NCBI GenBank assembly: GCA_017645945.1
Contig: JAGCNL010000016.1
Coordinates: 1 to 64,000 of the forward strand
Direction: 5' to 3'
Origin: Salinivirgaceae bacterium
GTDB lineage: Bacteria; Bacteroidota; Bacteroidia; Bacteroidales; SZUA-534
DNA: 64,000 nucleotides
This document shows positions 1 to 64,000 of this stretch, in pieces. The notes beneath the pieces are model-generated. The model was not told where the DNA came from. It saw only the letters and a program-made list of their open reading frames with translations, and did no database searches. A program made the position numbers and the translations under genes. Numbering within the stretch: the stretch's first letter is position 1; every line of letters starts with the position of its first letter.

Positions 1-116
1 ATGCCGGTGCCACGTACTTTTGCGGCAGCCGCAATGGTTGCCAAAATCTCGTCAACATAAGCGTAGTGCTCCTTGTCGGCCACTAAAATTTTAATGTTGT
101 CGTTGTACTTTTCCAT
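1..116 (-). CDS. GNAT-family acetyltransferase-like, N-terminal fragment
   Basis: The minus strand from an ATG at 114-116 reads open to the window edge for 38 codons, beginning MEKYNDNIKILVADK and ending in KVRGTGI. The alternating beta-helix start and the RGTGI segment recall the GNAT acetyltransferase that precedes argG in arginine-biosynthesis operons of Bacteroides; this is recall of family appearance, not a search. A Bacteroidetes-type promoter and a palindrome resembling an ArgR operator sit just upstream, which fits that context. The catalytic part lies outside the window, so the assignment is tentative. The gene is divergent from the cluster beginning at 384. Confidence 0.45.
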   Translation of the reverse strand, partial: MEKYNDNIKILVADKEHYAYVDEILATIAAAAKVRGTG

Positions 117-155
117 TTTTTCCAACAAATGTTTCGTCTTTAAATTTTGTATCTT

Positions 156-174
156 TATGCAATATTATTGCATA
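156..174. promoter_or_regulatory. Palindromic operator, ARG-box-like
   Basis: TATGCAAT-ATT-ATTGCATA is a perfect inverted repeat with 8-base arms and a 3-base centre. It lies just downstream of the predicted start site of the minus-strand promoter, where a repressor would block transcription. The TG...CA arms around an A/T centre resemble ArgR boxes. The link to arginine control is inferred from the site and the tentative identity of the downstream gene. Confidence 0.4.
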
Positions 175-186
175 TTTTTGCGAGCG

Positions 187-216
187 CAAAAGTAATGCAT
201 CTTTTAATAATGCAAA
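187..216 (-). promoter_or_regulatory. Promoter for the minus-strand GNAT-like gene
   Basis: On the minus strand TACTTTTG (194 to 187) matches the Bacteroidetes -7 consensus TAnnTTTG. TTTG (216 to 213) lies 18 bases upstream in the -33 position. Transcription would start about 65 bases before the ATG at 116. Confidence 0.55.
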
Positions 217-318
217 GTAAAATTCATACAATTTTCAGCCCAAAATATCGGTTTCTCAGCTATATTTTTTCTTCGAAATTGCAGTTGTCGAGTATTTAAA
301 ATCAAAGTCAAAAATATT

Positions 319-348
319 TTTGCTGATTAAACCTATTTAGTACTTTTG
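319..348 (+). promoter_or_regulatory. Promoter for the 384-3365 cluster
   Basis: TACTTTTG (341-348) matches the Bacteroidetes -7 element and TTTG (319-322) lies 18 bases upstream as the -33 element. The ATG at 384 follows 35 bases later. A second TATTTTTG at 315-322 overlaps the -33 element and could be an alternative -7. Confidence 0.55.
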
Positions 349-383
349 AGGGATTTTTATTAGAGGATTATACTCTTGAAGAT

Positions 384-935
384 ATGGAAAATAAAAGCAA
401 AAAAATACTTGCAGTAGTTTTGTGCGCTGTTGCTGTAATAGCCTTACTGCCAGTGATAATCGGTCTTTGCCTGCCTCGTGAGCGCCAGGTGATGAAAGGA
501 AAAATGATTGACCAGATGTATTTCATGGTTTTGGGCAACATCAGCAACCATTGGGAGGAACCGTCGTGGCGTTCCAATCTCGACACTATGATTCAACGCG
601 AAGCTATCGACGGACAGGACTGCTGGGTTGAGTATTACACCAACGGCGACTCGATTGTGCTGCTTACGCAGACGATGGGAGAGTTCGACTATGTGCGCCG
701 CATGATTCAGCCTGACGGTCGCGAACTGTTACGCAACATCACGCTGGCCGATGTCGAAGGCAAAACGGCTGTGCGTATGATTGAGGAAGTGTCAGAGAGT
801 GACCCGCTGAAACGTTTCGCCGCATTGTTCTCTGACCCTGTTGCAAAACGAATGGAGCAGTATCTGTCTGATTTAAAGGAAAAAGCCATCAAACAGAACG
901 AGGAGATGGGTGATGAGGGTATGTTTGGCTTTTAA
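384..935 (+). CDS. Membrane-anchored SRPBCC-like protein
   Basis: The product has 183 residues. Residues 6-29 form one hydrophobic segment (KKILAVVLCAVAVIALLPVI), an uncleaved anchor. The rest resembles an SRPBCC/polyketide-cyclase-like fold: a W-rich early part (HWEEPSWRSNLD), a beta-rich middle (CWVEYYTNGDSIVLLT) and a terminal amphipathic helix (FSDPVAKRMEQYLSDLKEK) that usually caps the ligand cavity. The ligand cannot be told from sequence. It is the first gene of a same-strand cluster; the next ATG is nine bases after its stop. The fold assignment comes from pattern only. Confidence 0.6.
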   Translation: MENKSKKILAVVLCAVAVIALLPVIIGLCLPRERQVMKGKMIDQMYFMVLGNISNHWEEPSWRSNLDTMIQREAIDGQDCWVEYYTNGDSIVLLTQTMGEFDYVRRMIQPDGRELLRNITLADVEGKTAVRMIEEVSESDPLKRFAALFSDPVAKRMEQYLSDLKEKAIKQNEEMGDEGMFGF

Positions 936-944
936 CCTTAACCA

Positions 945-1541
945 ATGACTGAGGATTTCGAAAAAATAGTCTATTCCGATGAGGTTATAGCTTTCACGGC
1001 TTTGGCTGGCGAGTATTGCAACCTTATCGACCGCGTGGCTGCTTATTCGCAGCGCGATTTCATAAACCATCAACTTCGGCTTCTGGCCTTGATTTACGTC
1101 AAGACGCTGAGCCTGCCCGATGTCGAGCCAATCGACCCTGAAATGGTGGAAAAGACTGTCACTCAGGAAGAATGGGACGAAGTTCACAATGCCGTGGCCG
1201 CAAAACTTGCCAAGTTCGACCGCTACAGCGAAGTGTTCGACCCGCTTGCTGGCGATGACGCAATGACCAGTCTGTCAGAAGGTTTTGCTGATATTTTCCA
1301 GGATTTGAAGGATTATCTGTCGCTGATGCAGATGGGGTCGCCAGAGATGATGAACGATGCCATTTGGGAGTGCGTGAACAATTTCAAAAACTACTGGGGA
1401 CAACGTTTGGTGAACATTGTCAGGGTTTTACATCATCTGATTTACAGCGGCGCACCATTGCGCACCGACGACGCAAAGAGTTTTGAGCGCGACGACCGCC
1501 CGTCGTGGGAGCGTGGCAACCAACAGAGCGATTTCGAATGA
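945..1541 (+). CDS. DUF5063-like protein
   Basis: The product is 198 residues, acidic, mostly helical, with no signal peptide or membrane segment. The opening (SDEVIAFTALAGEYCNLID) and the tail with NNFKNYWGQRLVNIVRVLHHL resemble the DUF5063 family of Bacteroidales, which is of unknown function and is often next to a 3'-5' exonuclease and an rRNA methyltransferase, as here. Its TGA overlaps the ATG of the exonuclease gene (ATGA at 1538-1541), indicating translational coupling. A role tied to RNA processing would be inference from neighbours only. Confidence 0.6.
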   Translation: MTEDFEKIVYSDEVIAFTALAGEYCNLIDRVAAYSQRDFINHQLRLLALIYVKTLSLPDVEPIDPEMVEKTVTQEEWDEVHNAVAAKLAKFDRYSEVFDPLAGDDAMTSLSEGFADIFQDLKDYLSLMQMGSPEMMNDAIWECVNNFKNYWGQRLVNIVRVLHHLIYSGAPLRTDDAKSFERDDRPSWERGNQQSDFE

Positions 1542-2131
1542 ACAAGACGATAACAAAAGAGGAGATTGAGCAGCTGCCAATAACAGGTTTCGGCGGGAAA
1601 ATCAACGTCCCGCTGACTAGCAACGAGATACGCAGTGCCGTTGATTATCTGCGCAAATATCCAGTTTTAGGGTTCGACACCGAGACTCGCCCAAATTTCC
1701 GCAAAGGCCAGCACAACACCGTGGCTCTGCTTCAGTTGTCGGCTGAAAACGAGGCTTTTTTGTTCAGACTCAACAAGATAAGGCTGCCAGAAGTGATTAA
1801 GCAGCTGTTGTCTGATACTTCGATTATCAAAGCTGGCGCCGCCATTCACGACGATTTGAAGGCGCTTGTCAGTTTGAGTCCGTTTGTGCCTGGCGGCTTT
1901 GTCGATGTGCAGAACATTGCAAAACAGGTTGGTATTGAGCAGGCTGGCCTGCGTCCGCTTGCCGCGATGCTTATGGGCATCCGCATATCGAAAGCACAGC
2001 AGACTTCGAATTGGGAAATACCGTATCTGACTTCTGCGCAGAAACTTTACGCTGCCACCGATGCGTGGGTGTCGCTTGAAATCTACAACCGTCTCACAGC
2101 AATGCAAGAGCGTGGCGAACGGGCCGAATAA
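1538..2131 (+). CDS. DEDD-family 3'-5' exonuclease (RNase D-like domain)
   Basis: The 197-residue product carries the three exonuclease motifs: Exo I as FDTETRP, with the metal-binding Asp and Glu; Exo II around GAAIHDDLKAL; and Exo III as YAATDAWVSLEIY, the Tyr-x3-Asp arrangement of the DEDDy subgroup. It lacks HRDC domains, so it is a stand-alone catalytic domain and shorter than RNase D. The start at 1538 overlaps the upstream stop and gives MNKTITKEEIEQ; a longer reading from 1505 would overlap the upstream gene by 37 bases. Substrate (RNA or DNA) is not determined; placement before an rRNA methyltransferase suggests RNA. Confidence 0.85.
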   Translation: MNKTITKEEIEQLPITGFGGKINVPLTSNEIRSAVDYLRKYPVLGFDTETRPNFRKGQHNTVALLQLSAENEAFLFRLNKIRLPEVIKQLLSDTSIIKAGAAIHDDLKALVSLSPFVPGGFVDVQNIAKQVGIEQAGLRPLAAMLMGIRISKAQQTSNWEIPYLTSAQKLYAATDAWVSLEIYNRLTAMQERGERAE

Positions 2132-2183
2132 CAGTTGCGTCGGAAACCGAATCATTGTCAATAATACTGAAATACAAAACGAT

Positions 2184-3365
2184 ATGAGTGCGAAAATTAT
2201 ACTGAAATCGGGAAAGGAACAGTCGGTCAAACGGCTGCATCCGTGGATTTTTTCGGGGGCCATCAAGCAGATGCAGGGCTCGCCAAAGGAAGGCGACCTT
2301 GTGTCGGTTTACGACAACCAGGGCGGTTTCTTGGCTTGGGGGCATTATCAGCCGTCGTCAATTGCAGTGCGGATTCTGACTTTCGAGAATCAGGTTCCTG
2401 ATGCGGCTTTTTTCCGTCGCAAGATTTCCGATGCCATTGAGTTCCGCCGCCGTATGGGCTTTTTTGACAGCGCTGACACCAACGTCTTCCGTTTGATTCA
2501 CGGCGAAGGTGATGGTCTGTCGGGTTTGGTAGCCGACTACTACAACGGCACAGTAGTTTTCCAAGCACACTCGGTGGGAATGTACCTTATGAAGGACACT
2601 ATTGCCGAAATTCTGAAAGACCTTTTGGGCGACAAGGTGCGCTGCATCTACGATAAAAGTTCGCAGACGCTGCCGTTTAAGGCTGATATTGAGCCTGTTG
2701 ATGGATACCTATTCGGTAAAACCGACACCAATATTGTTCTTGAGCACGGTCATAAGTTTGAGATTGATTGGGAAAACGGCCAAAAAACGGGCTTTTTCAT
2801 CGACCAGCGCGAAAACCGCCAACTGCTTGCCAATTATTCGGCAGGACGCACAGTCTGCAACATTTTCGGCTACACGGGCGGCTTCAGCATCTATGCGCTT
2901 GGCGCAGGAGCAAAGGCTGTTCACACTGTCGATGTGTCGAAACCTGCCATCGTCCAAACCGACCGCAATGTGGCGCTGAACTTCCCCGATTGCGCTAACC
3001 ATCAGGGTTTTGCTCTTGACGCTTTCGACTTTTTTGCTCAAACAACCGACAAGTACGACCTAATAATTCTCGACCCGCCAGCTTTTGCCAAGCACCAGAG
3101 CGCGCTCAACAACGCCTTGCAAGGTTACAAACGCATCAACCAGCGGGCACTTGAGCAGATTGAGCGTGGCGGAATTCTGTTCACATTCTCATGTTCGCAG
3201 GCTGTCAGCAAGGAAGATTTCCGCAAGGCTGTTTTTGCGGCATCAGTCAACGCGCATCGCAATGTTCGCATTTTGCATCAACTTTCGCAGCCAATCGACC
3301 ACCCGATAGGAATGTTCCATCCTGAAAGTGAGTATCTTAAGGGATTGGTGCTATACGTCGATTAA
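2184..3365 (+). CDS. rlmI: RlmI-like 23S rRNA (cytosine) methyltransferase
   Basis: The 393-residue product matches RlmI length (E. coli enzyme 396). An N-terminal PUA domain (residues 1-80, with KRLHPWIFSGAIKQM) is followed by a linker domain and a Rossmann SAM methyltransferase domain from about residue 205. Motif I is NIFGYTGGFSIYALGAGA, the acidic ribose-binding residue is in VHTVDVSKPA, motif IV is LIILDPPAFAKH, and FTFSCSQAV holds the conserved SCS. RlmI makes m5C1962 in 23S rRNA with SAM. The ATG at 2184 is preferred because the PUA fold begins immediately after it; a longer reading from 2061 would run through the exonuclease end. Confidence 0.85.
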   Translation: MSAKIILKSGKEQSVKRLHPWIFSGAIKQMQGSPKEGDLVSVYDNQGGFLAWGHYQPSSIAVRILTFENQVPDAAFFRRKISDAIEFRRRMGFFDSADTNVFRLIHGEGDGLSGLVADYYNGTVVFQAHSVGMYLMKDTIAEILKDLLGDKVRCIYDKSSQTLPFKADIEPVDGYLFGKTDTNIVLEHGHKFEIDWENGQKTGFFIDQRENRQLLANYSAGRTVCNIFGYTGGFSIYALGAGAKAVHTVDVSKPAIVQTDRNVALNFPDCANHQGFALDAFDFFAQTTDKYDLIILDPPAFAKHQSALNNALQGYKRINQRALEQIERGGILFTFSCSQAVSKEDFRKAVFAASVNAHRNVRILHQLSQPIDHPIGMFHPESEYLKGLVLYVD

Positions 3366-3377
3366 GGGTAGCAGGCG

Positions 3378-3908
3378 TTAAATTATGTTTTTGATGGCGG
3401 CAAGTGCGTTTTGTCGGCGCATTTCTCCATTTCCACCGATTTCGACATACGGCAAACCGAACGTTTCCAGTTCGTTACGATAGATGTTCGAAAGTTTTTC
3501 ACGCATTGGGCCGCCGTTTTCACGCACGTTGTCGGCTACCCAAGGAATGTCGGTTTTGCACAGCAGATGCAGTGTTGCGGGGTGCGACTGTATGGCTTCG
3601 GGAATCCATGCAGGGCAACGGCCGTAAACCACATCGAGCCATACTTTTGTGATTATCAGGTCGGTATCGAATATGACAATGTTGCTTTCGCCTTTAATCG
3701 CATTCTCAAATTCGGCAATCTGCAGGCGGGCAATCTCAACCACATCATCGTAGGTGTAGGGGCGGCCCAGCTGCTCAACGTAGCCGCGCGCAAGTTCTGG
3801 AACCCACGGAATATCAAGCTCTTGGGATAAAAATCGACACAGCTCGGTTTTGCCTGTCGATTCAGCACCAGTGACAACAATTATCTTTGTATCAGTTCTT
3901 TCCGCCAT
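3378..3908 (-). CDS. NadR-like ribosylnicotinamide/NMN kinase ATPase
   Basis: The 176-residue P-loop protein has Walker A TGAESTGKTELC (residues 14-25), the Walker B-like VIFDTDLIITKVW, and the PxxxRGY-type segment PELARGYVEQ seen in the NadR kinase domain. It lacks the HTH and NMN-adenylyltransferase domains of full-length NadR, so only the kinase module is present. Its start overlaps the 3' end of pnuC by 28 bases, and PnuC imports nicotinamide riboside, the substrate this kinase would phosphorylate and trap. Domain and neighbour agree; the exact substrate (NR or a vitamin relative) is inferred. Confidence 0.8.
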   Translation of the reverse strand: MAERTDTKIIVVTGAESTGKTELCRFLSQELDIPWVPELARGYVEQLGRPYTYDDVVEIARLQIAEFENAIKGESNIVIFDTDLIITKVWLDVVYGRCPAWIPEAIQSHPATLHLLCKTDIPWVADNVRENGGPMREKLSNIYRNELETFGLPYVEIGGNGEMRRQNALAAIKNII

Positions 3909-4462
3909 TTGTAAAAGCCCACAACGGCCATTGTTGTATATATTATATATAGGAATGCGGTGAGCGGCATCGAGCGTGTGAAGTATAGCGCCACCGAAAC
4001 GGCGTCGGCAACAATGAAAACGAGCCATTGCTCAATCATTTTGCGGGTGAGCATCCATGTGGCGGTGATGGCTAAAGCTGTTGTGAACGAGTCGCCTACG
4101 GGCACGGGTGAGTCGGTGAACATGGTTAGAATCGCGTAAAGCGCCCCCCATATGGCGGCGGTGATGAAGCCAAGCACAAGCCATTGCCTTGCCGATGTGC
4201 GGCAGACAGTCAGTTCCTTGCCTTCGCGGTTTTTATGGGCAAGCCACGCAATAAAGCCGTAGATGCTGATAATCAGATAGTAAGTCTGCAGCCCCATGTC
4301 GGCGTAGAACTTGTTGACAAAGTAAACGGCAATGTAGATGGCCGACGACAGCGCCCCCAGCGGCCATAGCCATATGCTCTGACGGATGGACAGAACAAGA
4401 TAGACAATGGTTGACACCACGCCGAACAGTTCGAGCCAATTGTCTGTAAGCCAGTTAATCAC
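3881..4462 (-). CDS. pnuC: PnuC nicotinamide riboside (or related vitamin) transporter
   Basis: The 193-residue inner-membrane protein has about seven hydrophobic helices. The N-terminus LELFGVVSTIVYLVLSIRQS and the WPLGALSSAIYIAVYF segment are characteristic of PnuC, as is the second half WMLTRKMIEQWLVFIVADA and FLYIIYTTMAVVGFYKW. PnuC proteins are facilitators whose flux depends on intracellular phosphorylation, supplied here by the overlapping kinase gene. Some PnuC relatives carry thiamine or riboflavin; no TPP or FMN riboswitch is seen upstream, so nicotinamide riboside is favoured. It begins six bases after the S41 protease stop, so the three minus genes look like one operon. Confidence 0.88.
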   Translation of the reverse strand: MINWLTDNWLELFGVVSTIVYLVLSIRQSIWLWPLGALSSAIYIAVYFVNKFYADMGLQTYYLIISIYGFIAWLAHKNREGKELTVCRTSARQWLVLGFITAAIWGALYAILTMFTDSPVPVGDSFTTALAITATWMLTRKMIEQWLVFIVADAVSVALYFTRSMPLTAFLYIIYTTMAVVGFYKWRKELIQR

Positions 4463-4468
4463 GTTGTG

Positions 4469-6109
4469 CTATTTGCTTGGCTGCAATTTCGACTTGTACA
4501 GTTTCTCGTCCTTCATCACCTTCACGGCCTCGTTGAAAATCGGGTCGATACGGTTGATAATCTGATAGTACTCGCCCGAATCGTACAGGTCGCGTGCGAT
4601 GGCAGCCTTCAGATTGATGCGCATGTGCTCTTTGCCGCGCTCGAAGCCCTTTTCGTCGAACGGCAGTTTTTCCTTTTCGGCGAAGTCAGTGAGTTGCTTC
4701 AGGAAATCATCGGTGACGGTGAAATTCTCATCGAATTTTTTGAAATCGGCATCGGTTTTGGTCGATTTGTATTTCTTCTCGAGCTCGGCGCGATTATTGT
4801 CGATATAGTTGAGAACGAATTTGTTAAATATTCCGTAACGCACCATTTTCACGTAGTATTTCGATGAGTAGGTGGTGTCAATCGGCACAAACACGTCAGG
4901 CATAATGCCGCCGCCGCCGTACACCACGCGGTTGTTTACCTTGGTGAAGTATTTCTCGCCTGTGGGCAGATGGATTGAGTCGGCACTGTAGAGCTCACCG
5001 TCATTGTAGCGTTTGTCGAAATCCTTGTTGTACTCGTCAACACCGTCTTCGTACGAACGCTGGATGCAGCGTCCGGTGGGGGTGTAGTAGCGTGCCACAG
5101 TCAGACGCATCATTGAGCCGTCGTTTAATGGGAACTGGTTCTGTACCAAGCCCTTACCGAAGGTGCGGCGACCAACAAGCACGGCGCGGTCCCAATCCTG
5201 AAGGGCGCCCGACACAATCTCACTTGCCGATGCAGAATTCTCGTTAACCATCACCACAACACGTCCGAAGTCCTTCTCGTTGTGGCCCGATTCGGTGTAG
5301 TAGTTCTGGCGCGGCATTTTGGTGCCTTGCGTGAACACCACCATCTTGCCGCTTTGCAGGAACTGACTGGCAAGGTCGAAACCTGTGTTCAGGTAGCCGC
5401 CGCCGTTGTCGGTCAGGTCAACAATCAGGTGCTTCAAACCCTGTTCGCGCAGTTTCTTGATAGCATTGTTGAACTCGCTGGTGGTTGTGGCCGCAAACTT
5501 GTTGATTTTTATGTATCCGATGCCCGCTTTGGCGTCAACCATGTAGGCTGCATCAACGCTGTAGATTGGAATTTTATCGCGGGTTATCATGAAGTCAATC
5601 AAATCTTTGCTTCCGCGACGCAGCACCTTGACACCGACCACCGTACCCTTCTTGCCGCGCAGTTTCTTTTGCACCATTTGGTTGGTGAGCCCTATGCCTG
5701 CAATGTTGGCCGTATCCACATAAATAATGCGGTCGCCGGCCATCAGTCCCACGCGTTCCGATGGTCCGCCAGGAATCACGGCCACCACCATCAGTGTGTC
5801 GTTCATAATGTTGAATTGGATGCCGATACCTTCGAAATTGCCTTCGAGCGGTTCGTTCATCGACTTCACATCGTCCTGAGTGATGTAGACCGAGTGCGGG
5901 TCGAGTTCCTTGAGCATGGCAATGATGCCAGTTTCAACCAGTTTTGACAAATTAGTAGTGTCAACATAACGATTGTTTATGAGGTCGAGCACATGAGCCA
6001 TTTTGTACGTTTGCTCGCGGCTGGTGTTTGCGTTGTTGTTGCGCTGTGCCTGTGCGCTAAATGTCATCAAGGCAGCGGCGGTTATTATCAGAAGTTTTTT
6101 CATATTCAT
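4469..6109 (-). CDS. S41 family C-terminal processing peptidase
   Basis: The product has 546 residues. A signal peptide (MKKLLIITAAALMTFSAQAQ) leads into a helical region, a PDZ domain (about residues 70-155, GIGIQFNIMNDTLMVVAVIPGGPSE) and the S41 catalytic domain with the Ser in NENSASASEIVSGAL and the Lys in RTFGKGLVQNQF, a Ser-Lys dyad. It is a periplasmic or envelope protease of the Prc/CtpA type. Starts at 6109 (MNMKK) and 6103 (MKK) are both possible; the upstream extension of the open frame is basic and not signal-like. A TACCTTTG -7 match lies on the minus strand at 6151-6144. Confidence 0.9.
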   Translation of the reverse strand: MNMKKLLIITAAALMTFSAQAQRNNNANTSREQTYKMAHVLDLINNRYVDTTNLSKLVETGIIAMLKELDPHSVYITQDDVKSMNEPLEGNFEGIGIQFNIMNDTLMVVAVIPGGPSERVGLMAGDRIIYVDTANIAGIGLTNQMVQKKLRGKKGTVVGVKVLRRGSKDLIDFMITRDKIPIYSVDAAYMVDAKAGIGYIKINKFAATTTSEFNNAIKKLREQGLKHLIVDLTDNGGGYLNTGFDLASQFLQSGKMVVFTQGTKMPRQNYYTESGHNEKDFGRVVVMVNENSASASEIVSGALQDWDRAVLVGRRTFGKGLVQNQFPLNDGSMMRLTVARYYTPTGRCIQRSYEDGVDEYNKDFDKRYNDGELYSADSIHLPTGEKYFTKVNNRVVYGGGGIMPDVFVPIDTTYSSKYYVKMVRYGIFNKFVLNYIDNNRAELEKKYKSTKTDADFKKFDENFTVTDDFLKQLTDFAEKEKLPFDEKGFERGKEHMRINLKAAIARDLYDSGEYYQIINRIDPIFNEAVKVMKDEKLYKSKLQPSK

Positions 6110-6143
6110 ATTTTTATCGGCGTTTTTCTCGCTAAAGCGATGC

Positions 6144-6151
6144 CAAAGGTA
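6144..6151 (-). promoter_or_regulatory. -7 element for the S41/pnuC/kinase operon
   Basis: The minus strand reads TACCTTTG, a full match to TAnnTTTG, 35 bases upstream of the ATG at 6109. No clear TTTG -33 element is visible. Confidence 0.45.
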
Positions 6152-6338
6152 TAAAAACAGCGCTGTGTGGGGAACTTTTTTCGTTTTTTTTATTGCGCAA
6201 AAGCAATTTATCACTAAAATTGCACCGTTTTCAAAAAGGCGCGGATAGTTCTATCCAAACGAAATCACTTCATATTTGTGAAATCCTTTTCGAACATTAT
6301 TTGAAATTGTGTAATCACTTTTTTACAAATCTTTTTTT

Positions 6339-8087
6339 ATGAGTTATGATTTTTTGTCGCTGAGCAAAATGCTTCTTCCCGATTTGCGCCTTATTGGTAA
6401 AGAGTTGGGAATGAAGAGAGTGGAAGTTCTCAGGAAGCAGGAACTCATTAGCAAAATTCTTGAAGCACAAGGTGAACAGTCACCGAAAAAAGACGAGGAG
6501 CAGGCAACTGAAGACACTGACCGTCAGCCGCGCAAACGTGCCCGTTTGGGTGCTCGCGTGCAGCGTGTGATGGGCGTGTCGCTCAATGCTGACAACGAGG
6601 CAACATCGGAGCAGTATGAGAAAAACGGCGAACAGCCGCAGCGTGTTGCTGCCCGCCCGTACGACAGACGCCAGGTTGATAACGATATGCCTGCCGACCG
6701 CACACCGAAACAAGACACCAATAATTATATGCGTCAGAAAGCTGCTCCTGAACTCGATTTCAGTCAGCGTCCGGCAGCTGCTCCATCAACTGACTCCGCA
6801 CGTGCTACTGCTGACGCAGAGCATGCTGATTTCCGACAGAACAACAACCAGCAGAGATTTGCAAAGCACGGCTATCAAAATGGTCATCAGGCAGGACATC
6901 AAAACCAACCGCAGAACAACCAGCCGCAAGCTCAGCCGCGTGAGGTTGAAGACAAGACAAAATATGAGTTTGACCAGTTGATTACTGCTACCGGCGTTCT
7001 AGAACTGATGCAGGACGGCTACGGATTCCTCCGTTCGTCGGACTACAACTATCTGAATTCACCCGACGACGTTTATGTGAGCCAGTCGCAGATTAAACTG
7101 TTTGGCTTGAAGACCGGCGATACCGTGACGGGCACCATCCGTCCGCCGAAAGATGGTGAGAAGTACTTCCCGCTCATCAAGGTTGAGACTATCAACGGCT
7201 GCACACCTGACAGCATCCGCGACCGCGTGCCGTTCGATTTCCTCACACCGCTTTTCCCGGAGGAGAAGTTCGACCTGACAAGCCATCCGCAATGCTCAAT
7301 TTCGACTCGCGTTGTCGATATGTTCTCGCCGATAGGCAAGGGACAACGCGGTTTGATTGTGGCTCAGCCAAAGACTGGTAAAACTGTATTGCTCAAAGAG
7401 ATAGCAAATGCGATTGCATATAATCACCCTGAGGTTTACCTTATCGTTCTGCTCATCGACGAGCGTCCTGAGGAGGTTACCGATATGGCCCGCAGCGTGA
7501 ACGGCGAGGTTATCGCATCAACATTCGACGAGCCTGCCGAGAAACACGTGAAGGTGTCGTCAATCGTGCTCGAGAAGGCCAAACGCCTTGTAGAGTGCGG
7601 CCACGATGTGGTCATTCTGCTCGACTCAATCACCCGTCTGGCGCGAGCCTACAACACTGTTTCGCCAGCATCGGGCAAGGTGCTTTCGGGTGGTGTAGAT
7701 GCCAACGCGCTCCACAAGCCGAAACGTTTCTTCGGTGCGGCTCGTAACATCGAGAACGGCGGTTCACTTACCATCTTGGCAACAGCTCTGACAGAAACTG
7801 GTTCAAAGATGGACGAGGTTATCTTCGAGGAGTTCAAGGGAACAGGCAACATGGAGTTGCAGCTCGACCGCAAGTTGTCGAACAAGCGAATATATCCGGC
7901 TGTCGACATCAACTTGAGCAGCACTCGCCGCGACGACCTGCTTGTGGACAAGGATACGCTCAGCCGTATGTGGGTGCTGCGTAACCACTTGTCGGATATG
8001 AACTCGGTTGAGGCTATGCAGTTCCTCCGCGACCGCCTGGCCAGAACACGCAACAACGAGGAATTTTTTATCTCGATGAATTCATAA
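6339..8087 (+). CDS. rho: Transcription termination factor Rho with disordered Q/N-rich insert
   Basis: The 582-residue protein is longer than E. coli Rho (419). Residues 8-44 are the Rho N-terminal helical domain. Residues ~48-205 are a low-complexity insert, first basic ([12 protein letters not shown]), then rich in Gln, Asn, His and Ala. The cold-shock RNA-binding domain follows at ~212-290 ([15 protein letters not shown]), then the RecA-like ATPase with Walker [12 protein letters not shown] near residue 343, Walker [17 protein letters not shown], the Q/R-loop region, and [22 protein letters not shown]. Rho is a hexameric RNA-dependent helicase that ends transcription. The insert type is known in Bacteroidetes, where it has been linked to Rho condensates. 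A terminator follows at 8106. Confidence 0.97.
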
Positions 8088-8105
8088 CGAAACAACATTT
8101 GAATG

Positions 8106-8135
8106 GAGCCGCATTGCACGTGCGGCTCTTTCATT
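8106..8135 (+). terminator. Rho-independent terminator after rho
   Basis: GAGCCGCA (8106-8113) pairs perfectly with TGCGGCTC (8121-8128) across a 7-base loop, followed by a short T-rich run. It ends 48 bases after the rho stop codon. Confidence 0.75.
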
Positions 8136-8246
8136 ATATTATAGGTATAAAAGGAAAAATCTGACAAATATCGGTGAAAATAGTCTAAAGTGCTAATTTA
8201 TATCGATTTACAATATTGATTCAACAACAATTGCGAGCAAAGTAAT

Positions 8247-8281
8247 TTTGTTTCGCTTTTTTAAAAAAACCGATATATTTG
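8247..8281 (+). promoter_or_regulatory. Promoter for secDF
   Basis: TATATTTG (8274-8281) matches the -7 consensus and TTTG (8247-8250) lies 23 bases upstream, a little wider than usual. The secDF ATG follows 65 bases later. Confidence 0.5.
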
Positions 8282-8346
8282 CGTGCTTTATGCAAAAACC
8301 GGCCTTGCCGGATAAAGAGTAATGAAAATCAAATAACTATTTAAAA

Positions 8347-11300
8347 ATGCAGAATAAAGGAGCTATTAGATTTGTTGCTATCGCACTCGTTTTAGTGTGC
8401 CTGTATCAATTGTTTTTTACAGTAGTAACAACGCGTGAAGAGAAGAAGGCCACAGCCATCGCCACTGAGGCCGACGGTAATTTAAACCTTGTCAAGTACA
8501 ACAACTATCTTGACTCATTGGCGAGCGTTCCTGTTTACAACTTCTTCTTCCTGAAGGATTTCACTTATCGTGAGTGCAAGGAGCGTGAGATTAACCTTGG
8601 TCTTGACCTGAAGGGCGGTATGAACGTTATTCTTGAGGTTAGCGTGGTTGATGTCATCAAGTCGCTGTCGAACTACAGCACTGACCCCACTTTCCTCCAG
8701 GCTATTGAAGATGCCAAAGCGGCTCAGAAAGCCGAGGGCGGACAGACCAACTTCGTTACATTGTTTGGTCAGAGTTTCGAAAAGCTTGACCCCAACGCCA
8801 AGCTGGCGGCCATCTTCAACACAACAGTGCTGAAAGACAAGGTCAACTTCAACTCGTCGAACGCTGACGTGCTGAACGTGCTGCGTGACGAGACAGAGGC
8901 TGCAATCGCCAACTCGTTCCAAATCCTCCGCACCCGTATCGACCGTTTCGGTGTTGCTCAGCCAAACATCCAGCGTTTGGGCAATACAGGCCGCATCTTG
9001 GTTGAGTTGCCTGGTATCAAAGATTCTGAGCGTGTCCGCAAACTGTTGCAGGGAACCGCCAATCTTGAGTTCTGGGAAACTTACGACAACACAGAGGTTC
9101 AACAATATCTGGCTGAGGCAAATGCCAAAATCAAGGAAATCAACGATTTGAAAGCCGCTGAAAATGGTGGTAACACAGCCGAAGCTGCTGCCGAAGAGCA
9201 GAAAACTGAAACTGCTTCGGAGTCGAACTCACTGATAGACAAGCTTGCATCTGATTCAACAGCAACTGACGCTGCTGCAGAGGATATTGCAAAGAATTAT
9301 CCATTGTATTCAGTTCTGAATCCATACTACTCACAAGACGGTCGTCTCCGTCCGGGTGCAGCAGTTGGTTTTGCTCACTTTAAAGATACAGCCGCTGTCA
9401 ATGCAATGTTGAACGAGCCGCTTGTTAAGGCTTTGTTCCCGCGCAACTTGAAACTGCTGTGGAGCGTTAAATCGTTCGACGAGGGTGGCAACTATTTTGA
9501 ACTGATTGCCATCAAGGTTACAAGCCGCGACGGTCAGCCTGCTCTTTCGGGCGATGTTGTAACTGACGCTTCTGACGAGTACGCACAAGGTCGTGGCGTT
9601 TCAGAGGTTTCAATGAGCATGAACGCTGAAGGCGCTCGCAAATGGGCCCGCATCACCAAAGAGAACATCGGCAAGAGCGTTGCCATCGTTCTTGACAACT
9701 ATGTATACAGCTACCCGACAGTTCAAACAGAAATCAAAGGCGGCCGTTCGTCAATCACTGGTAACTTCACTGTTGCTGAGGCAAAAGACTTGGCCAACAT
9801 CCTGAAATCAGGTAAGATGCCTGCACCTGCACGCATCGAGCAGGAGACCATCGTTGGTCCGTCACTTGGTCAGGAGTCAATCAACAAAGGATTTATCTCA
9901 TTCGTAATCGCCTTCGTTCTGGTGCTGGTTTATATGCTGTTCTACTATCGTACAGGTGGTTTGGCAGCAAACGTTGCTCTGCTCTTGAACGTGTTCTTCA
10001 TCTTCGGTGTGCTTGCATCGTTGGGTGCTGTGCTGACTTTGTCTGGTATCGCAGGTATCGTGCTGACACTTGGTATGGCGGTCGACTCGAACGTGCTTAT
10101 CTACGAGCGTATCAAAGAGGAACTTGCTTCTGGCAAGGGTATCAAACTTGCTGTGAAAGACGGTTACGCTAACGCATATTCAGCAATTCTCGACTCGAAC
10201 ATCACAACCTTGCTGACTGCTCTTGTTCTCGGCAAGTTTGGTGAAGGCCCGATACATGGTTTCGCTGTTACGCTGAGCATCGGTATCCTCGCTTCGTTGT
10301 TCACTTCGATATTTGTAACCCGCTTGATTTTCGAGCGCATGCTTGCTAAAGAGAAGACTCCGTCATTCGCAACTGAGGCAACTGCTCGCGCATTCAAAGG
10401 CATCAACTTCGACTTCATCGGTTCCCGCAAGATTTGCTACATCATTTCAGGCACTGTTCTGTTGGCAGGTATCATTTCGCTCTGCACTCGCAGCCTCGAC
10501 TTCGGCGTTGACTTCACTGGTGGCCGCACATACGTGGTTCGTTTCGACAAACCAGTGAACACCGTTGAAATCCAGAATGCTATTGCCGACAAGATTGGTC
10601 AGACTGCTGAGGTTAAGACTTACGGTGGAAATGAGCAAGTTAAGATTACAACTAAATATCTGTTCGCTGCAGGCGAGGAGGCAACTGAGGCCGATTACGC
10701 AGAAGCAGCACAGTACACAGCTGACAAACCATCGGTTGACGATGTCGTTGAGGTTAAATTCTATCTGGCATTGAAAGACAAGTTCCTGCCAGAAGGTACA
10801 ACTTATACCGCTTTCAAGAACGACTACCGCATGAGTTCGGAGAAAGTTGGTGCAACAATCGCTGAGGACATCAAGTCTTCGGCAGCATTGGCCATCACAT
10901 TCTCACTGATAGTCATCTTCCTTTACATTGCCTTCCGTTTCCGCAAATGGCAGTTCGGTCTGGGCAGTTTGGTGGCTTTGGTTCACGATACTCTGTTCGT
11001 CTTCTCAATGTACTCGCTGCTCTACAGCATAATGCCGTTCTCAATGTCGATTGACCAGTCGTTCATCGCCGCCATCCTGACAGTGGTTGGTTACTCAATC
11101 AACGACACCGTGGTTGTGTTCGACCGTATCCGTGAGTATATGGCAACTCAGTCGAAACGCAGCCTGAAAGAGGTGATGAACGGTGCCGTCAACAGCACAT
11201 TGGCACGTACCATCAATACTTCGGTAACCACATTGCTCGTGTTGATAACCATCTTCATCTTCGGTGGTGAGGTTATCCGCGGATTCATCTTCGCAATGAT

Positions 11301-11403
11301 GATTGGTATCGCAGTAGGTACTTACTCTTCACTCTTCGTGGCAACACCAATCACTTACGATTTGCTTAACCGCCAAGCTAAAAAAGCTGAAGAGGCTAAA
11401 TAA
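8347..11403 (+). CDS. secDF: SecDF fusion, protein-export membrane subunit
   Basis: The 1018-residue protein is SecD and SecF in a single chain, the usual form in Bacteroidetes. TM1 is near residues 6-24. The SecD periplasmic part carries [17 protein letters not shown] and [18 protein letters not shown], and SecD transmembrane helices cover about residues 515-680 ([39 protein letters not shown]). SecF starts near residue 690 with [12 protein letters not shown] and [12 protein letters not shown] and ends with [19 protein letters not shown]. SecDF pulls polypeptides through SecYEG using the proton gradient. Residues ~262-315 form an acidic low-complexity insert ([20 protein letters not shown]) in the periplasmic part. 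Confidence 0.96.
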
Positions 11404-11429
11404 GAATTCATTATCAAATGAAATATCAG

Positions 11430-11465
11430 CAAGGCTGCCGTTTGGCGGCCTTGTTTTGTTTTATA
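11430..11465 (+). terminator. Strong hairpin between secDF and the lolD-like gene
   Basis: CAAGGCTGCC (11430-11439) pairs with GGCGGCCTTG (11444-11453), ten pairs including one G-T, with a 4-base loop and a T-rich tail. It lies 27 bases after secDF and 31 before the ATG of the ABC ATPase, so it ends or attenuates read-through into that gene. Confidence 0.8.
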
Positions 11466-11495
11466 CTTTTATGGCCGAAAACAAAATCGAATCTG

Positions 11496-12149
11496 ATGAT
11501 TAGCATTTCTGACATACACAAGTCGTACGGCGAGGTTGAGGTCCTGAAGGGCATCAGTCTTGAGGTTGCAAAGGGCGAGATTGTCTCGATAGTGGGCAAG
11601 AGCGGTGCGGGCAAGACCACGCTGCTGCAGATTGTGGGCACGCTGCTGCGCCCCGACAGCGGCAAGGTCATTATTGGCGGTGTTGATGTTACCGCATTGT
11701 CAGAGAATGAGTTATCACGGTTCCGCAACCGCAATCTTGGATTTGTTTTTCAAGGACACCAATTGCTGCCAGAGTTCACGGCAGTTGAGAATGTGATGAT
11801 TCCCGCATTGATTGGCAATGCCACACGCAAACAATGTGAGGCGAAAGCCATTGAATTGCTTGAATATCTGAACCTTGGCCATCGATTGAACCATAAGCCG
11901 CGAGAAATGTCAGGTGGCGAGCAGCAGCGTGTGGCAGTTGCTCGTGCCTTAATCAACGGCCCTGAAGTTATTCTTGCGGATGAACCATCAGGCAATCTTG
12001 ACACAATTAACAAAGAGGAACTGCACCGCCTGTTCTTCGATTTGCGCGACAAGTTCAACCAGACATTTGTCATTGTAACTCACGATATGAGCCTGGCCCA
12101 AATGTCGGACCGCACCATTACAATGCAGGATGGAAGGATTAGTTGCTAG
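11496..12149 (+). CDS. lolD: LolD-like ABC transporter ATP-binding protein
   Basis: The 217-residue single ATPase domain has Walker [13 protein letters not shown]-loop [19 protein letters not shown], signature [15 protein letters not shown], Walker [13 protein letters not shown] and H-loop IVTHDMS. The LPEFTA..N region and short length place it in the MacB/LolD/FtsE group. LolD with LolCE releases lipoproteins to LolA, but no permease gene is adjacent, so assignment to LolD rather than another exporter ATPase is provisional. The start at 11496 gives [12 protein letters not shown], standard for the family; the open frame extends upstream through the secDF terminator and is unlikely to be used. 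Confidence 0.8.
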
Positions 12150-12325
12150 GCATTAGGCATTGGGTGTTAGGTGTTTGGAATTAGTTAAATTACGAATTCT
12201 GAATTACGAATTACGATTTTTAAACCTGTTAAACTTTAAACTTCTAAACAGCGAAGCGCTCAACCTTCTCAACCTTGAGAACTTAAAACTTAAAACTCCG
12301 AAAACTTATAACTTAAAACTAAGCC
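12150..12325. repeat. Degenerate AT-rich word-repeat intergenic segment
   Basis: This stretch between convergent genes is built of short recurring words: GAATTACGAATTACG, TTAAACTTCTAAAC, ACTTAAAACTTAAAACT, AACTTATAACTTAAAACT. Bases 12288-12317 match 51498-51527 with 2 differences in 30, and 12162-12172 occurs inverted at 51470-51480. No coding frame is apparent. Confidence 0.6.
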
Positions 12326-13717
12326 CTACTTCTTTCTGAACAGGTGCACGTAACCTTTGCGGCGGAATTTTTCGTCGTTCCAGCCTTCAGCATAGATGGT
12401 GTAGAAGTAAACGCCTGCGGGCGCGTCGCCAAAGCCGAAGGTCTTGCCGTCCCAACCTTCCCAACTGCCGTCGTTGTCTTCGTAGCTGTAGATTTTTACG
12501 CCCCAGCGGTCATAAATCTTGATTTCGAAGTGTCTGATTGATTTCGGCAAGGTCTCGTCGGTGAATTTAAACACCGGGTTTGCGCCTCCGGGAGTGAAGG
12601 CATTCGGAATGTCAGGATTTTTAGCAATGAACGACGAATCAACATTGATGTATTCGTCTTTCAGCAGACGGTCGATGCATTGGTGCTGCTCGCCGTCGAT
12701 GATGTAGACGGGGCCTTTCACCACCAAAGCCACATCGTAGCCGTATTTCTCGTTCGGTCTTCTGTACAGAATTGAGTCTGGCAGATACTGCGTTGTGACG
12801 GTGTCTGTCATCAGCGAGTCGGCTTCCACGGCACGCTGGTCGATAGGCTTATAGAAATACCATGACCATTCGATGGCATTTTCCGAGCTGTCGATAAACT
12901 GCACAAGCAACGGGGCCTGGCCACTGCTGTCGGTTTCTTCATTAGGCACAAAACTGCGGCTGGCTGTGAATTTGGCTTTCACGGCTTTCAGATAGACGTT
13001 GCCGTCGCCATTGTCGTCGCCTTCCTCAATCTCGAGTTTCTTGGTGCGGCTCTCGCCGTGCGAGTCTTCAACAGTCAGTTTGTAAACTGTTGGTTTTGTG
13101 GGCGCTTCGAATACTGGATTCTTCACTGAAGGGATAGTTGCGCCTTGCGGCGTGGCTTCCCATCGATATTTCATAAACTTCACGTTATCACTGAAATAGG
13201 TCAGAGGCTTGCCGCTCACACGGTCGTAATATTCAAATTCTTCGTCGTAGGCCATCGATGTGTGCAGTTCCATCAGCTCGCAGGTTGAGTTGTAGACATT
13301 TATGGCGCTCACATTGAATTCGTTCTGGAAAACCCATGCGTAAAATGCTGTGTCCCATGTGTTTTGACTATTGCTGATGGCCACCATGTAGCCGCCTTGT
13401 GTGCAGTTGTCCTTTGTCGATACAGCCACGCCGCTTTCGGTTTTCAGGGCAATGTCGAATTTCGATGTCCTCTCGTTGTAGCCGAACCAGCTGAAAGTCA
13501 GGTTTGTGCTGTCGGGCACCCTTGCCGTTAGCGTGCCTGTGGTGTTGAATCCGCGCGGGTCGGAATAATAGACGAAAATCGGGTCGTTGGCAATCGAATC
13601 AGTTTTGTAGGTGGTGGTGTCGGACCGGCTGGCGTTGGCCGTTATTTGCGAAAAGGCGCTGCCGCCCCAAAGAATCAGGCTGGCGAGTAGCAAAATTGAT
13701 GGTCCGCGTTTTGTCAT
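12326..13717 (-). CDS. Secreted protein with PKD-like regions and CHU_C (gliding-type) T9SS C-terminal domain
   Basis: The 463-residue protein starts with a signal peptide (SILLLASLILWGGSAFSQ). The middle contains PKD-like segments (VYKLTVEDSHGES; APLLVQFIDSSENAIEWSWYF). The C-terminal ~95 residues are a gliding-motility-associated CHU_C/type B sorting domain: IPNAFTPGGANPVFKF, FEIKIYDRWGVKIYSYED, GWDGK, APAGVYFYTIYAEG and the closing KGYVHLFRKK. Such domains direct export by the type IX system. Starting at 13717 puts the signal peptide at the N-terminus; 15 further codons upstream look non-signal. No other gliding gene is nearby, so gliding itself is not implied. Confidence 0.85.
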   Translation of the reverse strand: MTKRGPSILLLASLILWGGSAFSQITANASRSDTTTYKTDSIANDPIFVYYSDPRGFNTTGTLTARVPDSTNLTFSWFGYNERTSKFDIALKTESGVAVSTKDNCTQGGYMVAISNSQNTWDTAFYAWVFQNEFNVSAINVYNSTCELMELHTSMAYDEEFEYYDRVSGKPLTYFSDNVKFMKYRWEATPQGATIPSVKNPVFEAPTKPTVYKLTVEDSHGESRTKKLEIEEGDDNGDGNVYLKAVKAKFTASRSFVPNEETDSSGQAPLLVQFIDSSENAIEWSWYFYKPIDQRAVEADSLMTDTVTTQYLPDSILYRRPNEKYGYDVALVVKGPVYIIDGEQHQCIDRLLKDEYINVDSSFIAKNPDIPNAFTPGGANPVFKFTDETLPKSIRHFEIKIYDRWGVKIYSYEDNDGSWEGWDGKTFGFGDAPAGVYFYTIYAEGWNDEKFRRKGYVHLFRKK

Positions 13718-13878
13718 CTTGAAATAATCTGTCGATAGCAATAACTCAAAAATCGTGTGCAATATTATATAAAATTAGGCAAATGACGCGATTTGCCGTT
13801 TTGTTAAAAACTATGTTGCCGACATTCCGTTTCTCTCAACTTTTTTGCGGTAATTTGCCGATGTTTGATACAGGAAAA

Positions 13879-16179
13879 ATGCAGAACTATCTCGACCAAC
13901 TGAACGATGTGCAGCGTGCTGCAGTGCAGGCCACGCAAGGTCCGTGCCTGATTGTGGCGGGTGCTGGATCGGGCAAAACTCGCGTGCTCACTTACCGCAT
14001 TGCCCACTTGCTTGCCAACGGAGTGAAACCTTGGAACATTCTCGCTCTGACGTTCACCAACAAGGCTGCGCGTGAGATGCAGTCGCGTATTGAGTCGTTG
14101 GTCGCTGGCTCTGACGCGCAGTCGCTTGTCATGGGCACGTTCCATTCCATCTTCAGCCATATTCTGCGTGCCGAAAGTGTGAGGTTGGGATTCCCGTCGG
14201 CTTACACCATCTATGACACAACCGATTCAAAAAGTCTTATCAAGTCCATTGTCAAGGAGATGCGTCTCGATGACAAGGTTTATAAGATTAACCACATAGC
14301 CAACCGTATATCGATGGCAAAAAACAATCTGGTCACGCCCGACACCTACAAGGCCAGCGTTGAACTGATGGCTGCCGACAATGCCAACCGTATGCCGCTA
14401 ATTGGCGACATATATGTTAGGTATGTGGCGCGGTGCCGCCAGGCTTCGGCAATGGATTTCGACGATTTGCTGCTCAACACCAATATACTTTTCCGCGATA
14501 ATCCGGATATTCTCGACAAATATCAGCAGAAGTTCAAGTATATTTTAGTCGATGAGTACCAGGATACTAACTATGCGCAATATTTGATTATCAAGAAGTT
14601 GGCGCAGCAGCACCAGAACATTTGTGTTGTAGGCGACGATGCGCAGAGCATCTACTCGTTCCGTGGTGCGAAAATCGAGAATATCCTGAATTTCCAAAAC
14701 GACTATCCGCAGTGTCGATTGTTCAAGCTGGAGCAGAACTACCGTTCAACGCAGAATATCGTTTCGGCAGCTAACAGCTTGATTAAGAAGAACGAACATC
14801 AGATTCCAAAGGATGTTTTTTCGGAAAAGGACGAGGGCGATCCAGTCCGCGTCATGGCCGCAATGACCGATATTGAGGAGAGTTACAACGTTGTTGGTGA
14901 CATTTTTGCAAAAATAGCCAACAAGCATTGCCACTACAGTGATTTCGCCATTCTATACCGCACCAACGCACAGAGCCGAACATTTGAGGAGGCGATGCGC
15001 AAACGCAATTTTCCATACAAGATTTATGGCGGTCAGTCGTTCTATCAGCGCAAGGAAGTGAAGGATACTGTTGCGTATATGCGGTTGATTGTCAATAACA
15101 ACGACGACGAGGCTTTGCACCGTATCATCAACTATCCGGCGCGCGGAATTGGTGAGACCACAGTCGAGAAAATCAGTGCGACAGCCAACGCCAATAATTG
15201 CAGCATGTGGATGGTTTTGACTAATCCAGAGTTGCTGGCAATGGCGGGGCTCAATCGCGGAACGATTGCCAAAGTTGCGGATTTTACTGAGCTGATTGGT
15301 AAGTTCATTCCGATGCTTGACAAAGTTGACGCTTACGATATGGCCCGCGAAATTATTGATACCGTGGGGATTAAAAATGAATATCAAAATTCCGATGACC
15401 CTGACGATCGAAGCCGTCTTGAAAATATTGAGGAACTCTTGCGAGGTATAAGTGATTATGTGGCAGCCAATTATAAAGAAGGCGAGAGTCCGCGTTTGGT
15501 TGGTTTCCTTGAAAATGTTGCGCTCATAACCGACCAGGACAACAAACGCACTGAGGGCAGCGACAGCATCACGCTGATGACCATCCACTCGGCCAAAGGT
15601 TTGGAGTTTCCGTATGTATATATAGTAGGTGTGGAGGAGGGTTTGTTCCCGTCGTCCATGTCAGTTTACAGCCAGCAAGAGTTGGAGGAGGAGCGCCGTC
15701 TGTTCTATGTGGCGCTGACTCGTGCCATGCAGCAGGTTACTGTTTCTTATTGTCGCAGCCGTGCCAAATACGGCGGTGCTCGGGAGCAGGTTGCACCAAG
15801 CCGTTTCATCAAAGACATCGATCCGCAATATATGACGGTGGTTTCGGGTGCAGTGGGTGGAGCGCAGCGTGCAACATTCGGTTCATCGTCGTTTGGAGCG
15901 TCATCGTTTGGTCAGACAAAAATCCCGACAGGAGCATCGTTTGCCGCACAGCGCCGCTTGCAGCAGTTGCGCGGACAGTCCGAGCAACCATCAGGCATTC
16001 AGCCTTCGCCAATCGACAGCATCCGACCGGGAGTTACCGTACTGCATCAGCAGTTCGGACAGGGACGGGTTCTGCGCATGGATGGCACTGCCGACAGCCG
16101 CGCGGCCATAATCTTCTTCCCGAAAGCAGGCGAGAAAAAACTGCTGCTCAAATTCGCCAAACTGCAGGTGGTGGGATAG
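13879..16179 (+). CDS. pcrA: UvrD/PcrA-type superfamily 1 DNA helicase
   Basis: The 766-residue 3'-5' helicase contains the Q-motif LNDVQRAAVQA, Walker A VAGAGSGKTRVLTYR (near residues 26-36), motif Ia ALTFTNKAAREM, motif II LVDEYQDTNYAQY, motif III VGDDAQSIYSFRGA, motif IV LEQNYRSTQNI, motif V TLMTIHSAKGLEFPYVYIVG and motif VI RRLFYVALTRA. The last ~45 residues (VLHQQFGQGRVLRM to KFAKLQ) are the Tudor-like C-terminal domain of PcrA. It acts in nucleotide excision and mismatch repair and in removing RNA polymerase. ATG at 13879 has AGGA a few bases upstream; 13861 and 13783 are in-frame alternatives. Confidence 0.93.
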   Translation: MQNYLDQLNDVQRAAVQATQGPCLIVAGAGSGKTRVLTYRIAHLLANGVKPWNILALTFTNKAAREMQSRIESLVAGSDAQSLVMGTFHSIFSHILRAESVRLGFPSAYTIYDTTDSKSLIKSIVKEMRLDDKVYKINHIANRISMAKNNLVTPDTYKASVELMAADNANRMPLIGDIYVRYVARCRQASAMDFDDLLLNTNILFRDNPDILDKYQQKFKYILVDEYQDTNYAQYLIIKKLAQQHQNICVVGDDAQSIYSFRGAKIENILNFQNDYPQCRLFKLEQNYRSTQNIVSAANSLIKKNEHQIPKDVFSEKDEGDPVRVMAAMTDIEESYNVVGDIFAKIANKHCHYSDFAILYRTNAQSRTFEEAMRKRNFPYKIYGGQSFYQRKEVKDTVAYMRLIVNNNDDEALHRIINYPARGIGETTVEKISATANANNCSMWMVLTNPELLAMAGLNRGTIAKVADFTELIGKFIPMLDKVDAYDMAREIIDTVGIKNEYQNSDDPDDRSRLENIEELLRGISDYVAANYKEGESPRLVGFLENVALITDQDNKRTEGSDSITLMTIHSAKGLEFPYVYIVGVEEGLFPSSMSVYSQQELEEERRLFYVALTRAMQQVTVSYCRSRAKYGGAREQVAPSRFIKDIDPQYMTVVSGAVGGAQRATFGSSSFGASSFGQTKIPTGASFAAQRRLQQLRGQSEQPSGIQPSPIDSIRPGVTVLHQQFGQGRVLRMDGTADSRAAIIFFPKAGEKKLLLKFAKLQVVG

Positions 16180-16326
16180 GTGCAGATTTTGGGTGGCGGA
16201 CAATTTTGTTGCCGAATATCAGATTCACCATACATTGTTGATAATGCGTAAAAAACTTAGTGCCACGTATGCAAATTTTTCTTTCCTTTGTCGATTGTGA
16301 AGAAACAACTATTTATTAATATGTTT

Positions 16327-19300
16327 ATGAAGAAGTTTACTATGCTGATTGTGTGCCTCTTGTCCCTTGGCATTCAATTGGTTAGTGCACAAAACAAGAC
16401 CTTGACGGGTACTGTTATCTCTTCGGAGGATAACCAGCCGCTGCCAGGTGTCAACGTTATTGTGAAAGGGACTACTATGGGAACAATTACCGATTTCGAC
16501 GGTAATTTCAGTTTAAGTGTTCCGGCTGATGCCGAGGCCCTGGTTTTCTCGTTCATGGGAATGCAGACACAGGAAGTGGCAATTGGTACAACAACAAAAT
16601 TCAACGTCACTCTGGATCCAGAGTCGATTGGTATGGACGAAGTTGTGGTTGTGGCCTACGGTACAGCAAAGAAATCATCGTTCACTGGTTCTGCAACGCA
16701 GGTTAAGGGCGCCGAACTTGAGAAGATGAAAGTGTCGGACGTGTCGAAAGCCTTGGAAGGAAAGGTTGCAGGCGTGCAGTCGTCGAGCAGCAGCGGTACT
16801 CCGGGTTCATCGGCAAAGATTCTGATCCGCGGTATCGGCTCAATCTCAGCAAGCCAAAACCCGTTGATCGTTGTCGATGGTGTGCCTTACGAAGGTTCAC
16901 TCAACTCAATTTCGCAACAGGATATTGAGTCGTACACCATTTTGAAGGATGCGGCTGCCAACTCAATGTATGGTGCTCGTGGTTCAAATGGTGTAATAAT
17001 CATCACAACCAAGAAAGGCAAAAGCGGCAAGCCGAGAATCAATGCTGAAGCCAACGTGGGATTCAACGCCCGTGGTGTTGGCAACTACGATGTGATTACC
17101 GATGCTGGCGAATATTACGAAATGATGTTCGAGTCGTATCGTAACAGCTTGATTTCAAAATACGGATATATAGGTGCAAGCGATTATGCTGCCGCAAATC
17201 TTATTGATAAGAAGATGGGCGGTTTCAATATCTACAAAGGTGTTGAAAATGATAACGTTATCGACCCTGTTACAGGAAAAATAACTGATGCAGCCAAATC
17301 GGCAAGCAAGAAATGGAGCGACAGCTGGCTTGAAGATCCTTTCAAAATGCGTATGCGTCAGGAGTATAGCGCCAACGTGAGTGGCGGTGGTGAGGTTACA
17401 AATGCTTATCTGTCAGTTTCTTATCTCGACGATAACGGTTATGTTGATAACTCTGGTTTCAAACGTGCGGCAACTCGTCTGAAAGTTGAACACAAGTTGG
17501 GCAGCAACATCCGTGTTGAGGGTAACGTGGCATACGCAAAGACAGATCAAAGCGTATTCTCTGATCAAGTTGGTTCAAACTACAGCAACTTGTTCATGTT
17601 CTCACAACAGATTGGTCCTGTTTTCCCAATTTACAAATACGATGAGGAAGGCAATATTGTCACAAGAAGCAATGGTGAGAAAGATTATGAGTATCTTACT
17701 CCTATGGCCGCAAATTCAAACCCAGTGGCTCAGCTTGAGGCAAGTATCAACAAAGTTACAATTGACAACCTTTCATCGCGTGGTTTGTTTGAAGTGAAAT
17801 TCCTTAAGGATTTCAAATTCACTGCCAATATCGCTTATGACTTGTTTGGTGTTAACGTCACATATTTCCAAACTCCTATAGGCGGCGACGCAATGGAAGT
17901 TGGTGGACGTGGCTACAAAGAGTCGCAGAGAGTAGGTGCATTGAATGCCAACCAGTTGTTAGACTACAACCACGATTTCGGCTTGCATAATGTGAAAGTA
18001 CTTTTGGGACACGAGATCAAGAAGGATGTTGTTTTCGACATGGAAGGCGAGATGACCAACTTTGTCAACGCAAACAACCCGGAATTCGCCAATGCGGCCA
18101 AATACCAGAATTTGACTTCGGCGACCTCTGAGGCAACACTTGAAGGCTTTATGTCGCGTGCCGAGTATAACTACAACGACCGCTACTATCTGACAGCAAG
18201 CATCCGTCGCGATGCAAGCTCGCAGTTCCATCCCGATTCTCGTTGGGGTACTTTCTGGGCCGTTGGTGGTGCATGGCGTATCAAGGAGGAGAACTTTATG
18301 CGTGATATTGACCAAATCGACAACCTTAAACTGAAAGTCAGCTACGGAACCCAGGGTAACAACAACTTGGGTCTGGCAAAAGTTTACGAAGATTTGTATG
18401 AGGTTGAGCGTGTTAATGGGGAACCCGCATTAACCAAGATTCTGCGAGGCAATCCTGATCTGACTTGGGAGAAATCAGCTAACCTCAATGCAGGATTCGA
18501 GTCTCGCTTTATGGATCGTTTCGATTTGAATGTCGATTTCTTCATCAAAGAGACAAAAGACATGATTTATCAGCACCCGCTGCCTTCATCGGAAGGAAAA
18601 CCAAGCTACACTTGGAAGAACGAGATGAACATGAAGAACATTGGTGTTGAACTTGAGGCCACTGTCGACATTATTAATAAAAACGACATTAAGTGGAGCG
18701 TTACTATTAACGGCATGACCTATAAGAACAAGCTCACCAAACTGGCCGAGGGCAAACCTGATGACGGATATCAGGCTGGCAGCTATTGGCGTAAGAAAGG
18801 TGGCTCGCTTTATGATTGGTATTTAATCAAATATGCTGGTGTTGATCCTCAAACAGGTCAGGCTCAATATTGGAAAGAGGAAAAAGAAGTTGATCCTGAA
18901 ACAGGAAATGAAACTGGTTCGAAATGGGTGAAAACCTACACTAATTCCGATGGCACTCGTCAGGAAACTGGCAAATCAGCAATTCCGGACTGGACAGGTG
19001 GTATTTCGACAAACGTTGAGGCTTATGGCTTTGATTTGAGCATCTCAACTGCTCATCAGATTGGTGGCTGGGTTTATGACTCATTCTATCAGCAACTTAT
19101 GAATCCAGGCGACAATGGTAACAACTTCCACAAGGATATGTTCAACCGTTGGACTCCTGGTCATACTGACACTGACGTACCTGCTTTGTTGTTTGCTGAT
19201 CAGGATGCGAACGCACAAAGTGACCGCTGGCTGACCAAGGCTTCGTATTTCAGCATCAAGAACATTACTTTGGGTTATTCGTTGCCAAGTTCACTGCTCG

Positions 19301-19464
19301 AGAAATACAAAATTGAGAAGATGCGTTTCTATATCACAGGCGACAACATCTGGTTGTTCTCGAAACGCAAAGGCTTGGATCCGCGTCAGTCATTCTCTGG
19401 CGAAACAGGTTATGTATACTCTGCTTTGAGTACTTATTCAGCAGGAGTTCAAATCACATTCTAA
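16327..19464 (+). CDS. SusC/RagA-family TonB-dependent outer-membrane transporter
   Basis: The 1045-residue protein opens with a signal peptide (MLIVCLLSLGIQLVSAQ). A carboxypeptidase-D regulatory-like domain (~residues 25-100, LTGTVISSEDNQPLPGVNVI...GTITDFDGNFSLSVP) leads to the TonB-box/plug with VVVVAYGTAKKSSFTGSA, ALEGKVAGVQ, IRGIGSISASQNPLIVVDG and the family signature ARGSNGVIIITTKKG. The rest is a 22-strand barrel ending in an aromatic-rich strand (YSAGVQITF). It forms the gated channel under the SusD lid encoded next. ATG at 16327 is preferred to 16321 and to a TTG at 16288. Substrate is undetermined; see the M16 protease downstream. Confidence 0.95.
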   Translation: MKKFTMLIVCLLSLGIQLVSAQNKTLTGTVISSEDNQPLPGVNVIVKGTTMGTITDFDGNFSLSVPADAEALVFSFMGMQTQEVAIGTTTKFNVTLDPESIGMDEVVVVAYGTAKKSSFTGSATQVKGAELEKMKVSDVSKALEGKVAGVQSSSSSGTPGSSAKILIRGIGSISASQNPLIVVDGVPYEGSLNSISQQDIESYTILKDAAANSMYGARGSNGVIIITTKKGKSGKPRINAEANVGFNARGVGNYDVITDAGEYYEMMFESYRNSLISKYGYIGASDYAAANLIDKKMGGFNIYKGVENDNVIDPVTGKITDAAKSASKKWSDSWLEDPFKMRMRQEYSANVSGGGEVTNAYLSVSYLDDNGYVDNSGFKRAATRLKVEHKLGSNIRVEGNVAYAKTDQSVFSDQVGSNYSNLFMFSQQIGPVFPIYKYDEEGNIVTRSNGEKDYEYLTPMAANSNPVAQLEASINKVTIDNLSSRGLFEVKFLKDFKFTANIAYDLFGVNVTYFQTPIGGDAMEVGGRGYKESQRVGALNANQLLDYNHDFGLHNVKVLLGHEIKKDVVFDMEGEMTNFVNANNPEFANAAKYQNLTSATSEATLEGFMSRAEYNYNDRYYLTASIRRDASSQFHPDSRWGTFWAVGGAWRIKEENFMRDIDQIDNLKLKVSYGTQGNNNLGLAKVYEDLYEVERVNGEPALTKILRGNPDLTWEKSANLNAGFESRFMDRFDLNVDFFIKETKDMIYQHPLPSSEGKPSYTWKNEMNMKNIGVELEATVDIINKNDIKWSVTINGMTYKNKLTKLAEGKPDDGYQAGSYWRKKGGSLYDWYLIKYAGVDPQTGQAQYWKEEKEVDPETGNETGSKWVKTYTNSDGTRQETGKSAIPDWTGGISTNVEAYGFDLSISTAHQIGGWVYDSFYQQLMNPGDNGNNFHKDMFNRWTPGHTDTDVPALLFADQDANAQSDRWLTKASYFSIKNITLGYSLPSSLLEKYKIEKMRFYITGDNIWLFSKRKGLDPRQSFSGETGYVYSALSTYSAGVQITF

Positions 19465-19488
19465 TCAAGGATTTTAAAATTTAAAGAA

Positions 19489-21015
19489 ATGAAACTTAAA
19501 AGAATATCAACAATAGTGCTTGGGGTGGTTGCCGCTGTAACCATGAACTCATGCGGCGAAAAATTCCTTGAAGGAGAAATAACATCCGCGCTTGACGCAG
19601 GAACAGCAGCTTCATTGATTGAGTCTGATCCTGAAGCCTTGAATGCTTATCTGAATGGTATTTGGTCATTTATGGTATCCTATAATGTCTCGGGTGGTTC
19701 AGCACACGATGATTTCTCTTATATGTCGGTTCTGCATTCAACCGATATGATGAGTGAGGATATTGTATTCTATAATTTCCACTGGTTCGGTTACGATTAC
19801 GATTTTGATAACCGCATGAAAGACTACCGTCGCACATTGGTCGATTGGCTGACTTTCTACACCATGATTGAAAAGGCCAACGAGATACTCGACCTCTTTA
19901 CAGAGGATCCTGAGACTCCGGAGGCAAAGGGTATTTTGGGACAAGCCTACGCTGTACGAGGAATGTCATACTATTATCTTATTCAGCTCTATCAGCAGTA
20001 TTTGAAAAATGCAAATGAGTTTAATTATGATGCTCAGGGAGTTCCAATGCGATTCAGCAAGCGGGATAACAAGAGCGACGAGGAGAAAGCAGACCTTGCC
20101 GGCCGCAATACAGTCAAAATGGTGTTCGATCAGATTGAAAGTGATTTGACCAAGTCAGTTGATTTGCTTGAAGCAGGCTATAAACGCCCCGATGGTGCCA
20201 GTGGCAAGGACTTCATCGATGCAAGTGTTGCCAACGGCCTTCTGGCTCGTTACTATCTGATGTCGCAGCAGTGGCAGAAAGCCGCCGATGCAGCTAATGC
20301 CGCTCGTGCTGGTTATGAGATTATGGACGAGAGAGGTTTGAAAGACGGCTTTATCGATATTACCAATGGTGAGTGGATGTGGGGATTCGACCATAATTCC
20401 GAGACAAATACAAGTCTTGCATCGTTCTTTGCTCACATGAGCGACCTTGTTCCGGGTTATGCTGGTCTTATGTATTCAGGAGTCGGCATATCTGACTGGT
20501 TGTACGGCAAGATGAGCGACACCGATTTGCGTAAGCAAAACTGGTTCAACGATCCCCAAGGTTCTTTATATACGAACCAAGATTATCCTGCAGCATGCCA
20601 GCCATATTCAGTTTTGAAATTCGGCGGTGATGCCAACTGGGAGATGGATTATGTATACATGCGTGCTTCGGAGATGGTTCTGATTGAGGCAGAAGCTTAC
20701 GCTCATCTTGGTGACGAGGCCAAAGCTGCCACAGTTTTGAAAGAATTGATGGCCAAACGTGACCCAGCATGGAATAAAGATAAAGCAACAGTTTATGATG
20801 TGTGGATTCAGCGCCGCATAGAACTGTTTGGTGAGGGTTTTGCCTATTTCGACCTGAAACGCTTGTATCAAGGTATCGATCGCACAAAATGTACAAACCA
20901 CATGTCGGGCTTTGAGCATGTTGTGGAAGCTGGTGCTATAGATTGGACTTACCAGATACCACTGCGCGAGGTTCAGGAGAACGACGAAATCTCAGAAAAA
21001 GACCAAAATCCATAA
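19489..21015 (+). CDS. SusD/RagB-family surface lipoprotein
   Basis: The 508-residue protein carries a lipoprotein signal with the lipobox MNSC at residues 20-23. Its helical TPR-like fold shows SusD hallmarks: an early YLNGIWSFM helix, WLTFYTMIEKANEILD, GQAYAVRGMSYYYLIQLYQQY, and the C-terminal RRIELFGEGFAYFDLKRLY, which is diagnostic for RagB/SusD. It caps the SusC barrel and captures ligand at the cell surface. It starts 24 bases after the susC stop, so the genes are co-transcribed. Confidence 0.95.
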   Translation: MKLKRISTIVLGVVAAVTMNSCGEKFLEGEITSALDAGTAASLIESDPEALNAYLNGIWSFMVSYNVSGGSAHDDFSYMSVLHSTDMMSEDIVFYNFHWFGYDYDFDNRMKDYRRTLVDWLTFYTMIEKANEILDLFTEDPETPEAKGILGQAYAVRGMSYYYLIQLYQQYLKNANEFNYDAQGVPMRFSKRDNKSDEEKADLAGRNTVKMVFDQIESDLTKSVDLLEAGYKRPDGASGKDFIDASVANGLLARYYLMSQQWQKAADAANAARAGYEIMDERGLKDGFIDITNGEWMWGFDHNSETNTSLASFFAHMSDLVPGYAGLMYSGVGISDWLYGKMSDTDLRKQNWFNDPQGSLYTNQDYPAACQPYSVLKFGGDANWEMDYVYMRASEMVLIEAEAYAHLGDEAKAATVLKELMAKRDPAWNKDKATVYDVWIQRRIELFGEGFAYFDLKRLYQGIDRTKCTNHMSGFEHVVEAGAIDWTYQIPLREVQENDEISEKDQNP

Positions 21016-21036
21016 TAACTTTAAAACATGTATCTG

Positions 21037-21819
21037 ATGAAAAGACATATTTTTTCAATGGCAACGGCAGCTATAGTTGCACTTGCCTTTATAGGGTGCG
21101 AGGACTTGGTTAAGGATGACATCGATGCAGAGTACAACCGCGATGTGAACCTTTCAGCTCCTGTGGTTACTGATGTTACTGATGCTTCGGCAACCGTTTC
21201 TTACAATGCCGACTATGACACAACAGCATTGGTGGGAGTATATTGTGGAGTTGTACTTTCAACAACTGAGGATTTTGCTGAAAAGATTGACGTTGCTGTT
21301 GCTCCAGGACAGGTTAAGGCTGTTAATGTAGCAGGTGACACCAAGTATTACGCAAAATCGTACATTGTGACAGGCGCAGGTGTTAAGTTCAGCGAAGTAA
21401 CGACATTCCAAACTGAGAAAGCTAAAGAGTTTGAAGACAAATATTTGTTTGGCACTTATTCAGCTTACGATGATGGTAACACTGAGTATATGTATGAAAT
21501 GGAAATAGCGTGGGTTGAGGGTACATATAACCGTATCAAAATCATCAACTGGTGGGATGGCGGTGAGACTGTTACAGCCACTGTCGATTTCGAAAAGAAG
21601 CAGATAATTGTTGACCTAGAGCCTCTGATTGGTATGCAAGAAGGTTATGGTTGGTGGATTTTCTATGCTGTTGACGAAGAAGGTAATTTCTTGGACAGTG
21701 AGAACATTATCGGAACATACGATGCAGAAGGTCATATCTCGTTCCCAATGTACGGACAGTACCTTGAAACTATCGGACCTTACAATTACGGAAGCACCGA
21801 TATGACTAAGACTGAATAG
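21037..21819 (+). CDS. Surface lipoprotein of the SusCD operon, unknown fold
   Basis: The 260-residue protein has a lipobox AFIGC (Cys near residue 21). Residues ~35-130 look like a fibronectin III-type beta domain (APVVTDVTDASATVSYNADYDTTALVGVYCGVVLS). The C-terminal ~130 residues are rich in Tyr, Trp and Gly (KYLFGTYSAYDDGN, GWWIFYAVDEEGNF), typical of beta-rich ligand-binding surface proteins. It sits where SusE/SusF-type accessory binders occur, 21 bases after susD. I do not recognise a named family. The ATG at 21037 (MKRHIF) is preferred over 21028. A terminator follows. Confidence 0.7.
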   Translation: MKRHIFSMATAAIVALAFIGCEDLVKDDIDAEYNRDVNLSAPVVTDVTDASATVSYNADYDTTALVGVYCGVVLSTTEDFAEKIDVAVAPGQVKAVNVAGDTKYYAKSYIVTGAGVKFSEVTTFQTEKAKEFEDKYLFGTYSAYDDGNTEYMYEMEIAWVEGTYNRIKIINWWDGGETVTATVDFEKKQIIVDLEPLIGMQEGYGWWIFYAVDEEGNFLDSENIIGTYDAEGHISFPMYGQYLETIGPYNYGSTDMTKTE

Positions 21820-21843
21820 GAAATTAATTATTCATAATGCGAC

Positions 21844-21876
21844 AAAAAAGCTGTCAGTTTTGGCAGCTTTTTTTTA
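21844..21876 (+). terminator. Terminator of the SusCD operon
   Basis: GCTGTCA (21850-21856) pairs with TGGCAGC (21861-21867), with one G-T pair and a 4-base loop, extended by an A-run before and a T-run after. Confidence 0.8.
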
Positions 21877-21908
21877 TTGCTAAACACAGATTTTGGTCTA
21901 TGTTTTGA

Positions 21909-21916
21909 TATTTTTG
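21909..21916 (+). promoter_or_regulatory. -7 element for the M16 peptidase gene
   Basis: TATTTTTG matches TAnnTTTG 28 bases before the ATG at 21944 and after the SusCD terminator, so the peptidase has its own promoter. No -33 TTTG at standard spacing is evident. Confidence 0.45.
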
Positions 21917-21943
21917 CGATATAAACTTTAAACAACGGTTTTT

Positions 21944-24847
21944 ATGAAAAAGATTAAAATTTTATTGCTTTCTGCATTAGCGGTGTTTGCACAGAACGCC
22001 TTTTCGCAGGAGTTGAAAACATTCAAATTGCCCAACGGCTTGTCAGTCTATGTTTGGGAAGATGAGACTCAATCAGATGTCTTTGGCATGGTTGGCGTGC
22101 GAGCAGGTTCTTACGACGACCCTGAGCAATACACTGGTCTTGCGCACTATCTGGAGCACATGCTCTTTAAGGGCACACAAAAAATCGGTGCGCTCGATTG
22201 GGCCAAGGAGGAGCCAATCTACAATCAGATAATTGCCAAATACGATGAGATGGCAGCCGAGCAGGACCCTGCAAAAAAGAACGAAATCGGCATGCAGATT
22301 AACGAGCTTACGATTGAAGCTGCAAAAATCAGTTCATCAGTTGAGTATTGCAATCTGTGCGAGTTGATTGGTGACAAAATAACCAATGCGTGGACATCGT
22401 ACGATTACACTTGCTATGTGAATCAGGTACCTGCTTACCGCATGAACCAATGGCTCACATTGGCGTCGGAGCGTTTCATTAATCCTGTTTTCCGTGAGTT
22501 CCAGACTGAGCTGGAGACTGTTTACGAGGAGTATAACCGTGGCAAGGACGATGGCGACCGTGCGGTTCAGGAAAAGATGCTTGAGTCAATTTTTGGCAAA
22601 ACTCCTTATGCGCGTTCGGTCATCGGCCTGGGCGAGCACCTGAAAAATCCTCAGTTGAGCAAATTGATTGAATTCTATCAGAAATGGTATGTGCCTGGAA
22701 ACATGGTGCTTGTCATAGCTGGAAACGTTAAGGCTGACGCTATCATCGGCAAAATCGGAACCACTTTTGGCAAACTGCCCGTTGGCCCTGTTCCAGAGCG
22801 TAAGGTTTTCCCCGATGAGAAGATTCAGGGACGTATGCAGAAAAACGTGTACGTCGGCTATTCGCCAGTTGTTTATATGATTTACAACGGAATAAAAGCC
22901 GGAAGCGAGGATGAGATTCCGTTGCAGGTTGTGATGAATCTGATTTCGAACAACAATGAGACTGGTGTTGCCGATAAATTGGTGCTCGATGGCGAGATTT
23001 CGTCAGTTTCGGCAGGTGTGCTGTCGTTCAAAGAGCAAGGCCGACTCATTATTGAAGGTGTGCCATTGTACGACAACAGCCAGCGTCGTTATGCCACCAA
23101 CAAATCGACCGAGAAGAAACTTCTGGCGGCTATTGAGAAAGTGCGAAACGGCGAATTCACTGACGAGGATGTGGAATTGGCAAAAGCCAACCTCTGCATG
23201 CAGACTGAACTCTGGATGGAGGACAATCAATCGATGGCAAGTTTGCTGGCAGAATCGTTTATCTACGGACAAGACCCAACCGACATCGTCAACCGAAATG
23301 AGAAGATTAAAGCCGTAACAGCCGAGCAAATCAAGACTCTTGCAAAAAAATATCTCGACGATAATTATCTGGTGCTGAATTTTGAAAAAGAGAAATCAAA
23401 CGAGCCGAAAGACAAAATCTCAAAGCCGTTGTATAAGCCTTTGATTCAGGCAGAAGGCCAGCAGTCTATGTTCGCCCAGCAGTTCAAATATGTGCGTCCG
23501 AGTGCATTGACTGACACCAAGTTGAGCCTTGCAAATGTTCAGACAAAGAAGATTAACGAACTGTCGGAGTTGAACTACACCAACAATCCGCAGAGCAGCA
23601 TTTTCAACCTCACAATCCGCTATGGCGCTGGAACCAACGTTTTGCCGAAACTGGCATACGCCGCCACACTTATGAACGACGCCGGCATAATGGGCAACTA
23701 CAAATCGCAGGAGTTGAAAAAGCAGTTCGCCAAGCTGAATGTTGATTATGCGGTTACTGCCGATGAGGATTATCTGACAATTGTGGTTCAGGGTGAGGAA
23801 AATTCGCTTACGGCAGCTTGCGACCTGCTCTCGAAGCTGATTCTGATGCCAGAATTGGACGAAAAGCAGTTGAACAGATTGAAAAACAATATTTTGGCAT
23901 CGCGCTATGTCCGTCGTTGGAATCCGTCATCGGGCAAACAGCCGCTGCTCAGCTATGTGGTTTACGGCGATAATTCGCCTTACATCAAAGAACCGACAGA
24001 TTATGTTGTCAACGACATGACCATTGCCGACCTGACAGGTGATATCACACGTGCGGCCAACTATGCTGCCAGAATCTATTACACAGGTTCAATGCCGTTC
24101 GACGATGTTCATAAGATTTTGAGCGAGCACTTGCCGCTGGTTGCGCATGAGAAACCATCTGATTCACCGCAGGATAGAAAAATCGCCGATGTCAGCGAGA
24201 ACACCGTTTATTTCTATGCAAACAACGACGCCAAGCAGGCACAGATCTACTTCTACTTCCCGATGCTCAAATATTCGAAAGAGATGGAAGTGATGACAAA
24301 CGCTTTCTACCAGTATTTCTCAGGTGATTTCAACGGCTTGGTTCTGACTGAGATACGTGAGAAACGCTCAATGGCTTATTCCGCAGGTGCAAGGCCAATT
24401 TCGCCAACTTTGGCAGGAAATCCAATATTCTTCTATGGCACAATCGGAACGCAGAACGACAAGACTATCGAAGCAGTCACTGTGTTTATGGATCTGCTCA
24501 AAGACATGCCTCGTCACGACTGGCGAATTGACAACATAAAGTCATATTTGCTGCAAATATGCCAGACATCGGATCCTGGTGCCCGTAGCTTGCCGTTTGC
24601 AAAAGACTCTTACAAGCTGCTTGGTTTTGAAGGTGAGCCGATGGATGAGATGATTAAGCAGATTGAGTCGCTGACAATGGACGACATAATGAAGTTCTAT
24701 GAGGAGAACATTAAGGGCAAACCTGTTGTGATCGGCATTATGGGTAATCCTAAAGATTTCAATGTCAACGACTTGTCGAAATTCGGCAAGGTCAACCGCA
24801 TTGGACCAAAACAGATTTACAACACAACGGATTCGTATTTCTATTGA
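21944..24847 (+). CDS. Secreted M16-family (insulinase/pitrilysin-type) zinc protease
   Basis: The 967-residue protein has a signal peptide (IKILLLSALAVFAQNAFSQ). The inverted zinc motif HxxEH is visible as HYLEHMLFKG (near residue 69), with the distal Glu in ETVYEEYNRG. Two M16 halves are present; the second begins near residue 535 (LNYTNNPQSSIFNLTIRYGAG) and is catalytically inactive, as usual. An 'RxxY'-type region (EIREKRSMAYSAGA) lies in the C-terminal half. These enzymes degrade peptides in the periplasm. Following a SusCD pair, it may process peptides imported by it; that link is inferred. Confidence 0.9.
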   Translation: MKKIKILLLSALAVFAQNAFSQELKTFKLPNGLSVYVWEDETQSDVFGMVGVRAGSYDDPEQYTGLAHYLEHMLFKGTQKIGALDWAKEEPIYNQIIAKYDEMAAEQDPAKKNEIGMQINELTIEAAKISSSVEYCNLCELIGDKITNAWTSYDYTCYVNQVPAYRMNQWLTLASERFINPVFREFQTELETVYEEYNRGKDDGDRAVQEKMLESIFGKTPYARSVIGLGEHLKNPQLSKLIEFYQKWYVPGNMVLVIAGNVKADAIIGKIGTTFGKLPVGPVPERKVFPDEKIQGRMQKNVYVGYSPVVYMIYNGIKAGSEDEIPLQVVMNLISNNNETGVADKLVLDGEISSVSAGVLSFKEQGRLIIEGVPLYDNSQRRYATNKSTEKKLLAAIEKVRNGEFTDEDVELAKANLCMQTELWMEDNQSMASLLAESFIYGQDPTDIVNRNEKIKAVTAEQIKTLAKKYLDDNYLVLNFEKEKSNEPKDKISKPLYKPLIQAEGQQSMFAQQFKYVRPSALTDTKLSLANVQTKKINELSELNYTNNPQSSIFNLTIRYGAGTNVLPKLAYAATLMNDAGIMGNYKSQELKKQFAKLNVDYAVTADEDYLTIVVQGEENSLTAACDLLSKLILMPELDEKQLNRLKNNILASRYVRRWNPSSGKQPLLSYVVYGDNSPYIKEPTDYVVNDMTIADLTGDITRAANYAARIYYTGSMPFDDVHKILSEHLPLVAHEKPSDSPQDRKIADVSENTVYFYANNDAKQAQIYFYFPMLKYSKEMEVMTNAFYQYFSGDFNGLVLTEIREKRSMAYSAGARPISPTLAGNPIFFYGTIGTQNDKTIEAVTVFMDLLKDMPRHDWRIDNIKSYLLQICQTSDPGARSLPFAKDSYKLLGFEGEPMDEMIKQIESLTMDDIMKFYEENIKGKPVVIGIMGNPKDFNVNDLSKFGKVNRIGPKQIYNTTDSYFY

Positions 24848-24870
24848 TTCGTAATCAAATGTATATCAGT

Positions 24871-24902
24871 AAAAAAGCGACTCGAAAGAGCCGCTTTTTT
24901 TT
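24871..24902 (+). terminator. Terminator after the M16 peptidase
   Basis: GCGACTC (24877-24883) pairs with GAGCCGC (24888-24894) around a GAAA loop, with one mismatch, preceded by an A-run and followed by eight Ts. Confidence 0.75.
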
Positions 24903-25078
24903 GTGGTTGCCGGTAGCTGTCGCAAAAACTCTTCGCTATTAACAACCCATCGTTGAATACAAAAGGCTGATTCCCCAAAATCGATTGATTTAATCCGTAC
25001 ATTGTGCGTTGGTTTTAATCGCTTATTACTTGTTAATGTGATTGATATCCAGATTTTTAAATGTAATTTGAGCATCAG

Positions 25079-27730
25079 ATGAAACGTTTTGCTTGTGCAT
25101 TTTTTTTAATGATTGTCGTCGGTCAGACGGCATATCCCCAATCAACTTTATTCAACGAGTCACAGACCGTTTCGGTTGAGATTAACGGTGACAACCGCAG
25201 TGATGACGGCTTGCTCGACATTGTTTTTGCCGATGGTGGCGACCGTCTGCTCACCTACAAACTCGATTTGGAAAGTCGCATAACCCGTATGGGCGGACAG
25301 TTGCTTATCACTATCGACAACCGAGGTTTTAAATCGAATAATGATTTTAAGTATAAAGGGTTCAGTATCAGCAGTGTACTAGTGCCCGAAGTATTCAGCA
25401 CTGAATTTGTGCTTCTGGCGGGTGATGGAGGTGAAGTAAAACGCTGGACGGTTGATAATGAGACGTTTGAGCCTGAAAAGAACATGGTTCGCCATTATTA
25501 CGTTGAGGAAGAGCCTCTCACTGGCTGCAAACTGCGCATTGTGTCGGTCGAGTTGCATTTCAGCAAATCAGGTGTGCGCGAGGCCGATGAGTTCATCAGT
25601 CTTATCGATGACTATTACAACACCGACGCACGTTTGAAAATGATGGAGCAGGAGTTGGCGGCCATTCGTCCAGATTCCATCGAAACACTTGAGCAGGCAC
25701 GGCAGTTCACAATCAATAACAAGGCCGTAATTAACGAAATCAAATCGCGTCATTTTGATACGAAACTTGACCTATCATCCTATAATCCAGTCGATTTGAT
25801 GGATCATTTGCGCCAGGCGGAACAGACCAACCGCGATGTGAAAAAACAGGTTGAATACGCGCTGTCGCACATGTGGGAAACCTACCACAAAAAAGGCATG
25901 GAAATGCTTGGATGGGGCAAGGGCGACCGTGCCGAAGAGATGTTCATCAACTCCATCAAGGCCAAAACTAACTATGCGCCGCCGCATTATCAGTTGGCTT
26001 CAATGGATTATGAGTCAGGACTTTATCGTCAGGTGCTTGACACTTGCGCCCGAATTGTGACTGATATGAATCCTGATTCCGACACGCGCTACAACACCAT
26101 CAAATTGGCAGAGCGTGTCATCTATATTTATATCGATTCGGTGAGTCAATTCATTGATAACAAGGATGTTGATAACGGATTCCGCATGCTTTCGGTCTGC
26201 AAGGACTATTGCAAGCGCATCAAAGGCATCCGTCAGTTCGAAGAGTTTGACAAGCTTTCGGCGCAGCTCTATGGCACCATTCACGCAAAACTCATTGCTG
26301 AAGCTCAGACTTATTATGATGCCAAAGATTTGAAACAGAGTACATTATTGGCTGATTCGGCCGCCAATTTGCGTGCAGAGTATCCGAATTTCGACATTGA
26401 TGCCAAGGCTGAGGGTAAATTGCTGAACGACTTGTATTTGGCATGGATTGCATACGGAAAATCGGTGTCGATGGATAAGCCCGACGAAGCGCTATTTGCC
26501 TTTGACCAGGCAACCCACATATGCCGAAAGCACGCGGCTGTCACTTGTTCTGCCGAACTTGAGAAGCTGGCGTACGACAGCCGTACGCACAAGTATATGC
26601 GCATGTTGGAAGAAGCAAAATCGTCGCTCGAAGATGGTTATCCCGACTCGGCTCTTGAGCAACTTGATGAAGCTGAAAAATACCGCCAGACTTGGGAATT
26701 GAAGAAAATATCGCTTGCCAATGAGTTGCGCACAGAAGCATATCAGCAAAAGTACGACGGCTTGATGGGTGAGGGCGACGATGCTCTGGCTCGAAAGCAG
26801 CCGCGTGAGGCTTTAGCGTTCTATGCTGCGGCGCTGGCAATCAATAAGGAACAGCCAATTGTGGCCGATACCGCTTGGACAACTAAAAACCGCAACGCGT
26901 CAATCATGTATGTCGTAAATCTTTGCAGTTTAGGCATTTCGTATGTCGAGATGTTCCAAATGGGCAAGGCGGGGCAGCAGTATCAGAAGGCGCTGTCAGT
27001 GGCTGAAGACGCTAAAATCACCAAAATTTCAGAAGTGCAGACCGCTTTGGCCGACCTTTCAGCTGCGTTAAGCGATGGCGAGTGCAGTCAGGCATGGTTC
27101 GACTACAATGTGCAAGTTGGTGCTGCTGAGCGACTTATCAAGCAGAAAGAGTTCATCAAAGCGCGTTTGTCGCTGTCGAAAGCGGCTGGCATTGCGCGTG
27201 CCAACTACAAATGCAACCTGACTGATTCGGTTGTGCAGGAACGTTCGAAAGACATTGAAACCATCTGCGAATACGAGAAGATGGTCAATTCGGTGCAACC
27301 GATGCTTGAGGATAAGGAGTTTGCAAAGGCTCTCGAAACCTATGTGGCTGCAACTGAGTTCTTTACCGATAGCTGCAATAACAAGTTCGGCATCCGTCAC
27401 AAGGAGGTTTACGATTATGTTTTTGAAAATCAATATGGTGGATTGGTTGATGCGGCTGTTGTTTACTATGCGGAAATCAACGAACTGAAGAAATCGCTCA
27501 ACCTGCTCAATGAGTTGAACCGCCGATATTATGAGTCGATGTGGACTCGCGAGAGCCAGGAAAAATTGGGTATTGAACTTGCCCGCCGCGATTTCCGCGA
27601 GCATCCGTCAGCTGACCCGAAGGTGAAAGTGCTTGACTACACCCACGGCGACAAATGGTACAATGGTCTGCGCAAAGCCTACCAGCAAGAGTGGATTGAC
27701 AATTCAGTTGAGAATCTGAGAAATAAATAG
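25079..27730 (+). CDS. Large secreted helical-repeat (TPR-like) protein, function unknown
   Basis: The 883-residue protein has a signal peptide (FACAFFLMIVVGQTAYPQ). Residues ~20-165 are beta-rich (VSVEINGDNRSDDGLLDIVF; GFSISSVLVPEVFSTEFVLL). From ~180 on it is helical, with TPR-like units such as RAEEMFINSIKAKTNYAPPHYQLA, PDSALEQLDEAEKY, PREALAFYAAALAIN and MGKAGQQYQKALSVAEDA. I do not recognise a named family. It stands alone: a terminator precedes it and a convergent gene follows. A periplasmic or outer-membrane scaffold role would be a guess from architecture. Confidence 0.65.
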   Translation: MKRFACAFFLMIVVGQTAYPQSTLFNESQTVSVEINGDNRSDDGLLDIVFADGGDRLLTYKLDLESRITRMGGQLLITIDNRGFKSNNDFKYKGFSISSVLVPEVFSTEFVLLAGDGGEVKRWTVDNETFEPEKNMVRHYYVEEEPLTGCKLRIVSVELHFSKSGVREADEFISLIDDYYNTDARLKMMEQELAAIRPDSIETLEQARQFTINNKAVINEIKSRHFDTKLDLSSYNPVDLMDHLRQAEQTNRDVKKQVEYALSHMWETYHKKGMEMLGWGKGDRAEEMFINSIKAKTNYAPPHYQLASMDYESGLYRQVLDTCARIVTDMNPDSDTRYNTIKLAERVIYIYIDSVSQFIDNKDVDNGFRMLSVCKDYCKRIKGIRQFEEFDKLSAQLYGTIHAKLIAEAQTYYDAKDLKQSTLLADSAANLRAEYPNFDIDAKAEGKLLNDLYLAWIAYGKSVSMDKPDEALFAFDQATHICRKHAAVTCSAELEKLAYDSRTHKYMRMLEEAKSSLEDGYPDSALEQLDEAEKYRQTWELKKISLANELRTEAYQQKYDGLMGEGDDALARKQPREALAFYAAALAINKEQPIVADTAWTTKNRNASIMYVVNLCSLGISYVEMFQMGKAGQQYQKALSVAEDAKITKISEVQTALADLSAALSDGECSQAWFDYNVQVGAAERLIKQKEFIKARLSLSKAAGIARANYKCNLTDSVVQERSKDIETICEYEKMVNSVQPMLEDKEFAKALETYVAATEFFTDSCNNKFGIRHKEVYDYVFENQYGGLVDAAVVYYAEINELKKSLNLLNELNRRYYESMWTRESQEKLGIELARRDFREHPSADPKVKVLDYTHGDKWYNGLRKAYQQEWIDNSVENLRNK

Positions 27731-27758
27731 GAATACTTGCCAGTTAGGCGATTGAGGC

Positions 27759-28838
27759 TCAATCAATTACTCCTCCGCCAATCATATCGTCATCCTGGTA
27801 GAAAACTACCGACTGACCAGGAGAAACGGACTCTATCGGCCCGCTGAATTCCACAGCAATTTTCCCATCTTGTGCTACGATAGTCGCAGCGACGCCTTTG
27901 CTGCGATAGCGGACGCGGGCAGTCACCTCAATTGGTGTTTGCGGTGCCTCAATTTTCGTAAAATTACAGTCGGAAGCAGTGAGACGAGTGCTAAGCAGGT
28001 CGTCGCGCGTACCGAGAGTCACGGTGTTGCTGGTGGCATCGATGCGCGAAACGTACATTGGCTGCCCCAGTGCGATTTCAAGTCCCTTGCGCTGCCCGAT
28101 TGTGTAGTTCGGGTAACCCTTGTGCTGACCTAAAACGCGGCCGTCCGGACTGACGAAGTTGCCAGGGCCGACAGCAGAATATTCTGGCGAATTTTGTTGC
28201 AGAAAATTGCGGTAATCGTTGTCAGGGACAAAGCAAATCTCTTGAGACTCACGCTTTTGCGACAGTTTGGTGTAGCCTCGGTCGGCAGCCATCTGGCGCA
28301 CCTGCTGCTTGGTGAATCCGCCCAGCGGAAAGAGCGTGCGTGCAAGATTCTCCGATGTTAGTTGCCAAAGAAAATATGACTGGTCCTTGGTGGTGTCGAT
28401 GCCCTTGCTGATGAAGTGCCGACCATCTTGGCAGCCAATGCGAGCGTAGTGGCCGGTGGCGATGTACTGGCAGTTGAGTTTGTCGGCCAGGTCGAGCAGG
28501 GCGCCCCATTTGATGTATTTGTTGCAGACCACACAAGGGTTGGGAGTGCGACCTTTCATGTATTCGCTGATGAAATTACTGATAACTGTCTGTCGGAACA
28601 GCTCACGGATGTCGAGAATCTGATGGTTGAATCCCAAGCTATTGGCAATGTGCTTGGCTTCGAATATGGAATCGACTGAACAACAGCCTGTTTCGCGCTC
28701 CATGCAGGCTTTCGAGATGCTGTCCCACGAGCGGAATGTCACTCCTTCGAGTTCGTATCCCTGCTCGGTGAGAAGAATGGCGGCCATTGTGCTGTCGATG
28801 CCGCCGCTCATTGCCATCAGTACTCTGCCTTTACTCAT
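27759..28838 (-). CDS. mnmA: tRNA 2-thiouridine(34) synthase MnmA
   Basis: The 359-residue protein has the PP-loop VLMAMSGGIDSTMAAILL at its start, the first catalytic Cys in TPNPCVVCNKYIKWG and the second in ESQEICFVPDNDYRNFL. It also has the ATGHYARI and KDQSYFLWQL segments and a C-terminal beta-barrel (VTARVRYRSKGVAATIV). It thiolates U34 of Lys, Glu and Gln tRNAs. The ATG at 28838 overlaps the TGA of the upstream gene (ATGA), which fixes the start and implies coupling. Confidence 0.93.
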   Translation of the reverse strand: MSKGRVLMAMSGGIDSTMAAILLTEQGYELEGVTFRSWDSISKACMERETGCCSVDSIFEAKHIANSLGFNHQILDIRELFRQTVISNFISEYMKGRTPNPCVVCNKYIKWGALLDLADKLNCQYIATGHYARIGCQDGRHFISKGIDTTKDQSYFLWQLTSENLARTLFPLGGFTKQQVRQMAADRGYTKLSQKRESQEICFVPDNDYRNFLQQNSPEYSAVGPGNFVSPDGRVLGQHKGYPNYTIGQRKGLEIALGQPMYVSRIDATSNTVTLGTRDDLLSTRLTASDCNFTKIEAPQTPIEVTARVRYRSKGVAATIVAQDGKIAVEFSGPIESVSPGQSVVFYQDDDMIGGGVID

Positions 28839-29653
28839 TGCCAGTGCATTATCCACGTCGGGTCGTTGATGTGTTCAATGGGGTCTTCGATTTCGCCGTT
28901 ACCCATATTCTTCTCCAGTTCGTTGATGGTTTTGTTCTGCTCATCGGCAAGTTCCTTGCAGTAGCCGTGCTTATACACATATTGTTTGGTGTAGTTGCCG
29001 TGCTCGTCGAATTGTAACCAAGAGCCTTCCATCAGGTCGTTTACATATTTGCCTTTTTTCTGAAGTTTGCCGTTGGCGTAGTAAACCTTGCCCTCACCGT
29101 TGAGTTTGCCATGTTCGTAGTTGACGTCAAACATCATTGCGCCAGTGACATAGTATTTGCGCCATGGACCATGCTTTTCGCCGTCTTTCCACGTTACTTC
29201 CTCAATTTTCTTGCGTTCCGATGTGTATTGAACGAACAATCCGTCCTTCACACCTTTTTTATATGACTCCTGAAGGTAGAGGATTCCGTTTTCGGCATAG
29301 TACAGCCAGATACTGTCCTTCTCATGCCCGATATATTTGCCTGTGGCACTGATTCTTCCACTGCGATGGAAGAATTTTGCGTCGGCCTTCGAGCCATTGT
29401 CGCTATAGTTCAGAATGGCATTAAGGTTGCCGTAAGTGTCATATTTCTTGAATTCGCCAATGGGTTGACCGTCAATAAAATATGCTTCGTATCTTACTTT
29501 GCCGTTTGGATATTTTGCAATCCAGTGGCCTTGTTTCAAGCCGTTGATATCGGTATAATTAAGTATGGTGTCGGTTTCCTGTGCGGTATTTTGGGCGCCA
29601 ACCGACATCGAAAGCAGCAAAAAAGCCACCAATATTGTTCTGCGTTTGAGCAT
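28835..29653 (-). CDS. Secreted MORN-like (YwqK-type) repeat protein
   Basis: The 272-residue protein starts with a signal peptide (TILVAFLLLSMSVGAQ) and then has repeated units of about 20-24 residues of the form G-x-W-x-x-Y-x-x-x-G-x: GHWIAKYPNGKVRYEAYFIDG, GKYIGHEKDSIWLYYAENG, GPWRKYYVTGAMMFDVNYEHG, GEGKVYYANGKLQKKGKYV. These are MORN_2-type repeats labelled YwqK-family antitoxin in databases, a label that does not establish function. The ATG at 29653 starts the signal peptide; 25 further upstream codons are not signal-like. The gene is coupled to mnmA by a 4-base overlap, without an obvious functional link. Confidence 0.8.
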   Translation of the reverse strand: MLKRRTILVAFLLLSMSVGAQNTAQETDTILNYTDINGLKQGHWIAKYPNGKVRYEAYFIDGQPIGEFKKYDTYGNLNAILNYSDNGSKADAKFFHRSGRISATGKYIGHEKDSIWLYYAENGILYLQESYKKGVKDGLFVQYTSERKKIEEVTWKDGEKHGPWRKYYVTGAMMFDVNYEHGKLNGEGKVYYANGKLQKKGKYVNDLMEGSWLQFDEHGNYTKQYVYKHGYCKELADEQNKTINELEKNMGNGEIEDPIEHINDPTWIMHWQ

Positions 29654-29784
29654 ATCGCTTGTGTTTTTCGGCTGTAAAGGTAGCATTTTAAGAAAAGTTT
29701 GACTGTTTCCTTTGGTGCAAAAATGCATGTTGGCCCCAGTTTTTTGGACCGAAAAAAATTATTTTCAGAAAAAACGACAAAAAG

Positions 29785-29815
29785 GTTGTTTACAATATTC
29801 TATTTCATATATTTG
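29785..29815 (+). promoter_or_regulatory. Promoter for the HU gene
   Basis: TATATTTG (29808-29815) is a full -7 match with GTTG (29785-29788) 19 bases upstream as a -33-like element. The ATG follows 43 bases later. Confidence 0.6.
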
Positions 29816-29858
29816 CCAAACCAAAAATTTAATTTATTGATTATAAAATATTTTTGTT

Positions 29859-30146
29859 ATGACAAAAGCAGAATTAGTAAATGAAATCTCAAAGAGCACA
29901 GGAATTGAGAAAGTAACAGTGTTGAAAGCAGTTGAGGCTTTTATGGACAGCGTAAAGAACTCACTGGTAAGTGGTAACAATGTTTATTTGAGAGGTTTCG
30001 GTACCTTCGCTACAAAGAAAAGAGCAAAGAAGACCGCCCGCAACATCACAAAGAACACTACTATCGTTGTTCCAGAGCACTACATTCCTTCTTTCAAACC
30101 AACTGCAGAGTTTGTTGCGAAGGTTAAGGCTAATGTTAAAAAGTAA
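29859..30146 (+). CDS. HU-family nucleoid DNA-binding protein
   Basis: The 95-residue protein matches HU in length and layout. An N-terminal helical dimerisation part (MTKAELVNEISKSTG) is followed by VYLRGFGTFATKKRAKKTAR, the conserved GFGxF and basic arm entry, and the closing FKPTAEFVAKVKANVKK. The arm tip usually reads N-P-x-T; here it reads NITKNTTIVVPEHYIP, so the intercalating Pro position differs. HU bends DNA and compacts the nucleoid. The gene stands alone between its own promoter and terminator. Confidence 0.95.
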   Translation: MTKAELVNEISKSTGIEKVTVLKAVEAFMDSVKNSLVSGNNVYLRGFGTFATKKRAKKTARNITKNTTIVVPEHYIPSFKPTAEFVAKVKANVKK

Positions 30147-30161
30147 TTTTTATCTGCCTAA

Positions 30162-30194
30162 TGTACGGGGACGCAATTGCGTCCCTTTTTTTTT
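30162..30194 (+). terminator. Terminator after HU, made of the palindromic-element core
   Basis: GGGACGC (30168-30174) pairs with GCGTCCC (30179-30185) around AATT, then nine Ts. The preceding GTAC and the GGGACGC arms resemble the 28-bp palindromic elements at 33738 and 49091. Confidence 0.85.
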
Positions 30195-30236
30195 GCCTTT
30201 CTTCTAACGCCCCAAATTCGGCTTTCGCCAAAAACA

Positions 30237-30268
30237 TTTCCTTTTTACGGCTTATATTTCTATCTTTG
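30237..30268 (+). promoter_or_regulatory. Promoter for the first BspA-like gene
   Basis: TATCTTTG (30261-30268) matches the -7 consensus; TTTC (30237-30240) lies 20 bases upstream as a near -33. It leaves a ~95-base leader before the ATG at 30371. Confidence 0.5.
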
Positions 30269-30298
30269 AAAGATTTTGAAATAGCAGACTTTTTTATT

Positions 30299-30326
30299 GT
30301 ATAAACGCGTCATGGCACGTCTATAC
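30299..30326. repeat. Palindromic element, diverged copy
   Basis: GTATAAACGCG (30299-30309) and CACGTCTATAC (30316-30326) are inverted arms with 9 of 11 positions paired around a 6-base centre. Length (28), outer GTA/TAC ends and the ACG/CGT inner arms match the elements at 33738 and 49091. It lies in the leader of the first BspA-like gene. Confidence 0.5.
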
Positions 30327-30370
30327 GGAAATAAATGATAAAATTCTAATAAACAATAAAATACAACTAT

Positions 30371-33300
30371 ATGAAACGCATTGTCACACTGTTTTTTGCC
30401 GCAATGCTTGCAGGGCAGGCTATAGCCGAAGACAAATTTGATTTTTCAGCCGTTTGTAGCACAGGGCAAACCTTGTACTACAAAATAAAAAATGATACTG
30501 TTCAACCTTACACAGTGCAAATAACGTATCCGTCAGACCCTGGGGCTACAAATGATCATTATATAGGTCATATCAAACCAAATGGGGATTTGAACATACC
30601 AGAGTTAATCACTAACGAAGGAATAAACTATTCAATAACAAGCATTGGCGAAAGAGCATTCTTTGACTGCGACGAACTAACGTCTGTAACTATTCCGAAA
30701 TCTGTCACGAGCATTGGTACGCAAGCATTCCTTGGTTGTGTTAAGTTGTTGGCAATAAACGTTGCGGATGATAATCAAATTTACACATCAATAGATGGTG
30801 TGCTCTTTAATAAAGATAAAACTAAACTGATATGCTTCTCCTACGGAAAAACTGGTTCATATACCATACCAAATACCGTAAAAACCATACAACCTTGGGC
30901 GTTCGAAAATTGTGGTTTGGAATCAATAACCATTCCAAACTCTGTCACAAACATCGGTAAATCTGCATTTTGTAAATGCGTCAATTTAACTTCAATAAAC
31001 TTTCCCACTTCCGTTAAATCCATTTATGAATATACATTTTATGGATGTAGTAAATTAACAATCACAATTCCCGAAGGAGTTACAAGTATTGCTGATAACG
31101 CATTTAACCTGGTGAAAAACGTAAATTACACGGGCAGTGCCAGTGGAAAACCTTGGAGAGCCCTAACGGTTAATGGCACTATTGATGGAGACTTTATATA
31201 TGCTGATGCTGAAAAGACGCGACTTACAGCATACAAAGGAGAAGGAGGAGATGTAACCATCCCAAATTCTGTGACAAGCATCGGGAATTATGTATTCATG
31301 AATTGTTTAAACCTGTCAGCAATTAATATTCCAAATTCTGTGACAAGCATCGGGAATTATGTATTCATGAATTGTTTAAACCTGTCAGCAATTAATATTC
31401 CAAATTCTGTAACAAGCATTGGAACTTATGCGTTCGAGAATTGCTATCGAGTATCAATAACCATCCCGAGTACGGTTACGAGCATCGGCGATTATGCGTT
31501 CTGGAACGTAAAAAACATAAATTATTCTGGTGAAGCAACTGGTAGTCCATGGGGGGCTATCAACATTAATGCAGTAACAGGAGAGAATGGGTTCTTATTT
31601 AAAGATGCGGAAAGAACTCAAATTGCCGCATACATTGGTGAAAATAGCGAAATAACTATTCCTGATTCCATAACAAGTATTGGCACGAACGCATTTTCAC
31701 ATTGTACAAGACTTACTTCAATTGTAATTCCTAATTCTGTTACAAGCATCGGCTCGTCAGCATTTTATGGGTGCACAGAACTTACTTCGGTTATAATCCC
31801 TAATTCAGTTAAATCTATTAATTTATCCACCTTTGGCGGTTGCAGCAAACTCATAGTTGCCATTCCTAACTCAGTCAAATCTATTATAGATAATTCATTC
31901 GAAAATTGCCATTCGGTTATCGTTTCTAACTCTGAAATTGGTCTGTATGCATTTAGAGGGGTTGACAAAGTGTTTTATTTAGGTACATCCGCAGGCATGA
32001 ATTCTGGATGGAATAGGTATGTCAAATCGTTATCAAACTATAGTAGTGAATTGTGTTTCGAAGTAGATAGGAACAATCCTAACGAGGCAATAATTACTAA
32101 ATATGAAGGCACAGACGATGTGGTTGTAATTCCGCCAACAGCAACTATCGACAATAAAAAATACACTGTAACATCAATTAGCGAGAGCGCCTTCAGCAGT
32201 TGCTGGGAACTGAAAGCGGTTTACCTGCCAAACACCATTACAAGTGTCGCTCCGTCGTCGTTCTCTGGCTGCTACAAATTGCAGTACAACACTTTCGACA
32301 ACGCCCTTTATGTTGGCTCTCAAGACAATCCTTATTATGCACTCATCAAAGCCCAAGACAAAAACATAACCTCGTGCCAGATACACAGCGATTGTAAGGT
32401 AATTGCAAGTTTTGCGTTTGAAAACTGCGAGGCTCTGACCAGCATAACAATTCCCGATTCGGTAACGCATATAGGCCGTATGGCATTCAGCAATTGTTCG
32501 GCGATTGAGAATGCTGTTGTGGGCAAATCGATTGTCGAGATAGGGAATTGGGCTTTCGAAAATTGCCAAAAACTCAAAACCGTATCCATACCAACAAGTA
32601 TCAAGAGTATAGGTTACGGGGTGTTCTACGGTTGCGACAAACTGCAATATAACACCTTCGATAATGCTCTCTATCTGGGCAACGACGTTAACAAGTACGT
32701 TGTGCTGATGATGCCGAAAGCAGATGACATCCAGCAATGTATGATAAGCGATAGTTGCCAAATAATCTACGAAAGCGCTTTTCTCAATTGCGCATCGCTC
32801 GATTCGGTATCAATTCCAAATTCTGTTTGGAGCATCGGAAGCAATGCATTCAGCAACACTGCTTTGCGCTCGGTTGTGCTTCCTGATTCGCTCCGAACAA
32901 TTGAAGCGGGACTGTTTAACGAGTGCACAAAACTCACATCGGTTACTATCCCAAATTCAGTAACAACAATTGGCATCAATGCTTTTTATTGGTGCGAGAA
33001 CCTAAAAACGGTTGCTCTGCCCAATGGGCTCACGCAGATAGGCGGCAGCGCCTTCAACTATTGTCTTGGTTTGGATTCCATACTGATACCAATGTCTGTC
33101 GATTCGATAGGAAATGCTGCATTCTTCCGCTGCAACAAGGCCACAATATATTGCGAGGCCGACAGCAAGCCTGCCCACTGGGATGAAGATTGGAATAAAA
33201 ATGGAGGAACGGTGGTATTGAAATACTGTGGAAATGGCAATAATGCCCATACTTCAGTTACAGATGCTGCCGTTGCCGCAACCTGCACAGAGTCAGGCTT

Positions 33301-33844
33301 AACCGAAGGCTCGCATTGCTCGGTTTGCGGTGTAGTCTTAGTTGAGCAAGACACAATTCCAGCCAAAGGCCATACCATTGTTATTGACGAAGCGGTTGAG
33401 CCAACCTGTACCGAGACTGGGTTGGGAGAGGGCAAGCATTGCGCCGTCTGCGACGAATACGATTGGACACAAGAACTACTGCCGCCATTGGGCCACGAGT
33501 TTGTAAACTACGTTTATAACAACGACGCCACCACCGAAGCCGATGGCACCGAGACTGCTGTCTGCGAGCGCGGCTGTGGCGCAACTGATACACGCACTGC
33601 TGAAGGCACACGATTGTCAACATCCGTTTCAGAATCCGCTGCAAACAATTTGATGGTTTACGCCCACGGCAACACCATCATTGTTGAAAACGCCGCAGAA
33701 GAAATCAGCGTATATGATGCAATGGGTCGCCTTATTGGTAGGGACGCGATTAATCGCGTCCGTACAGAAATCCGCGTCAACACCGCAGGTCTTTACTTTG
33801 TGAAGGTTGGCAATGTGGCGAAACGTGTGATGGTGAATGATTGA
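30371..33844 (+). CDS. BspA-like leucine-rich-repeat surface protein with T9SS sorting tail
   Basis: The 1157-residue protein has a signal peptide (IVTLFFAAMLAGQAIAE). Residues ~75-940 are LRR_5/BspA-type repeats of 23 residues with the core ITIPNSVTSIGxxAFxxC, interrupted by spacer modules beginning LQYNTFDNALY. Residues ~955-1080 hold Cys-rich repeats (C-T-E-x-G-L...H-C-x-V-C, then CERGCGATDT). The last ~75 residues are a type A T9SS domain (NTIIVENAAEEISVYDAMGR ... GLYFVKVGNVAKRVMV). BspA proteins bind host proteins or other bacteria; the target here is unknown. Odd points are an exact 69-bp duplication at 31262-31399 and a palindromic element translated inside the tail (33738-33765). Confidence 0.93.
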   Translation: MKRIVTLFFAAMLAGQAIAEDKFDFSAVCSTGQTLYYKIKNDTVQPYTVQITYPSDPGATNDHYIGHIKPNGDLNIPELITNEGINYSITSIGERAFFDCDELTSVTIPKSVTSIGTQAFLGCVKLLAINVADDNQIYTSIDGVLFNKDKTKLICFSYGKTGSYTIPNTVKTIQPWAFENCGLESITIPNSVTNIGKSAFCKCVNLTSINFPTSVKSIYEYTFYGCSKLTITIPEGVTSIADNAFNLVKNVNYTGSASGKPWRALTVNGTIDGDFIYADAEKTRLTAYKGEGGDVTIPNSVTSIGNYVFMNCLNLSAINIPNSVTSIGNYVFMNCLNLSAINIPNSVTSIGTYAFENCYRVSITIPSTVTSIGDYAFWNVKNINYSGEATGSPWGAININAVTGENGFLFKDAERTQIAAYIGENSEITIPDSITSIGTNAFSHCTRLTSIVIPNSVTSIGSSAFYGCTELTSVIIPNSVKSINLSTFGGCSKLIVAIPNSVKSIIDNSFENCHSVIVSNSEIGLYAFRGVDKVFYLGTSAGMNSGWNRYVKSLSNYSSELCFEVDRNNPNEAIITKYEGTDDVVVIPPTATIDNKKYTVTSISESAFSSCWELKAVYLPNTITSVAPSSFSGCYKLQYNTFDNALYVGSQDNPYYALIKAQDKNITSCQIHSDCKVIASFAFENCEALTSITIPDSVTHIGRMAFSNCSAIENAVVGKSIVEIGNWAFENCQKLKTVSIPTSIKSIGYGVFYGCDKLQYNTFDNALYLGNDVNKYVVLMMPKADDIQQCMISDSCQIIYESAFLNCASLDSVSIPNSVWSIGSNAFSNTALRSVVLPDSLRTIEAGLFNECTKLTSVTIPNSVTTIGINAFYWCENLKTVALPNGLTQIGGSAFNYCLGLDSILIPMSVDSIGNAAFFRCNKATIYCEADSKPAHWDEDWNKNGGTVVLKYCGNGNNAHTSVTDAAVAATCTESGLTEGSHCSVCGVVLVEQDTIPAKGHTIVIDEAVEPTCTETGLGEGKHCAVCDEYDWTQELLPPLGHEFVNYVYNNDATTEADGTETAVCERGCGATDTRTAEGTRLSTSVSESAANNLMVYAHGNTIIVENAAEEISVYDAMGRLIGRDAINRVRTEIRVNTAGLYFVKVGNVAKRVMVND
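31262..31399 (+). repeat. Exact 69-bp tandem duplication (one LRR unit, two copies)
   Basis: 31262-31330 and 31331-31399 are identical base for base and encode two copies of the same 23-residue LRR, containing NSVTSIGNYVFMNCLNLSA. Neighbouring repeats share the motif but differ at many bases, so this duplication is recent. Confidence 0.95.
33738..33765. repeat. Palindromic element inside the BspA-like coding sequence
   Basis: This 28-bp inverted repeat has arms GTAGGGACGCGATT and AATCGCGTCCGTAC with one mismatch. It is read in frame as part of the sorting domain, giving GRDAINRVRT between AMGRLI and the EIRVNTAGLYFV strand. The homologous position in the second BspA-like protein lacks it. 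The same element, with one change in each arm, lies downstream of the second gene at 49091. Confidence 0.85.
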
Positions 33845-34009
33845 TATTATTCAGTTTAAATGTGGTTCATTTGATAGAAATATGTGGTGATGTAATTCGC
33901 CCCATATTTTTCTTGCGCCCTTCTGATGAGTCGAAATTTTTAAAAACCAAAAAACACTGTATATTCGCACCGTTTTTAATAAGTCTATTAAATAACTCTA
34001 TTACATTCA

Positions 34010-35788
34010 ATGAAAGAGGGAACTCATTATAATCTTGGTGTCGATATCGGCTCCACCACGCTAAAGGTGGCTATGCTCGATGCCGATGGAAAACTGGTTT
34101 ATTCTGATTATCAGCGACATAATGCGGCCATCAAACAAACAGCCAATCATGTGGCCACGCGTATTTTCAACAAGTTCGGCGATTGCTGGCTGAATGTGGC
34201 TATAACTGGCTCAGTGGGAATGGGTTATGCAGAAAGACTCAATCTTGGCTTCATTCAGGAGGTGGTGGCCGCTGCCGAAACCATCAAACAACGCTATCCG
34301 CAGGTGCGCACCTTTATTGATATGGGCGGCGAGGATAGCAAGATGATTTTCTTTGAGGAAGGCAAGGTGCCCGACATCCGCATGAACGGCAGTTGCGCAG
34401 GCGGCACAGGTGCCTTTATCGACCAAACGGCCACGCTGCTTGGCGTCGAGACCAACGAATTAAACACGCTTGCCGAAAAATCGGAAACCATCTACCCGAT
34501 AGCATCGCGGTGCGGTGTGTTCTCAAAGACTGATATTCAGAATCTTATCAGTCGAAACGTGAGCCGCAACGATATTGCCGCATCGGTGTTCAACGCGGTG
34601 GCGATGCAGGTTGTGGCTTCGCTTGCACGCGGCATGGACATTCTGCCCGATGTGTTCTTCTGCGGCGGTCCGTTTGCCTTTCTGCCCGAACTGAAAAAGC
34701 ATTTCATCCACGTGCTCAACATCACTGAAGGCGACTGCATTCTGCCCGAAAACGCGCAAATTATTCCCGCTCTGGGTTGCGCTCTGCTGGCAGGTTCGCT
34801 CGGACATCGCGAGATGCGTCTGTCGGAATTCCTTTATATTCTGCGTTTTGCGACCGATGACACGCCTGTCGATTTGTCGAAACGGCTCAACCCGTTGTTT
34901 GTGTCGGCAGCCGACTACGACGAGTGGCACAAGCGCAAGATGAACAATTTTGTGCCGAAAGCCGATTTCGCAGCCGACAAGCAAGGCAAATATTATCTGG
35001 GCATCGACTCGGGCAGCACCACCACCAAAATTGTGCTTACCAATGCCAATGGCGAGATAGTATATACTGATTATCAGCGAAATAATGGTGATAGTTTCCG
35101 CACCTTCGCCGACGGGCTGAAGCGTATGCAGGCCGCTCTGCCAAACTCTGATAACATTGTGATTGCAGGCAGTTGCGCCACTGGCTACGGCGAGAATCTG
35201 CTGCGCACGGCCTTCAATCTCGATTACGGAATTGTTGAGACTATGGCGCATTTTGTGGCCGCGCGGCACGTCAACCCCGATGTGTCGTTTGTGCTCGACA
35301 TCGGTGGTCAGGACATGAAGGCCATCTTTGTTGAGAACGGCACCATCAAGCGCATTGAGATTAACGAAGCGTGCTCGTCGGGCTGCGGGTCGTTTATTGA
35401 GACGTTTGCCACGATGCTCGGCTACAAGGTCGATGAGTTTGCTCGGCTCTCGTGCATGGCGCAGCACCCGTGCGACTTGGGAACACGCTGCACAGTGTTT
35501 ATGAACTCGAAGGTGAAGCAGGCCATGCGTGAAGGTTCGGCAGTTGAGGACATTGCCGCAGGGTTCAGTTATTCGGTGGTGAAAAACTGCTTGTTCAAGG
35601 TGCTGAAACTGAAGAATATCAAAGAGTTGGGTGATAACATTGTTGTTCAGGGCGGAACGTTCCGTAACCACTCAATTGTGCGTGCGCTTGAGTTGCTGAC
35701 TGGCTGCGAGGTGTCGTTCACTGATATTCCAGAGCTGATGGGCGCTTACGGAGCAGCACTTCACGCCATCGAAATGAGTAAAGTTTAG
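34010..35788 (+). CDS. 2-hydroxyacyl-CoA dehydratase activase (BcrAD/BadFG ATPase), two domains
   Basis: The 592-residue protein carries two ASKHA ATPase domains. The first begins [21 protein letters not shown] (residues ~7-270) and the second [21 protein letters not shown] (~325-590). The iron-sulfur Cys motifs of activases occur in [13 protein letters not shown] with [10 protein letters not shown], and in [16 protein letters not shown] with [10 protein letters not shown]. These proteins couple ATP hydrolysis to one-electron transfer into a dehydratase-like partner. In many anaerobes this part is fused to the next gene's product in one ~1400-residue chain; here it is separate. The substrate of this uncharacterised branch is unknown. 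Confidence 0.87.
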
Positions 35789-35890
35789 AGTTTAGAGGGG
35801 AGCGTTTAGAGTTAAGGATTATAGTGATGCTTATTGTAAAATATTGAAAACTAATACTTTTTTTTCTTCCCACTCACCACTTCCCACTTA
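35789..35890. repeat. Short-word repeat spacer between the two activase genes
   Basis: TTTAGAG occurs three times (35784, 35791, 35805), the first straddling the upstream stop codon. CCACT and CCCACTTA words follow near 35870. It resembles the word-repeat segments at 12150 and 51397 in style, though not in exact sequence. Confidence 0.45.
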
Positions 35891-35906
35891 ATATAGAATA
35901 ATAATT

Positions 35907-38408
35907 ATGTCAGAGAAATCGTTAACAGAATTGATAGACGCCAACTCGTATGAGTCTGAATTTCAGACTTGTCCAGGTTGCGACAACCACTGTACCGTCA
36001 AGTTGTTCCATTTTCCGAATGGCAATACGTTTGCTTCGGGCAACAACTGCGAAAAAGTGTACTCAAACCACTCGGAATCAGAGCGTAAGGGCGTGAACAT
36101 GATGGTGGAGAAGTACAAACTGCTTTTCCGTCAGCCGAAGGTGGAGCCAGTTGGTAAACCATTGGGTATCAAGATTGGCCTGCCGCGCGCTTTGGGAATG
36201 TATGAGAACTACCCGTTCTGGTATACTTTGTTTTTGGCCTGCGGACTTGAAGTTGTGCTGTCTAACAACTCGAGCAACAAAATCTACGAGTCGGGCCTGC
36301 GCTCGATAATGGCCGACAACATCTGCTTCCCCGCGAAACTGATGCACGGCCACATCAACAATCTGATTGATATGAAGGTGGATAGAATTTTCTACCCCTA
36401 TGTGGTTTTCGAGCGCAAAGAGGACGACAAGTCGAAAAACAGTTTCAACTGTCCGATTGTGTCGGCCTATTCTGATGTCATTAAAAGTTCGATGGACCCC
36501 GCCCGTAAGAGCGGAGTGCCGTTCGATGCGCCTGTTATCACATTCAACGACAACGAGTTGCTGGTTAAATCGTGCTGGGCTTATCTGAAAACATTGGGAG
36601 TTAAGCGCGAGGTCGCACTAAAAGCCATTGAGATGGCAAAAGATGTACAAACGTCATACATTCAGAAACTTACAGCACGTGCCAACGAGGTGCTCGATTT
36701 GGCCACAAAGGAAAACCGAATGGTGATTCTGCTGGCTGGCCGTCCCTACCACACCGATCCGATGATTGAGCACAAAATATCACAGGCCATCGCATACATG
36801 GGCATCGATGTGATTACGGAGCATGTGGCTACAGAACTAGGCGCATCGGTGTTCGACGAGATTAACGCATTGAGCCAATGGGCCTACCCGAACCGTATTT
36901 TCAAGGCGGCTTATTTTGCGGGCAAGTATCCGCGCAAAAACCTGCATTTTGTTGAGTTGACGTCGTTTGGCTGCGGTCCCGACGCCTTCATTCTCGACGA
37001 GGTGAACGCGATATTGAAACGTTTTGGCAAAAACCTGACAATCTTAAAGATAGACGATGTGAACAATATCGGTTCGCTGCGATTGCGCATCCGCTCGCTG
37101 GTGGAATCGTGCAAGGCCGAACTGGCTGAAACATCGACAGTTGACCGCAAATTCGCCACCACAAAGATTTTCGAGAAAGAAGATCGCCAGCGCACTATCA
37201 TTGCGCCATATTTTGCTGAAGGCTATTCGGAGTTCCTGCCGTCGCTCTTCAAACTGGCAGGCTACAATCTGGTGGTGCTGCCCACAGGCAATCAGGAGGC
37301 TGCCGAAACAGGTCTGCGCTATGCCAACAACGACATTTGCTATCCTGCCACGATTGTGGTTGGAAGCATCATCAATGCACTAAACAGCGGAAAATACGAC
37401 CTCGACAACACAGCCGTCATTATCACTCAAACAGGCGGACAATGTCGCGCAAGCAACTATTACTCGCTGATTAAGAATGCGATGGTGGCTGGCGGGTTTG
37501 CCAAAGTGCCAGTGCTCTCGCTGGCGACGGGGGCAGGGGTGAGCAATACCCAGCCTGGATTTGAGATTAAGTGGGGAAAGGTGATAAAGATTCTTGTTCA
37601 CGCCATTCTCTACGCCGACTGCATTGCCAAAATGTACCATTCGGCAGCGGTCCGCGAGGTGGAGCCAGGACTGGCCTTCAAACTTCGTAACCGCTACATT
37701 GAGGAGGCGTTTCCATATGTCGAAGCCAAAGACTACAAAGGCTTGAAACGGCTTCTGAAGCAGGCTGTGGCCGATTTCACGGCGGCAGTGGAGAAGAACA
37801 AACGTGTGCCTGTCATCGGGTTGGTGGGCGAGATTTACGTGAAATACAACGGGTTCAGCAACAAGTTCGTAACTCAATGGCTCATTGAGCACGGAGTTGA
37901 GGTGGTGCCGCCCGCGTTGATTACATTCTTCTCGACATCGTTCGTCAATAGTCACTACAACCGCCGCTATAACATTAAGAAAGAGTCTGACCCGCAATGG
38001 ATTAGCGACGGACTGCACGCACTGCTGCTGAGTTGCATGCGCAAATACGACCGCATTTGCCAGCCGTTCCCTTACTACAGGCCGTTCGCCAGCATTTTTG
38101 AGATTGGCAAACTCTCGGAGCAGGTCATCAATTCCGCTGCCGACTTTGGCGAGGGCTGGATGCTGCCAGGCGAAATTTGCCACCTTGCGGAGCATGGCGT
38201 TCAGAACGTGGTGAGCCTGCAACCGTTCGGCTGTATTGCCAATCATATCATTTCGAAAGGTATCGAAAAGAAAATCAAGCAGGTATATCCGCAGATGAGC
38301 CTTCTGTTCCTCGATTTCGACAGCAGCACCTCGGAGGCCAATGTGTTCAACCGTCTGCACTTTATGATTGAGAACTGCAAGGAGCAACTTGCCGAAGCAA
38401 AAGCCTAA
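35907..38408 (+). CDS. 2-hydroxyacyl-CoA dehydratase-like component (DUF2229/HgdB-related)
   Basis: The 833-residue cytoplasmic protein starts with a Cys cluster (FQTCPGCDNHCTVKLFHF, then SGNNCEKVYSNHSE). A DUF2229-type domain (~residues 85-310, KIGLPRALGMYENYPFWYTLF and DNICFPAKLMHGHI) is followed by two further dehydratase-like segments with LAGRPYHTDPMIEHKISQAI, RYANNDICYPATIVVGSI and TQTGGQCRASNYYSLIK. Conserved Cys residues in ICFPAK and ICYPAT suit an Fe-S site. It corresponds to the C-terminal half of the fused activase-dehydratase proteins, with the ATPase encoded just upstream. The reaction is unknown; a TetR gene follows by 24 bases. Confidence 0.85.
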   Translation: MSEKSLTELIDANSYESEFQTCPGCDNHCTVKLFHFPNGNTFASGNNCEKVYSNHSESERKGVNMMVEKYKLLFRQPKVEPVGKPLGIKIGLPRALGMYENYPFWYTLFLACGLEVVLSNNSSNKIYESGLRSIMADNICFPAKLMHGHINNLIDMKVDRIFYPYVVFERKEDDKSKNSFNCPIVSAYSDVIKSSMDPARKSGVPFDAPVITFNDNELLVKSCWAYLKTLGVKREVALKAIEMAKDVQTSYIQKLTARANEVLDLATKENRMVILLAGRPYHTDPMIEHKISQAIAYMGIDVITEHVATELGASVFDEINALSQWAYPNRIFKAAYFAGKYPRKNLHFVELTSFGCGPDAFILDEVNAILKRFGKNLTILKIDDVNNIGSLRLRIRSLVESCKAELAETSTVDRKFATTKIFEKEDRQRTIIAPYFAEGYSEFLPSLFKLAGYNLVVLPTGNQEAAETGLRYANNDICYPATIVVGSIINALNSGKYDLDNTAVIITQTGGQCRASNYYSLIKNAMVAGGFAKVPVLSLATGAGVSNTQPGFEIKWGKVIKILVHAILYADCIAKMYHSAAVREVEPGLAFKLRNRYIEEAFPYVEAKDYKGLKRLLKQAVADFTAAVEKNKRVPVIGLVGEIYVKYNGFSNKFVTQWLIEHGVEVVPPALITFFSTSFVNSHYNRRYNIKKESDPQWISDGLHALLLSCMRKYDRICQPFPYYRPFASIFEIGKLSEQVINSAADFGEGWMLPGEICHLAEHGVQNVVSLQPFGCIANHIISKGIEKKIKQVYPQMSLLFLDFDSSTSEANVFNRLHFMIENCKEQLAEAKA

Positions 38409-38432
38409 CCGCTAAACACAAAAAATGCAACG

Positions 38433-39059
38433 ATGAGCAAGGAGCAAAATCTTGAAAATGAGATACTGATGGCGGCCGAAGACCTTTTTCTTGAGAAAGG
38501 TTTTGCTGGCACATCAACAACTGATATTGCGCGTCGGGTGGGGTGCAACCAGGCGCTTGTACACTACTATTTCCGCACCAAAGAGAACCTTTTCCTGCAG
38601 GTTTTCAACGGCAAGGTTGAAACCATTCTTACAACCTTGCAGAAACCGCTGCTTGAGCAGGGAGCGGAGTTCACTGATAAACTGCGCAGTACCATCGGCG
38701 CTTATTTCGATTTCCTGACAGCCAACTCGCGCCTGCCGTTTTTCGTCATTAACGAGTTGCTTTGCAACAAGGAGCGGTTGCAGTCGGCCTACAAATATTT
38801 TATGCAGAACACGTTGCACAACAATGTTTTCGGATTGATTGACAGCGTGGTACAGGCCGAGGTGCGGAAGGGAACCATCCGTCAGGTCAGCACCGTTGAT
38901 TTTGTGCTCGACATTGTGTCTCTCACAGTGTTCAACTTTGTTGTGCTGCCCATCTACACAGATTTGTCTGGTTCAACCGAAACTGAAAAAACGGAATTCA
39001 TCAACAACCGCAAGGAAGAGGTGATTAGGCTGGTAATCAACGGAATGAGGAACTTATAG
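38433..39059 (+). CDS. TetR/AcrR-family transcriptional regulator
   Basis: The 208-residue protein has an N-terminal TetR helix-turn-helix: ILMAAEDLFLEKGFAGTSTTDIARRVG followed by NQALVHYYFRTKENLFLQVF (residues ~10-60), with the usual YYF/K-E-L end of the recognition helix. The C-terminal ~145 residues are an all-helical ligand and dimerisation domain with no recognisable family. It is 24 bases after the dehydratase-like gene on the same strand and probably co-transcribed, so autoregulation of this set is plausible but not shown by a visible operator. Confidence 0.9.
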   Translation: MSKEQNLENEILMAAEDLFLEKGFAGTSTTDIARRVGCNQALVHYYFRTKENLFLQVFNGKVETILTTLQKPLLEQGAEFTDKLRSTIGAYFDFLTANSRLPFFVINELLCNKERLQSAYKYFMQNTLHNNVFGLIDSVVQAEVRKGTIRQVSTVDFVLDIVSLTVFNFVVLPIYTDLSGSTETEKTEFINNRKEEVIRLVINGMRNL

Positions 39060-39147
39060 GCGATTCTGTTTTTGCCGTTGGCAATGTGCATAAACTGATG
39101 CGATTGTAAAAAATCAGCCATTGTCAAAAAAAAACTGCCGTTTGGTG

Positions 39148-39176
39148 TTTGAAACTAGCCTTAATTATTAAATTTG
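39148..39176 (+). promoter_or_regulatory. Promoter for the GAF/PAS sensor gene
   Basis: TAAATTTG (39169-39176) is a full -7 match, with TTTG (39148-39151) 17 bases upstream. AACGTTTG appears twice just downstream (39177 and 39191), in the untranslated leader. Confidence 0.5.
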
Positions 39177-39215
39177 AACGTTTGTATTTTAACGTTTGAA
39201 CATAAACATATCGAT

Positions 39216-41501
39216 ATGAAGAAAAATTCTGTTAAAAAGAATATAACCAACACGGTTTTCCAGTTTTCGCTTATAGGTTTAGGCTTGGGTGTGGCGATTG
39301 CAGTTATAGCTTACGTGTTGGTATTCAGAGAGAACGGACAAATATTCACGTTGAGCAATCTTTGGCAGTTCAATGTCGATAAACCCCATTTGTTTATTGT
39401 AACCCTGTTGCCAGTGATATTTTTCGGGGCAGGTTGGGTTGTCGGAAAATATACCTATCGCGTGGCTGAAAAGCTCTACGATTTGGAGACATACAAGGAT
39501 AACAGCCAGAAAAACCTGTTCAATTTCGCCGAGGAGCTCTCGAAGGGAAATTTGAACAGCGAATATGAGCCTGAAAAAGGTAATGCGCTGGGTAACATTA
39601 TGATAGAATTGCGCGACAACCTGCAACACAACAAAGAGGAGGAGCTGAAGCGCAAGGAGGAGGATGAACAACGCAACTGGACCGCAGGTGGTTTGGCAAA
39701 GTTCGGTGAGATTCTCCGAAACAATAATAATGATATCAACAAGCTCGCGTTTGAGGTTATCAGCCAGTTGAGCGAATATATTGACGCCGTTCAGGGCGGA
39801 TTCTTCATTTTGAACGATGAAATAGAGCAAGATTCTCATTTTGAGTTGATTGCACATTTTGCATACGGCCGTAAAAAGTATAGTCAGAAGCGGCTTGAGT
39901 TGTCGGAAGGCTTGGTTGGCCGTGCGGCATACGAGAAAAGCACCATCTATCTCGATGAAGTGCCAGAAGAGTACATTGAAGTTACATCAGGTTTGGGTGA
40001 GGCCAATCCGCGTGTGCTGCTGATTGTTCCGCTTAAGGTCAACGATGAGATTCACGGCGTGCTCGAGTTGTCGTCGTTCCATCCGTTTGCTGAGTATGTC
40101 ATCAAATTTGTTGAGAAGGTTGCCGAGAGTATCGCCACAACCATATCGACGGTGAAAATTAACATGCGCACATCCAAACTGCTTACTGATTCGCAGGAAC
40201 AGGCCGACCGCCTGTCGCAGCAGGAAGAGGAGATGCGCCAGAACATGGAGGAGCTCCAGGCCACTCAGGAGGAAGCCACAAAGCAGGCCGAGGAATTCAT
40301 AAGTTTCACAAATTCAGTGAACCACACCATGCTCCGTGCTGAGTTCGACTTGAACGGAATCTTGGTTTACGCCAATATGAAATTCCTTCAGAAGCTCGGC
40401 TACTCATCTAACTCGGAAGTTGAAGGTCACCATATATCGATGTTTATCAACGAAAAGGATAAACTTCGTTTCAATGATGTTTGGGATAACCTCTCGAAAG
40501 GTGGCAAGCATTTTGAAGGGACAATGATGCTCGTAACCAAGAGCGGCAAGAATATTTGGACAATGGCAACATACACCTGCGTGCGAAATAGCATGCAGAA
40601 TGTTGAGAAAATCTTGTTCCTGGGCATCGACATTACCAAGCAGCAAGAGCAGAATCTTGACCTTGAAAGCCAAATCAAGGCCGTTAATGAGTCGAGCGTT
40701 AAGCTTGAATTTGCTCCGAGCGGCCGCATGATTAATTACAACCAGGTATTTGTCGACATGACAGGTTACAAGACTGAAGACTTGGCTGAGTACAGCGTCT
40801 ACAACTTCGTGGGTGATGAAGAGCAGAACGAATTTGAATCTACTTGGAACAATATTATTACCGGGCAATCATTCCGTGGCTATTCGAAACTGCTCACTGC
40901 AAAAGGTGAGACTAAATGGTTCGAGGTATTCTACTCTCCGGAGAGAAACATGTACGATGAAATATCAAAAGTGATAGCCATTGCTCACGATATCAGTGAA
41001 CAGAAGAGAATTGAGCAGGTATCGCAGCAGCAGAATGAGCTGATTCAGCAGCAGAAAGCTGAATTGCAAGCTCATGAGAACGATTTGCAGGAGAAGCTGG
41101 CAGATGCGCGCCGCGAGGTTAAGGCTCAGTTCCAGGAGATTGAGAAAATCAAAGTACGCAACGAGAAGACTCTCGAAGGTGCCCACGATGCAATTGTCAC
41201 CATCAATCAGGCGGGCGATGTCGAGTTCTTCAACCGTGCTGCCGAGACGCTTTGGGGCTACTCGCGTACCGACGTTTTGGGCAAGAACATCAAGATGTTG
41301 TTCCGCAACTACACGAAAGACGAAGACGAGTTTATGGTGAATCTGCTTCATCCGGAAAAACGCAAAGTTGTTGGTGTCCGCAAGGAGACGAGCATTTTGG
41401 CGAAGGATGGCGCGGAGAAACCCGTTATCATATTGCTTGCAGGCGCCAAGGTGCAGAACGAATACACCTACACGGCCTTTATTCAGAGCGACGAGGATTG
41501 A
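39216..41501 (+). CDS. Membrane GAF-PAS sensor protein without a recognisable output domain
   Basis: The 761-residue protein has two membrane helices (~residues 15-37 and 58-80), a HAMP-like/coiled segment, and a GAF domain (~160-325, INKLAFEVISQLSEYIDAVQGGFFILND, LSEGLVGRAAYEKSTIYLDEVPE). A charged coiled coil (QQEEEMRQNMEELQATQEEA) is followed by three PAS domains: ~365-485 (GILVYANMKFLQKLGYSS), ~495-615 (GRMINYNQVFVDMTGYKTEDL) and ~665-755 (GDVEFFNRAAETLWGYSRTDVLG). The protein ends four residues after the last PAS strand (TAFIQSDED), with no histidine kinase, GGDEF or methyl-accepting domain. It must signal through a partner. Ligands cannot be inferred. ATG at 39216 is chosen over one at 39174. 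Confidence 0.85.
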   Translation: MKKNSVKKNITNTVFQFSLIGLGLGVAIAVIAYVLVFRENGQIFTLSNLWQFNVDKPHLFIVTLLPVIFFGAGWVVGKYTYRVAEKLYDLETYKDNSQKNLFNFAEELSKGNLNSEYEPEKGNALGNIMIELRDNLQHNKEEELKRKEEDEQRNWTAGGLAKFGEILRNNNNDINKLAFEVISQLSEYIDAVQGGFFILNDEIEQDSHFELIAHFAYGRKKYSQKRLELSEGLVGRAAYEKSTIYLDEVPEEYIEVTSGLGEANPRVLLIVPLKVNDEIHGVLELSSFHPFAEYVIKFVEKVAESIATTISTVKINMRTSKLLTDSQEQADRLSQQEEEMRQNMEELQATQEEATKQAEEFISFTNSVNHTMLRAEFDLNGILVYANMKFLQKLGYSSNSEVEGHHISMFINEKDKLRFNDVWDNLSKGGKHFEGTMMLVTKSGKNIWTMATYTCVRNSMQNVEKILFLGIDITKQQEQNLDLESQIKAVNESSVKLEFAPSGRMINYNQVFVDMTGYKTEDLAEYSVYNFVGDEEQNEFESTWNNIITGQSFRGYSKLLTAKGETKWFEVFYSPERNMYDEISKVIAIAHDISEQKRIEQVSQQQNELIQQQKAELQAHENDLQEKLADARREVKAQFQEIEKIKVRNEKTLEGAHDAIVTINQAGDVEFFNRAAETLWGYSRTDVLGKNIKMLFRNYTKDEDEFMVNLLHPEKRKVVGVRKETSILAKDGAEKPVIILLAGAKVQNEYTYTAFIQSDED

Positions 41502-41554
41502 GCGTGACAACAATAACGTTCGCCCGTTGGCGTTAGCGTTAGAAAAAAACTGTT

Positions 41555-42994
41555 ATGAGGTTTAACCACTTGTGCGGTCTGCTATTGTGCGGTGGCGTTT
41601 TGTTATCGTGTCATGATGACGGAAAATTCACCGATTCACCTTCGGCGCGTCTTGAATTCTCAACCGATACAGTCAAATTCGACACTATTTTCACCACAAT
41701 CGGCTCAGTCACAAAGCAATTCAGAGTTTACAACCGCAACAAAGAAGCAGTCCGCACGACGGTTTCGCTTGCCGACAAAGGTTATTACCGCTTGAATATC
41801 GATGGCGTGGCGACCAATAATTACGCCAATCTTGAAATCCGAGGAAACGACAGCGCTTTCATTTTTGTTGAGGTTACGGTTGACCCGCAGAACAGCAATT
41901 CGCCAATTCTTGTGCTCGACTCGATACAATTTAGCACGAATGGTAACTTGCAGGATGTCAAACTGATGGCTTTCGGCCAGGATGTGCATTTCTACAACGA
42001 TTCGGTCATCGGCAACTGCCATTGGGTGAACGACAAACCATACCTTATATATAATTCGGTGATGGTGGACAGCCTATGCACGCTCGATATTGACGCAGGT
42101 GTCCAACTCTATTTTCACAGCAATTCGAGCCTGATTGTGGCAGGTAAGATTCATGTCAATGGCACAAAAGAGGAACCAGTTGTGTTTCAGGGCGATAGAC
42201 TTGATGAATATTATGAAGACAAATCGGGTCAATGGGGGGCAAGTTTCAAACGTGACAAAAACACTTACTATTTTGGCAATATTCATTTCCTGGACGGAAG
42301 TAGCGGAAATACAATCAATTATGCCATAATCAAGAACGGCACAAAGGGCATTCAAATCGACAACCACGTTGACGATGAAACAACTTTGACTCTTTCGAAC
42401 ACGGTGATTTCAAATATGTCGATAGCGGGCATCTACGCGCAGACAGCCAATCTCGACGTTTATAACACGCTGATTTACAATTGCGATTACTATGCTGCCG
42501 CACTAATCTATGGTGGCAACTACAATTTCGTGCACACAACGTTGGTCAACTATGCGGCGCGCCATTTGATGCCGTCGTTGGAGCTCAATAATCATTTTTC
42601 GACTGACGACACTATCTCCGTTTACAAATTCAACGCGCATTTCGCTAATAGCATAATCTATGGTTCGCTCAATTCTGAAGTGGTGATTGACAGGTTTTTA
42701 GCTGAAGATGCAACATTTGATTCGTTGTTCGTTTTCAAGTTCGAGAATTGCATGCTGAAAATCGGTCAGCAGTTTGATATTAGCGATACTAATCTGTATG
42801 TCAATATGATAACTGAACCAATCGACCTGCCGCGCTTTGTGAACGCTGCAGAAGGCGATTATCGGCTCGACACTCTGTCGGCGGCAAAAGATAAGGGAAA
42901 TCCAGCCTATCTGCTTGATTATCCGCTTGATTTGGAGGGTGTTCAGCGCGACAGTCTGCCCGATTTGGGCGCATACGAAAGGATTGAGCAATGA
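41555..42994 (+). CDS. Lipoprotein with right-handed beta-helix (choice-of-anchor-like)
   Basis: The 479-residue protein has a lipobox LLSC (Cys near residue 19). Residues ~30-150 are an Ig-like beta domain (FDTIFTTIGSVTKQFRVYNRNKE). Residues ~165-400 read as parallel beta-helix rungs (GNTINYAIIKNGTKGIQIDN, LTLSNTVISNMSIAGIYAQ, LDVYNTLIYNCDYYAAALI). It closes with the common LDLEGVQRDSLPDLGAYE tail of such secreted proteins. No catalytic residues of pectate lyases are evident, so a binding or structural role is more likely. Its stop overlaps the next start by four bases (ATGA). Confidence 0.78.
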   Translation: MRFNHLCGLLLCGGVLLSCHDDGKFTDSPSARLEFSTDTVKFDTIFTTIGSVTKQFRVYNRNKEAVRTTVSLADKGYYRLNIDGVATNNYANLEIRGNDSAFIFVEVTVDPQNSNSPILVLDSIQFSTNGNLQDVKLMAFGQDVHFYNDSVIGNCHWVNDKPYLIYNSVMVDSLCTLDIDAGVQLYFHSNSSLIVAGKIHVNGTKEEPVVFQGDRLDEYYEDKSGQWGASFKRDKNTYYFGNIHFLDGSSGNTINYAIIKNGTKGIQIDNHVDDETTLTLSNTVISNMSIAGIYAQTANLDVYNTLIYNCDYYAAALIYGGNYNFVHTTLVNYAARHLMPSLELNNHFSTDDTISVYKFNAHFANSIIYGSLNSEVVIDRFLAEDATFDSLFVFKFENCMLKIGQQFDISDTNLYVNMITEPIDLPRFVNAAEGDYRLDTLSAAKDKGNPAYLLDYPLDLEGVQRDSLPDLGAYERIEQ

Positions 42995-44055
42995 GAAAGA
43001 TTTTTGCATCGGTTTTACTTGTGCTGGCGGCTGTGGCTGCCTATCCACAGGGCACTGATTTGCCCGATGATTTGCGCCAAGTGATTGAAAGCGAGCGCTA
43101 TCTGCGTGTGATGTTCTACAACTGTGAGAATTATTTCGACATTGACGACGACCCCGAGAAAAATGATGATGAGTTTACGCCCGATGGTGAAAAACACTGG
43201 ACCAAACAGCGTTTCTATACCAAAAGAGCGCAGATTGCCAAGGTGATAACTGCCGTTGGCGGTTGGACACCGCCCGACATTGTAGGACTTTGCGAGGTGG
43301 AGTCACGCAAAGTGATTGAGAGTCTGGTCAATAGTTCTAATTTGCGGCGGTTTGAGTACCAATTTTTGCACAAAGAGTCGCCCGATAGCCGAGGAATAGA
43401 TGTGGTGCTGCTATATCAGCCAAGACGGTTCAAGCCTTACAACGTGACATATATTCCTGTGTATGTGAACAAGAACGGTCGCGGCACTCGTGATATTCTT
43501 ATGGCGTCGGGCACCACAATCCACGGCGACACCCTGCACGTCTTTGTCAATCACTGGCCGTCGCGGTGGGGCGGACAGACTGAAACCGATGAATTGCGCC
43601 GTGAAGTGGCAAAAATCGTAAAATCGAAAGTCGATTCGCTTCAGGCAGATAATCAACGAGCTGCGATTCTGATAATGGGTGACTTGAACGATTATCCCGA
43701 CAACAATAGCGTTTGCGTTGAGTTGCAGGCACAGACAGATTTCTCAACAATCGAGCAGTCGAAACTCTACAATCTGGCATACTATATGCAGTTTGTAAAA
43801 GGTTGGGGCACACATAAATACGATGGCACTTGGGGCATTCTCGACCAGATGATAATTTCGGGTTCACTGCTCGACGGCAATGGTCCGCTTACCACAACCA
43901 AAGATGATGCGCACGTGTTCAATCCGCCGTTCCTGCTCGAAGCTGACGACACCAATGTCGGGTTCAAACCTTACCGCACCTACGCTGGTTACAAGTATTT
44001 GGGCGGCTACAGCGATCACTTGCCAGTGTTCCTGAATATTTATCGGAAAAAGTAA
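42991..44055 (+). CDS. Secreted endonuclease/exonuclease/phosphatase (EEP) family protein
   Basis: The 354-residue protein has a signal peptide (KIFASVLLVLAAVAAYPQ). EEP motifs are visible: FYNCENYFD with the metal-binding Asn, DIVGLCEVESRKVIESL with the catalytic Glu, ILIMGDLNDYPDN with the D-x-N pair, and the terminal SDHLPVFLNI with the Asp-His dyad. Such secreted Bacteroidetes enzymes are usually called endonucleases, but phosphodiesterase or phosphatase activity is equally possible. The gene is translationally coupled to the upstream beta-helix lipoprotein. Confidence 0.87.
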   Translation: MRKIFASVLLVLAAVAAYPQGTDLPDDLRQVIESERYLRVMFYNCENYFDIDDDPEKNDDEFTPDGEKHWTKQRFYTKRAQIAKVITAVGGWTPPDIVGLCEVESRKVIESLVNSSNLRRFEYQFLHKESPDSRGIDVVLLYQPRRFKPYNVTYIPVYVNKNGRGTRDILMASGTTIHGDTLHVFVNHWPSRWGGQTETDELRREVAKIVKSKVDSLQADNQRAAILIMGDLNDYPDNNSVCVELQAQTDFSTIEQSKLYNLAYYMQFVKGWGTHKYDGTWGILDQMIISGSLLDGNGPLTTTKDDAHVFNPPFLLEADDTNVGFKPYRTYAGYKYLGGYSDHLPVFLNIYRKK

Positions 44056-44080
44056 ATATGAATTAACTGACGATTGAATT

Positions 44081-45169
44081 ATGAATAAACTGAAAAATAT
44101 TTTGTTTGTTGCAGCAACAATGACTGTTGTATATGCAAATGCACAAACGGCTGATTCTGTTGTAACTCTGCTGTTTGCAGGCGACATCATGGGGCACGAC
44201 GCGCAGATTGCCGCTGCCTATAACGATTCAACCAAGACCTACGACTATACCGATTGCTTCAGCTATATACGTCCGTACATAGAGAAGGCAGATTTGGCGG
44301 TTGCCAATTTTGAGGTTACGCTGGCTGGACCGCCGTACAAAGGCTATCCGCAGTTTTCGTCGCCCGATCAGTTGGCCACAGCCGTCCGCGATTGCGGTTT
44401 CGACATTCTGCTCACCACCAACAACCACTCTTGCGACGGCGGCTTGAAAGGTGTTGTACGCACGCTCGATGTGCTTGATTCATTGAAGATTGTACACACT
44501 GGCACATTCCACGATTCGGCTGAATGGCGCCGTACATATCCGTTGATTTACAACGTTAAGGGCTTGAAACTTGCCTTCGTCAATTATACTTATGGCACCA
44601 ATGAGCTGCCAACTCCTAAAGGTACTGTTGTGAATCGCATCGATAAAAATAACATTATCAAGGATATTGCTGCAGCCAAACGGCAAAATCCCGATTTGAT
44701 AATCGCTTGTATGCATTGGGGGATTGAGTACGACACAATGCCAAGCCGTACGCAGATTCAGCAGGCGGAAATGCTTAAGAAACAAGGTGTTGATTTGGTA
44801 ATCGGCTCACATCCGCATGTGCTTCAGCCGATGGAGATGGACACTGTTGCCAATCAATTTTTGGTCTATTCGTTGGGCAATTTTGTGAGTGCGCAACGTA
44901 CAGCTCCGCGTGATGGCGCGGCTATTGTAAATATCAGACTTACAAAGCGTAACGGCCAAAAACCGAAAATCGAGGCCGACTACCAACTTACATACGTTCA
45001 CTATCCGAAAGTGGACAACAAGCGTCTGTTTTATATTGTTCCTGTTGCCGATGTTGAGGCGGGGAAGATTGAACCAATCAAGTCCGACAATTGGGGCCGC
45101 TTGCACCAATACGCCAAAGAGGCACGTGAGGTGATGGGGCGGAACGTGAATGTGCCAGAGAGGAAGTGA
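44081..45169 (+). CDS. CapA-family (PGA_cap) metallophosphoesterase-like protein
   Basis: The 362-residue secreted protein has a signal peptide (KNILFVAATMTVVYANAQ). The CapA fold motifs are VTLLFAGDIMGHDAQI, LAVANFEVTLAGPPYKGYPQF, DILLTTNNHSCDGGLKGVVRTLD, IACMHWGIEYDT and DLVIGSHPHVLQPME. The fold is a calcineurin-like metal-dependent phosphoesterase; CapA/PgsA members take part in poly-gamma-glutamate capsule formation, but the other capsule genes (CapB, CapC) are absent here, so that role is not supported. It lies 25 bases after the EEP gene. Confidence 0.87.
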   Translation: MNKLKNILFVAATMTVVYANAQTADSVVTLLFAGDIMGHDAQIAAAYNDSTKTYDYTDCFSYIRPYIEKADLAVANFEVTLAGPPYKGYPQFSSPDQLATAVRDCGFDILLTTNNHSCDGGLKGVVRTLDVLDSLKIVHTGTFHDSAEWRRTYPLIYNVKGLKLAFVNYTYGTNELPTPKGTVVNRIDKNNIIKDIAAAKRQNPDLIIACMHWGIEYDTMPSRTQIQQAEMLKKQGVDLVIGSHPHVLQPMEMDTVANQFLVYSLGNFVSAQRTAPRDGAAIVNIRLTKRNGQKPKIEADYQLTYVHYPKVDNKRLFYIVPVADVEAGKIEPIKSDNWGRLHQYAKEAREVMGRNVNVPERK

Positions 45170-45187
45170 ACTTCGCGGGCGAGAAGT

Positions 45188-45472
45188 ATGTTCAGCATCA
45201 GTTACAATTTCGATATTCCTTGTTTCTATAAGAAATATTTCGGTTTCGAATGTCCGTGGTGCGGAAGTCAGCGGGCGCTGAAGCTGTTGCTCGAAGGCAA
45301 TATAACCGAAAGCATCGTTATGTTTCCCGCCTTGATTCCGCTGATTTTGATGTTCGCTTTTCTTGGTTTGCATTTAATTTTCAAATTTCGTCACGGAAGT
45401 CGCATTTTAGTGTCACTTTTTGTTTTGAACATCGTCATTATAGCAGTGAATTACATAATTAAAATCTTTTGA
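45188..45472 (+). CDS. DUF2752 small membrane protein
   Basis: The 94-residue protein shows the DUF2752 signature CPWCGSQRALKLLLEGN (residues ~21-37), followed by two hydrophobic helices (MFPALIPLILMFAFLGLHLI, ILVSLFVLNIVIIAVNYII). Function is unknown. It starts 18 bases after capA-like and is followed after three bases by the CCC-motif gene, a pairing I recall as common in Bacteroidetes. Confidence 0.8.
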   Translation: MFSISYNFDIPCFYKKYFGFECPWCGSQRALKLLLEGNITESIVMFPALIPLILMFAFLGLHLIFKFRHGSRILVSLFVLNIVIIAVNYIIKIF

Positions 45473-45475
45473 GTT

Positions 45476-45817
45476 ATGGAAACTATTGACAATGTGAACG
45501 GTATCAAAGAACAATTGCCGAATTCGAGTGCGGCATTGGTGATGGGAATTTTGAGTATTGTGTGCATTTGCTGCGGTTTTGGCGCGGCGATAGGTGTTAT
45601 TCTGGGTATTTTGGCGATAATTTTTGCCAAGAAGGCAAAAGTGCTTTACGAAGAAAACCCCGAACGATTTACTGAAACATCGGCCAAGAACGCCAACGCT
45701 GGCCGTGTCTGTGGCATTGTGGGCTTGTGCGTGGCTGGCTTTTGGTTGTTTTGCGCGATATCTTTCTGGATATTAATGATGTTGGGAATTATAGCTAGTG
45801 CAGGATTGCATTTATAG
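45476..45817 (+). CDS. CCC-motif / DUF4190-like membrane protein
   Basis: The 113-residue protein has two hydrophobic hairpin segments: AALVMGILSIVCICCGFGAAIGVILGILAIIFAKKA (~residues 20-55) and GRVCGIVGLCVAGFWLFCAISFWILMML (~79-106). The CxCC cluster in the first helix and the polar helix between them fit the CCC-motif/DUF4190 group, function unknown. It follows the DUF2752 gene by three bases and a terminator comes next. Confidence 0.75.
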   Translation: METIDNVNGIKEQLPNSSAALVMGILSIVCICCGFGAAIGVILGILAIIFAKKAKVLYEENPERFTETSAKNANAGRVCGIVGLCVAGFWLFCAISFWILMMLGIIASAGLHL

Positions 45818-45843
45818 AAAAATACAGTACTGTTTGAGATTAG

Positions 45844-45877
45844 AGGCACACAGAATTCAAATGTGTGCCTTTTTTTC
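45844..45877 (+). terminator. Terminator after the CCC-motif gene
   Basis: AGGCACACA (45844-45852) pairs perfectly with TGTGTGCCT (45862-45870) across a 9-base loop, followed by a T-run to 45876. Confidence 0.85.
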
Positions 45878-45944
45878 GTTCTCGATAAAGCAGTTCCTAT
45901 TCCTTCTCAAAAAAAACATTTTTCCATTTCAACCTACTTTTTAT

Positions 45945-45952
45945 ACCTTTGT
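45945..45952 (+). promoter_or_regulatory. -7 element for the second BspA-like gene
   Basis: TACCTTTG is a full TAnnTTTG match. The next plus-strand start codon with a signal peptide is at 46310, so it implies an untranslated leader of about 350 bases. The -33 region is only T-rich. Confidence 0.45.
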
Positions 45953-46309
45953 CTTGCTCTGCGTTTTGTCTCGCAAGAGGTTGAATGTTGAGTGACATAT
46001 TAGAAAGACGTTTACTGACGTTTTCCTTTGACACTTCGAAATCTCGCAAATTTTGAATCATCGTCAAAGAAAAAGCAGCGGTGAACGCCTGCGTAGGTAT
46101 GCGGTGTATTGTCATAGGCGTTAGTGAATGGCATCCCCATATCAACGTGGGTATTCGCGTTGCTCAATCTTACGATGATGGGCAATGCGAGAGCCTCGAA
46201 GTGTGGGAGCGAGTAACAAGATTCCCACGTTTTTCTGTTTATATAGGTACCGCAATCGGGGAGTCGGCGGACAGAGGTTGCGCACGACACGGAGGCAGTG
46301 TATATGGTT
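45953..46309 (+). other. Long putative 5' leader with alternative hairpins
   Basis: This is the largest gene-free stretch in the window (with its flanks, 45818-46309). It is richer in G+C than other spacers. AACGTGGG (46144-46151) can pair with CCCACGTT (46224-46231), while GTGGGA (46203-46208) pairs with TCCCAC (46223-46228), followed by GTTTTT. The two pairings share a strand and exclude each other, as in attenuators. Smaller hairpins CCT-GCGT-AGG (near 46089) and CGAG-AGC-CTCG (near 46190) also occur. Open frames exist on both strands here but lack signal sequences, codon character or family resemblance, so I treat the region as noncoding. Confidence 0.45.
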
Positions 46310-49063
46310 ATGAAAAAGTTATTATTAATTCTTGCTACGATGCTTGCTGGACAGGCGTGGGCTTGGGATTTTGAATGTGATGGTTTGAGATACTCAATTA
46401 ATACACCTTCTGATGGAGAAAACCATATTGTTTCAGTAGCCAAAGGTTTAACTTCCCCAACAGGAGACTTTGTAATTCCGTCTGAAGTTACTTACCCTGA
46501 AACTGATGGTGTAACTTATTCAGTAACCAGCATCGGGGACCGTGCGTTTTCTGAATGTAGAGGTTTGACAACGATAACTATTCCTGAATCAATAACCAGT
46601 ATCGGCAATGCAGCATTCGTCAATTGTCACGATTTGACATTGGTAATCATTCCCAATTCTGTAACTTGCATCGGTAGTCAAGCGTTCCAAAATTGTAACA
46701 ATCTGACTTCGGTAACCATTCCAGAATCAGTAATCAGCATTGGCGAGTACGCATTCATGGGGTGTGATAACTTAACTAAAGCTGAATTCGTCAACATTGC
46801 GAGTTTGTGCAAAATGCAATTTGACGGTGTCTATGCTAATCCTGTATTGTGTACTCACCATTTATTTGTTGATGGTAAGGAAATAACAGATGTTGTTATT
46901 CCTGATTCAATAACGAGTATTGGTAACTATTCATTCTGTGGTTGCAACGATCTGGCATCGGTATCCATTCCGGAATCTGTAACCAGCATCGGTGACTATG
47001 CGTTCTCTGATTGCAGAGGTCTAACATCGGTAAATATTCCCGAAACAATAAAGAGTATTGGCAACTATGCGTTCTCTGGTTGTAGTAGCTTGATATCGAT
47101 AACTATTCCTAGAGCAATAACTTGCATTAGAGATGGTACGTTCTCAGGTTGCTGTGACCTAACATCAGCAACAATTCCAGAATCAGTAACCAGCATTGGC
47201 GAGTATGCGTTCCGAGATTGCAGCAGCTTGGCATTAATAACCATTCCAGAATCAGTAATAGAATTGAGTGGCTACGCATTTTCTGGTTGTAGCAGTTTGC
47301 AATACAACGAATATGATAATGCACTTTATTTGGGAAATGATGGAAATCCTTATTTGCTACTGATCAAGGCTAAATCAACAGATATTACATCGTGCGTGAT
47401 AAGCAACAGTTGCAAGTTTTTTAACTCTACCGCGTTCAACAATTGTAGCCACCTAACTTCTGTTACTATTAGTAATTCAGAGACAGAAATAATAGGATGG
47501 GATGCGTTCGCTGGTTGTAGCAGTTTGCAGTACAACGAATACAACAATGCACTTTATTTGGGAAATGATGAAAATCCTCATTTGATGCTGATAAAAGCCA
47601 AATCGACAGATATAACATCGTGCGAAATAAGTAACAGTTGCAAACTCGTTTACAAACTGGCATTCTGTTATTGCAGCAGTTTGACATCTATAACCATTCC
47701 TAATTCGGTAACCAGTATTGGCGATATGGCTTTCTATGAATGTAGAGGTCTGACTTCAGTAACTATTGGTAATTCCGTAACCAAGATAGGCAAGGAAGCA
47801 TTCAATTTTTGCAGCGGCCTGACATCGATATCCATTCCTGAATCAGTAACCTGGATTGGCGACTATGCGTTCTATAATTGCAGAAGCTTGCCAACAATAA
47901 CTATACCTAATTCTGTAAAGAACATTGGAGTGCATATGTTTGGAAATTGTTACAGTTTGACGTCTATAACACTACATGATTCACTAATCAGTATTAGTGA
48001 TGGAGCTTTCATGTTTTGCCGTAGTCTGACTTCAGTTTCCATTCCTGAATCTGTAGTCAGCATTGGTACGGGTGCGTTTGCATGGTGTGATGTTTTAAAA
48101 AAAGCGGAATTCGCCAACATTGCGAGTTTGTGTAAAATACACTTTGGCGACAGAAGTGCCAATCCTTTGTTTTCTGCTCACCACTTATATGTTGATGGTG
48201 AGGAAATCACAAAGGTCTTTATTCCCGATTCAGTAACGAGTATTGGCGATTATGCATTCTCTGATTGCAGCGGTCTTACATCAGTGTCCATTCCAAATTC
48301 TGTAACGAGCATTGGGGAAGAAGCTTTTTATGGTTGCAGCGCTTTGACATCAGTAACCATACCAAATTCAGTAACATATATTGGTAATGCGTTTGGAGAA
48401 TGTGAACAATTATATTGTGAAGCAGAAAGCAAGCCAAATACTTGGAAAAAAGATTGGAATTACGACAACAGACCTGTTGTATGGGGCTGTAAGTCAATAA
48501 AAATAGAGATCAATGACTTGGAATTAGGAAGTGTGCAAACCAATCCTGTTTGTGGAATTGGTATCAACGGAACCTTATGGTATACAGAGGGGGCAACAGT
48601 AGAACTCACAGCAACACCCAAAAAGGGATATCATGTAAAATGGGAAAATGGCAGTTATGAAAATAATCGTACAATAACTGTTGCTGAAGGTTCTGTTTAT
48701 TCTGCAACATTTGAGAAACATACATTTTCGAACTACATCTATAACAATGATGCCACCACCGAAGCCGATGGTACAGAAACCGCTGTTTGTGAGCGCGGCT
48801 GCGGCGCAAATGACACACGAGTAAAAGAAGGAACAAAACTGCCAAAGGACAACACAGCTGTTAACGAATCTGCCGTTAACGCCATTAACATTTACGCTAT
48901 CGGAAGCACCATTGTCGTTGAGAACGCCACCGAAGAAATCTTTGTTTACAATGCAATGGGTGCTTTGGTCGGCCGCACGGAAACAACGACAATAACCGTC
49001 AACGGCGCAGGCGTTTACATTGTAAAAACTAGCGGCACAGTTAAACGTGTTATGGTGAATTAA
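46310..49063 (+). CDS. BspA-like leucine-rich-repeat surface protein with T9SS sorting tail (second copy)
   Basis: The 917-residue protein has a signal peptide (KLLLILATMLAGQAWA, near-identical in style to the first BspA-like protein). LRR_5 repeats with VTIPNSVTSIGxxAFxxC fill residues ~60-700, interrupted by spacers starting LQYNEYDNALYLGND and by two copies of a module with HHL(F/Y)VDG(K/E)EIT. An InlB/Listeria-Bacteroides-like repeat (ATVELTATPKKGYHVKWENG) follows, then the Cys module CERGCGANDT shared with the first protein, and a type A T9SS tail (NATEEIFVYNAMGALVGRTE ... GVYIVKTSGTVKRVMVN). It is probably a surface adhesin; the ligand is unknown. ATG at 46310 is preferred over 46298. 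Confidence 0.92.
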   Translation: MKKLLLILATMLAGQAWAWDFECDGLRYSINTPSDGENHIVSVAKGLTSPTGDFVIPSEVTYPETDGVTYSVTSIGDRAFSECRGLTTITIPESITSIGNAAFVNCHDLTLVIIPNSVTCIGSQAFQNCNNLTSVTIPESVISIGEYAFMGCDNLTKAEFVNIASLCKMQFDGVYANPVLCTHHLFVDGKEITDVVIPDSITSIGNYSFCGCNDLASVSIPESVTSIGDYAFSDCRGLTSVNIPETIKSIGNYAFSGCSSLISITIPRAITCIRDGTFSGCCDLTSATIPESVTSIGEYAFRDCSSLALITIPESVIELSGYAFSGCSSLQYNEYDNALYLGNDGNPYLLLIKAKSTDITSCVISNSCKFFNSTAFNNCSHLTSVTISNSETEIIGWDAFAGCSSLQYNEYNNALYLGNDENPHLMLIKAKSTDITSCEISNSCKLVYKLAFCYCSSLTSITIPNSVTSIGDMAFYECRGLTSVTIGNSVTKIGKEAFNFCSGLTSISIPESVTWIGDYAFYNCRSLPTITIPNSVKNIGVHMFGNCYSLTSITLHDSLISISDGAFMFCRSLTSVSIPESVVSIGTGAFAWCDVLKKAEFANIASLCKIHFGDRSANPLFSAHHLYVDGEEITKVFIPDSVTSIGDYAFSDCSGLTSVSIPNSVTSIGEEAFYGCSALTSVTIPNSVTYIGNAFGECEQLYCEAESKPNTWKKDWNYDNRPVVWGCKSIKIEINDLELGSVQTNPVCGIGINGTLWYTEGATVELTATPKKGYHVKWENGSYENNRTITVAEGSVYSATFEKHTFSNYIYNNDATTEADGTETAVCERGCGANDTRVKEGTKLPKDNTAVNESAVNAINIYAIGSTIVVENATEEIFVYNAMGALVGRTETTTITVNGAGVYIVKTSGTVKRVMVN
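47285..47645 (+). repeat. Diverged direct repeat within the second BspA-like gene
   Basis: About 130 bases from 47285 recur from 47513 (offset 228, 76 codons) with scattered differences. Each unit encodes CSSLQYNEYxNALYLGND, then LIKAKSTDITSC and SNSCK. The encoded module is a non-LRR spacer also present twice, more diverged, in the first BspA-like protein. Confidence 0.8.
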
Positions 49064-49090
49064 TGTATTTGGTAAATAACTGATAATGTG

Positions 49091-49118
49091 GTAGGGATGC
49101 GATTAATCGCGTCCCTAC
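49091..49118. repeat. Palindromic element downstream of the second BspA-like gene
   Basis: The arms GTAGGGATGCGATT and AATCGCGTCCCTAC form a 28-bp inverted repeat with a single G-T pair. It lies 28 bases after the BspA stop and matches the element translated at 33738-33765 with one difference in each arm. There is no long T-run after it, so it is a poor intrinsic terminator. Confidence 0.85.
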
Positions 49119-49228
49119 ATTGTTTAAAAACGGGTTGAATCGGCAAAAATCGGTTAAGGATAAAAAAACGGCAATCTGTGCTAAAAAACATCGCTGCCAA
49201 TAATGAACCGCCATATAATTTTTGTTGC

Positions 49229-49236
49229 TATCTTTG
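49229..49236 (+). promoter_or_regulatory. -7 element for the mntA-hepT pair
   Basis: TATCTTTG matches the -7 consensus 24 bases before the ATG at 49260. No standard -33 is seen. Confidence 0.4.
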
Positions 49237-49259
49237 AAAAGTATTAAAACAAACGGGTT

Positions 49260-49541
49260 ATGACAACAGATGACATTAAAAAAACGGTAGTGACTTTTGT
49301 CGATAAATACTCGATAAAAAGCATTGTGCTGTTTGGCTCAAGGGCGGCAGGCACAAACACTGCTAACAGTGATGTCGACTTGATTGTGGAGTTTTTCAAC
49401 CCCGTTTCGCTCATTACGCTGTCGAAACTCAAGTTGGATGTTGAGGCGGCGTTGGGTTTGGATGTTGATATTGTCCACGGCCCGCTGTCGAGTAACGATA
49501 TGATTGAGATTGGCAAGGAGGTGGTTCTGTATGCAGCGTAG
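49260..49541 (+). CDS. mntA: MntA-like nucleotidyltransferase antitoxin
   Basis: The 93-residue minimal nucleotidyltransferase shows the exact GS-x10-DxD motif (GSRAAGTNTANSDVDL, residues ~23-38) and the later Asp in DVDIVHG. In MntA/HepT systems this enzyme adds AMP to a Tyr of the HEPN toxin to neutralise it. The partner gene follows with an 11-base overlap, the standard arrangement. The protein is complete for the family (about 95-100 residues). Confidence 0.9.
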   Translation: MTTDDIKKTVVTFVDKYSIKSIVLFGSRAAGTNTANSDVDLIVEFFNPVSLITLSKLKLDVEAALGLDVDIVHGPLSSNDMIEIGKEVVLYAA

Positions 49542-49866
49542 AGATTTGATAGCCATACAAAAAATGATTAGCGAAATGAAGATTGGCATTTCGCTTCTCG
49601 GGAATACCAATCTTGCTGATTTTCTTGGCAACGAATTGCTAAAAAGAGCATTGTCAATGACTTGCATTAATGTCGGTGAGTTGGCAAAAGTGGTATCAGA
49701 CGAAACGCGGCAGGAGCATAATGATTTCCCGTGGAAAGCCATTGCAGGAATGAGAGATATTACGGCTCATCGTTACCAAACACTCAAGATGGAAGATGTT
49801 TACACAACAATCCGCGAAGAATATCCCGCTCTTTGTGAGCAATTAACCAAAATCATAGGCTGTTAG
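49531..49866 (+). CDS. hepT: HepT-like HEPN ribonuclease toxin
   Basis: The 111-residue helical protein has the HEPN catalytic signature R-x4-H-x-Y as RDITAHRY (residues ~71-78). The Arg and His form the RNase site and the Tyr is the residue AMPylated by MntA. The flanking PWKAIAGMRD and the distal DVYTTIREEYP are typical. The start at 49531 overlaps the mntA stop (49539-49541) by 11 bases; an in-frame start at 49504 would add a segment unlike the family. Confidence 0.9.
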   Translation: MQRRDLIAIQKMISEMKIGISLLGNTNLADFLGNELLKRALSMTCINVGELAKVVSDETRQEHNDFPWKAIAGMRDITAHRYQTLKMEDVYTTIREEYPALCEQLTKIIGC

Positions 49867-49935
49867 GCCATTGGATTCAAATAGGATTAGTTTGGTTAGC
49901 GCCAAAACAGCGACCTTTAGGTTGCTAAATTCCGT

Positions 49936-49953
49936 TCCCGATAGCTATCGGGA
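49936..49953. repeat. Perfect 18-bp palindrome upstream of ffh
   Basis: TCCCGATAGCTATCGGGA is self-complementary over all 18 bases. It lies between hepT and the ffh promoter with no T-run, so it is more like a short palindromic repeat than a terminator. No second exact copy was seen in this window. Confidence 0.6.
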
Positions 49954-49983
49954 TTTCGCGCGTTCCGTGGTTTAAAAACTGTT

Positions 49984-50014
49984 TTTGCTCAACAACGCTT
50001 TTATGCTACATTTG
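49984..50014 (+). promoter_or_regulatory. ffh: Promoter for ffh
   Basis: TACATTTG (50007-50014) is a full -7 match and TTTG (49984-49987) lies 19 bases upstream, the standard Bacteroidetes spacing. The ffh ATG follows 33 bases later. Confidence 0.65.
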
Positions 50015-50047
50015 CTACTTGTAAAAAACAAATAGCAATTCAAGAAA

Positions 50048-51396
50048 ATGTTTGAAAATCTGTCAGATAAACTCGAACGCTCTTTCAAAATTCTGAAAGG
50101 CGAGGGCAAATCACCGAAATAAATGTTGCCGAAACGCTGAAAGAGGTGCGCAAGGCCTTGCTCGATGCCGACGTTAACTACAAAACGGCAAAGACCTTCA
50201 CCGACACAGTCAAACAGAAAGCTCTGGGACAGAATGTGTTGACGTCAATCAAGCCTGGGCAGTTGATGATTAAGATTGTCCACGATGAACTGGTTGAACT
50301 GATGGGTTCGACAGCCGAGGACATCAATCTCAAGGGCAACCCGACAGTCATTTTGATTGCAGGTTTGCAAGGTTCGGGTAAGACAACTTTTTCAGGAAAA
50401 CTTGCTAACCGTCTGAAAACCAAACGCGGAAAGATGCCGCTTTTGATTGCTGGCGACGTTTACCGTCCTGCCGCCATTGACCAGTTGAAAGTTTTGGGCC
50501 AACAGATTGGCGTTGAGGTATATACCGAGGACGGAAACCAAAATCCAGTACAGATTGCCACCAATGGCTTGAAATATGCAAAGCAAAAAGGCTTCGACCT
50601 TGTGATTGTCGATACTGCTGGCCGTTTGGCTGTCGATGAGCAGATGATGGACGAGATTGCAGCCATCAAGAAAGCCGTTACACCGCACGAGACCTTGTTT
50701 GTAGTCGATTCAATGACTGGCCAGGATGCGGTGAATACAGCCAAGGAATTCAACGACCGTCTTGATTTTGACGGAGTTGTGCTCACCAAGCTCGACGGTG
50801 ACACCCGCGGTGGTGCAGCCCTTTCGATTCGTTCGGTGGTGAACAAGCCAATCAAGTTTGTGGGAATGGGCGAGAAGATGGACGCTCTCGATGTGTTCCA
50901 CCCCGACCGTATGGCCGACCGTATTTTGGGTATGGGCGACATTGTGTCGTTGGTAGAGCGTGCGCAGGAGCAGTTCGATGCCGAAGAGGCCCGCGCCATT
51001 CAGAAGAAAATCGCCAAAAACACCTTCAATTTCAACGACTTCCTGTCGCAAATCAACCAAGTGAAGAAGATGGGTAACCTGAAAGACTTGGCATCGATGA
51101 TTCCTGGCATAGGCAAGGCCGTGAAGGATATGGATATCGACGACAACGCCTTCAAGGGCATTGAGGCGATAATCGGCTCAATGACACCAGCCGAGCGCGA
51201 AACACCATCTATTATCAACGGCAGCCGCCGCAAACGAATTGCAGCTGGTAGCGGCACTTCGATTCAGGAAGTTAACCGCTTGATGAAGCAGTTTGAGGAC
51301 ACAAGCAAGATGATGAAGATGGTGAGTGGCGGCAATGGTGCGAAGAGAATGGCGCAGATGATGAGCCAAATGAAAAATATGAGAGGGAGAATGTAA
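50048..51396 (+). CDS. ffh: Signal recognition particle GTPase Ffh, with a one-base frameshift near codon 21
   Basis: From the ATG at 50048 the frame reads MFENLSDKLERSFKILKGEG, the normal Ffh start, then KSPK and a stop at 50120-50122. In the next frame, ITEINVAETLKEVRKALLDADV continues the family sequence to 51396 without interruption. One missing A in the AAA run at 50108-50110 would restore the frame. Downstream are G1 GLQGSGKTTFSGKL, G3 VDTAGRL, G4 TKLDGD and a Met-rich M domain (MMKMVSGGNGAKRMAQMM). Ffh binds signal peptides and 4.5S RNA and is normally essential. A read starting at GTG 50146 would lose part of the N domain. Sequencing error or a real mutation are the options. Confidence 0.85.
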
Positions 51397-51532
51397 ATTA
51401 TTTAGGAGTTAGAAGTTGGGAATTAGGATTTTGGAATAAATGGTTCATTATCAGATAAAAATACCCAATACCTAACACCCAACACCAGCAACATATAACT
51501 TAAAACTTCGATAACTTATAACTTAAAGAGAT
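51397..51532. repeat. Degenerate AT-rich word-repeat segment between ffh and folD
   Basis: It contains AGGAGTTAGAAGTTGGGAATTAGG, then ACCTAACACCCAACACC, then ACTTAAAACTTCG and ACTTATAACTTAAA words. Bases 51498-51527 match 12288-12317 at 28 of 30 positions. No coding frame or terminator is evident. Confidence 0.6.
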
Positions 51533-52414
51533 ATGCAACTTATTGACGGAAAGGCAATAAACCAGCAAATGCAAGCTGAAATTCTTCAGCAGGTTGAAGA
51601 GATGGTGAAAAACGGGCAAAAACGCCCGAATCTGGCTGTTATTCAGGTGGGTGACGATGGCGCCAGCACCACTTACGTGAACAGCAAAATCAAGACGTGT
51701 CACGCTGTAGGCTTCGAATCAACAGATGTGCGCTTCCCAGCCGACATAACCGAGGCCGAACTGCTTGCCAAAATCGCCGAAATCAATGCCGACCCGAATG
51801 TGGACGGATTGATTGTGCAACTGCCACTGCCAAAGCATATTAGCGAGAATAAAGTTATTGAGGCAATCGACTACCGCAAAGATGTTGACGGTTTCCACCC
51901 AATCAACACAGGCCGTATGGCGATGAGTCTGCCAGCTTTCCTGCCTGCCACACCAGCGGGAATTATGGAGTTGTTGGCACGCTATAATATTGAAACAGAG
52001 GGGAAAGAGTGCGTTGTTTTGGGCCGCAGCAACATTGTCGGCACGCCAATCAGTCTGCTGATGTCGCGCAAATCGAACCCAGGCAACGCCACTGTAACCA
52101 TTTGCCACAGCCGCTCGAAAAATCTGAAAGAGATTTGCCGCCGCGCTGATATTCTGATAGTTGCAATCGGCAAGCCCGAGTTTGTAACCGCCGATATGAT
52201 TAAGCCAGGCGCCGTAGTAATCGACGTCGGAATCCACCGTCTGCCTTCGACCGAAACCAAATCGGGCTTCAAACTCAAAGGCGATGTCAAGTTCGATGAG
52301 GTGGCGCCACTTTGCAGTTACATTACGCCCGTTCCAGGCGGTGTCGGCCCAATGACTATCATTAGCCTGCTGAAAAACACGCTTTTAGCGGGGCAGCATA
52401 AGATTTACGAATAA
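51533..52414 (+). CDS. folD: Bifunctional methylenetetrahydrofolate dehydrogenase/cyclohydrolase FolD
   Basis: The 293-residue protein has the catalytic Y-x3-K pair in [11 protein letters not shown], the substrate-binding [12 protein letters not shown], the [13 protein letters not shown] motif, the dinucleotide-binding [17 protein letters not shown] and the C-terminal [16 protein letters not shown]. It interconverts methylene-THF and formyl-THF using NADP. It follows ffh on the same strand, an adjacency I recall in other Bacteroidales. Confidence 0.95.
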
Positions 52415-52432
52415 CCTAAATTTTACTTTTTT

Positions 52433-52996
52433 ATGAAAAAACAACTAATTCTAATTTCGGCACTGGCGGTGCTGTTTTCAGCGTGCAGCAAAGACGACGA
52501 CGAAACAATCGCAATCAGTAAAGACGCAAAATTCACAATAGACAGCAACGGCATTCCATCGCCAGCCAATGGCGGACTGATTTCTTCTGAAGATTTTGAT
52601 AAGTATCTGAAGAATAATTATTTCGCCGAACAAACTGATGGCTGTAGGATTGAGCAAAATGGCACGTTGTCGAAAGAGAATTTTTGGGAAGATATTATCG
52701 GAATCGGTCCTGACGGTTACTTTTTTGCTGACGATTCTGCTTTCAATTATGTGTTGTATGTTGACCACGACCCGTCAATTCCGTATATCAGGAGTGGTCA
52801 GGTTTACAGTAACAGGAGGGCGATTGTGTTAAGTTCTACTGACGATAAAATGCCTGACCTTAAAATATTGAAAGCCAATACGGTTGGTTTTACAGCAATC
52901 AGGCTAATCGGAGTCAAGGGTGATGGAACGCCGTCTTACATTTATTCATCGTATCGAAAAGTGTCGGAATCAGATTTTAATAAATTGCTGAAATAA
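52433..52996 (+). CDS. Lipoprotein of unknown function
   Basis: The 187-residue protein has a lipoprotein signal (LILISALAVLFSAC, lipobox FSAC near residues 15-18) followed by an acidic stretch KDDDET that often directs surface export in Bacteroidetes. The rest is beta-rich with Tyr and Asp (DGYFFADDSAFNYVLYVDHD). I do not recognise a family. It follows folD by 18 bases and ends at a bidirectional terminator. Confidence 0.65.
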   Translation: MKKQLILISALAVLFSACSKDDDETIAISKDAKFTIDSNGIPSPANGGLISSEDFDKYLKNNYFAEQTDGCRIEQNGTLSKENFWEDIIGIGPDGYFFADDSAFNYVLYVDHDPSIPYIRSGQVYSNRRAIVLSSTDDKMPDLKILKANTVGFTAIRLIGVKGDGTPSYIYSSYRKVSESDFNKLLK

Positions 52997-53015
52997 ATCA
53001 GACAATTATACTGAT

Positions 53016-53052
53016 AAAACGTGCGGATGAATTTGATTCGCACGTTTTTTTT
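53016..53052. terminator. Bidirectional terminator between convergent genes
   Basis: CGTGCGGAT (53020-53028) pairs with ATTCGCACG (53036-53044), nine pairs with one G-T, flanked by an A-run and an eight-T run. It serves the lipoprotein on the plus strand and the SRPBCC gene on the minus strand. Confidence 0.8.
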
Positions 53053-53437
53053 ACTCCTCATCCTCGCAAAAATGCTTGATTGCGCCGATGTAGTATTCGC
53101 GCCAGCCCTCGTTGATGTTGTCGTAGGCGTCGGCGGGAATGTTGGTGTGGCGAACTTCAACGCTGGTGCCGTTCTTGTCGGGATGAAGCTTGATGGTGGC
53201 GATTGACGGTTCTGCGTTTTCCTCACCGAAATACCATTCCTGCTGCAACATCTGATTTTCAACCACTTTCAGATTCCGTCCGACAATATCGCCGTCGAAA
53301 ATTGAGAATTCATAGCCTTCCTCGGCACTCATATCTGCGGGCAGACTGCTCCACAACTCGATTGAGCGCGGATTGGTGAGCGACATGAACACGTCCTCGG
53401 GTGTGGCGTCGATGTATTGGTAGAATTTAATGTCCAT
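53051..53437 (-). CDS. SRPBCC/START-like domain protein
   Basis: The 128-residue protein is a single SRPBCC-type domain: IKFYQYIDATPEDVFMSLTNPRSIELWS at the start, the middle strands FDGDIVGRNLKVVENQMLQQEWYFG, SIATIKLHPDKNGTSVEVRHTNIP, and the closing helix INEGWREYYIGAIKHFCEDEE. This matches the AHSA1/START-like group; no partner or ligand is evident. The ATG at 53437 overlaps the upstream gene by 11 bases, which supports the short form. Confidence 0.8.
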   Translation of the reverse strand: MDIKFYQYIDATPEDVFMSLTNPRSIELWSSLPADMSAEEGYEFSIFDGDIVGRNLKVVENQMLQQEWYFGEENAEPSIATIKLHPDKNGTSVEVRHTNIPADAYDNINEGWREYYIGAIKHFCEDEE

Positions 53438-54413
53438 AGTTTTGCAGATTGGTCTTCTTGTTGAAAGTAACTTCGTCAATGCTTCGCAAGTCTTCACCTA
53501 TCTCTTCTACAAAGAAAAAGGTTGCACCCCAGCTGTGTTTGACTTTTAAATAAACAGTTATCTCATTGTCAACGTTCATGATAATGCGGGTGATATGCTT
53601 GCCTGGCTGGTCGAATTCCAGAACAGTTTTTTGCTCGGGATATTGTTGGCGAAGCTTTTTGATTTCGTTCTCTTTCCATGCCTTTTTCTCCTCGTCGCTC
53701 ATTTGCTTTGGCTGACTGGCGGGTTTTGGCGCAGGTTTGCTGACAGTTTTTGCAGGAGCAGGTTTGGGAGCGGGTTGCACTGGTTGGGGTGCAGGCTCTT
53801 CAGCTTTGGGAGCAGGCTTTTCTTCTTTTGGTGCAGGTTGCTCAATGGCTGGTTTAGGCTCTTCTTTGACAGGCTCAACGATTGGTTGTGGTTCCTCTTT
53901 TGGCACAACAGGCTCTGGTTCAATTATTTCAGGCTCGGGTTCGGGCTCTGGTTGCTTTGTTTCAAGAGTTGGTTCAACATCGGCAATGTCAATGTTTTCG
54001 TCATAAACAACAGTTTCTTCTTCAATGCTGATAACAGTTGCAACTTTCAGAGTTTCAAACTCTTTCTGCGCCTGTTCAATCTCATTTTCAATGCGCTTGT
54101 CGGCTTTGGCTTCAGCCTGTTTTTTGACTTCTTCCTGCGCAATCTGCTTGTTTTCAGCTATTTCCTTAATACCATCATCGATGTAGATGGTGCGGATGTC
54201 CTCAATCTTGTATCGAGGCAGTTTGGCGTCGGGTTTGATTTTCAAAGCTTCGCGGTAGAAGTAGAGCGCATCGGAATACATTTTTGCGTCGAAAGCTGTT
54301 TTCGCATTCTGCATTGCCGCCTTGTATTGTTGCTCGCTGTCGATAGTCTGTGCTGATAATGAGATGGTTACAAGTAACAGAGCCGTTGCTGAAATTATAT
54401 TTTTGAATGACAT
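53427..54413 (-). CDS. Secreted TPR and Pro/Glu-rich linker protein, unknown function
   Basis: The 328-residue protein has a signal peptide (NIISATALLLVTISLSAQ), then a TPR-like pair (EQQYKAAMQNAKTAFDAKMYSDALYFYREALKIKPDAK). A charged coiled coil (KQIAQEEVKKQAEAKADKRI) leads to a long Pro/Glu/Lys/Ala linker (~residues 150-250) that looks like a wall-spanning spacer. The C-terminal ~65 residues form a small beta domain (QPGKHITRIIMNVDNEITVYLKVKHSWG). A periplasm-spanning role is inferred. ATG at 54413 starts the signal peptide. Confidence 0.7.
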   Translation of the reverse strand: MSFKNIISATALLLVTISLSAQTIDSEQQYKAAMQNAKTAFDAKMYSDALYFYREALKIKPDAKLPRYKIEDIRTIYIDDGIKEIAENKQIAQEEVKKQAEAKADKRIENEIEQAQKEFETLKVATVISIEEETVVYDENIDIADVEPTLETKQPEPEPEPEIIEPEPVVPKEEPQPIVEPVKEEPKPAIEQPAPKEEKPAPKAEEPAPQPVQPAPKPAPAKTVSKPAPKPASQPKQMSDEEKKAWKENEIKKLRQQYPEQKTVLEFDQPGKHITRIIMNVDNEITVYLKVKHSWGATFFFVEEIGEDLRSIDEVTFNKKTNLQNYGH

Positions 54414-54476
54414 TGTCGAGTTTGTTCTTTTGTCTGAAAACGTTTCAAAACGTGCCAAAATTGCTAATTTTTTCGC

Positions 54477-54508
54477 AAAAAAAACGCAAGCCTTTTGAGC
54501 TTGCGTTA
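54477..54508 (-). terminator. Terminator of the pyridoxamine-kinase gene
   Basis: AACGCAAGC and GCTTGCGTT (54483-54491 and 54499-54507) form nine perfect pairs with a 7-base loop. The minus strand then runs through eight Ts. Confidence 0.85.
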
Positions 54509-54525
54509 TATGGAGTCGGAAACTG

Positions 54526-55359
54526 TTATTTTCCAAGCATTTTGAGCAGGTCGGCAATTGCTGTTTCGAACTTGCAGCCGTACCAGTGGTTCGAGCCGTC
54601 TTGAGTGTTCTCGATGCACTTCACGGTGTAGTCGGCGGCAATTTTAGCCGAGTCGTAAGCAGGTTTGCCGTTCATCAGCGCGCCCACAAAAGCCGATGCG
54701 TAAACATCGCCTGTGCCGTGGCTGCCTTGCGCTATCTTCTTGTGTTCGTAATAGTTGTAATTGCCGTTCTCGTAAACCACCACGCCCGTTGTCTCTGGTT
54801 TGTAGCTGACGCCAGTAAGTATTACATTTTTAGAACCGTTTGCCACCAGTTTCTGCAGCAAATCCATAATGTAAGCCTTGTCGTACTCGGTTTTGTACTC
54901 GCTGCCAGTGATGAAGCACGCCTCGGTGATGTTCGGCAGAACATAATCGGCTTTTGCACAGAGTTTTGCCATTGCCTTCACAAACACGTCGTCGAAACCG
55001 TAGTAGAGTGTGCCGTTGTCAGCCATTGCAGGGTCGATGATGATTTTGGCGCCAGCCTCGAGCGTCGAGTTTATGATGCTGATAACGTAGTCGATTTGTT
55101 TTGTGCTGCCCAGATATCCAGTGTAGATGGCCTCAAATTTGATGCCCTCTTTGTTCCAGTGTTTTTCGATGAGCGGCATATCCTCGGTCAGGTCGCGGAA
55201 AGTGAAGCCTGTGAAGCCGCCAGTATGTGTCGACAGAACAGCCGACGGAAGAACTGCGGTTTCAACGCCGCAGGCTGATATGATTGGAAGCGCAACGGTC
55301 AGTGAGCACTGTCCGACGCACGAAATGTCTTGAATTGTGAGGATTCTTTTGTAACTCAT
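54526..55359 (-). CDS. pdxY: PdxY-like pyridoxal/pyridoxamine kinase
   Basis: The 277-residue ribokinase-family protein begins ILTIQDISCVGQCSLTVALP and has STHTGGFTGFTFRDLTEDM, the substrate loop YTGYLGST, the acidic IIDPAMADNGTLYYGF, the NITEACFITG segment and the anion-hole GSHGTGDVYASAFVGAL with the catalytic Asp. These fit pyridoxal/pyridoxamine kinases in B6 salvage. It is monocistronic, with a -7 element upstream on the minus strand and a terminator downstream. Confidence 0.9.
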   Translation of the reverse strand: MSYKRILTIQDISCVGQCSLTVALPIISACGVETAVLPSAVLSTHTGGFTGFTFRDLTEDMPLIEKHWNKEGIKFEAIYTGYLGSTKQIDYVISIINSTLEAGAKIIIDPAMADNGTLYYGFDDVFVKAMAKLCAKADYVLPNITEACFITGSEYKTEYDKAYIMDLLQKLVANGSKNVILTGVSYKPETTGVVVYENGNYNYYEHKKIAQGSHGTGDVYASAFVGALMNGKPAYDSAKIAADYTVKCIENTQDGSNHWYGCKFETAIADLLKMLGK

Positions 55360-55400
55360 AATCTGATAATTAAGTTTTTATAAATATTCTATTTCGGCGG

Positions 55401-55408
55401 CAAATATA
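55401..55408 (-). promoter_or_regulatory. -7 element for pdxY
   Basis: The minus strand reads TATATTTG (55408 to 55401), a full match, 42 bases upstream of the ATG at 55359. The -33 region lacks a clear TTTG. Confidence 0.5.
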
Positions 55409-55498
55409 CCTATTGGAATGATATGTTGCTAATACCATTTTATACGTATTTTGCGGTGTTTTATATGCTTAAAGCGTAGGCCTCTTTCGGCGTTTTTA

Positions 55499-55506
55499 TA
55501 CATTTG
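55499..55506 (+). promoter_or_regulatory. -7 element for the glycosyltransferase gene
   Basis: TACATTTG is a full consensus match 17 bases before the GTG start at 55523, implying a very short leader. Confidence 0.45.
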
Positions 55507-55522
55507 CTAAAAATAGAGCGAA

Positions 55523-56398
55523 GTGCTTTCGATTCTGATACCGACATATAATTGTGCTTGTAATCAGCTGGTTGCGGAGTTGTCGCGGCAAGCCGACTCA
55601 TTGCAGATTGCTTATGAGATTGTTGTGGTTGACGATGCTTCGACTGATGCTGCTATTGTGCAGAAAAACAGCCAAATAGCCAATATGCCCAATTGCCGTT
55701 TTGTTCGGCTTGACGAGAGAATTGATATTGCAAAGATGCGCAACCGATTGCTGCAAGAGGCTAAATATCAGTGGATTTTGTGTTTGGATGCCGATGTTTT
55801 TCCTGCTGATGCCAATTTCTTGAAACGTTACGCTGAAGCGATGGGGCAGGCGAGAGTGGTTTGTGGCGGATTGGCTTATAGAAGCGGCAACGGGCAGAAT
55901 GTCAATCCGTTGCGTTATAAATATGGTGTCAGTCACGAAGTGCTTACTTTGCAGCAGCGGACATCCAACCCTTATCAGAGTTTTAAAACATCTAACTATT
56001 TGATTGATAGTAAATTGGTGCAACAAATCCGCTTCGATGAAACCTTTGTGAATTATGGGCACGAGGACACTCTGTTTGGCGAGAAACTGCAACTTGCAGG
56101 AGAGCCGATTCTGCATATCCAAAATCCTGTTTATCACGATGATACCGACACCGCGGAGCAATTCCTTGCCAAAACTCGTCGTGGAATTGACAACCTGAAA
56201 GCTCACGCTGACGAATTACGAGGCTACAGCCAGTTGTTGCAGACTTACTGCAAGTTACAAAAACTACATTTGACAGGCATTGTTGCTTTCAAATTCCGTC
56301 TGTTGCGCCGTCTGCTTGAGCGCAACTTGTTGAGCAACAGACCATTGATGCCGTTTTTCGGCTTTTACAAGCTGGGATATTTGTGCACACTCGTTTAG
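55523..56398 (+). CDS. Family 2 glycosyltransferase
   Basis: The 291-residue GT-A enzyme has LSILIPTYNCACNQLV, the nucleotide-binding VVVDDASTDAAIV, the D-x-D region WILCLDADVFPADANFL and the acceptor-side NYGHEDTLFGEKLQLAG. The GTG start at 55523 is required, because the GT2 fold begins immediately (LSILIPTYN) and no in-frame ATG precedes it. No membrane helix is present. The sugar and acceptor are unknown; there is no polysaccharide cluster around it. Confidence 0.85.
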   Translation: MLSILIPTYNCACNQLVAELSRQADSLQIAYEIVVVDDASTDAAIVQKNSQIANMPNCRFVRLDERIDIAKMRNRLLQEAKYQWILCLDADVFPADANFLKRYAEAMGQARVVCGGLAYRSGNGQNVNPLRYKYGVSHEVLTLQQRTSNPYQSFKTSNYLIDSKLVQQIRFDETFVNYGHEDTLFGEKLQLAGEPILHIQNPVYHDDTDTAEQFLAKTRRGIDNLKAHADELRGYSQLLQTYCKLQKLHLTGIVAFKFRLLRRLLERNLLSNRPLMPFFGFYKLGYLCTLV

Positions 56399-56460
56399 AG
56401 AATGTCAGTGAATCGTCTAACTTTCGGCTGACAATTTTCGCTTTCTCTGTTTTTTCTGCC

Positions 56461-56468
56461 TACTTTTG
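56461..56468 (+). promoter_or_regulatory. -7 element for ribBA
   Basis: TACTTTTG is a full consensus match 21 bases before the ATG at 56490. There is no room for an FMN riboswitch in this short spacer. Confidence 0.45.
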
Positions 56469-56489
56469 CACATCTTAAAACAAGATGCA

Positions 56490-57722
56490 ATGGATAATGC
56501 CAATATAAAGCTGAACACGATTCCAGAAGCCATTGAGGCTATCAAACGTGGTGATTTTGTGATAGTTGTGGATGATGAAGACCGTGAGAATGAAGGCGAT
56601 TTCGTGATTGCCGCTGAAAAAATCACTCCAGAGAAAGTCAATTTTATGCTGAAAAATGGTCGCGGACTGCTCTGCGCGCCCATCACCATCGACCGTTGCG
56701 CCGAACTCGAACTTGGCCACATGGTTGATAACAACACATCGATTTTAGGCACGCCGTTCACAGTGTCAGTCGATAAGATAGAAGGCTGTACCACAGGTGT
56801 TTCCGCAGCCGACCGTGCCGCAACCATCAAGGCTTTGGCCGACCCTGAATCAAAGCCATCGACTTTTGCGCGTCCAGGACATATCAATCCGCTTTATGCT
56901 CAAAACAAGGGAGTTATCCGTCGTGCTGGCCATACCGAGGCTGCTGTCGATTTGGCCCGCCTTGCTGGACTTCATCCTGCAGCTGCGCTTATCGAGATTA
57001 TGAACGAGGACGGCACAATGGCAAGGATGGAACAGTTGCAAGAAATTGCTAAAGAGTTTAATCTCAATATAATAACTATCAAAGACCTGATTGCCTACCG
57101 TCTGAAGCAGGACACGCTCATCGAGCGCGGTCCAGAGGTGCATCTGCCGACTGCTTACGGCGATTTCCGTCTGATACCATTCCTTCAGAAGTCGAATAAC
57201 AAGGAGCACATCGCCTTGATTAAGGGCTCGTGGGGAAAAGACGAACCGATTCTAGTGCGAGTTCACTCATCGTGTATGACAGGCGACATTTTCGGTTCAA
57301 TGCGCTGTGAGTGCGGCGAGCAACTGCATAAGGCAATGCAAACCATTGATAAAGAGGGCAAAGGCGTCATTATCTACATGAATCAGGAAGGACGCGGTAT
57401 TGGTCTGATGGCCAAAATCAAAGCCTACGAGTTGCAGGAGCACGGCTACGATACAGTTGACGCCAACATCCACCTGGGTTTCGACGCTGATGAGCGCGAC
57501 TATGGGGTGGGGGCGAGCATTCTGCGCGAGTTGGGCGTGAGCAAGATGCGTCTGATGACTAACAACCCTGTGAAGCGCATCGGACTTGAGGCTTACGGGC
57601 TTGAAGTTGTTGAAAATGTGCCAATTGAGATTGAACCGAACAAGTACAACGAGTTCTATATGCGCACCAAAAAGGAGCGCATGGGGCACACCCTTCGACT
57701 GATACACTGCAACAACAAATAA
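56490..57722 (+). CDS. ribBA: Bifunctional DHBP synthase/GTP cyclohydrolase II RibBA
   Basis: The 410-residue protein combines two riboflavin-pathway activities. Residues 1-205 are 3,4-dihydroxy-2-butanone-4-phosphate synthase with the acidic [20 protein letters not shown] loop and [14 protein letters not shown]. Residues ~210-410 are GTP cyclohydrolase II with zinc ligands in [34 protein letters not shown] and [16 protein letters not shown]. Together they start both branches of riboflavin synthesis. ATG at 56490 is preferred to 56466, which would overlap the -7 element. Confidence 0.95.
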
Positions 57723-57732
57723 CATTGGCGCG

Positions 57733-58341
57733 ATGAAAACCGTTTGCGTGTTCTGCGCGTCGAATTTAGGAGCGAACATTGTATATCAGAATGTTGCAGC
57801 CGAATTCGGCTCGTTGCTTGCCGCGCGCGGATTGGATTTGGTTTACGGCGGCGCCAACGTTGGGCTTATGCGCTGCGTTGCCGAGGCTGCAATGGCAGGT
57901 GGTTCCAAGGTGGCGGGAGTTATCACTGAATTTTTGGCGGGCCGAGAGTTGGCACAAACGGGATTGGAGCAAATGATTGTCGTCAGTTCAATGCCAGAGC
58001 GTAAGGCCACAATGGAGCGCATTTCCGATGGATTCGTGGTTTTGCCTGGCGGTTTTGGAACTATGGACGAGATGTTCGAGATTCTGTCGGGCGGGCAGTT
58101 GGGTTTCCACAAAAAGCCGCTTGTAGTGCTGAATATCAATGGTTTCTACAATCACTTGAAGGCGCAACTCGAGTTTATGGTCAATGAGAAGATGCTTTTG
58201 CCGCAGCACGCCGCAATGGTGCAGTTTGCCGACACACCTGCCGAAGCTATCGATAAATTGTTTGGTTATCAAGCACCTGTAGTCGGCAAGTGGATTGATG
58301 ACATCCGGCGCGATAACGGGCACAAGGTTTCAGAAGGGTAA
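57733..58341 (+). CDS. LOG-family protein (nucleoside 5'-monophosphate phosphoribohydrolase-like)
   Basis: The 202-residue protein has the Rossmann start VCVFCASNLGANIVY, the GLDLVYGGANVGLMRCVAEAAMAGG segment, MPERKATM and the LOG signature LPGGFGTMDEMFEIL (PGGxGTxxE). Family members cleave ribose-5'-phosphate from cytokinin nucleotides or other purine nucleotides; the bacterial role is generally uncertain. It starts ten bases after ribBA and probably shares its transcript. Confidence 0.9.
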   Translation: MKTVCVFCASNLGANIVYQNVAAEFGSLLAARGLDLVYGGANVGLMRCVAEAAMAGGSKVAGVITEFLAGRELAQTGLEQMIVVSSMPERKATMERISDGFVVLPGGFGTMDEMFEILSGGQLGFHKKPLVVLNINGFYNHLKAQLEFMVNEKMLLPQHAAMVQFADTPAEAIDKLFGYQAPVVGKWIDDIRRDNGHKVSEG

Positions 58342-58356
58342 AATATATTCATGAAA

Positions 58357-58404
58357 AACAAAAAACGCCGGAACGCACATTGTCGTGAATTCCGGCGTTT
58401 TTTT
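58357..58404. terminator. Bidirectional terminator between LOG and the lipoprotein gene
   Basis: CGCCGGAA (58366-58373) pairs perfectly with TTCCGGCG (58390-58397), extended by A and T runs on both sides, with a 16-base loop containing CAC/GTG. It serves both converging genes. Confidence 0.85.
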
Positions 58405-58420
58405 ATCGTTGAAAGACAAG

Positions 58421-59584
58421 TTAATCGGCGTAAATAAGTGTGTAGTAATAGGTGCGGTTCATATCATACAGGCATTCTGTATATGTTACTTTATTTCTGT
58501 CATATACATAATCTTTCCTTTCCTCGTTTAATTGTCCGTTGCTGTAGAGTTTATAGGATGTTTCATTACCGTTATCATCATAGGTGAATTCACTTTTTGT
58601 CGTGTTGCCATTTTCCGAATTTTCGCGTGTTAGGATTTTCCCCGAATTTGAATAAACTGTTTTTGTAGAAGACGTTTGTTCTAAATCACCATTGTCTGAA
58701 TATTTATTAGTAACCCGAGTTTCAATGTTGCCTTCAGTGATGTGTTTCTCTGTTAGTTTTCCGTTCTCATAGTTTTCGTATAAAGTTTCTTCACCACTGT
58801 TGTCATAACTGTATTTTGTTTCTGTGGAATAGATAGAACCATCCTCTTTCGTGTATGTGTGTTTCGATGATTTCAGTTGTCCCGATTCCGTATATATTTT
58901 TTCACCGATAAATTTCCCGTAAAAACTGTCTTCGCCAACAATATTTATTGTATTACCTGCGGATGTAATAGTTTCTTTTCTTTTTCTAATAATTCGATTT
59001 TCTTCAGTATCGGTATATTCATAGGTGTGTTCATATCCAGTCTTTTTGCCTTGTTCATTGTATTTGTATTCCCATTTTTCTGTTATTTTACTTTCATCAG
59101 TAATGATTTCATATTCAAACTTGTCACCGAACTCGTTGTATTTGTATTTTTCAATTCTAGAATTAGTAATACCATTAGAACGCTCGTCTTTGTATTCCGT
59201 AAATATTATTCTTCCTTCCTCATCGTACTTAATTGAATAATTTTGGGTATATGCAACCTCACCCATTTGTGTAAATATCTGTGAACGTTCGGAGTTTCGC
59301 CCTTTTTCGTCATATATATATACATATTCAGTCTTTCCGTTATAGTACAATCCGCCATCAATCAATTCTGTTTCATTTTTCTCGGTTACGATACCTTTCT
59401 CATCATATTTGTATTCGGTTTTATTTTGATGTAAAACCCCGTCTTCGGTGTATTCACTTGATTTCGACAGCAATTTCCCGTATTTGTAGTTAGGGGTTAA
59501 ATCGTCTTCGTTTTTTTCGCAACCACTGAATAGAAACGCAGCCGTAAGGCAGGCTGCAAAGCCTAATTTTAATTGTGTTTTCAT
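58421..59584 (-). CDS. Lipoprotein with YD/RHS-like tandem repeats
   Basis: The 387-residue protein has a lipobox FSGC (Cys near residue 22). The rest is a chain of ~20-residue beta-hairpin-like repeats with Y-x-Y-[DN]-x-x-G: TEYKYDEKGIVTEKNETEL, YVYIYDEKGRNSE, YSIKYDEEGRIIFTEYKD, WEYKYNEQGKKTGYEH, TKYSYDNSGEETLYENYENG, SEFTYDDNGNETSYKLYSNG. These resemble RHS/YD-type repeats found in surface lipoproteins of Bacteroidetes. There is no toxin domain at either end. Function is unknown. Confidence 0.75.
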   Translation of the reverse strand: MKTQLKLGFAACLTAAFLFSGCEKNEDDLTPNYKYGKLLSKSSEYTEDGVLHQNKTEYKYDEKGIVTEKNETELIDGGLYYNGKTEYVYIYDEKGRNSERSQIFTQMGEVAYTQNYSIKYDEEGRIIFTEYKDERSNGITNSRIEKYKYNEFGDKFEYEIITDESKITEKWEYKYNEQGKKTGYEHTYEYTDTEENRIIRKRKETITSAGNTINIVGEDSFYGKFIGEKIYTESGQLKSSKHTYTKEDGSIYSTETKYSYDNSGEETLYENYENGKLTEKHITEGNIETRVTNKYSDNGDLEQTSSTKTVYSNSGKILTRENSENGNTTKSEFTYDDNGNETSYKLYSNGQLNEERKDYVYDRNKVTYTECLYDMNRTYYYTLIYAD

Positions 59585-59631
59585 AACCGATTAAAGTTTT
59601 AATTATTAATTGTTTATTGTATTTCTAATGA

Positions 59632-59661
59632 GCAAGGAGCTTTGACTGGCCTTGCTTTTTT
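59632..59661 (+). terminator. Terminator-like hairpin without an upstream plus-strand gene
   Basis: GCAAGG (59632-59637) pairs with CCTTGC (59650-59655), a 12-base loop and six Ts follow. On the plus strand no gene precedes it; it lies upstream of the minus-strand lipoprotein gene. Confidence 0.4.
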
Positions 59662-59797
59662 AGATATGCTAATTTAATGATTGTGCTGTTTATGTCAAAT
59701 AGATATTGATTATTTGTTAGTTTTTCTCCTCACAATAGTCAATAATAGCACTTTCGAATATTCAATCATTCACGCATTCAATTAATCAATCCTTGTT

Positions 59798-60457
59798 TCA
59801 GTCCCTCATATCAATGACCTCAACGCCAGGGTACTTTTTCACGTCGAAATTGAGTTGCGATTCGTCAATTTTCTGATTGACATCGAATTTCGGAAGCGTA
59901 AGAGTGTAGCGAGTGCCGTCTTTCTGAAAACATTTTATTTGATAAAGATTGTAATCTTGTGTGAACCAATACCTTATCTTGAAATACGGTTTTTTGATGT
60001 TTTCAGGAGCAAGTTCCACAACAAGCATCGTCTTGCCATCGATTGTCTCGTCATCGTTCATCAGATATTTGAATCCGTCGCGGTAAATTGTGTAGAGCGA
60101 CGTCGGGTCCGACAAGAATTTCTCTTCTGGGGCATCATCGGCGGAAATCTCAATCGGGGAGATGGTAACTTCATTGCTTTCAGTAAGATAAACCCAACGG
60201 CACTTGCCGTCGCAGAACGTTGTGGTTTGGTCAACATCCATTCTGAATTTGTTGCCTTTGATTATCAGTTTGCCGCTATAGTTTTCGCTTTTTTCTTCGG
60301 CAAGATTCTCGAACAGATAGTCGAAATCGATGCTTATGTTCTTGTACGACTGTACTTTATTTGCAGCTTTGTCGAGCAGTTTTTTTGCTTCTGGGTCTTT
60401 CTGCGCAAAGCAGTTTGCAGTGGCCAGAGCCAATAATATGAGAAGAGTCTTTTTCAT
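59798..60457 (-). CDS. lolA: LolA-like periplasmic lipoprotein carrier
   Basis: The 219-residue protein has a signal peptide (TLLILLALATANCFAQ). LolA-fold features include LLDKAANKVQSYKNISIDFDYLFENL at the start, GKLIIKGNKFRMDV, the turn FCDGKCRWVYLTESNEVTI, and the late strands NLYQIKCFQKDGTRYTLTLPKFDVNQKI with FDVKKYPGVEVID at the end. LolA shuttles lipoproteins across the periplasm to the outer membrane. The ATG at 60457 lies five bases after the ftsK stop (60463), an adjacency I recall in Bacteroidetes. Confidence 0.88.
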   Translation of the reverse strand: MKKTLLILLALATANCFAQKDPEAKKLLDKAANKVQSYKNISIDFDYLFENLAEEKSENYSGKLIIKGNKFRMDVDQTTTFCDGKCRWVYLTESNEVTISPIEISADDAPEEKFLSDPTSLYTIYRDGFKYLMNDDETIDGKTMLVVELAPENIKKPYFKIRYWFTQDYNLYQIKCFQKDGTRYTLTLPKFDVNQKIDESQLNFDVKKYPGVEVIDMRD

Positions 60458-60462
60458 TTTCG

Positions 60463-63063
60463 TCAACGTAAGGTTTCCAATAATCGGTCAAGGCTCATTT
60501 CGTCGGGGATGAGCACGTCGCGTGCCTTACTGCCTTGATACGGGCCGACGATTCCGGCGGCTTCCAATTGGTCCATTATGCGGCCCGCGCGGTTGTATCC
60601 TATCGAGAACTTTCTCTGTATCAGCGATGTAGAGCCTTGTTGGTTTATCACAATTATTCGTGCGGCTTCTTCAAACATTGAGTCACGTTTCGACAAATCA
60701 ACATCTTCCAATCCGCTGCCATCACCGCCGCCTTCGGGCGTGTATTCGGGCAGTTCGTATGCGCCGGTGTAACTCTGCTGCTGCTCAATGTGTTGCATTA
60801 TCTTCTCAAGTTCGGGCGTATCAACAAATGCGCATTGTACACGTGTCATTTCGCTGCCGCCCATTGCAATCAGCATATCGCCTCGGCCAATAAGTTGGTT
60901 GGCGCCCGGTGCGTCGAGAATGGTGCGTGAGTCAATCATACTCATCACTTTGAAAGCGATTCGTGCCGGGAAGTTGGCCTTAATCAAACCGGTAATAACG
61001 TTTGTTGTAGGTCTTTGCGTGGCTACAATCAGGTGGATGCCGATGGCACGCGCCAACTGCGCCAGACGGGCAATCGGTAACTCAACCTCTTTGCCGGCGG
61101 TCATAATCAAATCGGCAAACTCGTCGATAACCACCACAATATAAGGTAGATATCGATGTCCTTTTTCAGGGTTCAAGTGCCGGTTGATGAATTTCTCGTT
61201 GTACTCTTTAATGTTGCGGCAAGATGCATTTTTCAGTAGGTCATAACGGGCATCCATCTCGATGCAAAGCGACTGCATTGTGTTTACAACCTTCTGAGTA
61301 TCAGTAATAATGGCATCTTCGGCATCGGGCAGTTTTGCCAAGAAATATTTCTCGAGCGCCTTGTAAAGCGTAAGTTCCACTTTCTTCGGGTCCACCAGCA
61401 CAAGTTTCAGTTGAGCAGGGTGCTTCTTGTAGAGTAGCGACGTCAGTATCGCGTTCAGTCCCACTGATTTACCTTGACCGGTTGCACCAGCTACGAGTAG
61501 GTGAGGGGCTTTCGTCAGGTCGAAAGTAAACGTTTCGTTGGTGATGGTTTTGCCAATGGCCACCGGCAGGTCGAATTTCGATTCTTGGAATTTCTTCGAC
61601 GCAAGCACTGTGCGCATAGCCACAGTTTGTTTCTTCTCGTTAGGAACCTCAATACCAATGGTTCCGCGCCCCGGAATTGGTGCGATGATACGGATTCCAA
61701 GCGCCGCAAGGCTCAGCGCGATGTCGTCGCCCAAACTCTTGATTTTCGAAATTCTGTAGCCCTTTGCAGGAACAATCTCGTAGAGCGTCACGGTCGGGCC
61801 AACGGTGGCGTTTATCTTATCAATCTGTACTTTATAGTCGTTCAGAGTTTCAACAATCTTGTTTTTGTTGGCAATCAGTTCCTCTTCGGTTACCGATGTG
61901 TTGTTCTGTTCGTAGTCGTTTAGCAGGTCAAGGCCCGGCAGACGGTAGTTTTCAAGGTCGCGAGTAGGGTCGTACGGGCCTTCTTCTTCGATGTCAGTCT
62001 TGGTTTTCTTCAGTGTTTCTTCCTCGTTTGTGATAACATTAATTTCAACGTCGCCATTAGGGGCATTATCAGTATTTTCGCCCGACTGAATCTCGTCGTT
62101 GTTCTGTGTGGGGTTGGTGACAATGAAATTGCCTTGTTCGCCAATTAAGTTGTTGTTATCGATCGAGTTATCGTTGTTGTTGTCAATCAACTGCGATTCA
62201 ACCTCGCCGAGATTGTTGCTCAAATCGTCGCCGTTATCCGAATTGTCGAAAGTTGCTGTTGTTTTAATCTCGAATTTCAGAAGGTCCTTGTCGTTATTCA
62301 CAAAAGGAATGTCATCGTTTTCGTCTCCTTCGGGTTGTTCGCTTTCGTCTTCTGATGTCTCAACTTCGGTCGCTTCAGTATCGATGTATTCGGTATCTTC
62401 TTCATTTTTAGCTGTTTCGACAGAATCTTCCTGTTCCGATGATGGCGGCAGTTCCTTGTCGGTCACTTTCGGGCGAATGAGTTCTTTCACGAAGGTGCGG
62501 CATCGGGCAACGAAACTGTCGAATGTGAATGACAGAATGGCGAACAAGCAGGTAATCAGTACAATACCTGTGCCGAGTTTGCCAATCACGGCGTTCATCC
62601 ATTCGCTTACAAAATAACCGTGTGCGCCACCAGGAGTGAACGCTGCGTGATGGAACACATAACCCAGCGCAATCGACCCCCAAATGGAATAGATAATCGA
62701 CAACTTGATGGTTTTGCCGACTGGTAATGTCTTGATATTAAATAGTTTGAAAATGAGAACTGCCAGAATGACAATCAGCGCGAACGACGGCAGTCCGATC
62801 CATCGGTACATGAAACGGTGAGCCAGAAAGGCGCCGAAAGTGCCCGTCCAGTTGCTGGCAACAATGTTGGGGTTGAAAAATAGTTTGCTGGCTGGGACAT
62901 CGAGTGTGCTTTGGTCGATGCGCCAGGTGAACAGATACGAAATGAAGGCGAAGGCCATGTAAACCGTGAACGCAGTGAGGCAGACACCAACAATGGTGCG
63001 CCGACGAACGGTCACGCTCACGTCTATATCATCAACAGTATTGTTGTTCTTTTTCTTTGCCAT
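60463..63063 (-). CDS. ftsK: FtsK/SpoIIIE-type DNA translocase
   Basis: The 866-residue protein has an N-terminal membrane domain with four to five helices (~residues 25-195). A long acidic Asn/Asp/Glu-rich linker (~220-375) is followed by the alpha/beta motor domains with Walker A VAGATGQGKSVGLNAIL (~residue 525), Walker B YIVVVIDEFADLIM, and the conserved HLIVATQRPTTNVITGLIKANFPARIAFKV. The C-terminal winged-helix gamma domain (ARIIVINQQGSTSLIQRKFSIGYNRAGRIMDQLE) reads KOPS-like sites. It moves chromosome dimers to dif for XerCD at the septum. Confidence 0.95.
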   Translation of the reverse strand: MAKKKNNNTVDDIDVSVTVRRRTIVGVCLTAFTVYMAFAFISYLFTWRIDQSTLDVPASKLFFNPNIVASNWTGTFGAFLAHRFMYRWIGLPSFALIVILAVLIFKLFNIKTLPVGKTIKLSIIYSIWGSIALGYVFHHAAFTPGGAHGYFVSEWMNAVIGKLGTGIVLITCLFAILSFTFDSFVARCRTFVKELIRPKVTDKELPPSSEQEDSVETAKNEEDTEYIDTEATEVETSEDESEQPEGDENDDIPFVNNDKDLLKFEIKTTATFDNSDNGDDLSNNLGEVESQLIDNNNDNSIDNNNLIGEQGNFIVTNPTQNNDEIQSGENTDNAPNGDVEINVITNEEETLKKTKTDIEEEGPYDPTRDLENYRLPGLDLLNDYEQNNTSVTEEELIANKNKIVETLNDYKVQIDKINATVGPTVTLYEIVPAKGYRISKIKSLGDDIALSLAALGIRIIAPIPGRGTIGIEVPNEKKQTVAMRTVLASKKFQESKFDLPVAIGKTITNETFTFDLTKAPHLLVAGATGQGKSVGLNAILTSLLYKKHPAQLKLVLVDPKKVELTLYKALEKYFLAKLPDAEDAIITDTQKVVNTMQSLCIEMDARYDLLKNASCRNIKEYNEKFINRHLNPEKGHRYLPYIVVVIDEFADLIMTAGKEVELPIARLAQLARAIGIHLIVATQRPTTNVITGLIKANFPARIAFKVMSMIDSRTILDAPGANQLIGRGDMLIAMGGSEMTRVQCAFVDTPELEKIMQHIEQQQSYTGAYELPEYTPEGGGDGSGLEDVDLSKRDSMFEEAARIIVINQQGSTSLIQRKFSIGYNRAGRIMDQLEAAGIVGPYQGSKARDVLIPDEMSLDRLLETLR

Positions 63064-63102
63064 AGTAGTAAATTGTAGGATTGAAACGAAAAAAAGGCAA
63101 GA

Positions 63103-63810
63103 TTATTTGCCTATTCCATTGAAAATTTCATCCATTTGCGACCGCTCAACGCGCTCGTAACCTTCAGGAATTTCAAATGTCTTGTTCGATATTTTTTCGT
63201 TAATGAATTCAATCGCTTCAAGCTGCATCGGGATGCCGTTCATCGAAAGTCTGAATTCCATTGGCATTCCGGGGATTTTGTCGAGAGGTGTGTTTGCTGT
63301 GGCGTTGCTGATTTTGATGTCGGTGGTGTAGAACACGTCGAACGTGGTTGAGTCGCCGATGCTCACGCTTGCGTGGTTGCAGTGGAACCCGATCATGTCT
63401 TTTTCAGTATCGTCAAATTCGATTTGCAGATTGTCCGGACGGTTCATTCCATAGTAGCCTTCTTCTGATGTTGAGACGTATAAATATCTCTTGTTCAGAA
63501 TTTTGAGTAGGGTATAGGCTTGGTCCTTGCCATCTTTGATGAATGCCGACCTAAATATTCCTAACCATCCTTCCATTTCAAGAATCACCTTTTCGTTTTT
63601 GAAGTGCATCACAATTGTTGAAGGCAGCAGACCAATAATCGGATTCTCCTTTTCTGTCTGCAAATAGGTGATTTTGAACTTTACTGAGCCCTCGCTTATG
63701 CTTCCGTGACGCCCCTTTTCAGCGCATCCGCAGAGTATTGCGAAACACAATAAAGCCATGGCACACAAGTGCTTACAATGTCTGAGAATATTGTTGCGTT
63801 TGTTGTCCAA
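63103..63810 (-). CDS. Lipoprotein of unknown function upstream of ftsK
   Basis: The 235-residue protein has a lipobox LCGC (Cys near residue 29) after a long basic n-region (MDNKRNNILRHCKHL). The body is beta-rich (KFKITYLQTEKENPIIGLLP, STIVMHFKNEKVILEMEG, LLKILNKRYLYVSTS) and weakly resembles DUF4412-type proteins. It is 39 bases upstream of ftsK on the same strand, and a TACCTTTA -7-like site on the minus strand (63840-63833) precedes it. Function is not inferable. Confidence 0.65.
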   Translation of the reverse strand: MDNKRNNILRHCKHLCAMALLCFAILCGCAEKGRHGSISEGSVKFKITYLQTEKENPIIGLLPSTIVMHFKNEKVILEMEGWLGIFRSAFIKDGKDQAYTLLKILNKRYLYVSTSEEGYYGMNRPDNLQIEFDDTEKDMIGFHCNHASVSIGDSTTFDVFYTTDIKISNATANTPLDKIPGMPMEFRLSMNGIPMQLEAIEFINEKISNKTFEIPEGYERVERSQMDEIFNGIGK

Positions 63811-63882
63811 GATTCTATTTTTTCAGTTGTGGTAAAGGTACTTATTATCGGTTAAAAACCGAGTCTCAAGTCGATTTTTTTA

Positions 63883-63919
63883 CAAAAAAAATTCCCGCCA
63901 AATGCAATCGTTTGACGGG
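63883..63919 (-). terminator. Terminator of the edge gene
   Basis: CCCGCCAAA (63894-63902) pairs with TTTGACGGG (63911-63919), one mismatch, 8-base loop. On the minus strand it is followed by a T-run (63890-63884), 23 bases after the stop of the gene running in from the right edge. Confidence 0.75.
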
Positions 63920-63941
63920 CATTATTTTCGGTTGGAATTTA

Positions 63942-64000
63942 TTACCACGCGAACATCGGGCGCGGCATCATCATCTCGTTAACCTCAGCTTTAACTTTGG
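63942..64000 (-). CDS. C-terminal fragment of an unidentified gene
   Basis: The minus strand is open from the window edge to a TAA at 63944-63942 and ends VKAEVNEMMMPRPMFAW. The position just before a strong terminator supports a real 3' end. The 19 visible codons are too few to name a family; the Met-Met-Met-Pro-Arg-Pro ending is distinctive and could be searched. Confidence 0.5.
   Translation of the reverse strand, partial: KVKAEVNEMMMPRPMFAW

What the first reader, a model, noticed from the sequence alone, without database searches (positions are those of the whole stretch)
33738..33765. Palindromic element translated inside a type IX sorting domain
A 28-bp inverted repeat also found in intergenic DNA at 49091 sits in frame in the C-terminal sorting domain of the first BspA-like protein, adding about ten residues (GRDAINRVRT) between AMGRLI and the next strand. 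The paralogue lacks it at the same place. It seems a mobile or spreading palindrome landed in a coding region and was tolerated because it encodes an open, polar loop.
Basis: seen in the sequence. Interest (0 to 1): 0.65.

Follow-up and report, generated by a model that had tools for sequence, protein, structure and literature searches.

The report
Mobile DNA palindromes inside secretion tags
A short repeated DNA palindrome, of a kind that normally sits between genes, lies inside the export tag of a surface protein and is translated as a hairpin tip; in this rumen Bacteroidales genus about half or more of the tags checked carry one of several different palindromes at the same spot.

Summary
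33738-33765 is a near-perfect palindrome, in frame in the type IX (T9SS) sorting domain of the BspA-like protein at 30371-33844, and a near-identical copy lies at 49091-49118. It is a GTAG-footed REP element of the kind tied to subclass 2.4 REP transposases (RAYT/TnpAREP). In relatives, those transposase genes are flanked by such REPs and also contain them in frame. The same sorting-domain loop holds REPs of at least eight core types: 15 of 29 domains in this genome, 14 of 16 in a relative searched with a REP-less query. The REP residues form the tip of a predicted beta-hairpin. The '49091 intergenic copy' is itself in a second recurrent slot, 26-28 nt after the stop codon of sorting-domain genes. 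Corrections: the canonical element here is about 27 nt (nine codons); net gain over the paralogue is 4 residues, not 10. In-frame REPs, including inside RAYT genes, are published; the reuse of one T9SS hairpin by different REP families was not found in the literature searched. Mobility and any function are inferred, not shown.

The parts
33738..33765 (+). GTAG-footed REP (core GCGATTAATCGC; canonical extent about 33738-33764, 27 nt), read in frame as R1124-DAINRVR-T1132 in the sorting-domain hairpin
30371..33844 (+). BspA-like leucine-rich-repeat surface protein, 1157 aa, with C-terminal T9SS type A sorting domain (host of the REP)
   Evidence: LRR_5; TIGR04183 24.9 bits, cut-off 23, domain scanned alone
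33650..33841 (+). T9SS sorting domain, one of about 39 related stretches in the genome
   Evidence: predicted fold matches RgpB C-terminal domain and a T9SS translocon entry
49091..49118 (+). double-foot REP with the same core, 27 nt after the stop codon of the paralogue: a recurrent 3' slot of sorting-domain genes
46298..49063 (+). paralogous BspA-like protein (921 aa) whose sorting-domain loop (GRTETTTITV) holds no REP
48887..49060 (+). sorting domain of the paralogue
30299..30326 (-). decayed REP-like palindrome GTATAGACGTGCCATGACGCGTTTATAC upstream of the host gene (weak, 3 departures; chance expectation 0.45 per 64 kb per strand)

Best explanation
The 28-bp palindrome is a REP (GTAG-tagged repetitive extragenic palindrome) that entered the gene as DNA and is now translated. 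REPs of this kind belong to subclass 2.4 REP transposases (TnpAREP/RAYT, HuH single-strand nucleases), which relatives in the genus carry and whose genes have these same palindromes at their borders and in frame inside them. The sorting-domain loop accepts REPs because (i) the common single-foot REP is 27 nt, exactly nine codons; (ii) two of its three frames are free of stops (GTAG gives TAG only in the third), and the palindrome reads much the same from either strand; (iii) the loop is the exposed tip of a beta-hairpin in the domain that directs export by the T9SS, and a polar RDxxNRVRT turn fits there. Over time different REP families entered or replaced one another at this spot in many paralogues, and duplication of the domain with its 3' end spread the filled versions. 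Shown here: REP identity, frame, recurrence, variety of cores, DNA-level relatedness, the transposase link in relatives, the predicted hairpin tip. Inferred: that the transposase does the moving, that the inserts are neutral rather than useful, and that replacement uses short homology (REP tail CCGYAC against CCGCAC in REP-less loops).
For: Palindrome with GTAG foot, 2-13 near copies in each of the 11 genus genomes and none in 9 other genomes of the family. Own-genome pattern search with free core: 71 forward matches against 12 for the reversed-pattern control; 75 sites placed in fetched loci, 14 of about 55 well-matched ones in sorting-domain loops that make up about 0.03% of the genome. Loop REPs in 15/29 own domains and 14/16 in G008 with a REP-less query. 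At least eight core types in the same slot. The CACATTGTG type is read in a different 5' frame (IVETPHCDVSTEI) yet rejoins the same 3' frame (L220, L233). Core type needs at least 39-44 changes on a tree of the flanks (minimum 7). L054 and L252 share 90 identical upstream bases but have unrelated loops. Codon test. RAYT genes with flanking and internal REPs, matching the published subclass 2.4 (PMC6006769). AlphaFold2 model, mean pLDDT 87.6, strands 41-45 and 49-55 with the REP residues at the turn.
Against: This genome itself shows no subclass 2.4 RAYT (98% complete draft), so its copies may be relics or served by a lost gene. No true empty/filled pair at one orthologous locus was available. 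REPs with the same core do cluster on the tree (nearest flank neighbour shares the core in 39 of 85 against 13 expected), so part of the spread is plain duplication. The tree rests on 168 nt with few supported branches.
Confidence: 0.8

Rival explanations
1. One ancient REP insertion in one sorting domain, then spread only by domain duplication and gene conversion; the different cores arose by mutation inside the insert.
For: Same-core domains cluster more than by chance; domain plus 3' end is clearly duplicated as a block.
Against: The cores match separate REP families that also occur outside sorting domains and in RAYT genes. Mutation of one insert would have to keep pairing through many intermediates. 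The 29-nt type has a different 5' frame. Near-identical flanks carry unrelated loops.
Confidence: 0.12
2. The palindrome is kept for its nucleic-acid structure (mRNA hairpin near the 3' end, or protein binding site), and the peptide is incidental.
For: A second REP sits 26-28 nt after the stop in most of the 9 of 29 own domain genes that have one within 110 nt; G008 also has 9 of 16, some weak or at other offsets. REPs near gene ends are often transcribed (PMC3733652).
Against: Older inserts lose pairing yet keep the frame: L012, L015, L017, L027, L039. None of the 105 domains compared has lost the frame, though the search required an open frame. About half of the own-genome domains have no loop REP.
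Confidence: 0.12
3. Coincidence: RDAINRV is an ordinary conserved peptide of these sorting domains that happens to be encoded by a palindrome.
For: REP-less loops of similar length also have R..RTEI (ERVAAEAGRTEI, SRVAANADRTEI).
Against: Identical 24-27 nt also occurs in intergenic DNA, and the same REP type inside RAYT genes; codon identity far above flanks; no match in shuffles.
Confidence: 0.02
4. The sorting-domain loop is a preferred target of the transposase (sequence- or structure-specific insertion), not merely a permissive place.
For: Strong concentration (14 of about 55 sites); a second fixed slot just after the stop; REP tail CCGYA(C) resembles CCGCAC present in 11 of 20 REP-less loops (shuffles 0.24).
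Against: CCGCAC codes the shared R-T residues and may be common ancestry; bases before GTAG outside sorting domains show only a preference for T or C at -1.
Confidence: 0.25

Closest known systems
GTAG REP superfamily and its intragenic members (Di Nocera et al. 2013, PMC3733652)
   Same: 20-40 bp palindromes tagged by GTAG; some lie in frame in genes; different REPs at about the same site in recB of two Xanthomonas species are reported there.
   Different: That paper did not list GTAG REPs for Bacteroidetes, and many of its tagged genes serve DNA synthesis and repair; here one domain loop is hit in dozens of paralogues by at least eight REP types.
TnpAREP/RAYT subclass 2.4 system (Quentin et al. 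2018, PMC6006769)
   Same: Long and 'double-foot' REPs with GTAG...CTAC; REPs flank the tnpAREP gene and sit in frame inside it between HuH and Tyr motifs; present in Bacteroidetes. Relatives of this genome match all of this.
   Different: Sorting-domain insertions do not come up in the passages read. This genome keeps the REPs but no such RAYT was found.
Rickettsia palindromic elements (RPE; summarised in PMC3733652)
   Same: Palindromic elements translated in frame in host proteins and tolerated there.
   Different: The elements here are 27-29 nt, shorter than RPE-1, and concentrate in one loop of one export domain.
PARCEL palindromic amphipathic repeat coding elements (PMC2996958)
   Same: Palindromic DNA coding part of surface repeat proteins (a PARCEL model even hits the paralogue).
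   Different: PARCELs are 25-residue tandem repeat units; the REP here is a single hairpin tip in the sorting domain, not in the repeat.

Membership tests
GTAG REP | 20-40 nt (near-)perfect palindrome with GTAG at one foot | tested here: met
GTAG REP | many dispersed copies, mainly intergenic | tested here: met
   about 55-75 sites over all core types, most outside genes; only 5 copies within 3 mismatches of this core in this genome
TnpAREP subclass 2.4 REP system | REPs flank the tnpAREP gene and lie in frame inside it between HuH and Tyr motifs | tested here: met
   in genus relatives, (e.g. L098/L130 with core GCGATTCATCGC; L104, L111); published definition
TnpAREP subclass 2.4 REP system | motifs NH(hydrophobic)H, WQ, YIxNN(P) | tested here: met
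   alignment A1, (MPNHxH, WQ, YIExN; P replaced by V in some)
TnpAREP subclass 2.4 REP system | cognate transposase gene in the same genome | tested here: not met
   no match at E <= 1e-5 in G000; matches in 9 of 11 genus genomes (weak ones in G001)
TnpAREP subclass 2.4 REP system | transposase moves or cuts these REPs | not testable with these tools
   needs biochemistry
T9SS type A sorting domain | TIGR04183 above cut-off | tested here: met
   24.9 bits against 23 when the domain is scanned alone; 30 of 30 domains match; the whole protein stays below the cut-off (19.2)
T9SS type A sorting domain | fold of the RgpB C-terminal domain | tested here: met
   Foldseek best hits are T9SS translocon chain 8gl8_D, RgpB CTD 7pq4 and 5ag8, with 5hfs also high; E-values 2e-3 to 2e-2, small domain
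T9SS type A sorting domain | T9SS translocon encoded in the genome | tested here: met
   SprA TIGR04189, 2431 bits
Rickettsia palindromic element (RPE) | sequence relation to RPE families | not tested
   no RPE sequences compared; kinship not claimed

The most novel reading that the evidence does not exclude
The sorting-domain hairpin tip is a standing docking slot: the genus uses interchangeable REP families as exchangeable coding cassettes (with a partner slot just after the stop codon), so that a transposase-linked DNA repeat system repeatedly rewrites a surface-exposed part of T9SS export tags, perhaps helping tags to be copied between genes or to vary.
Probability: 0.15. Interest if true: 0.8.

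Novelty: new variant of a known kind. Interest (0 to 1): 0.6.

Why it matters
REP elements are defined as extragenic, and how they spread is still open. A domain family in which dozens of paralogues carry different REPs at one codon position, next to REP-less versions, is a natural record of REP insertion and replacement with readable junctions. It also shows how a DNA palindrome can become protein without evident harm (nine codons, few stops, hairpin tip), and suggests that the T9SS sorting domain tolerates a rewritten hairpin, which bears on what the translocon reads.

Tried and rejected
(1) Recombination breakpoints at the REP: distances left and right of the loop correlate (0.29) about as well as halves within one side (0.33), so no sign that REPs are crossover points. 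(2) Orthologous empty site: not available, because the host gene is present at this locus only in G000 and G002, and the orthologous matches to the region around 49091 begin beyond the REP. (3) IS200-like TnpA genes (PF01797) as the mover: the own-genome copy and its like (L060-L073) have no such REPs around them and resemble subclass 1.2, which is not tied to REPs (PMC6006769). (4) A first aligner run on flanks was repeated without gaps because free end gaps could inflate identities. (6) Literature: the three papers holding both 'type IX secretion' and 'repetitive extragenic palindrome' are unrelated by title and abstract.

Full report
What is in the sequence. At 33738-33765 the window reads GTAGGGACGCGATTAATCGCGTCCGTAC, and at 49091-49118 GTAGGGATGCGATTAATCGCGTCCCTAC. 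They differ at 2 of 28 bases and no shuffle of the window gave a match. The first copy lies in frame in a 1157-aa BspA-like leucine-rich-repeat protein (30371-33844) and encodes RDAINRVRT near the C-terminus. The second lies 27 nt after the stop codon of the paralogue 46298-49063, whose own loop is GALVGRTETTTITV. The net difference between the two loops is 4 residues, not ten; cleaner cases elsewhere in the genome show a 30-nt, ten-residue insertion (L032/L038 against L036).

The domain. Scanned alone, the C-terminal 77 residues pass the cut-off of TIGR04183 (T9SS type A sorting domain, 24.9 against 23 bits), and all 30 sorting domains sampled match it. The genome encodes SprA, the T9SS translocon. 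An AlphaFold2 model (mean pLDDT 87.6) has strands at 41-45 and 49-55 of the domain, and the REP-encoded residues (44-52) form the tip of the hairpin between them. The best fold matches are T9SS sorting domains (RgpB and others).

What the palindrome is. It has the GTAG foot, size and spread of a REP. Each of the 11 genomes of the genus has 2-13 copies within 3 mismatches, 9 other genomes of the family have none, and a few in the order have related ones. With a free core, the pattern gives 71 forward matches in this genome against 12 for the reversed control. REPs elsewhere show two forms: a single-foot form GTAG-GGACG...CGTCC-GYA of 27 nt, and a double-foot form GTAG-AGACG...CGTCT-CTAC of 28-29 nt. 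These fit the two REP types published for TnpAREP subclass 2.4, whose genes also carry REPs in frame between the HuH and Tyr motifs (PMC6006769). Relatives have such RAYT genes with REPs at their borders and inside, for example L098/L130 with core GCGATTCATCGC, L104 with CCATGG, L105 and L111 with CACATTGTG. RAYTs from other families of the order hold the GCGATTAATCGC REP in frame too (L043, L057). The window's own genome shows no such RAYT.

The slot recurs. In this genome 39 stretches resemble the sorting domain. Of 29 read in full, 15 have a recognisable REP in the same loop, with cores ATTAAT, ATTCAT, GGCGTGCC, AACGCCTT, CCATGG, GGCGCGCC and CACATTGTG types. In a relative (G008), searched with a REP-less domain so as not to favour REPs, 14 of 16 have one. 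Across 105 different domains at least eight core types occupy the same place. Nearly all use the frame x-R-D-xxxx-V-[RS]-T; the 29-nt CACATTGTG type enters in another frame (IVETPHCDVSTEI) but leaves in the same one (L220, L233). About a quarter of the well-matched REP sites placed in this genome (14 of about 55, counted by hand) are in these loops, which make up about 0.03% of it. A second slot lies just after the stop codon (26-28 nt in most), filled in 9 of 29 own domain genes, again by different cores, and window 49091 is one of them.

DNA insertion, not peptide conservation. Among own-genome domains found by protein similarity, codons for the same residue are identical in 50 of 50 comparisons inside the REP and in 178 of 249 in the flanks; over 87 domains the values are 0.94 and 0.72 (pairs are not independent). 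Domains L054 and L252 share 90 identical upstream bases but have unrelated loops. On a tree of the flanks the core type needs at least 39-44 changes (minimum 7), though same-core domains do cluster (39 of 85 nearest neighbours against 13 expected). Both repeated entry or replacement and plain duplication therefore took part. REP-less loops often contain CCGCAC (11 of 20, shuffles 0.24), close to the REP tail CCGYA(C), which may have helped replacement at this point; common ancestry could also explain it.

How it most likely works. REPs are thought to disperse with their transposases, though the route is unproven even in models (PMC8266576). Most insertions in genes should be lost; a 27-nt element with two stop-free frames entering a hairpin tip should be harmless. 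The sorting domain is present in dozens of genes and is duplicated with its 3' end, so filled loops accumulate and spread. Old inserts lose pairing and keep the frame (L012, L015, L017, L027, L039), which speaks against selection on the palindrome itself. Targeting by the transposase, or a use for the variation, is not excluded.

Limits. The genomes are drafts in many contigs, and the named relatives are metagenome-assembled and titled Salinivirgaceae bacteria, mostly from ruminants. The set of 105 domains is partly biased towards the ATTAAT core because some loci came from pattern searches; the G008 set is not, and the 29-domain own set came from a protein query that itself holds the REP peptide. 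No orthologous empty site was found, since the host gene is absent at this locus in nine of eleven genomes. No function has been tested.

Noticed in passing
L277 (G000:C77:141108 and 141154): Two REPs (GGCGTGCC-like cores) lie in frame in a 732-aa ORF that looks like a restriction-modification DNA methylase (...CENVGTSRAASENSIVANNADAARHVPT...), each palindrome read in a different frame.
   Followed up: partly
L076 (G000:C4:29202-29431): Cluster of six REPs with different cores within about 230 bp.
   Followed up: no
window 30371-33844 and flanks: The whole host BspA-like gene is present at this locus only in G000 and G002; nine other genus genomes match only from about 33944 on.
   Followed up: partly
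window 31259-31396: Two adjacent 69-bp leucine-rich-repeat units are 99% identical, a very recent tandem duplication inside the same BspA-like gene.
   Followed up: no
window 30299-30326: Decayed CCATGG-type REP-like palindrome in the region upstream of the host gene.
   Followed up: no
L066 (G000:C58:3399-3740) and L060-L073: Single-copy IS200-like TnpA genes ending in YIxNQxxHH, like the poorly known TnpAY1 subclass 1.2, one or two per genome across the genus and without REPs around them.
   Followed up: partly
L042, L043, L057 (other families of the order): RAYT genes of other Bacteroidales carry the GCGATTAATCGC REP in frame at different places (after the HuH motif, or near the N-terminus).
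   Followed up: partly

Follow-up and report, generated by a model that had tools for sequence, protein, structure and literature searches.

The leader of the BspA-type adhesin gene at 46310..49063 belongs to a family of structured RNAs that recurs in the order Bacteroidales, folds as one long rod and carries strands under selection for mutually exclusive pairings. It is probably a cis-acting switch of the termination type, in which the rod and a terminator would form exclusive global folds. The leader was found in the window, that is the whole stretch of 64,000 nucleotides that was analysed (Salinivirgaceae bacterium, contig JAGCNL010000016.1), and all features given below for this copy lie on the forward strand. 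An earlier note on this DNA had described a promoter, two alternative stems and a terminator-like hairpin ahead of the gene and had compared them to the arrangement of attenuators and riboswitches.

The gene encodes a protein with a signal peptide and an LRR_5 match within its first 420 residues (E-value 3.5e-86), with an ATG start codon at either 46304 or 46310. Approximately 355 bases 5' of these codons lies TACCTTTG (45944-45951), in agreement with the -7 promoter match that had been placed about 350 bases before the signal-peptide ATG. The consensus of the Bacteroidetes -7 promoter is TAnnTTTG, and we take TACCTTTG to be an element of this type. Folding gives a hairpin of variable type adjoining the promoter (45950-45997), and both this hairpin and the promoter differ in other members of the family. 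These are followed by hairpin P1 (46005-46024, pairing 46005-46012 with 46017-46024), which is seen in prefix folds and in the swap test described below, and by hairpin P2 (46021-46074, with arms 46021-46032 and 46063-46074), a competitor of the rod which is also supported by the swap test. The middle rod (46031-46204) is identified by pair counts and by a match of 144.8 bits at 46030-46204 to R1, a covariance model of the middle rod, and is made up of 46031-46039 with 46196-46204, 46042-46048 with 46186-46192, 46057-46070 with 46168-46179 and 46075-46094 with 46145-46163.

At the apex of the rod is the strand alpha' (46144-46154), which is common to the rod and the terminator. Within the rod, 46145-46151 of alpha' pair with alpha (46088-46094). 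Outside it, 46144-46151 (AACGTGGG) is the exact complement of 46224-46231 (8 pairs), and 46144-46154 with 46221-46231 is the same helix extended with one mismatch. The second of these strands, t' (46221-46231), has as its other possible partner t (46201-46208), the 5' arm of a local terminator-like hairpin in which 46203-46208 pair with 46223-46228 across a 14-base loop, followed by a run of five T (46230-46234). Both helices (8 and 6 pairs) and the T-run had been reported in these places to within a base or two. Of the antiterminator/terminator arrangement that had been proposed, the terminator-like end and the exclusive stems were borne out, but the role of antiterminator given to the 8-pair helix was not. 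Both of the pairings named there are terminator-like, as they end at the same T-run; the helix of 46144-46154 with 46221-46231 would more plausibly serve as a second terminator stem acting at long range, and the better candidate for the antiterminator would be the rod, with alpha' held by alpha. A mechanical terminator scan did not list the local hairpin at 46203-46228 and gave another, weaker site instead, since the 14-base loop exceeds the limit of 8 used by the scan.

The core of this copy (45991-46236) folds as a single long rod at -96.2 kcal/mol, compared to a mean of -63.3 for dinucleotide shuffles (z -7.66, with 0 of 200 shuffles reaching it). With nested folding, the rod is favoured by 18.5 kcal/mol over the fold containing alpha':t', and the local hairpin can form alongside the rod core (-91.3 versus -96.2 kcal/mol), so that the OFF fold could arise only kinetically.

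A DNA search found the leader to be repeated within the window's own genome and present in 10 of the 11 genomes of its genus. From this search 39 places were fetched and 38 aligned, with L082 dropped as its 3' half is missing. Matches to R1, whose E-values are rough, occurred in 11 of 20 genomes of the family (2 of 7 genera) and in 43 of 295 sampled genomes of the order (28 of 183 genera), and the only R1 matches in a phylum sample of 395 were in the window's own genome and in a second genome of the order, with none outside the order. A degenerate pattern made from two conserved strands was present in at least 119 stretches in named genomes. Among the 80 matches listed, nearly all titles name Bacteroidales or Bacteroidia taxa, including Prevotella, Segatella copri, Bacteroides and Muribaculaceae, and two are titled as bins of Firmicutes or Lachnospiraceae and may have been misbinned. 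Five viral contigs also hold the pattern, and R1 gave a sense match in 81 of these 85 sequences (the 80 listed stretches and the five viral contigs). Contigs classed as viral carry the leader at L295, L296, L298 and L299, the last of which has no T-run pattern, alpha':t' pairing or downstream ORF.

Two larger sets were compared. The first consists of 83 distinct leaders, these being what is left of 96 rows after removal of seven on the opposite strand, three without the T-run pattern and three duplicates; L080 is absent from the source list of these rows, and the same place lies inside L122 and is counted there. The second set was found with the degenerate pattern and holds 71 leaders, from 82 rows less four that are partial or on the opposite strand, one that is short and six without the T-run pattern.

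RNAalifold analysis of the 38 aligned leaders gives one long rod, with 92.5% of rod cells paired and 36 of 78 pairs changed on both sides. None of 500 shuffles reached any of five rod measures, and pairing fell to 37-51% when partners were slid by 1-3 columns. For the 83 leaders, aligned with R1 and hence with a bias towards the rod to which that alignment is fitted, 91.3% of 4551 rod cells pair (shuffle mean 69.3, maximum of 200 shuffles 70.3), and both-sided changes affect 1057 cells (at most 357 in the shuffles) and are present in 56 of 58 rod pairs. Chance folding is ruled out by the covariation in the 38 and the 83 leaders. The unpaired bases of two internal loops of the rod (within 46040..46195) are nearly invariant, being conserved in 83 of 83 rows for A46040 and C46195, in 82 for G46181, in 78 each for G46182 and C46194, and in 76 for A46041.

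Covariation also bears on the possibility that the leader is a mobile palindromic repeat (MITE-like) with no regulatory role. The leader occurs several times in a genome, with as many as 12 matches in G002, it is near-palindromic with seven weak opposite-strand matches, and the pattern occurs on the five viral contigs, all of which would be in keeping with such an element. It is nevertheless very improbable, given that divergent copies covary throughout, that copies lie in one orientation 5' of genes, and that blastn of the leader gave no match in 50,697 phage or 72,556 plasmid records.

The exclusive pairings were assessed with a swap test, in which a strand is matched by duplex energy to its own partner or to that of another locus without the use of base-pair columns; strand windows came from the alignment or from motifs, and 5000 permutations were made in which relatedness among leaders is ignored. 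Duplex energy was also preferred for alpha':t', as a per-column count anchored on the T-run suffered register slips. In the 83 leaders, none of the 5000 permutations matched the own partners for P1, P2, the rod helices h3, h6 and h7 (h7 being alpha:alpha'), P4, t:t' or alpha':t', and the result was again 0 of 5000 for each of these in 44 representatives sharing less than 62% identity. The own-partner mean for alpha':t' was -15.44 kcal/mol in the 83 leaders, compared to -13.36 (sd 0.22) for permuted partners and -7.50 for a shuffled t'; in these energies the alpha' window was misplaced for L132 and L138, for which separate values of -15.6 and -8.6 were obtained. Among the pattern-found leaders P1, P2 (n = 69), h3, t:t' and alpha':t' (n = 71 for the latter two) likewise gave 0 of 5000. 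The two mutually exclusive pairings of t' named in the earlier note are kept beyond chance, and compensatory changes in homologous leaders, which the earlier note had set as its own test, are present in the 38-leader, 83-leader and pattern-found sets.

In the 38 leaders, alpha is paired with alpha' in 237 of 263 cells, alpha' with t' in 256 of 266, and t in 217 of 222. The best rod partner of t' is alpha' in 81/83 and 69/71 leaders of the two sets. The alpha':t' helix is mostly Watson-Crick, with G-U pairs making up 32 of 469, compared to 131 of 445 core pairs in alpha:alpha', and it is the stronger of the two in 63 of 82 leaders, as would be expected for strand displacement. The alpha' core has 44 changed cells, and in 32 of these pairing with either partner is retained, in some through a shift of register. 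Alpha':t' is also the more widely kept of the two pairings originally named: the local hairpin is weaker than -5 kcal/mol in 13 of the 83 and 4 of the 71 leaders, and in leaders of methyltransferase and DndC genes (L126, L128, L135, L136) it is weak while alpha':t' extends over 12-13 consecutive pairs. Support is weakest for the rod base, the helix that would conceal t' in the ON state, with 0/5000 in the 83 leaders, 149/5000 in the 44 representatives, 1908/5000 in 32 divergent leaders and 38/5000 in the pattern-found set. A scheme in which the rod base arises by zipping of P1 onto the terminator hairpin and is the main switch was weakened, as the rod base fails or barely passes once relatives are thinned.

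A TAnnTTTG element is found 5' of the leader in 68/83 and 57/71 cases, and after the T-run in just 4/83 and 3/71. The T-run pattern directly follows t' in 86/89 and 71/77 leaders. In the first set an ATG-initiated ORF of at least 100 residues starts no more than 250 bases past the T-run in 64 of 78 cases versus 11 of 78 on the mirror side, with a median distance from T-run to ATG of 75 bases; for the second set such an ORF follows in 47 of 59, versus 10 on the mirror side. Promoter, leader and gene lie on one strand at a fixed spacing, and of the exclusive helices under selection one abuts the T-run, as in an attenuator.

Nine leaders are without the T-run pattern, and as eight of these keep alpha':t', this helix may have another role. 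A switch of translation or RNA stability with the same fold family and an incidental T-run would accommodate these leaders, as it would the start codon close behind L199, and is quite improbable in view of the T-run standing directly after t' in nearly all others. The same eight leaders, the very strong conservation of the rod itself and the several copies per genome would also suit a structural or trans-acting small RNA of approximately 290 nt with its own terminator, which genes follow by chance and in which alpha':t' is part of the mature fold or a folding intermediate and not a switch. Such an RNA is rather unlikely in view of the fixed orientation and the median of 75 bases to the ATG; moreover, a promoter element is very rarely present between T-run and gene (4/83), so the downstream genes seem to be dependent on readthrough.

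For the favoured switch between rod and terminator, the following course of events is proposed. The leader would be transcribed from the promoter together with the downstream gene, its 5' half folding during synthesis into the local hairpins P1 and P2, and the emerging 3' half would zip onto the 5' half to give the long rod capped by alpha:alpha'. Alternatively, t' would capture alpha', or in many members the nearby t, and the resulting stem abutting the T-run would end transcription 5' of the gene. From this we infer that the rod is the ON and the terminator the OFF state. The balance could be tipped by the speed of transcription, or by a factor (small molecule, protein or RNA) that acts near the conserved internal loops, and the two loops with their conserved unpaired bases would be the likeliest place of recognition for a candidate ligand or protein.

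NusG paralogues are used on long leaders in Bacteroides, and together with the nearly invariant loop bases this would fit a rod that is a binding site for a protein or polymerase and modifies elongation, like put, EAR, LoaP or UpxY, without exclusive pairing. This is unlikely, as selection on alternative exclusive pairings is not required by such a mechanism. A tentative but realistic possibility is that the leaders form an order-wide class of signal-sensing RNAs in the Bacteroidales, possibly a rod-sensor riboswitch, in which the two loops with nearly invariant bases would contain the recognition site and the expression of accessory genes (adhesins, DNA methyltransferases, phosphorothioation and tellurite-type genes, and small HTH-like regulators) would be set by strand displacement between rod and terminator. 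To our knowledge, few cis-regulatory RNAs have been characterised in Bacteroidales. Should the leaders act as proposed, many accessory genes of gut Bacteroidales would be under one unrecognised RNA control element. This could account for many adhesin and defence-type genes being expressed conditionally and could point to a new ligand or RNA-binding regulator.

The genes that follow the leader are mixed. A specific tie to BspA adhesins was rejected as a general rule, with a BspA repeat present in 16 of 82 downstream proteins and 1 of 65 in the second set; no leader match was found upstream of the other BspA gene of the window (30371-33844), which has a similar signal peptide. Leader-linked products include lipoproteins, T9SS-tailed proteins, protein kinases, TerD, TerB, DUF2971 and an Hsp70-TPR protein, as well as type III, II and IIG methyltransferases, DndC and an MkoA-like protein as clear single cases. 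LytTR proteins are downstream in 3 of 65 cases of the second set. An enrichment of secreted proteins was not shown (42/82 by a crude signal heuristic; 25/65 in the second set versus 96/258 other long ORFs of the same loci), and none is claimed for defence genes, which were seen as single cases; no theme was shown to be enriched. The leader is often followed by a small HTH-like protein (68-84 residues, judged by eye) with an MHIGxxI-like start, as at L058, L059, L060, L065, L073, L124, L125, L133, L134, L193, L198 and L215, and an NCBIfam scan of four of these proteins gave no match above the curated cut-off. In one instance, tandem leaders (L122:148-341 and L122:701-877) precede a TerD gene, with no ORF of at least 55 residues directly after the first.

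Like terminating riboswitches and attenuators, the family has a 5' leader with an early promoter element, covariation in both helices and a strand common to an internal helix and a stem abutting a T-run. It differs in that no known class matches, in that the sensor would be a single rod with two strongly conserved internal loops, and in that its terminator stem may be long-range. No conserved short reading frame for a leader peptide was apparent by eye in the alignments of the 38 leaders. Leaders under UpxY/LoaP-type processive antitermination, of which UpxY is that of Bacteroides, are likewise long and controlled by termination; however, these systems need a dedicated NusG-like protein, whereas the conserved feature of the Bacteroidales leader is exclusive pairing.

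That no known class could be recognised agrees with Rfam 15, in which neither the window nor 20 chosen order-level loci had a match at gathering scores, and nothing overlapping the leader at an E-value of 1 in 11 chosen loci. Structured-RNA candidates from the human microbiome include palindromic ones, mostly from Bacteroidetes, as well as leader candidates (PMC8040213). One palindromic candidate is HMP2_4205, of 132 bp and near TPR genes, and no 230-base leader of the present kind is described in the portions of that study that were covered (PMC8040213). Fragments of the family may be among its candidate lists. An attenuator-type leader is of a known kind; the present family, with its rod architecture and its distribution, had no counterpart in Rfam 15, and no description of the rod leader was found in the portions of the open-licence literature that were covered (PMC7366714 and PMC8040213 included).

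Two minor features lie between the T-run and the gene. By eye, a small hairpin is present 3' of the T-run (46250-46270) with the loop GGGGAGTC, complementary to part of t', and such a hairpin is found in most adhesin leaders with the loop GGGGAGTC, GGGAATC or GGGAACC (L079). Just 5' of the start codon there is a conserved stretch around GCGCACGACACGGANGCAGTGTATA (46273-46312), which is also matched in six genomes with no leader match nearby (L139-L144).
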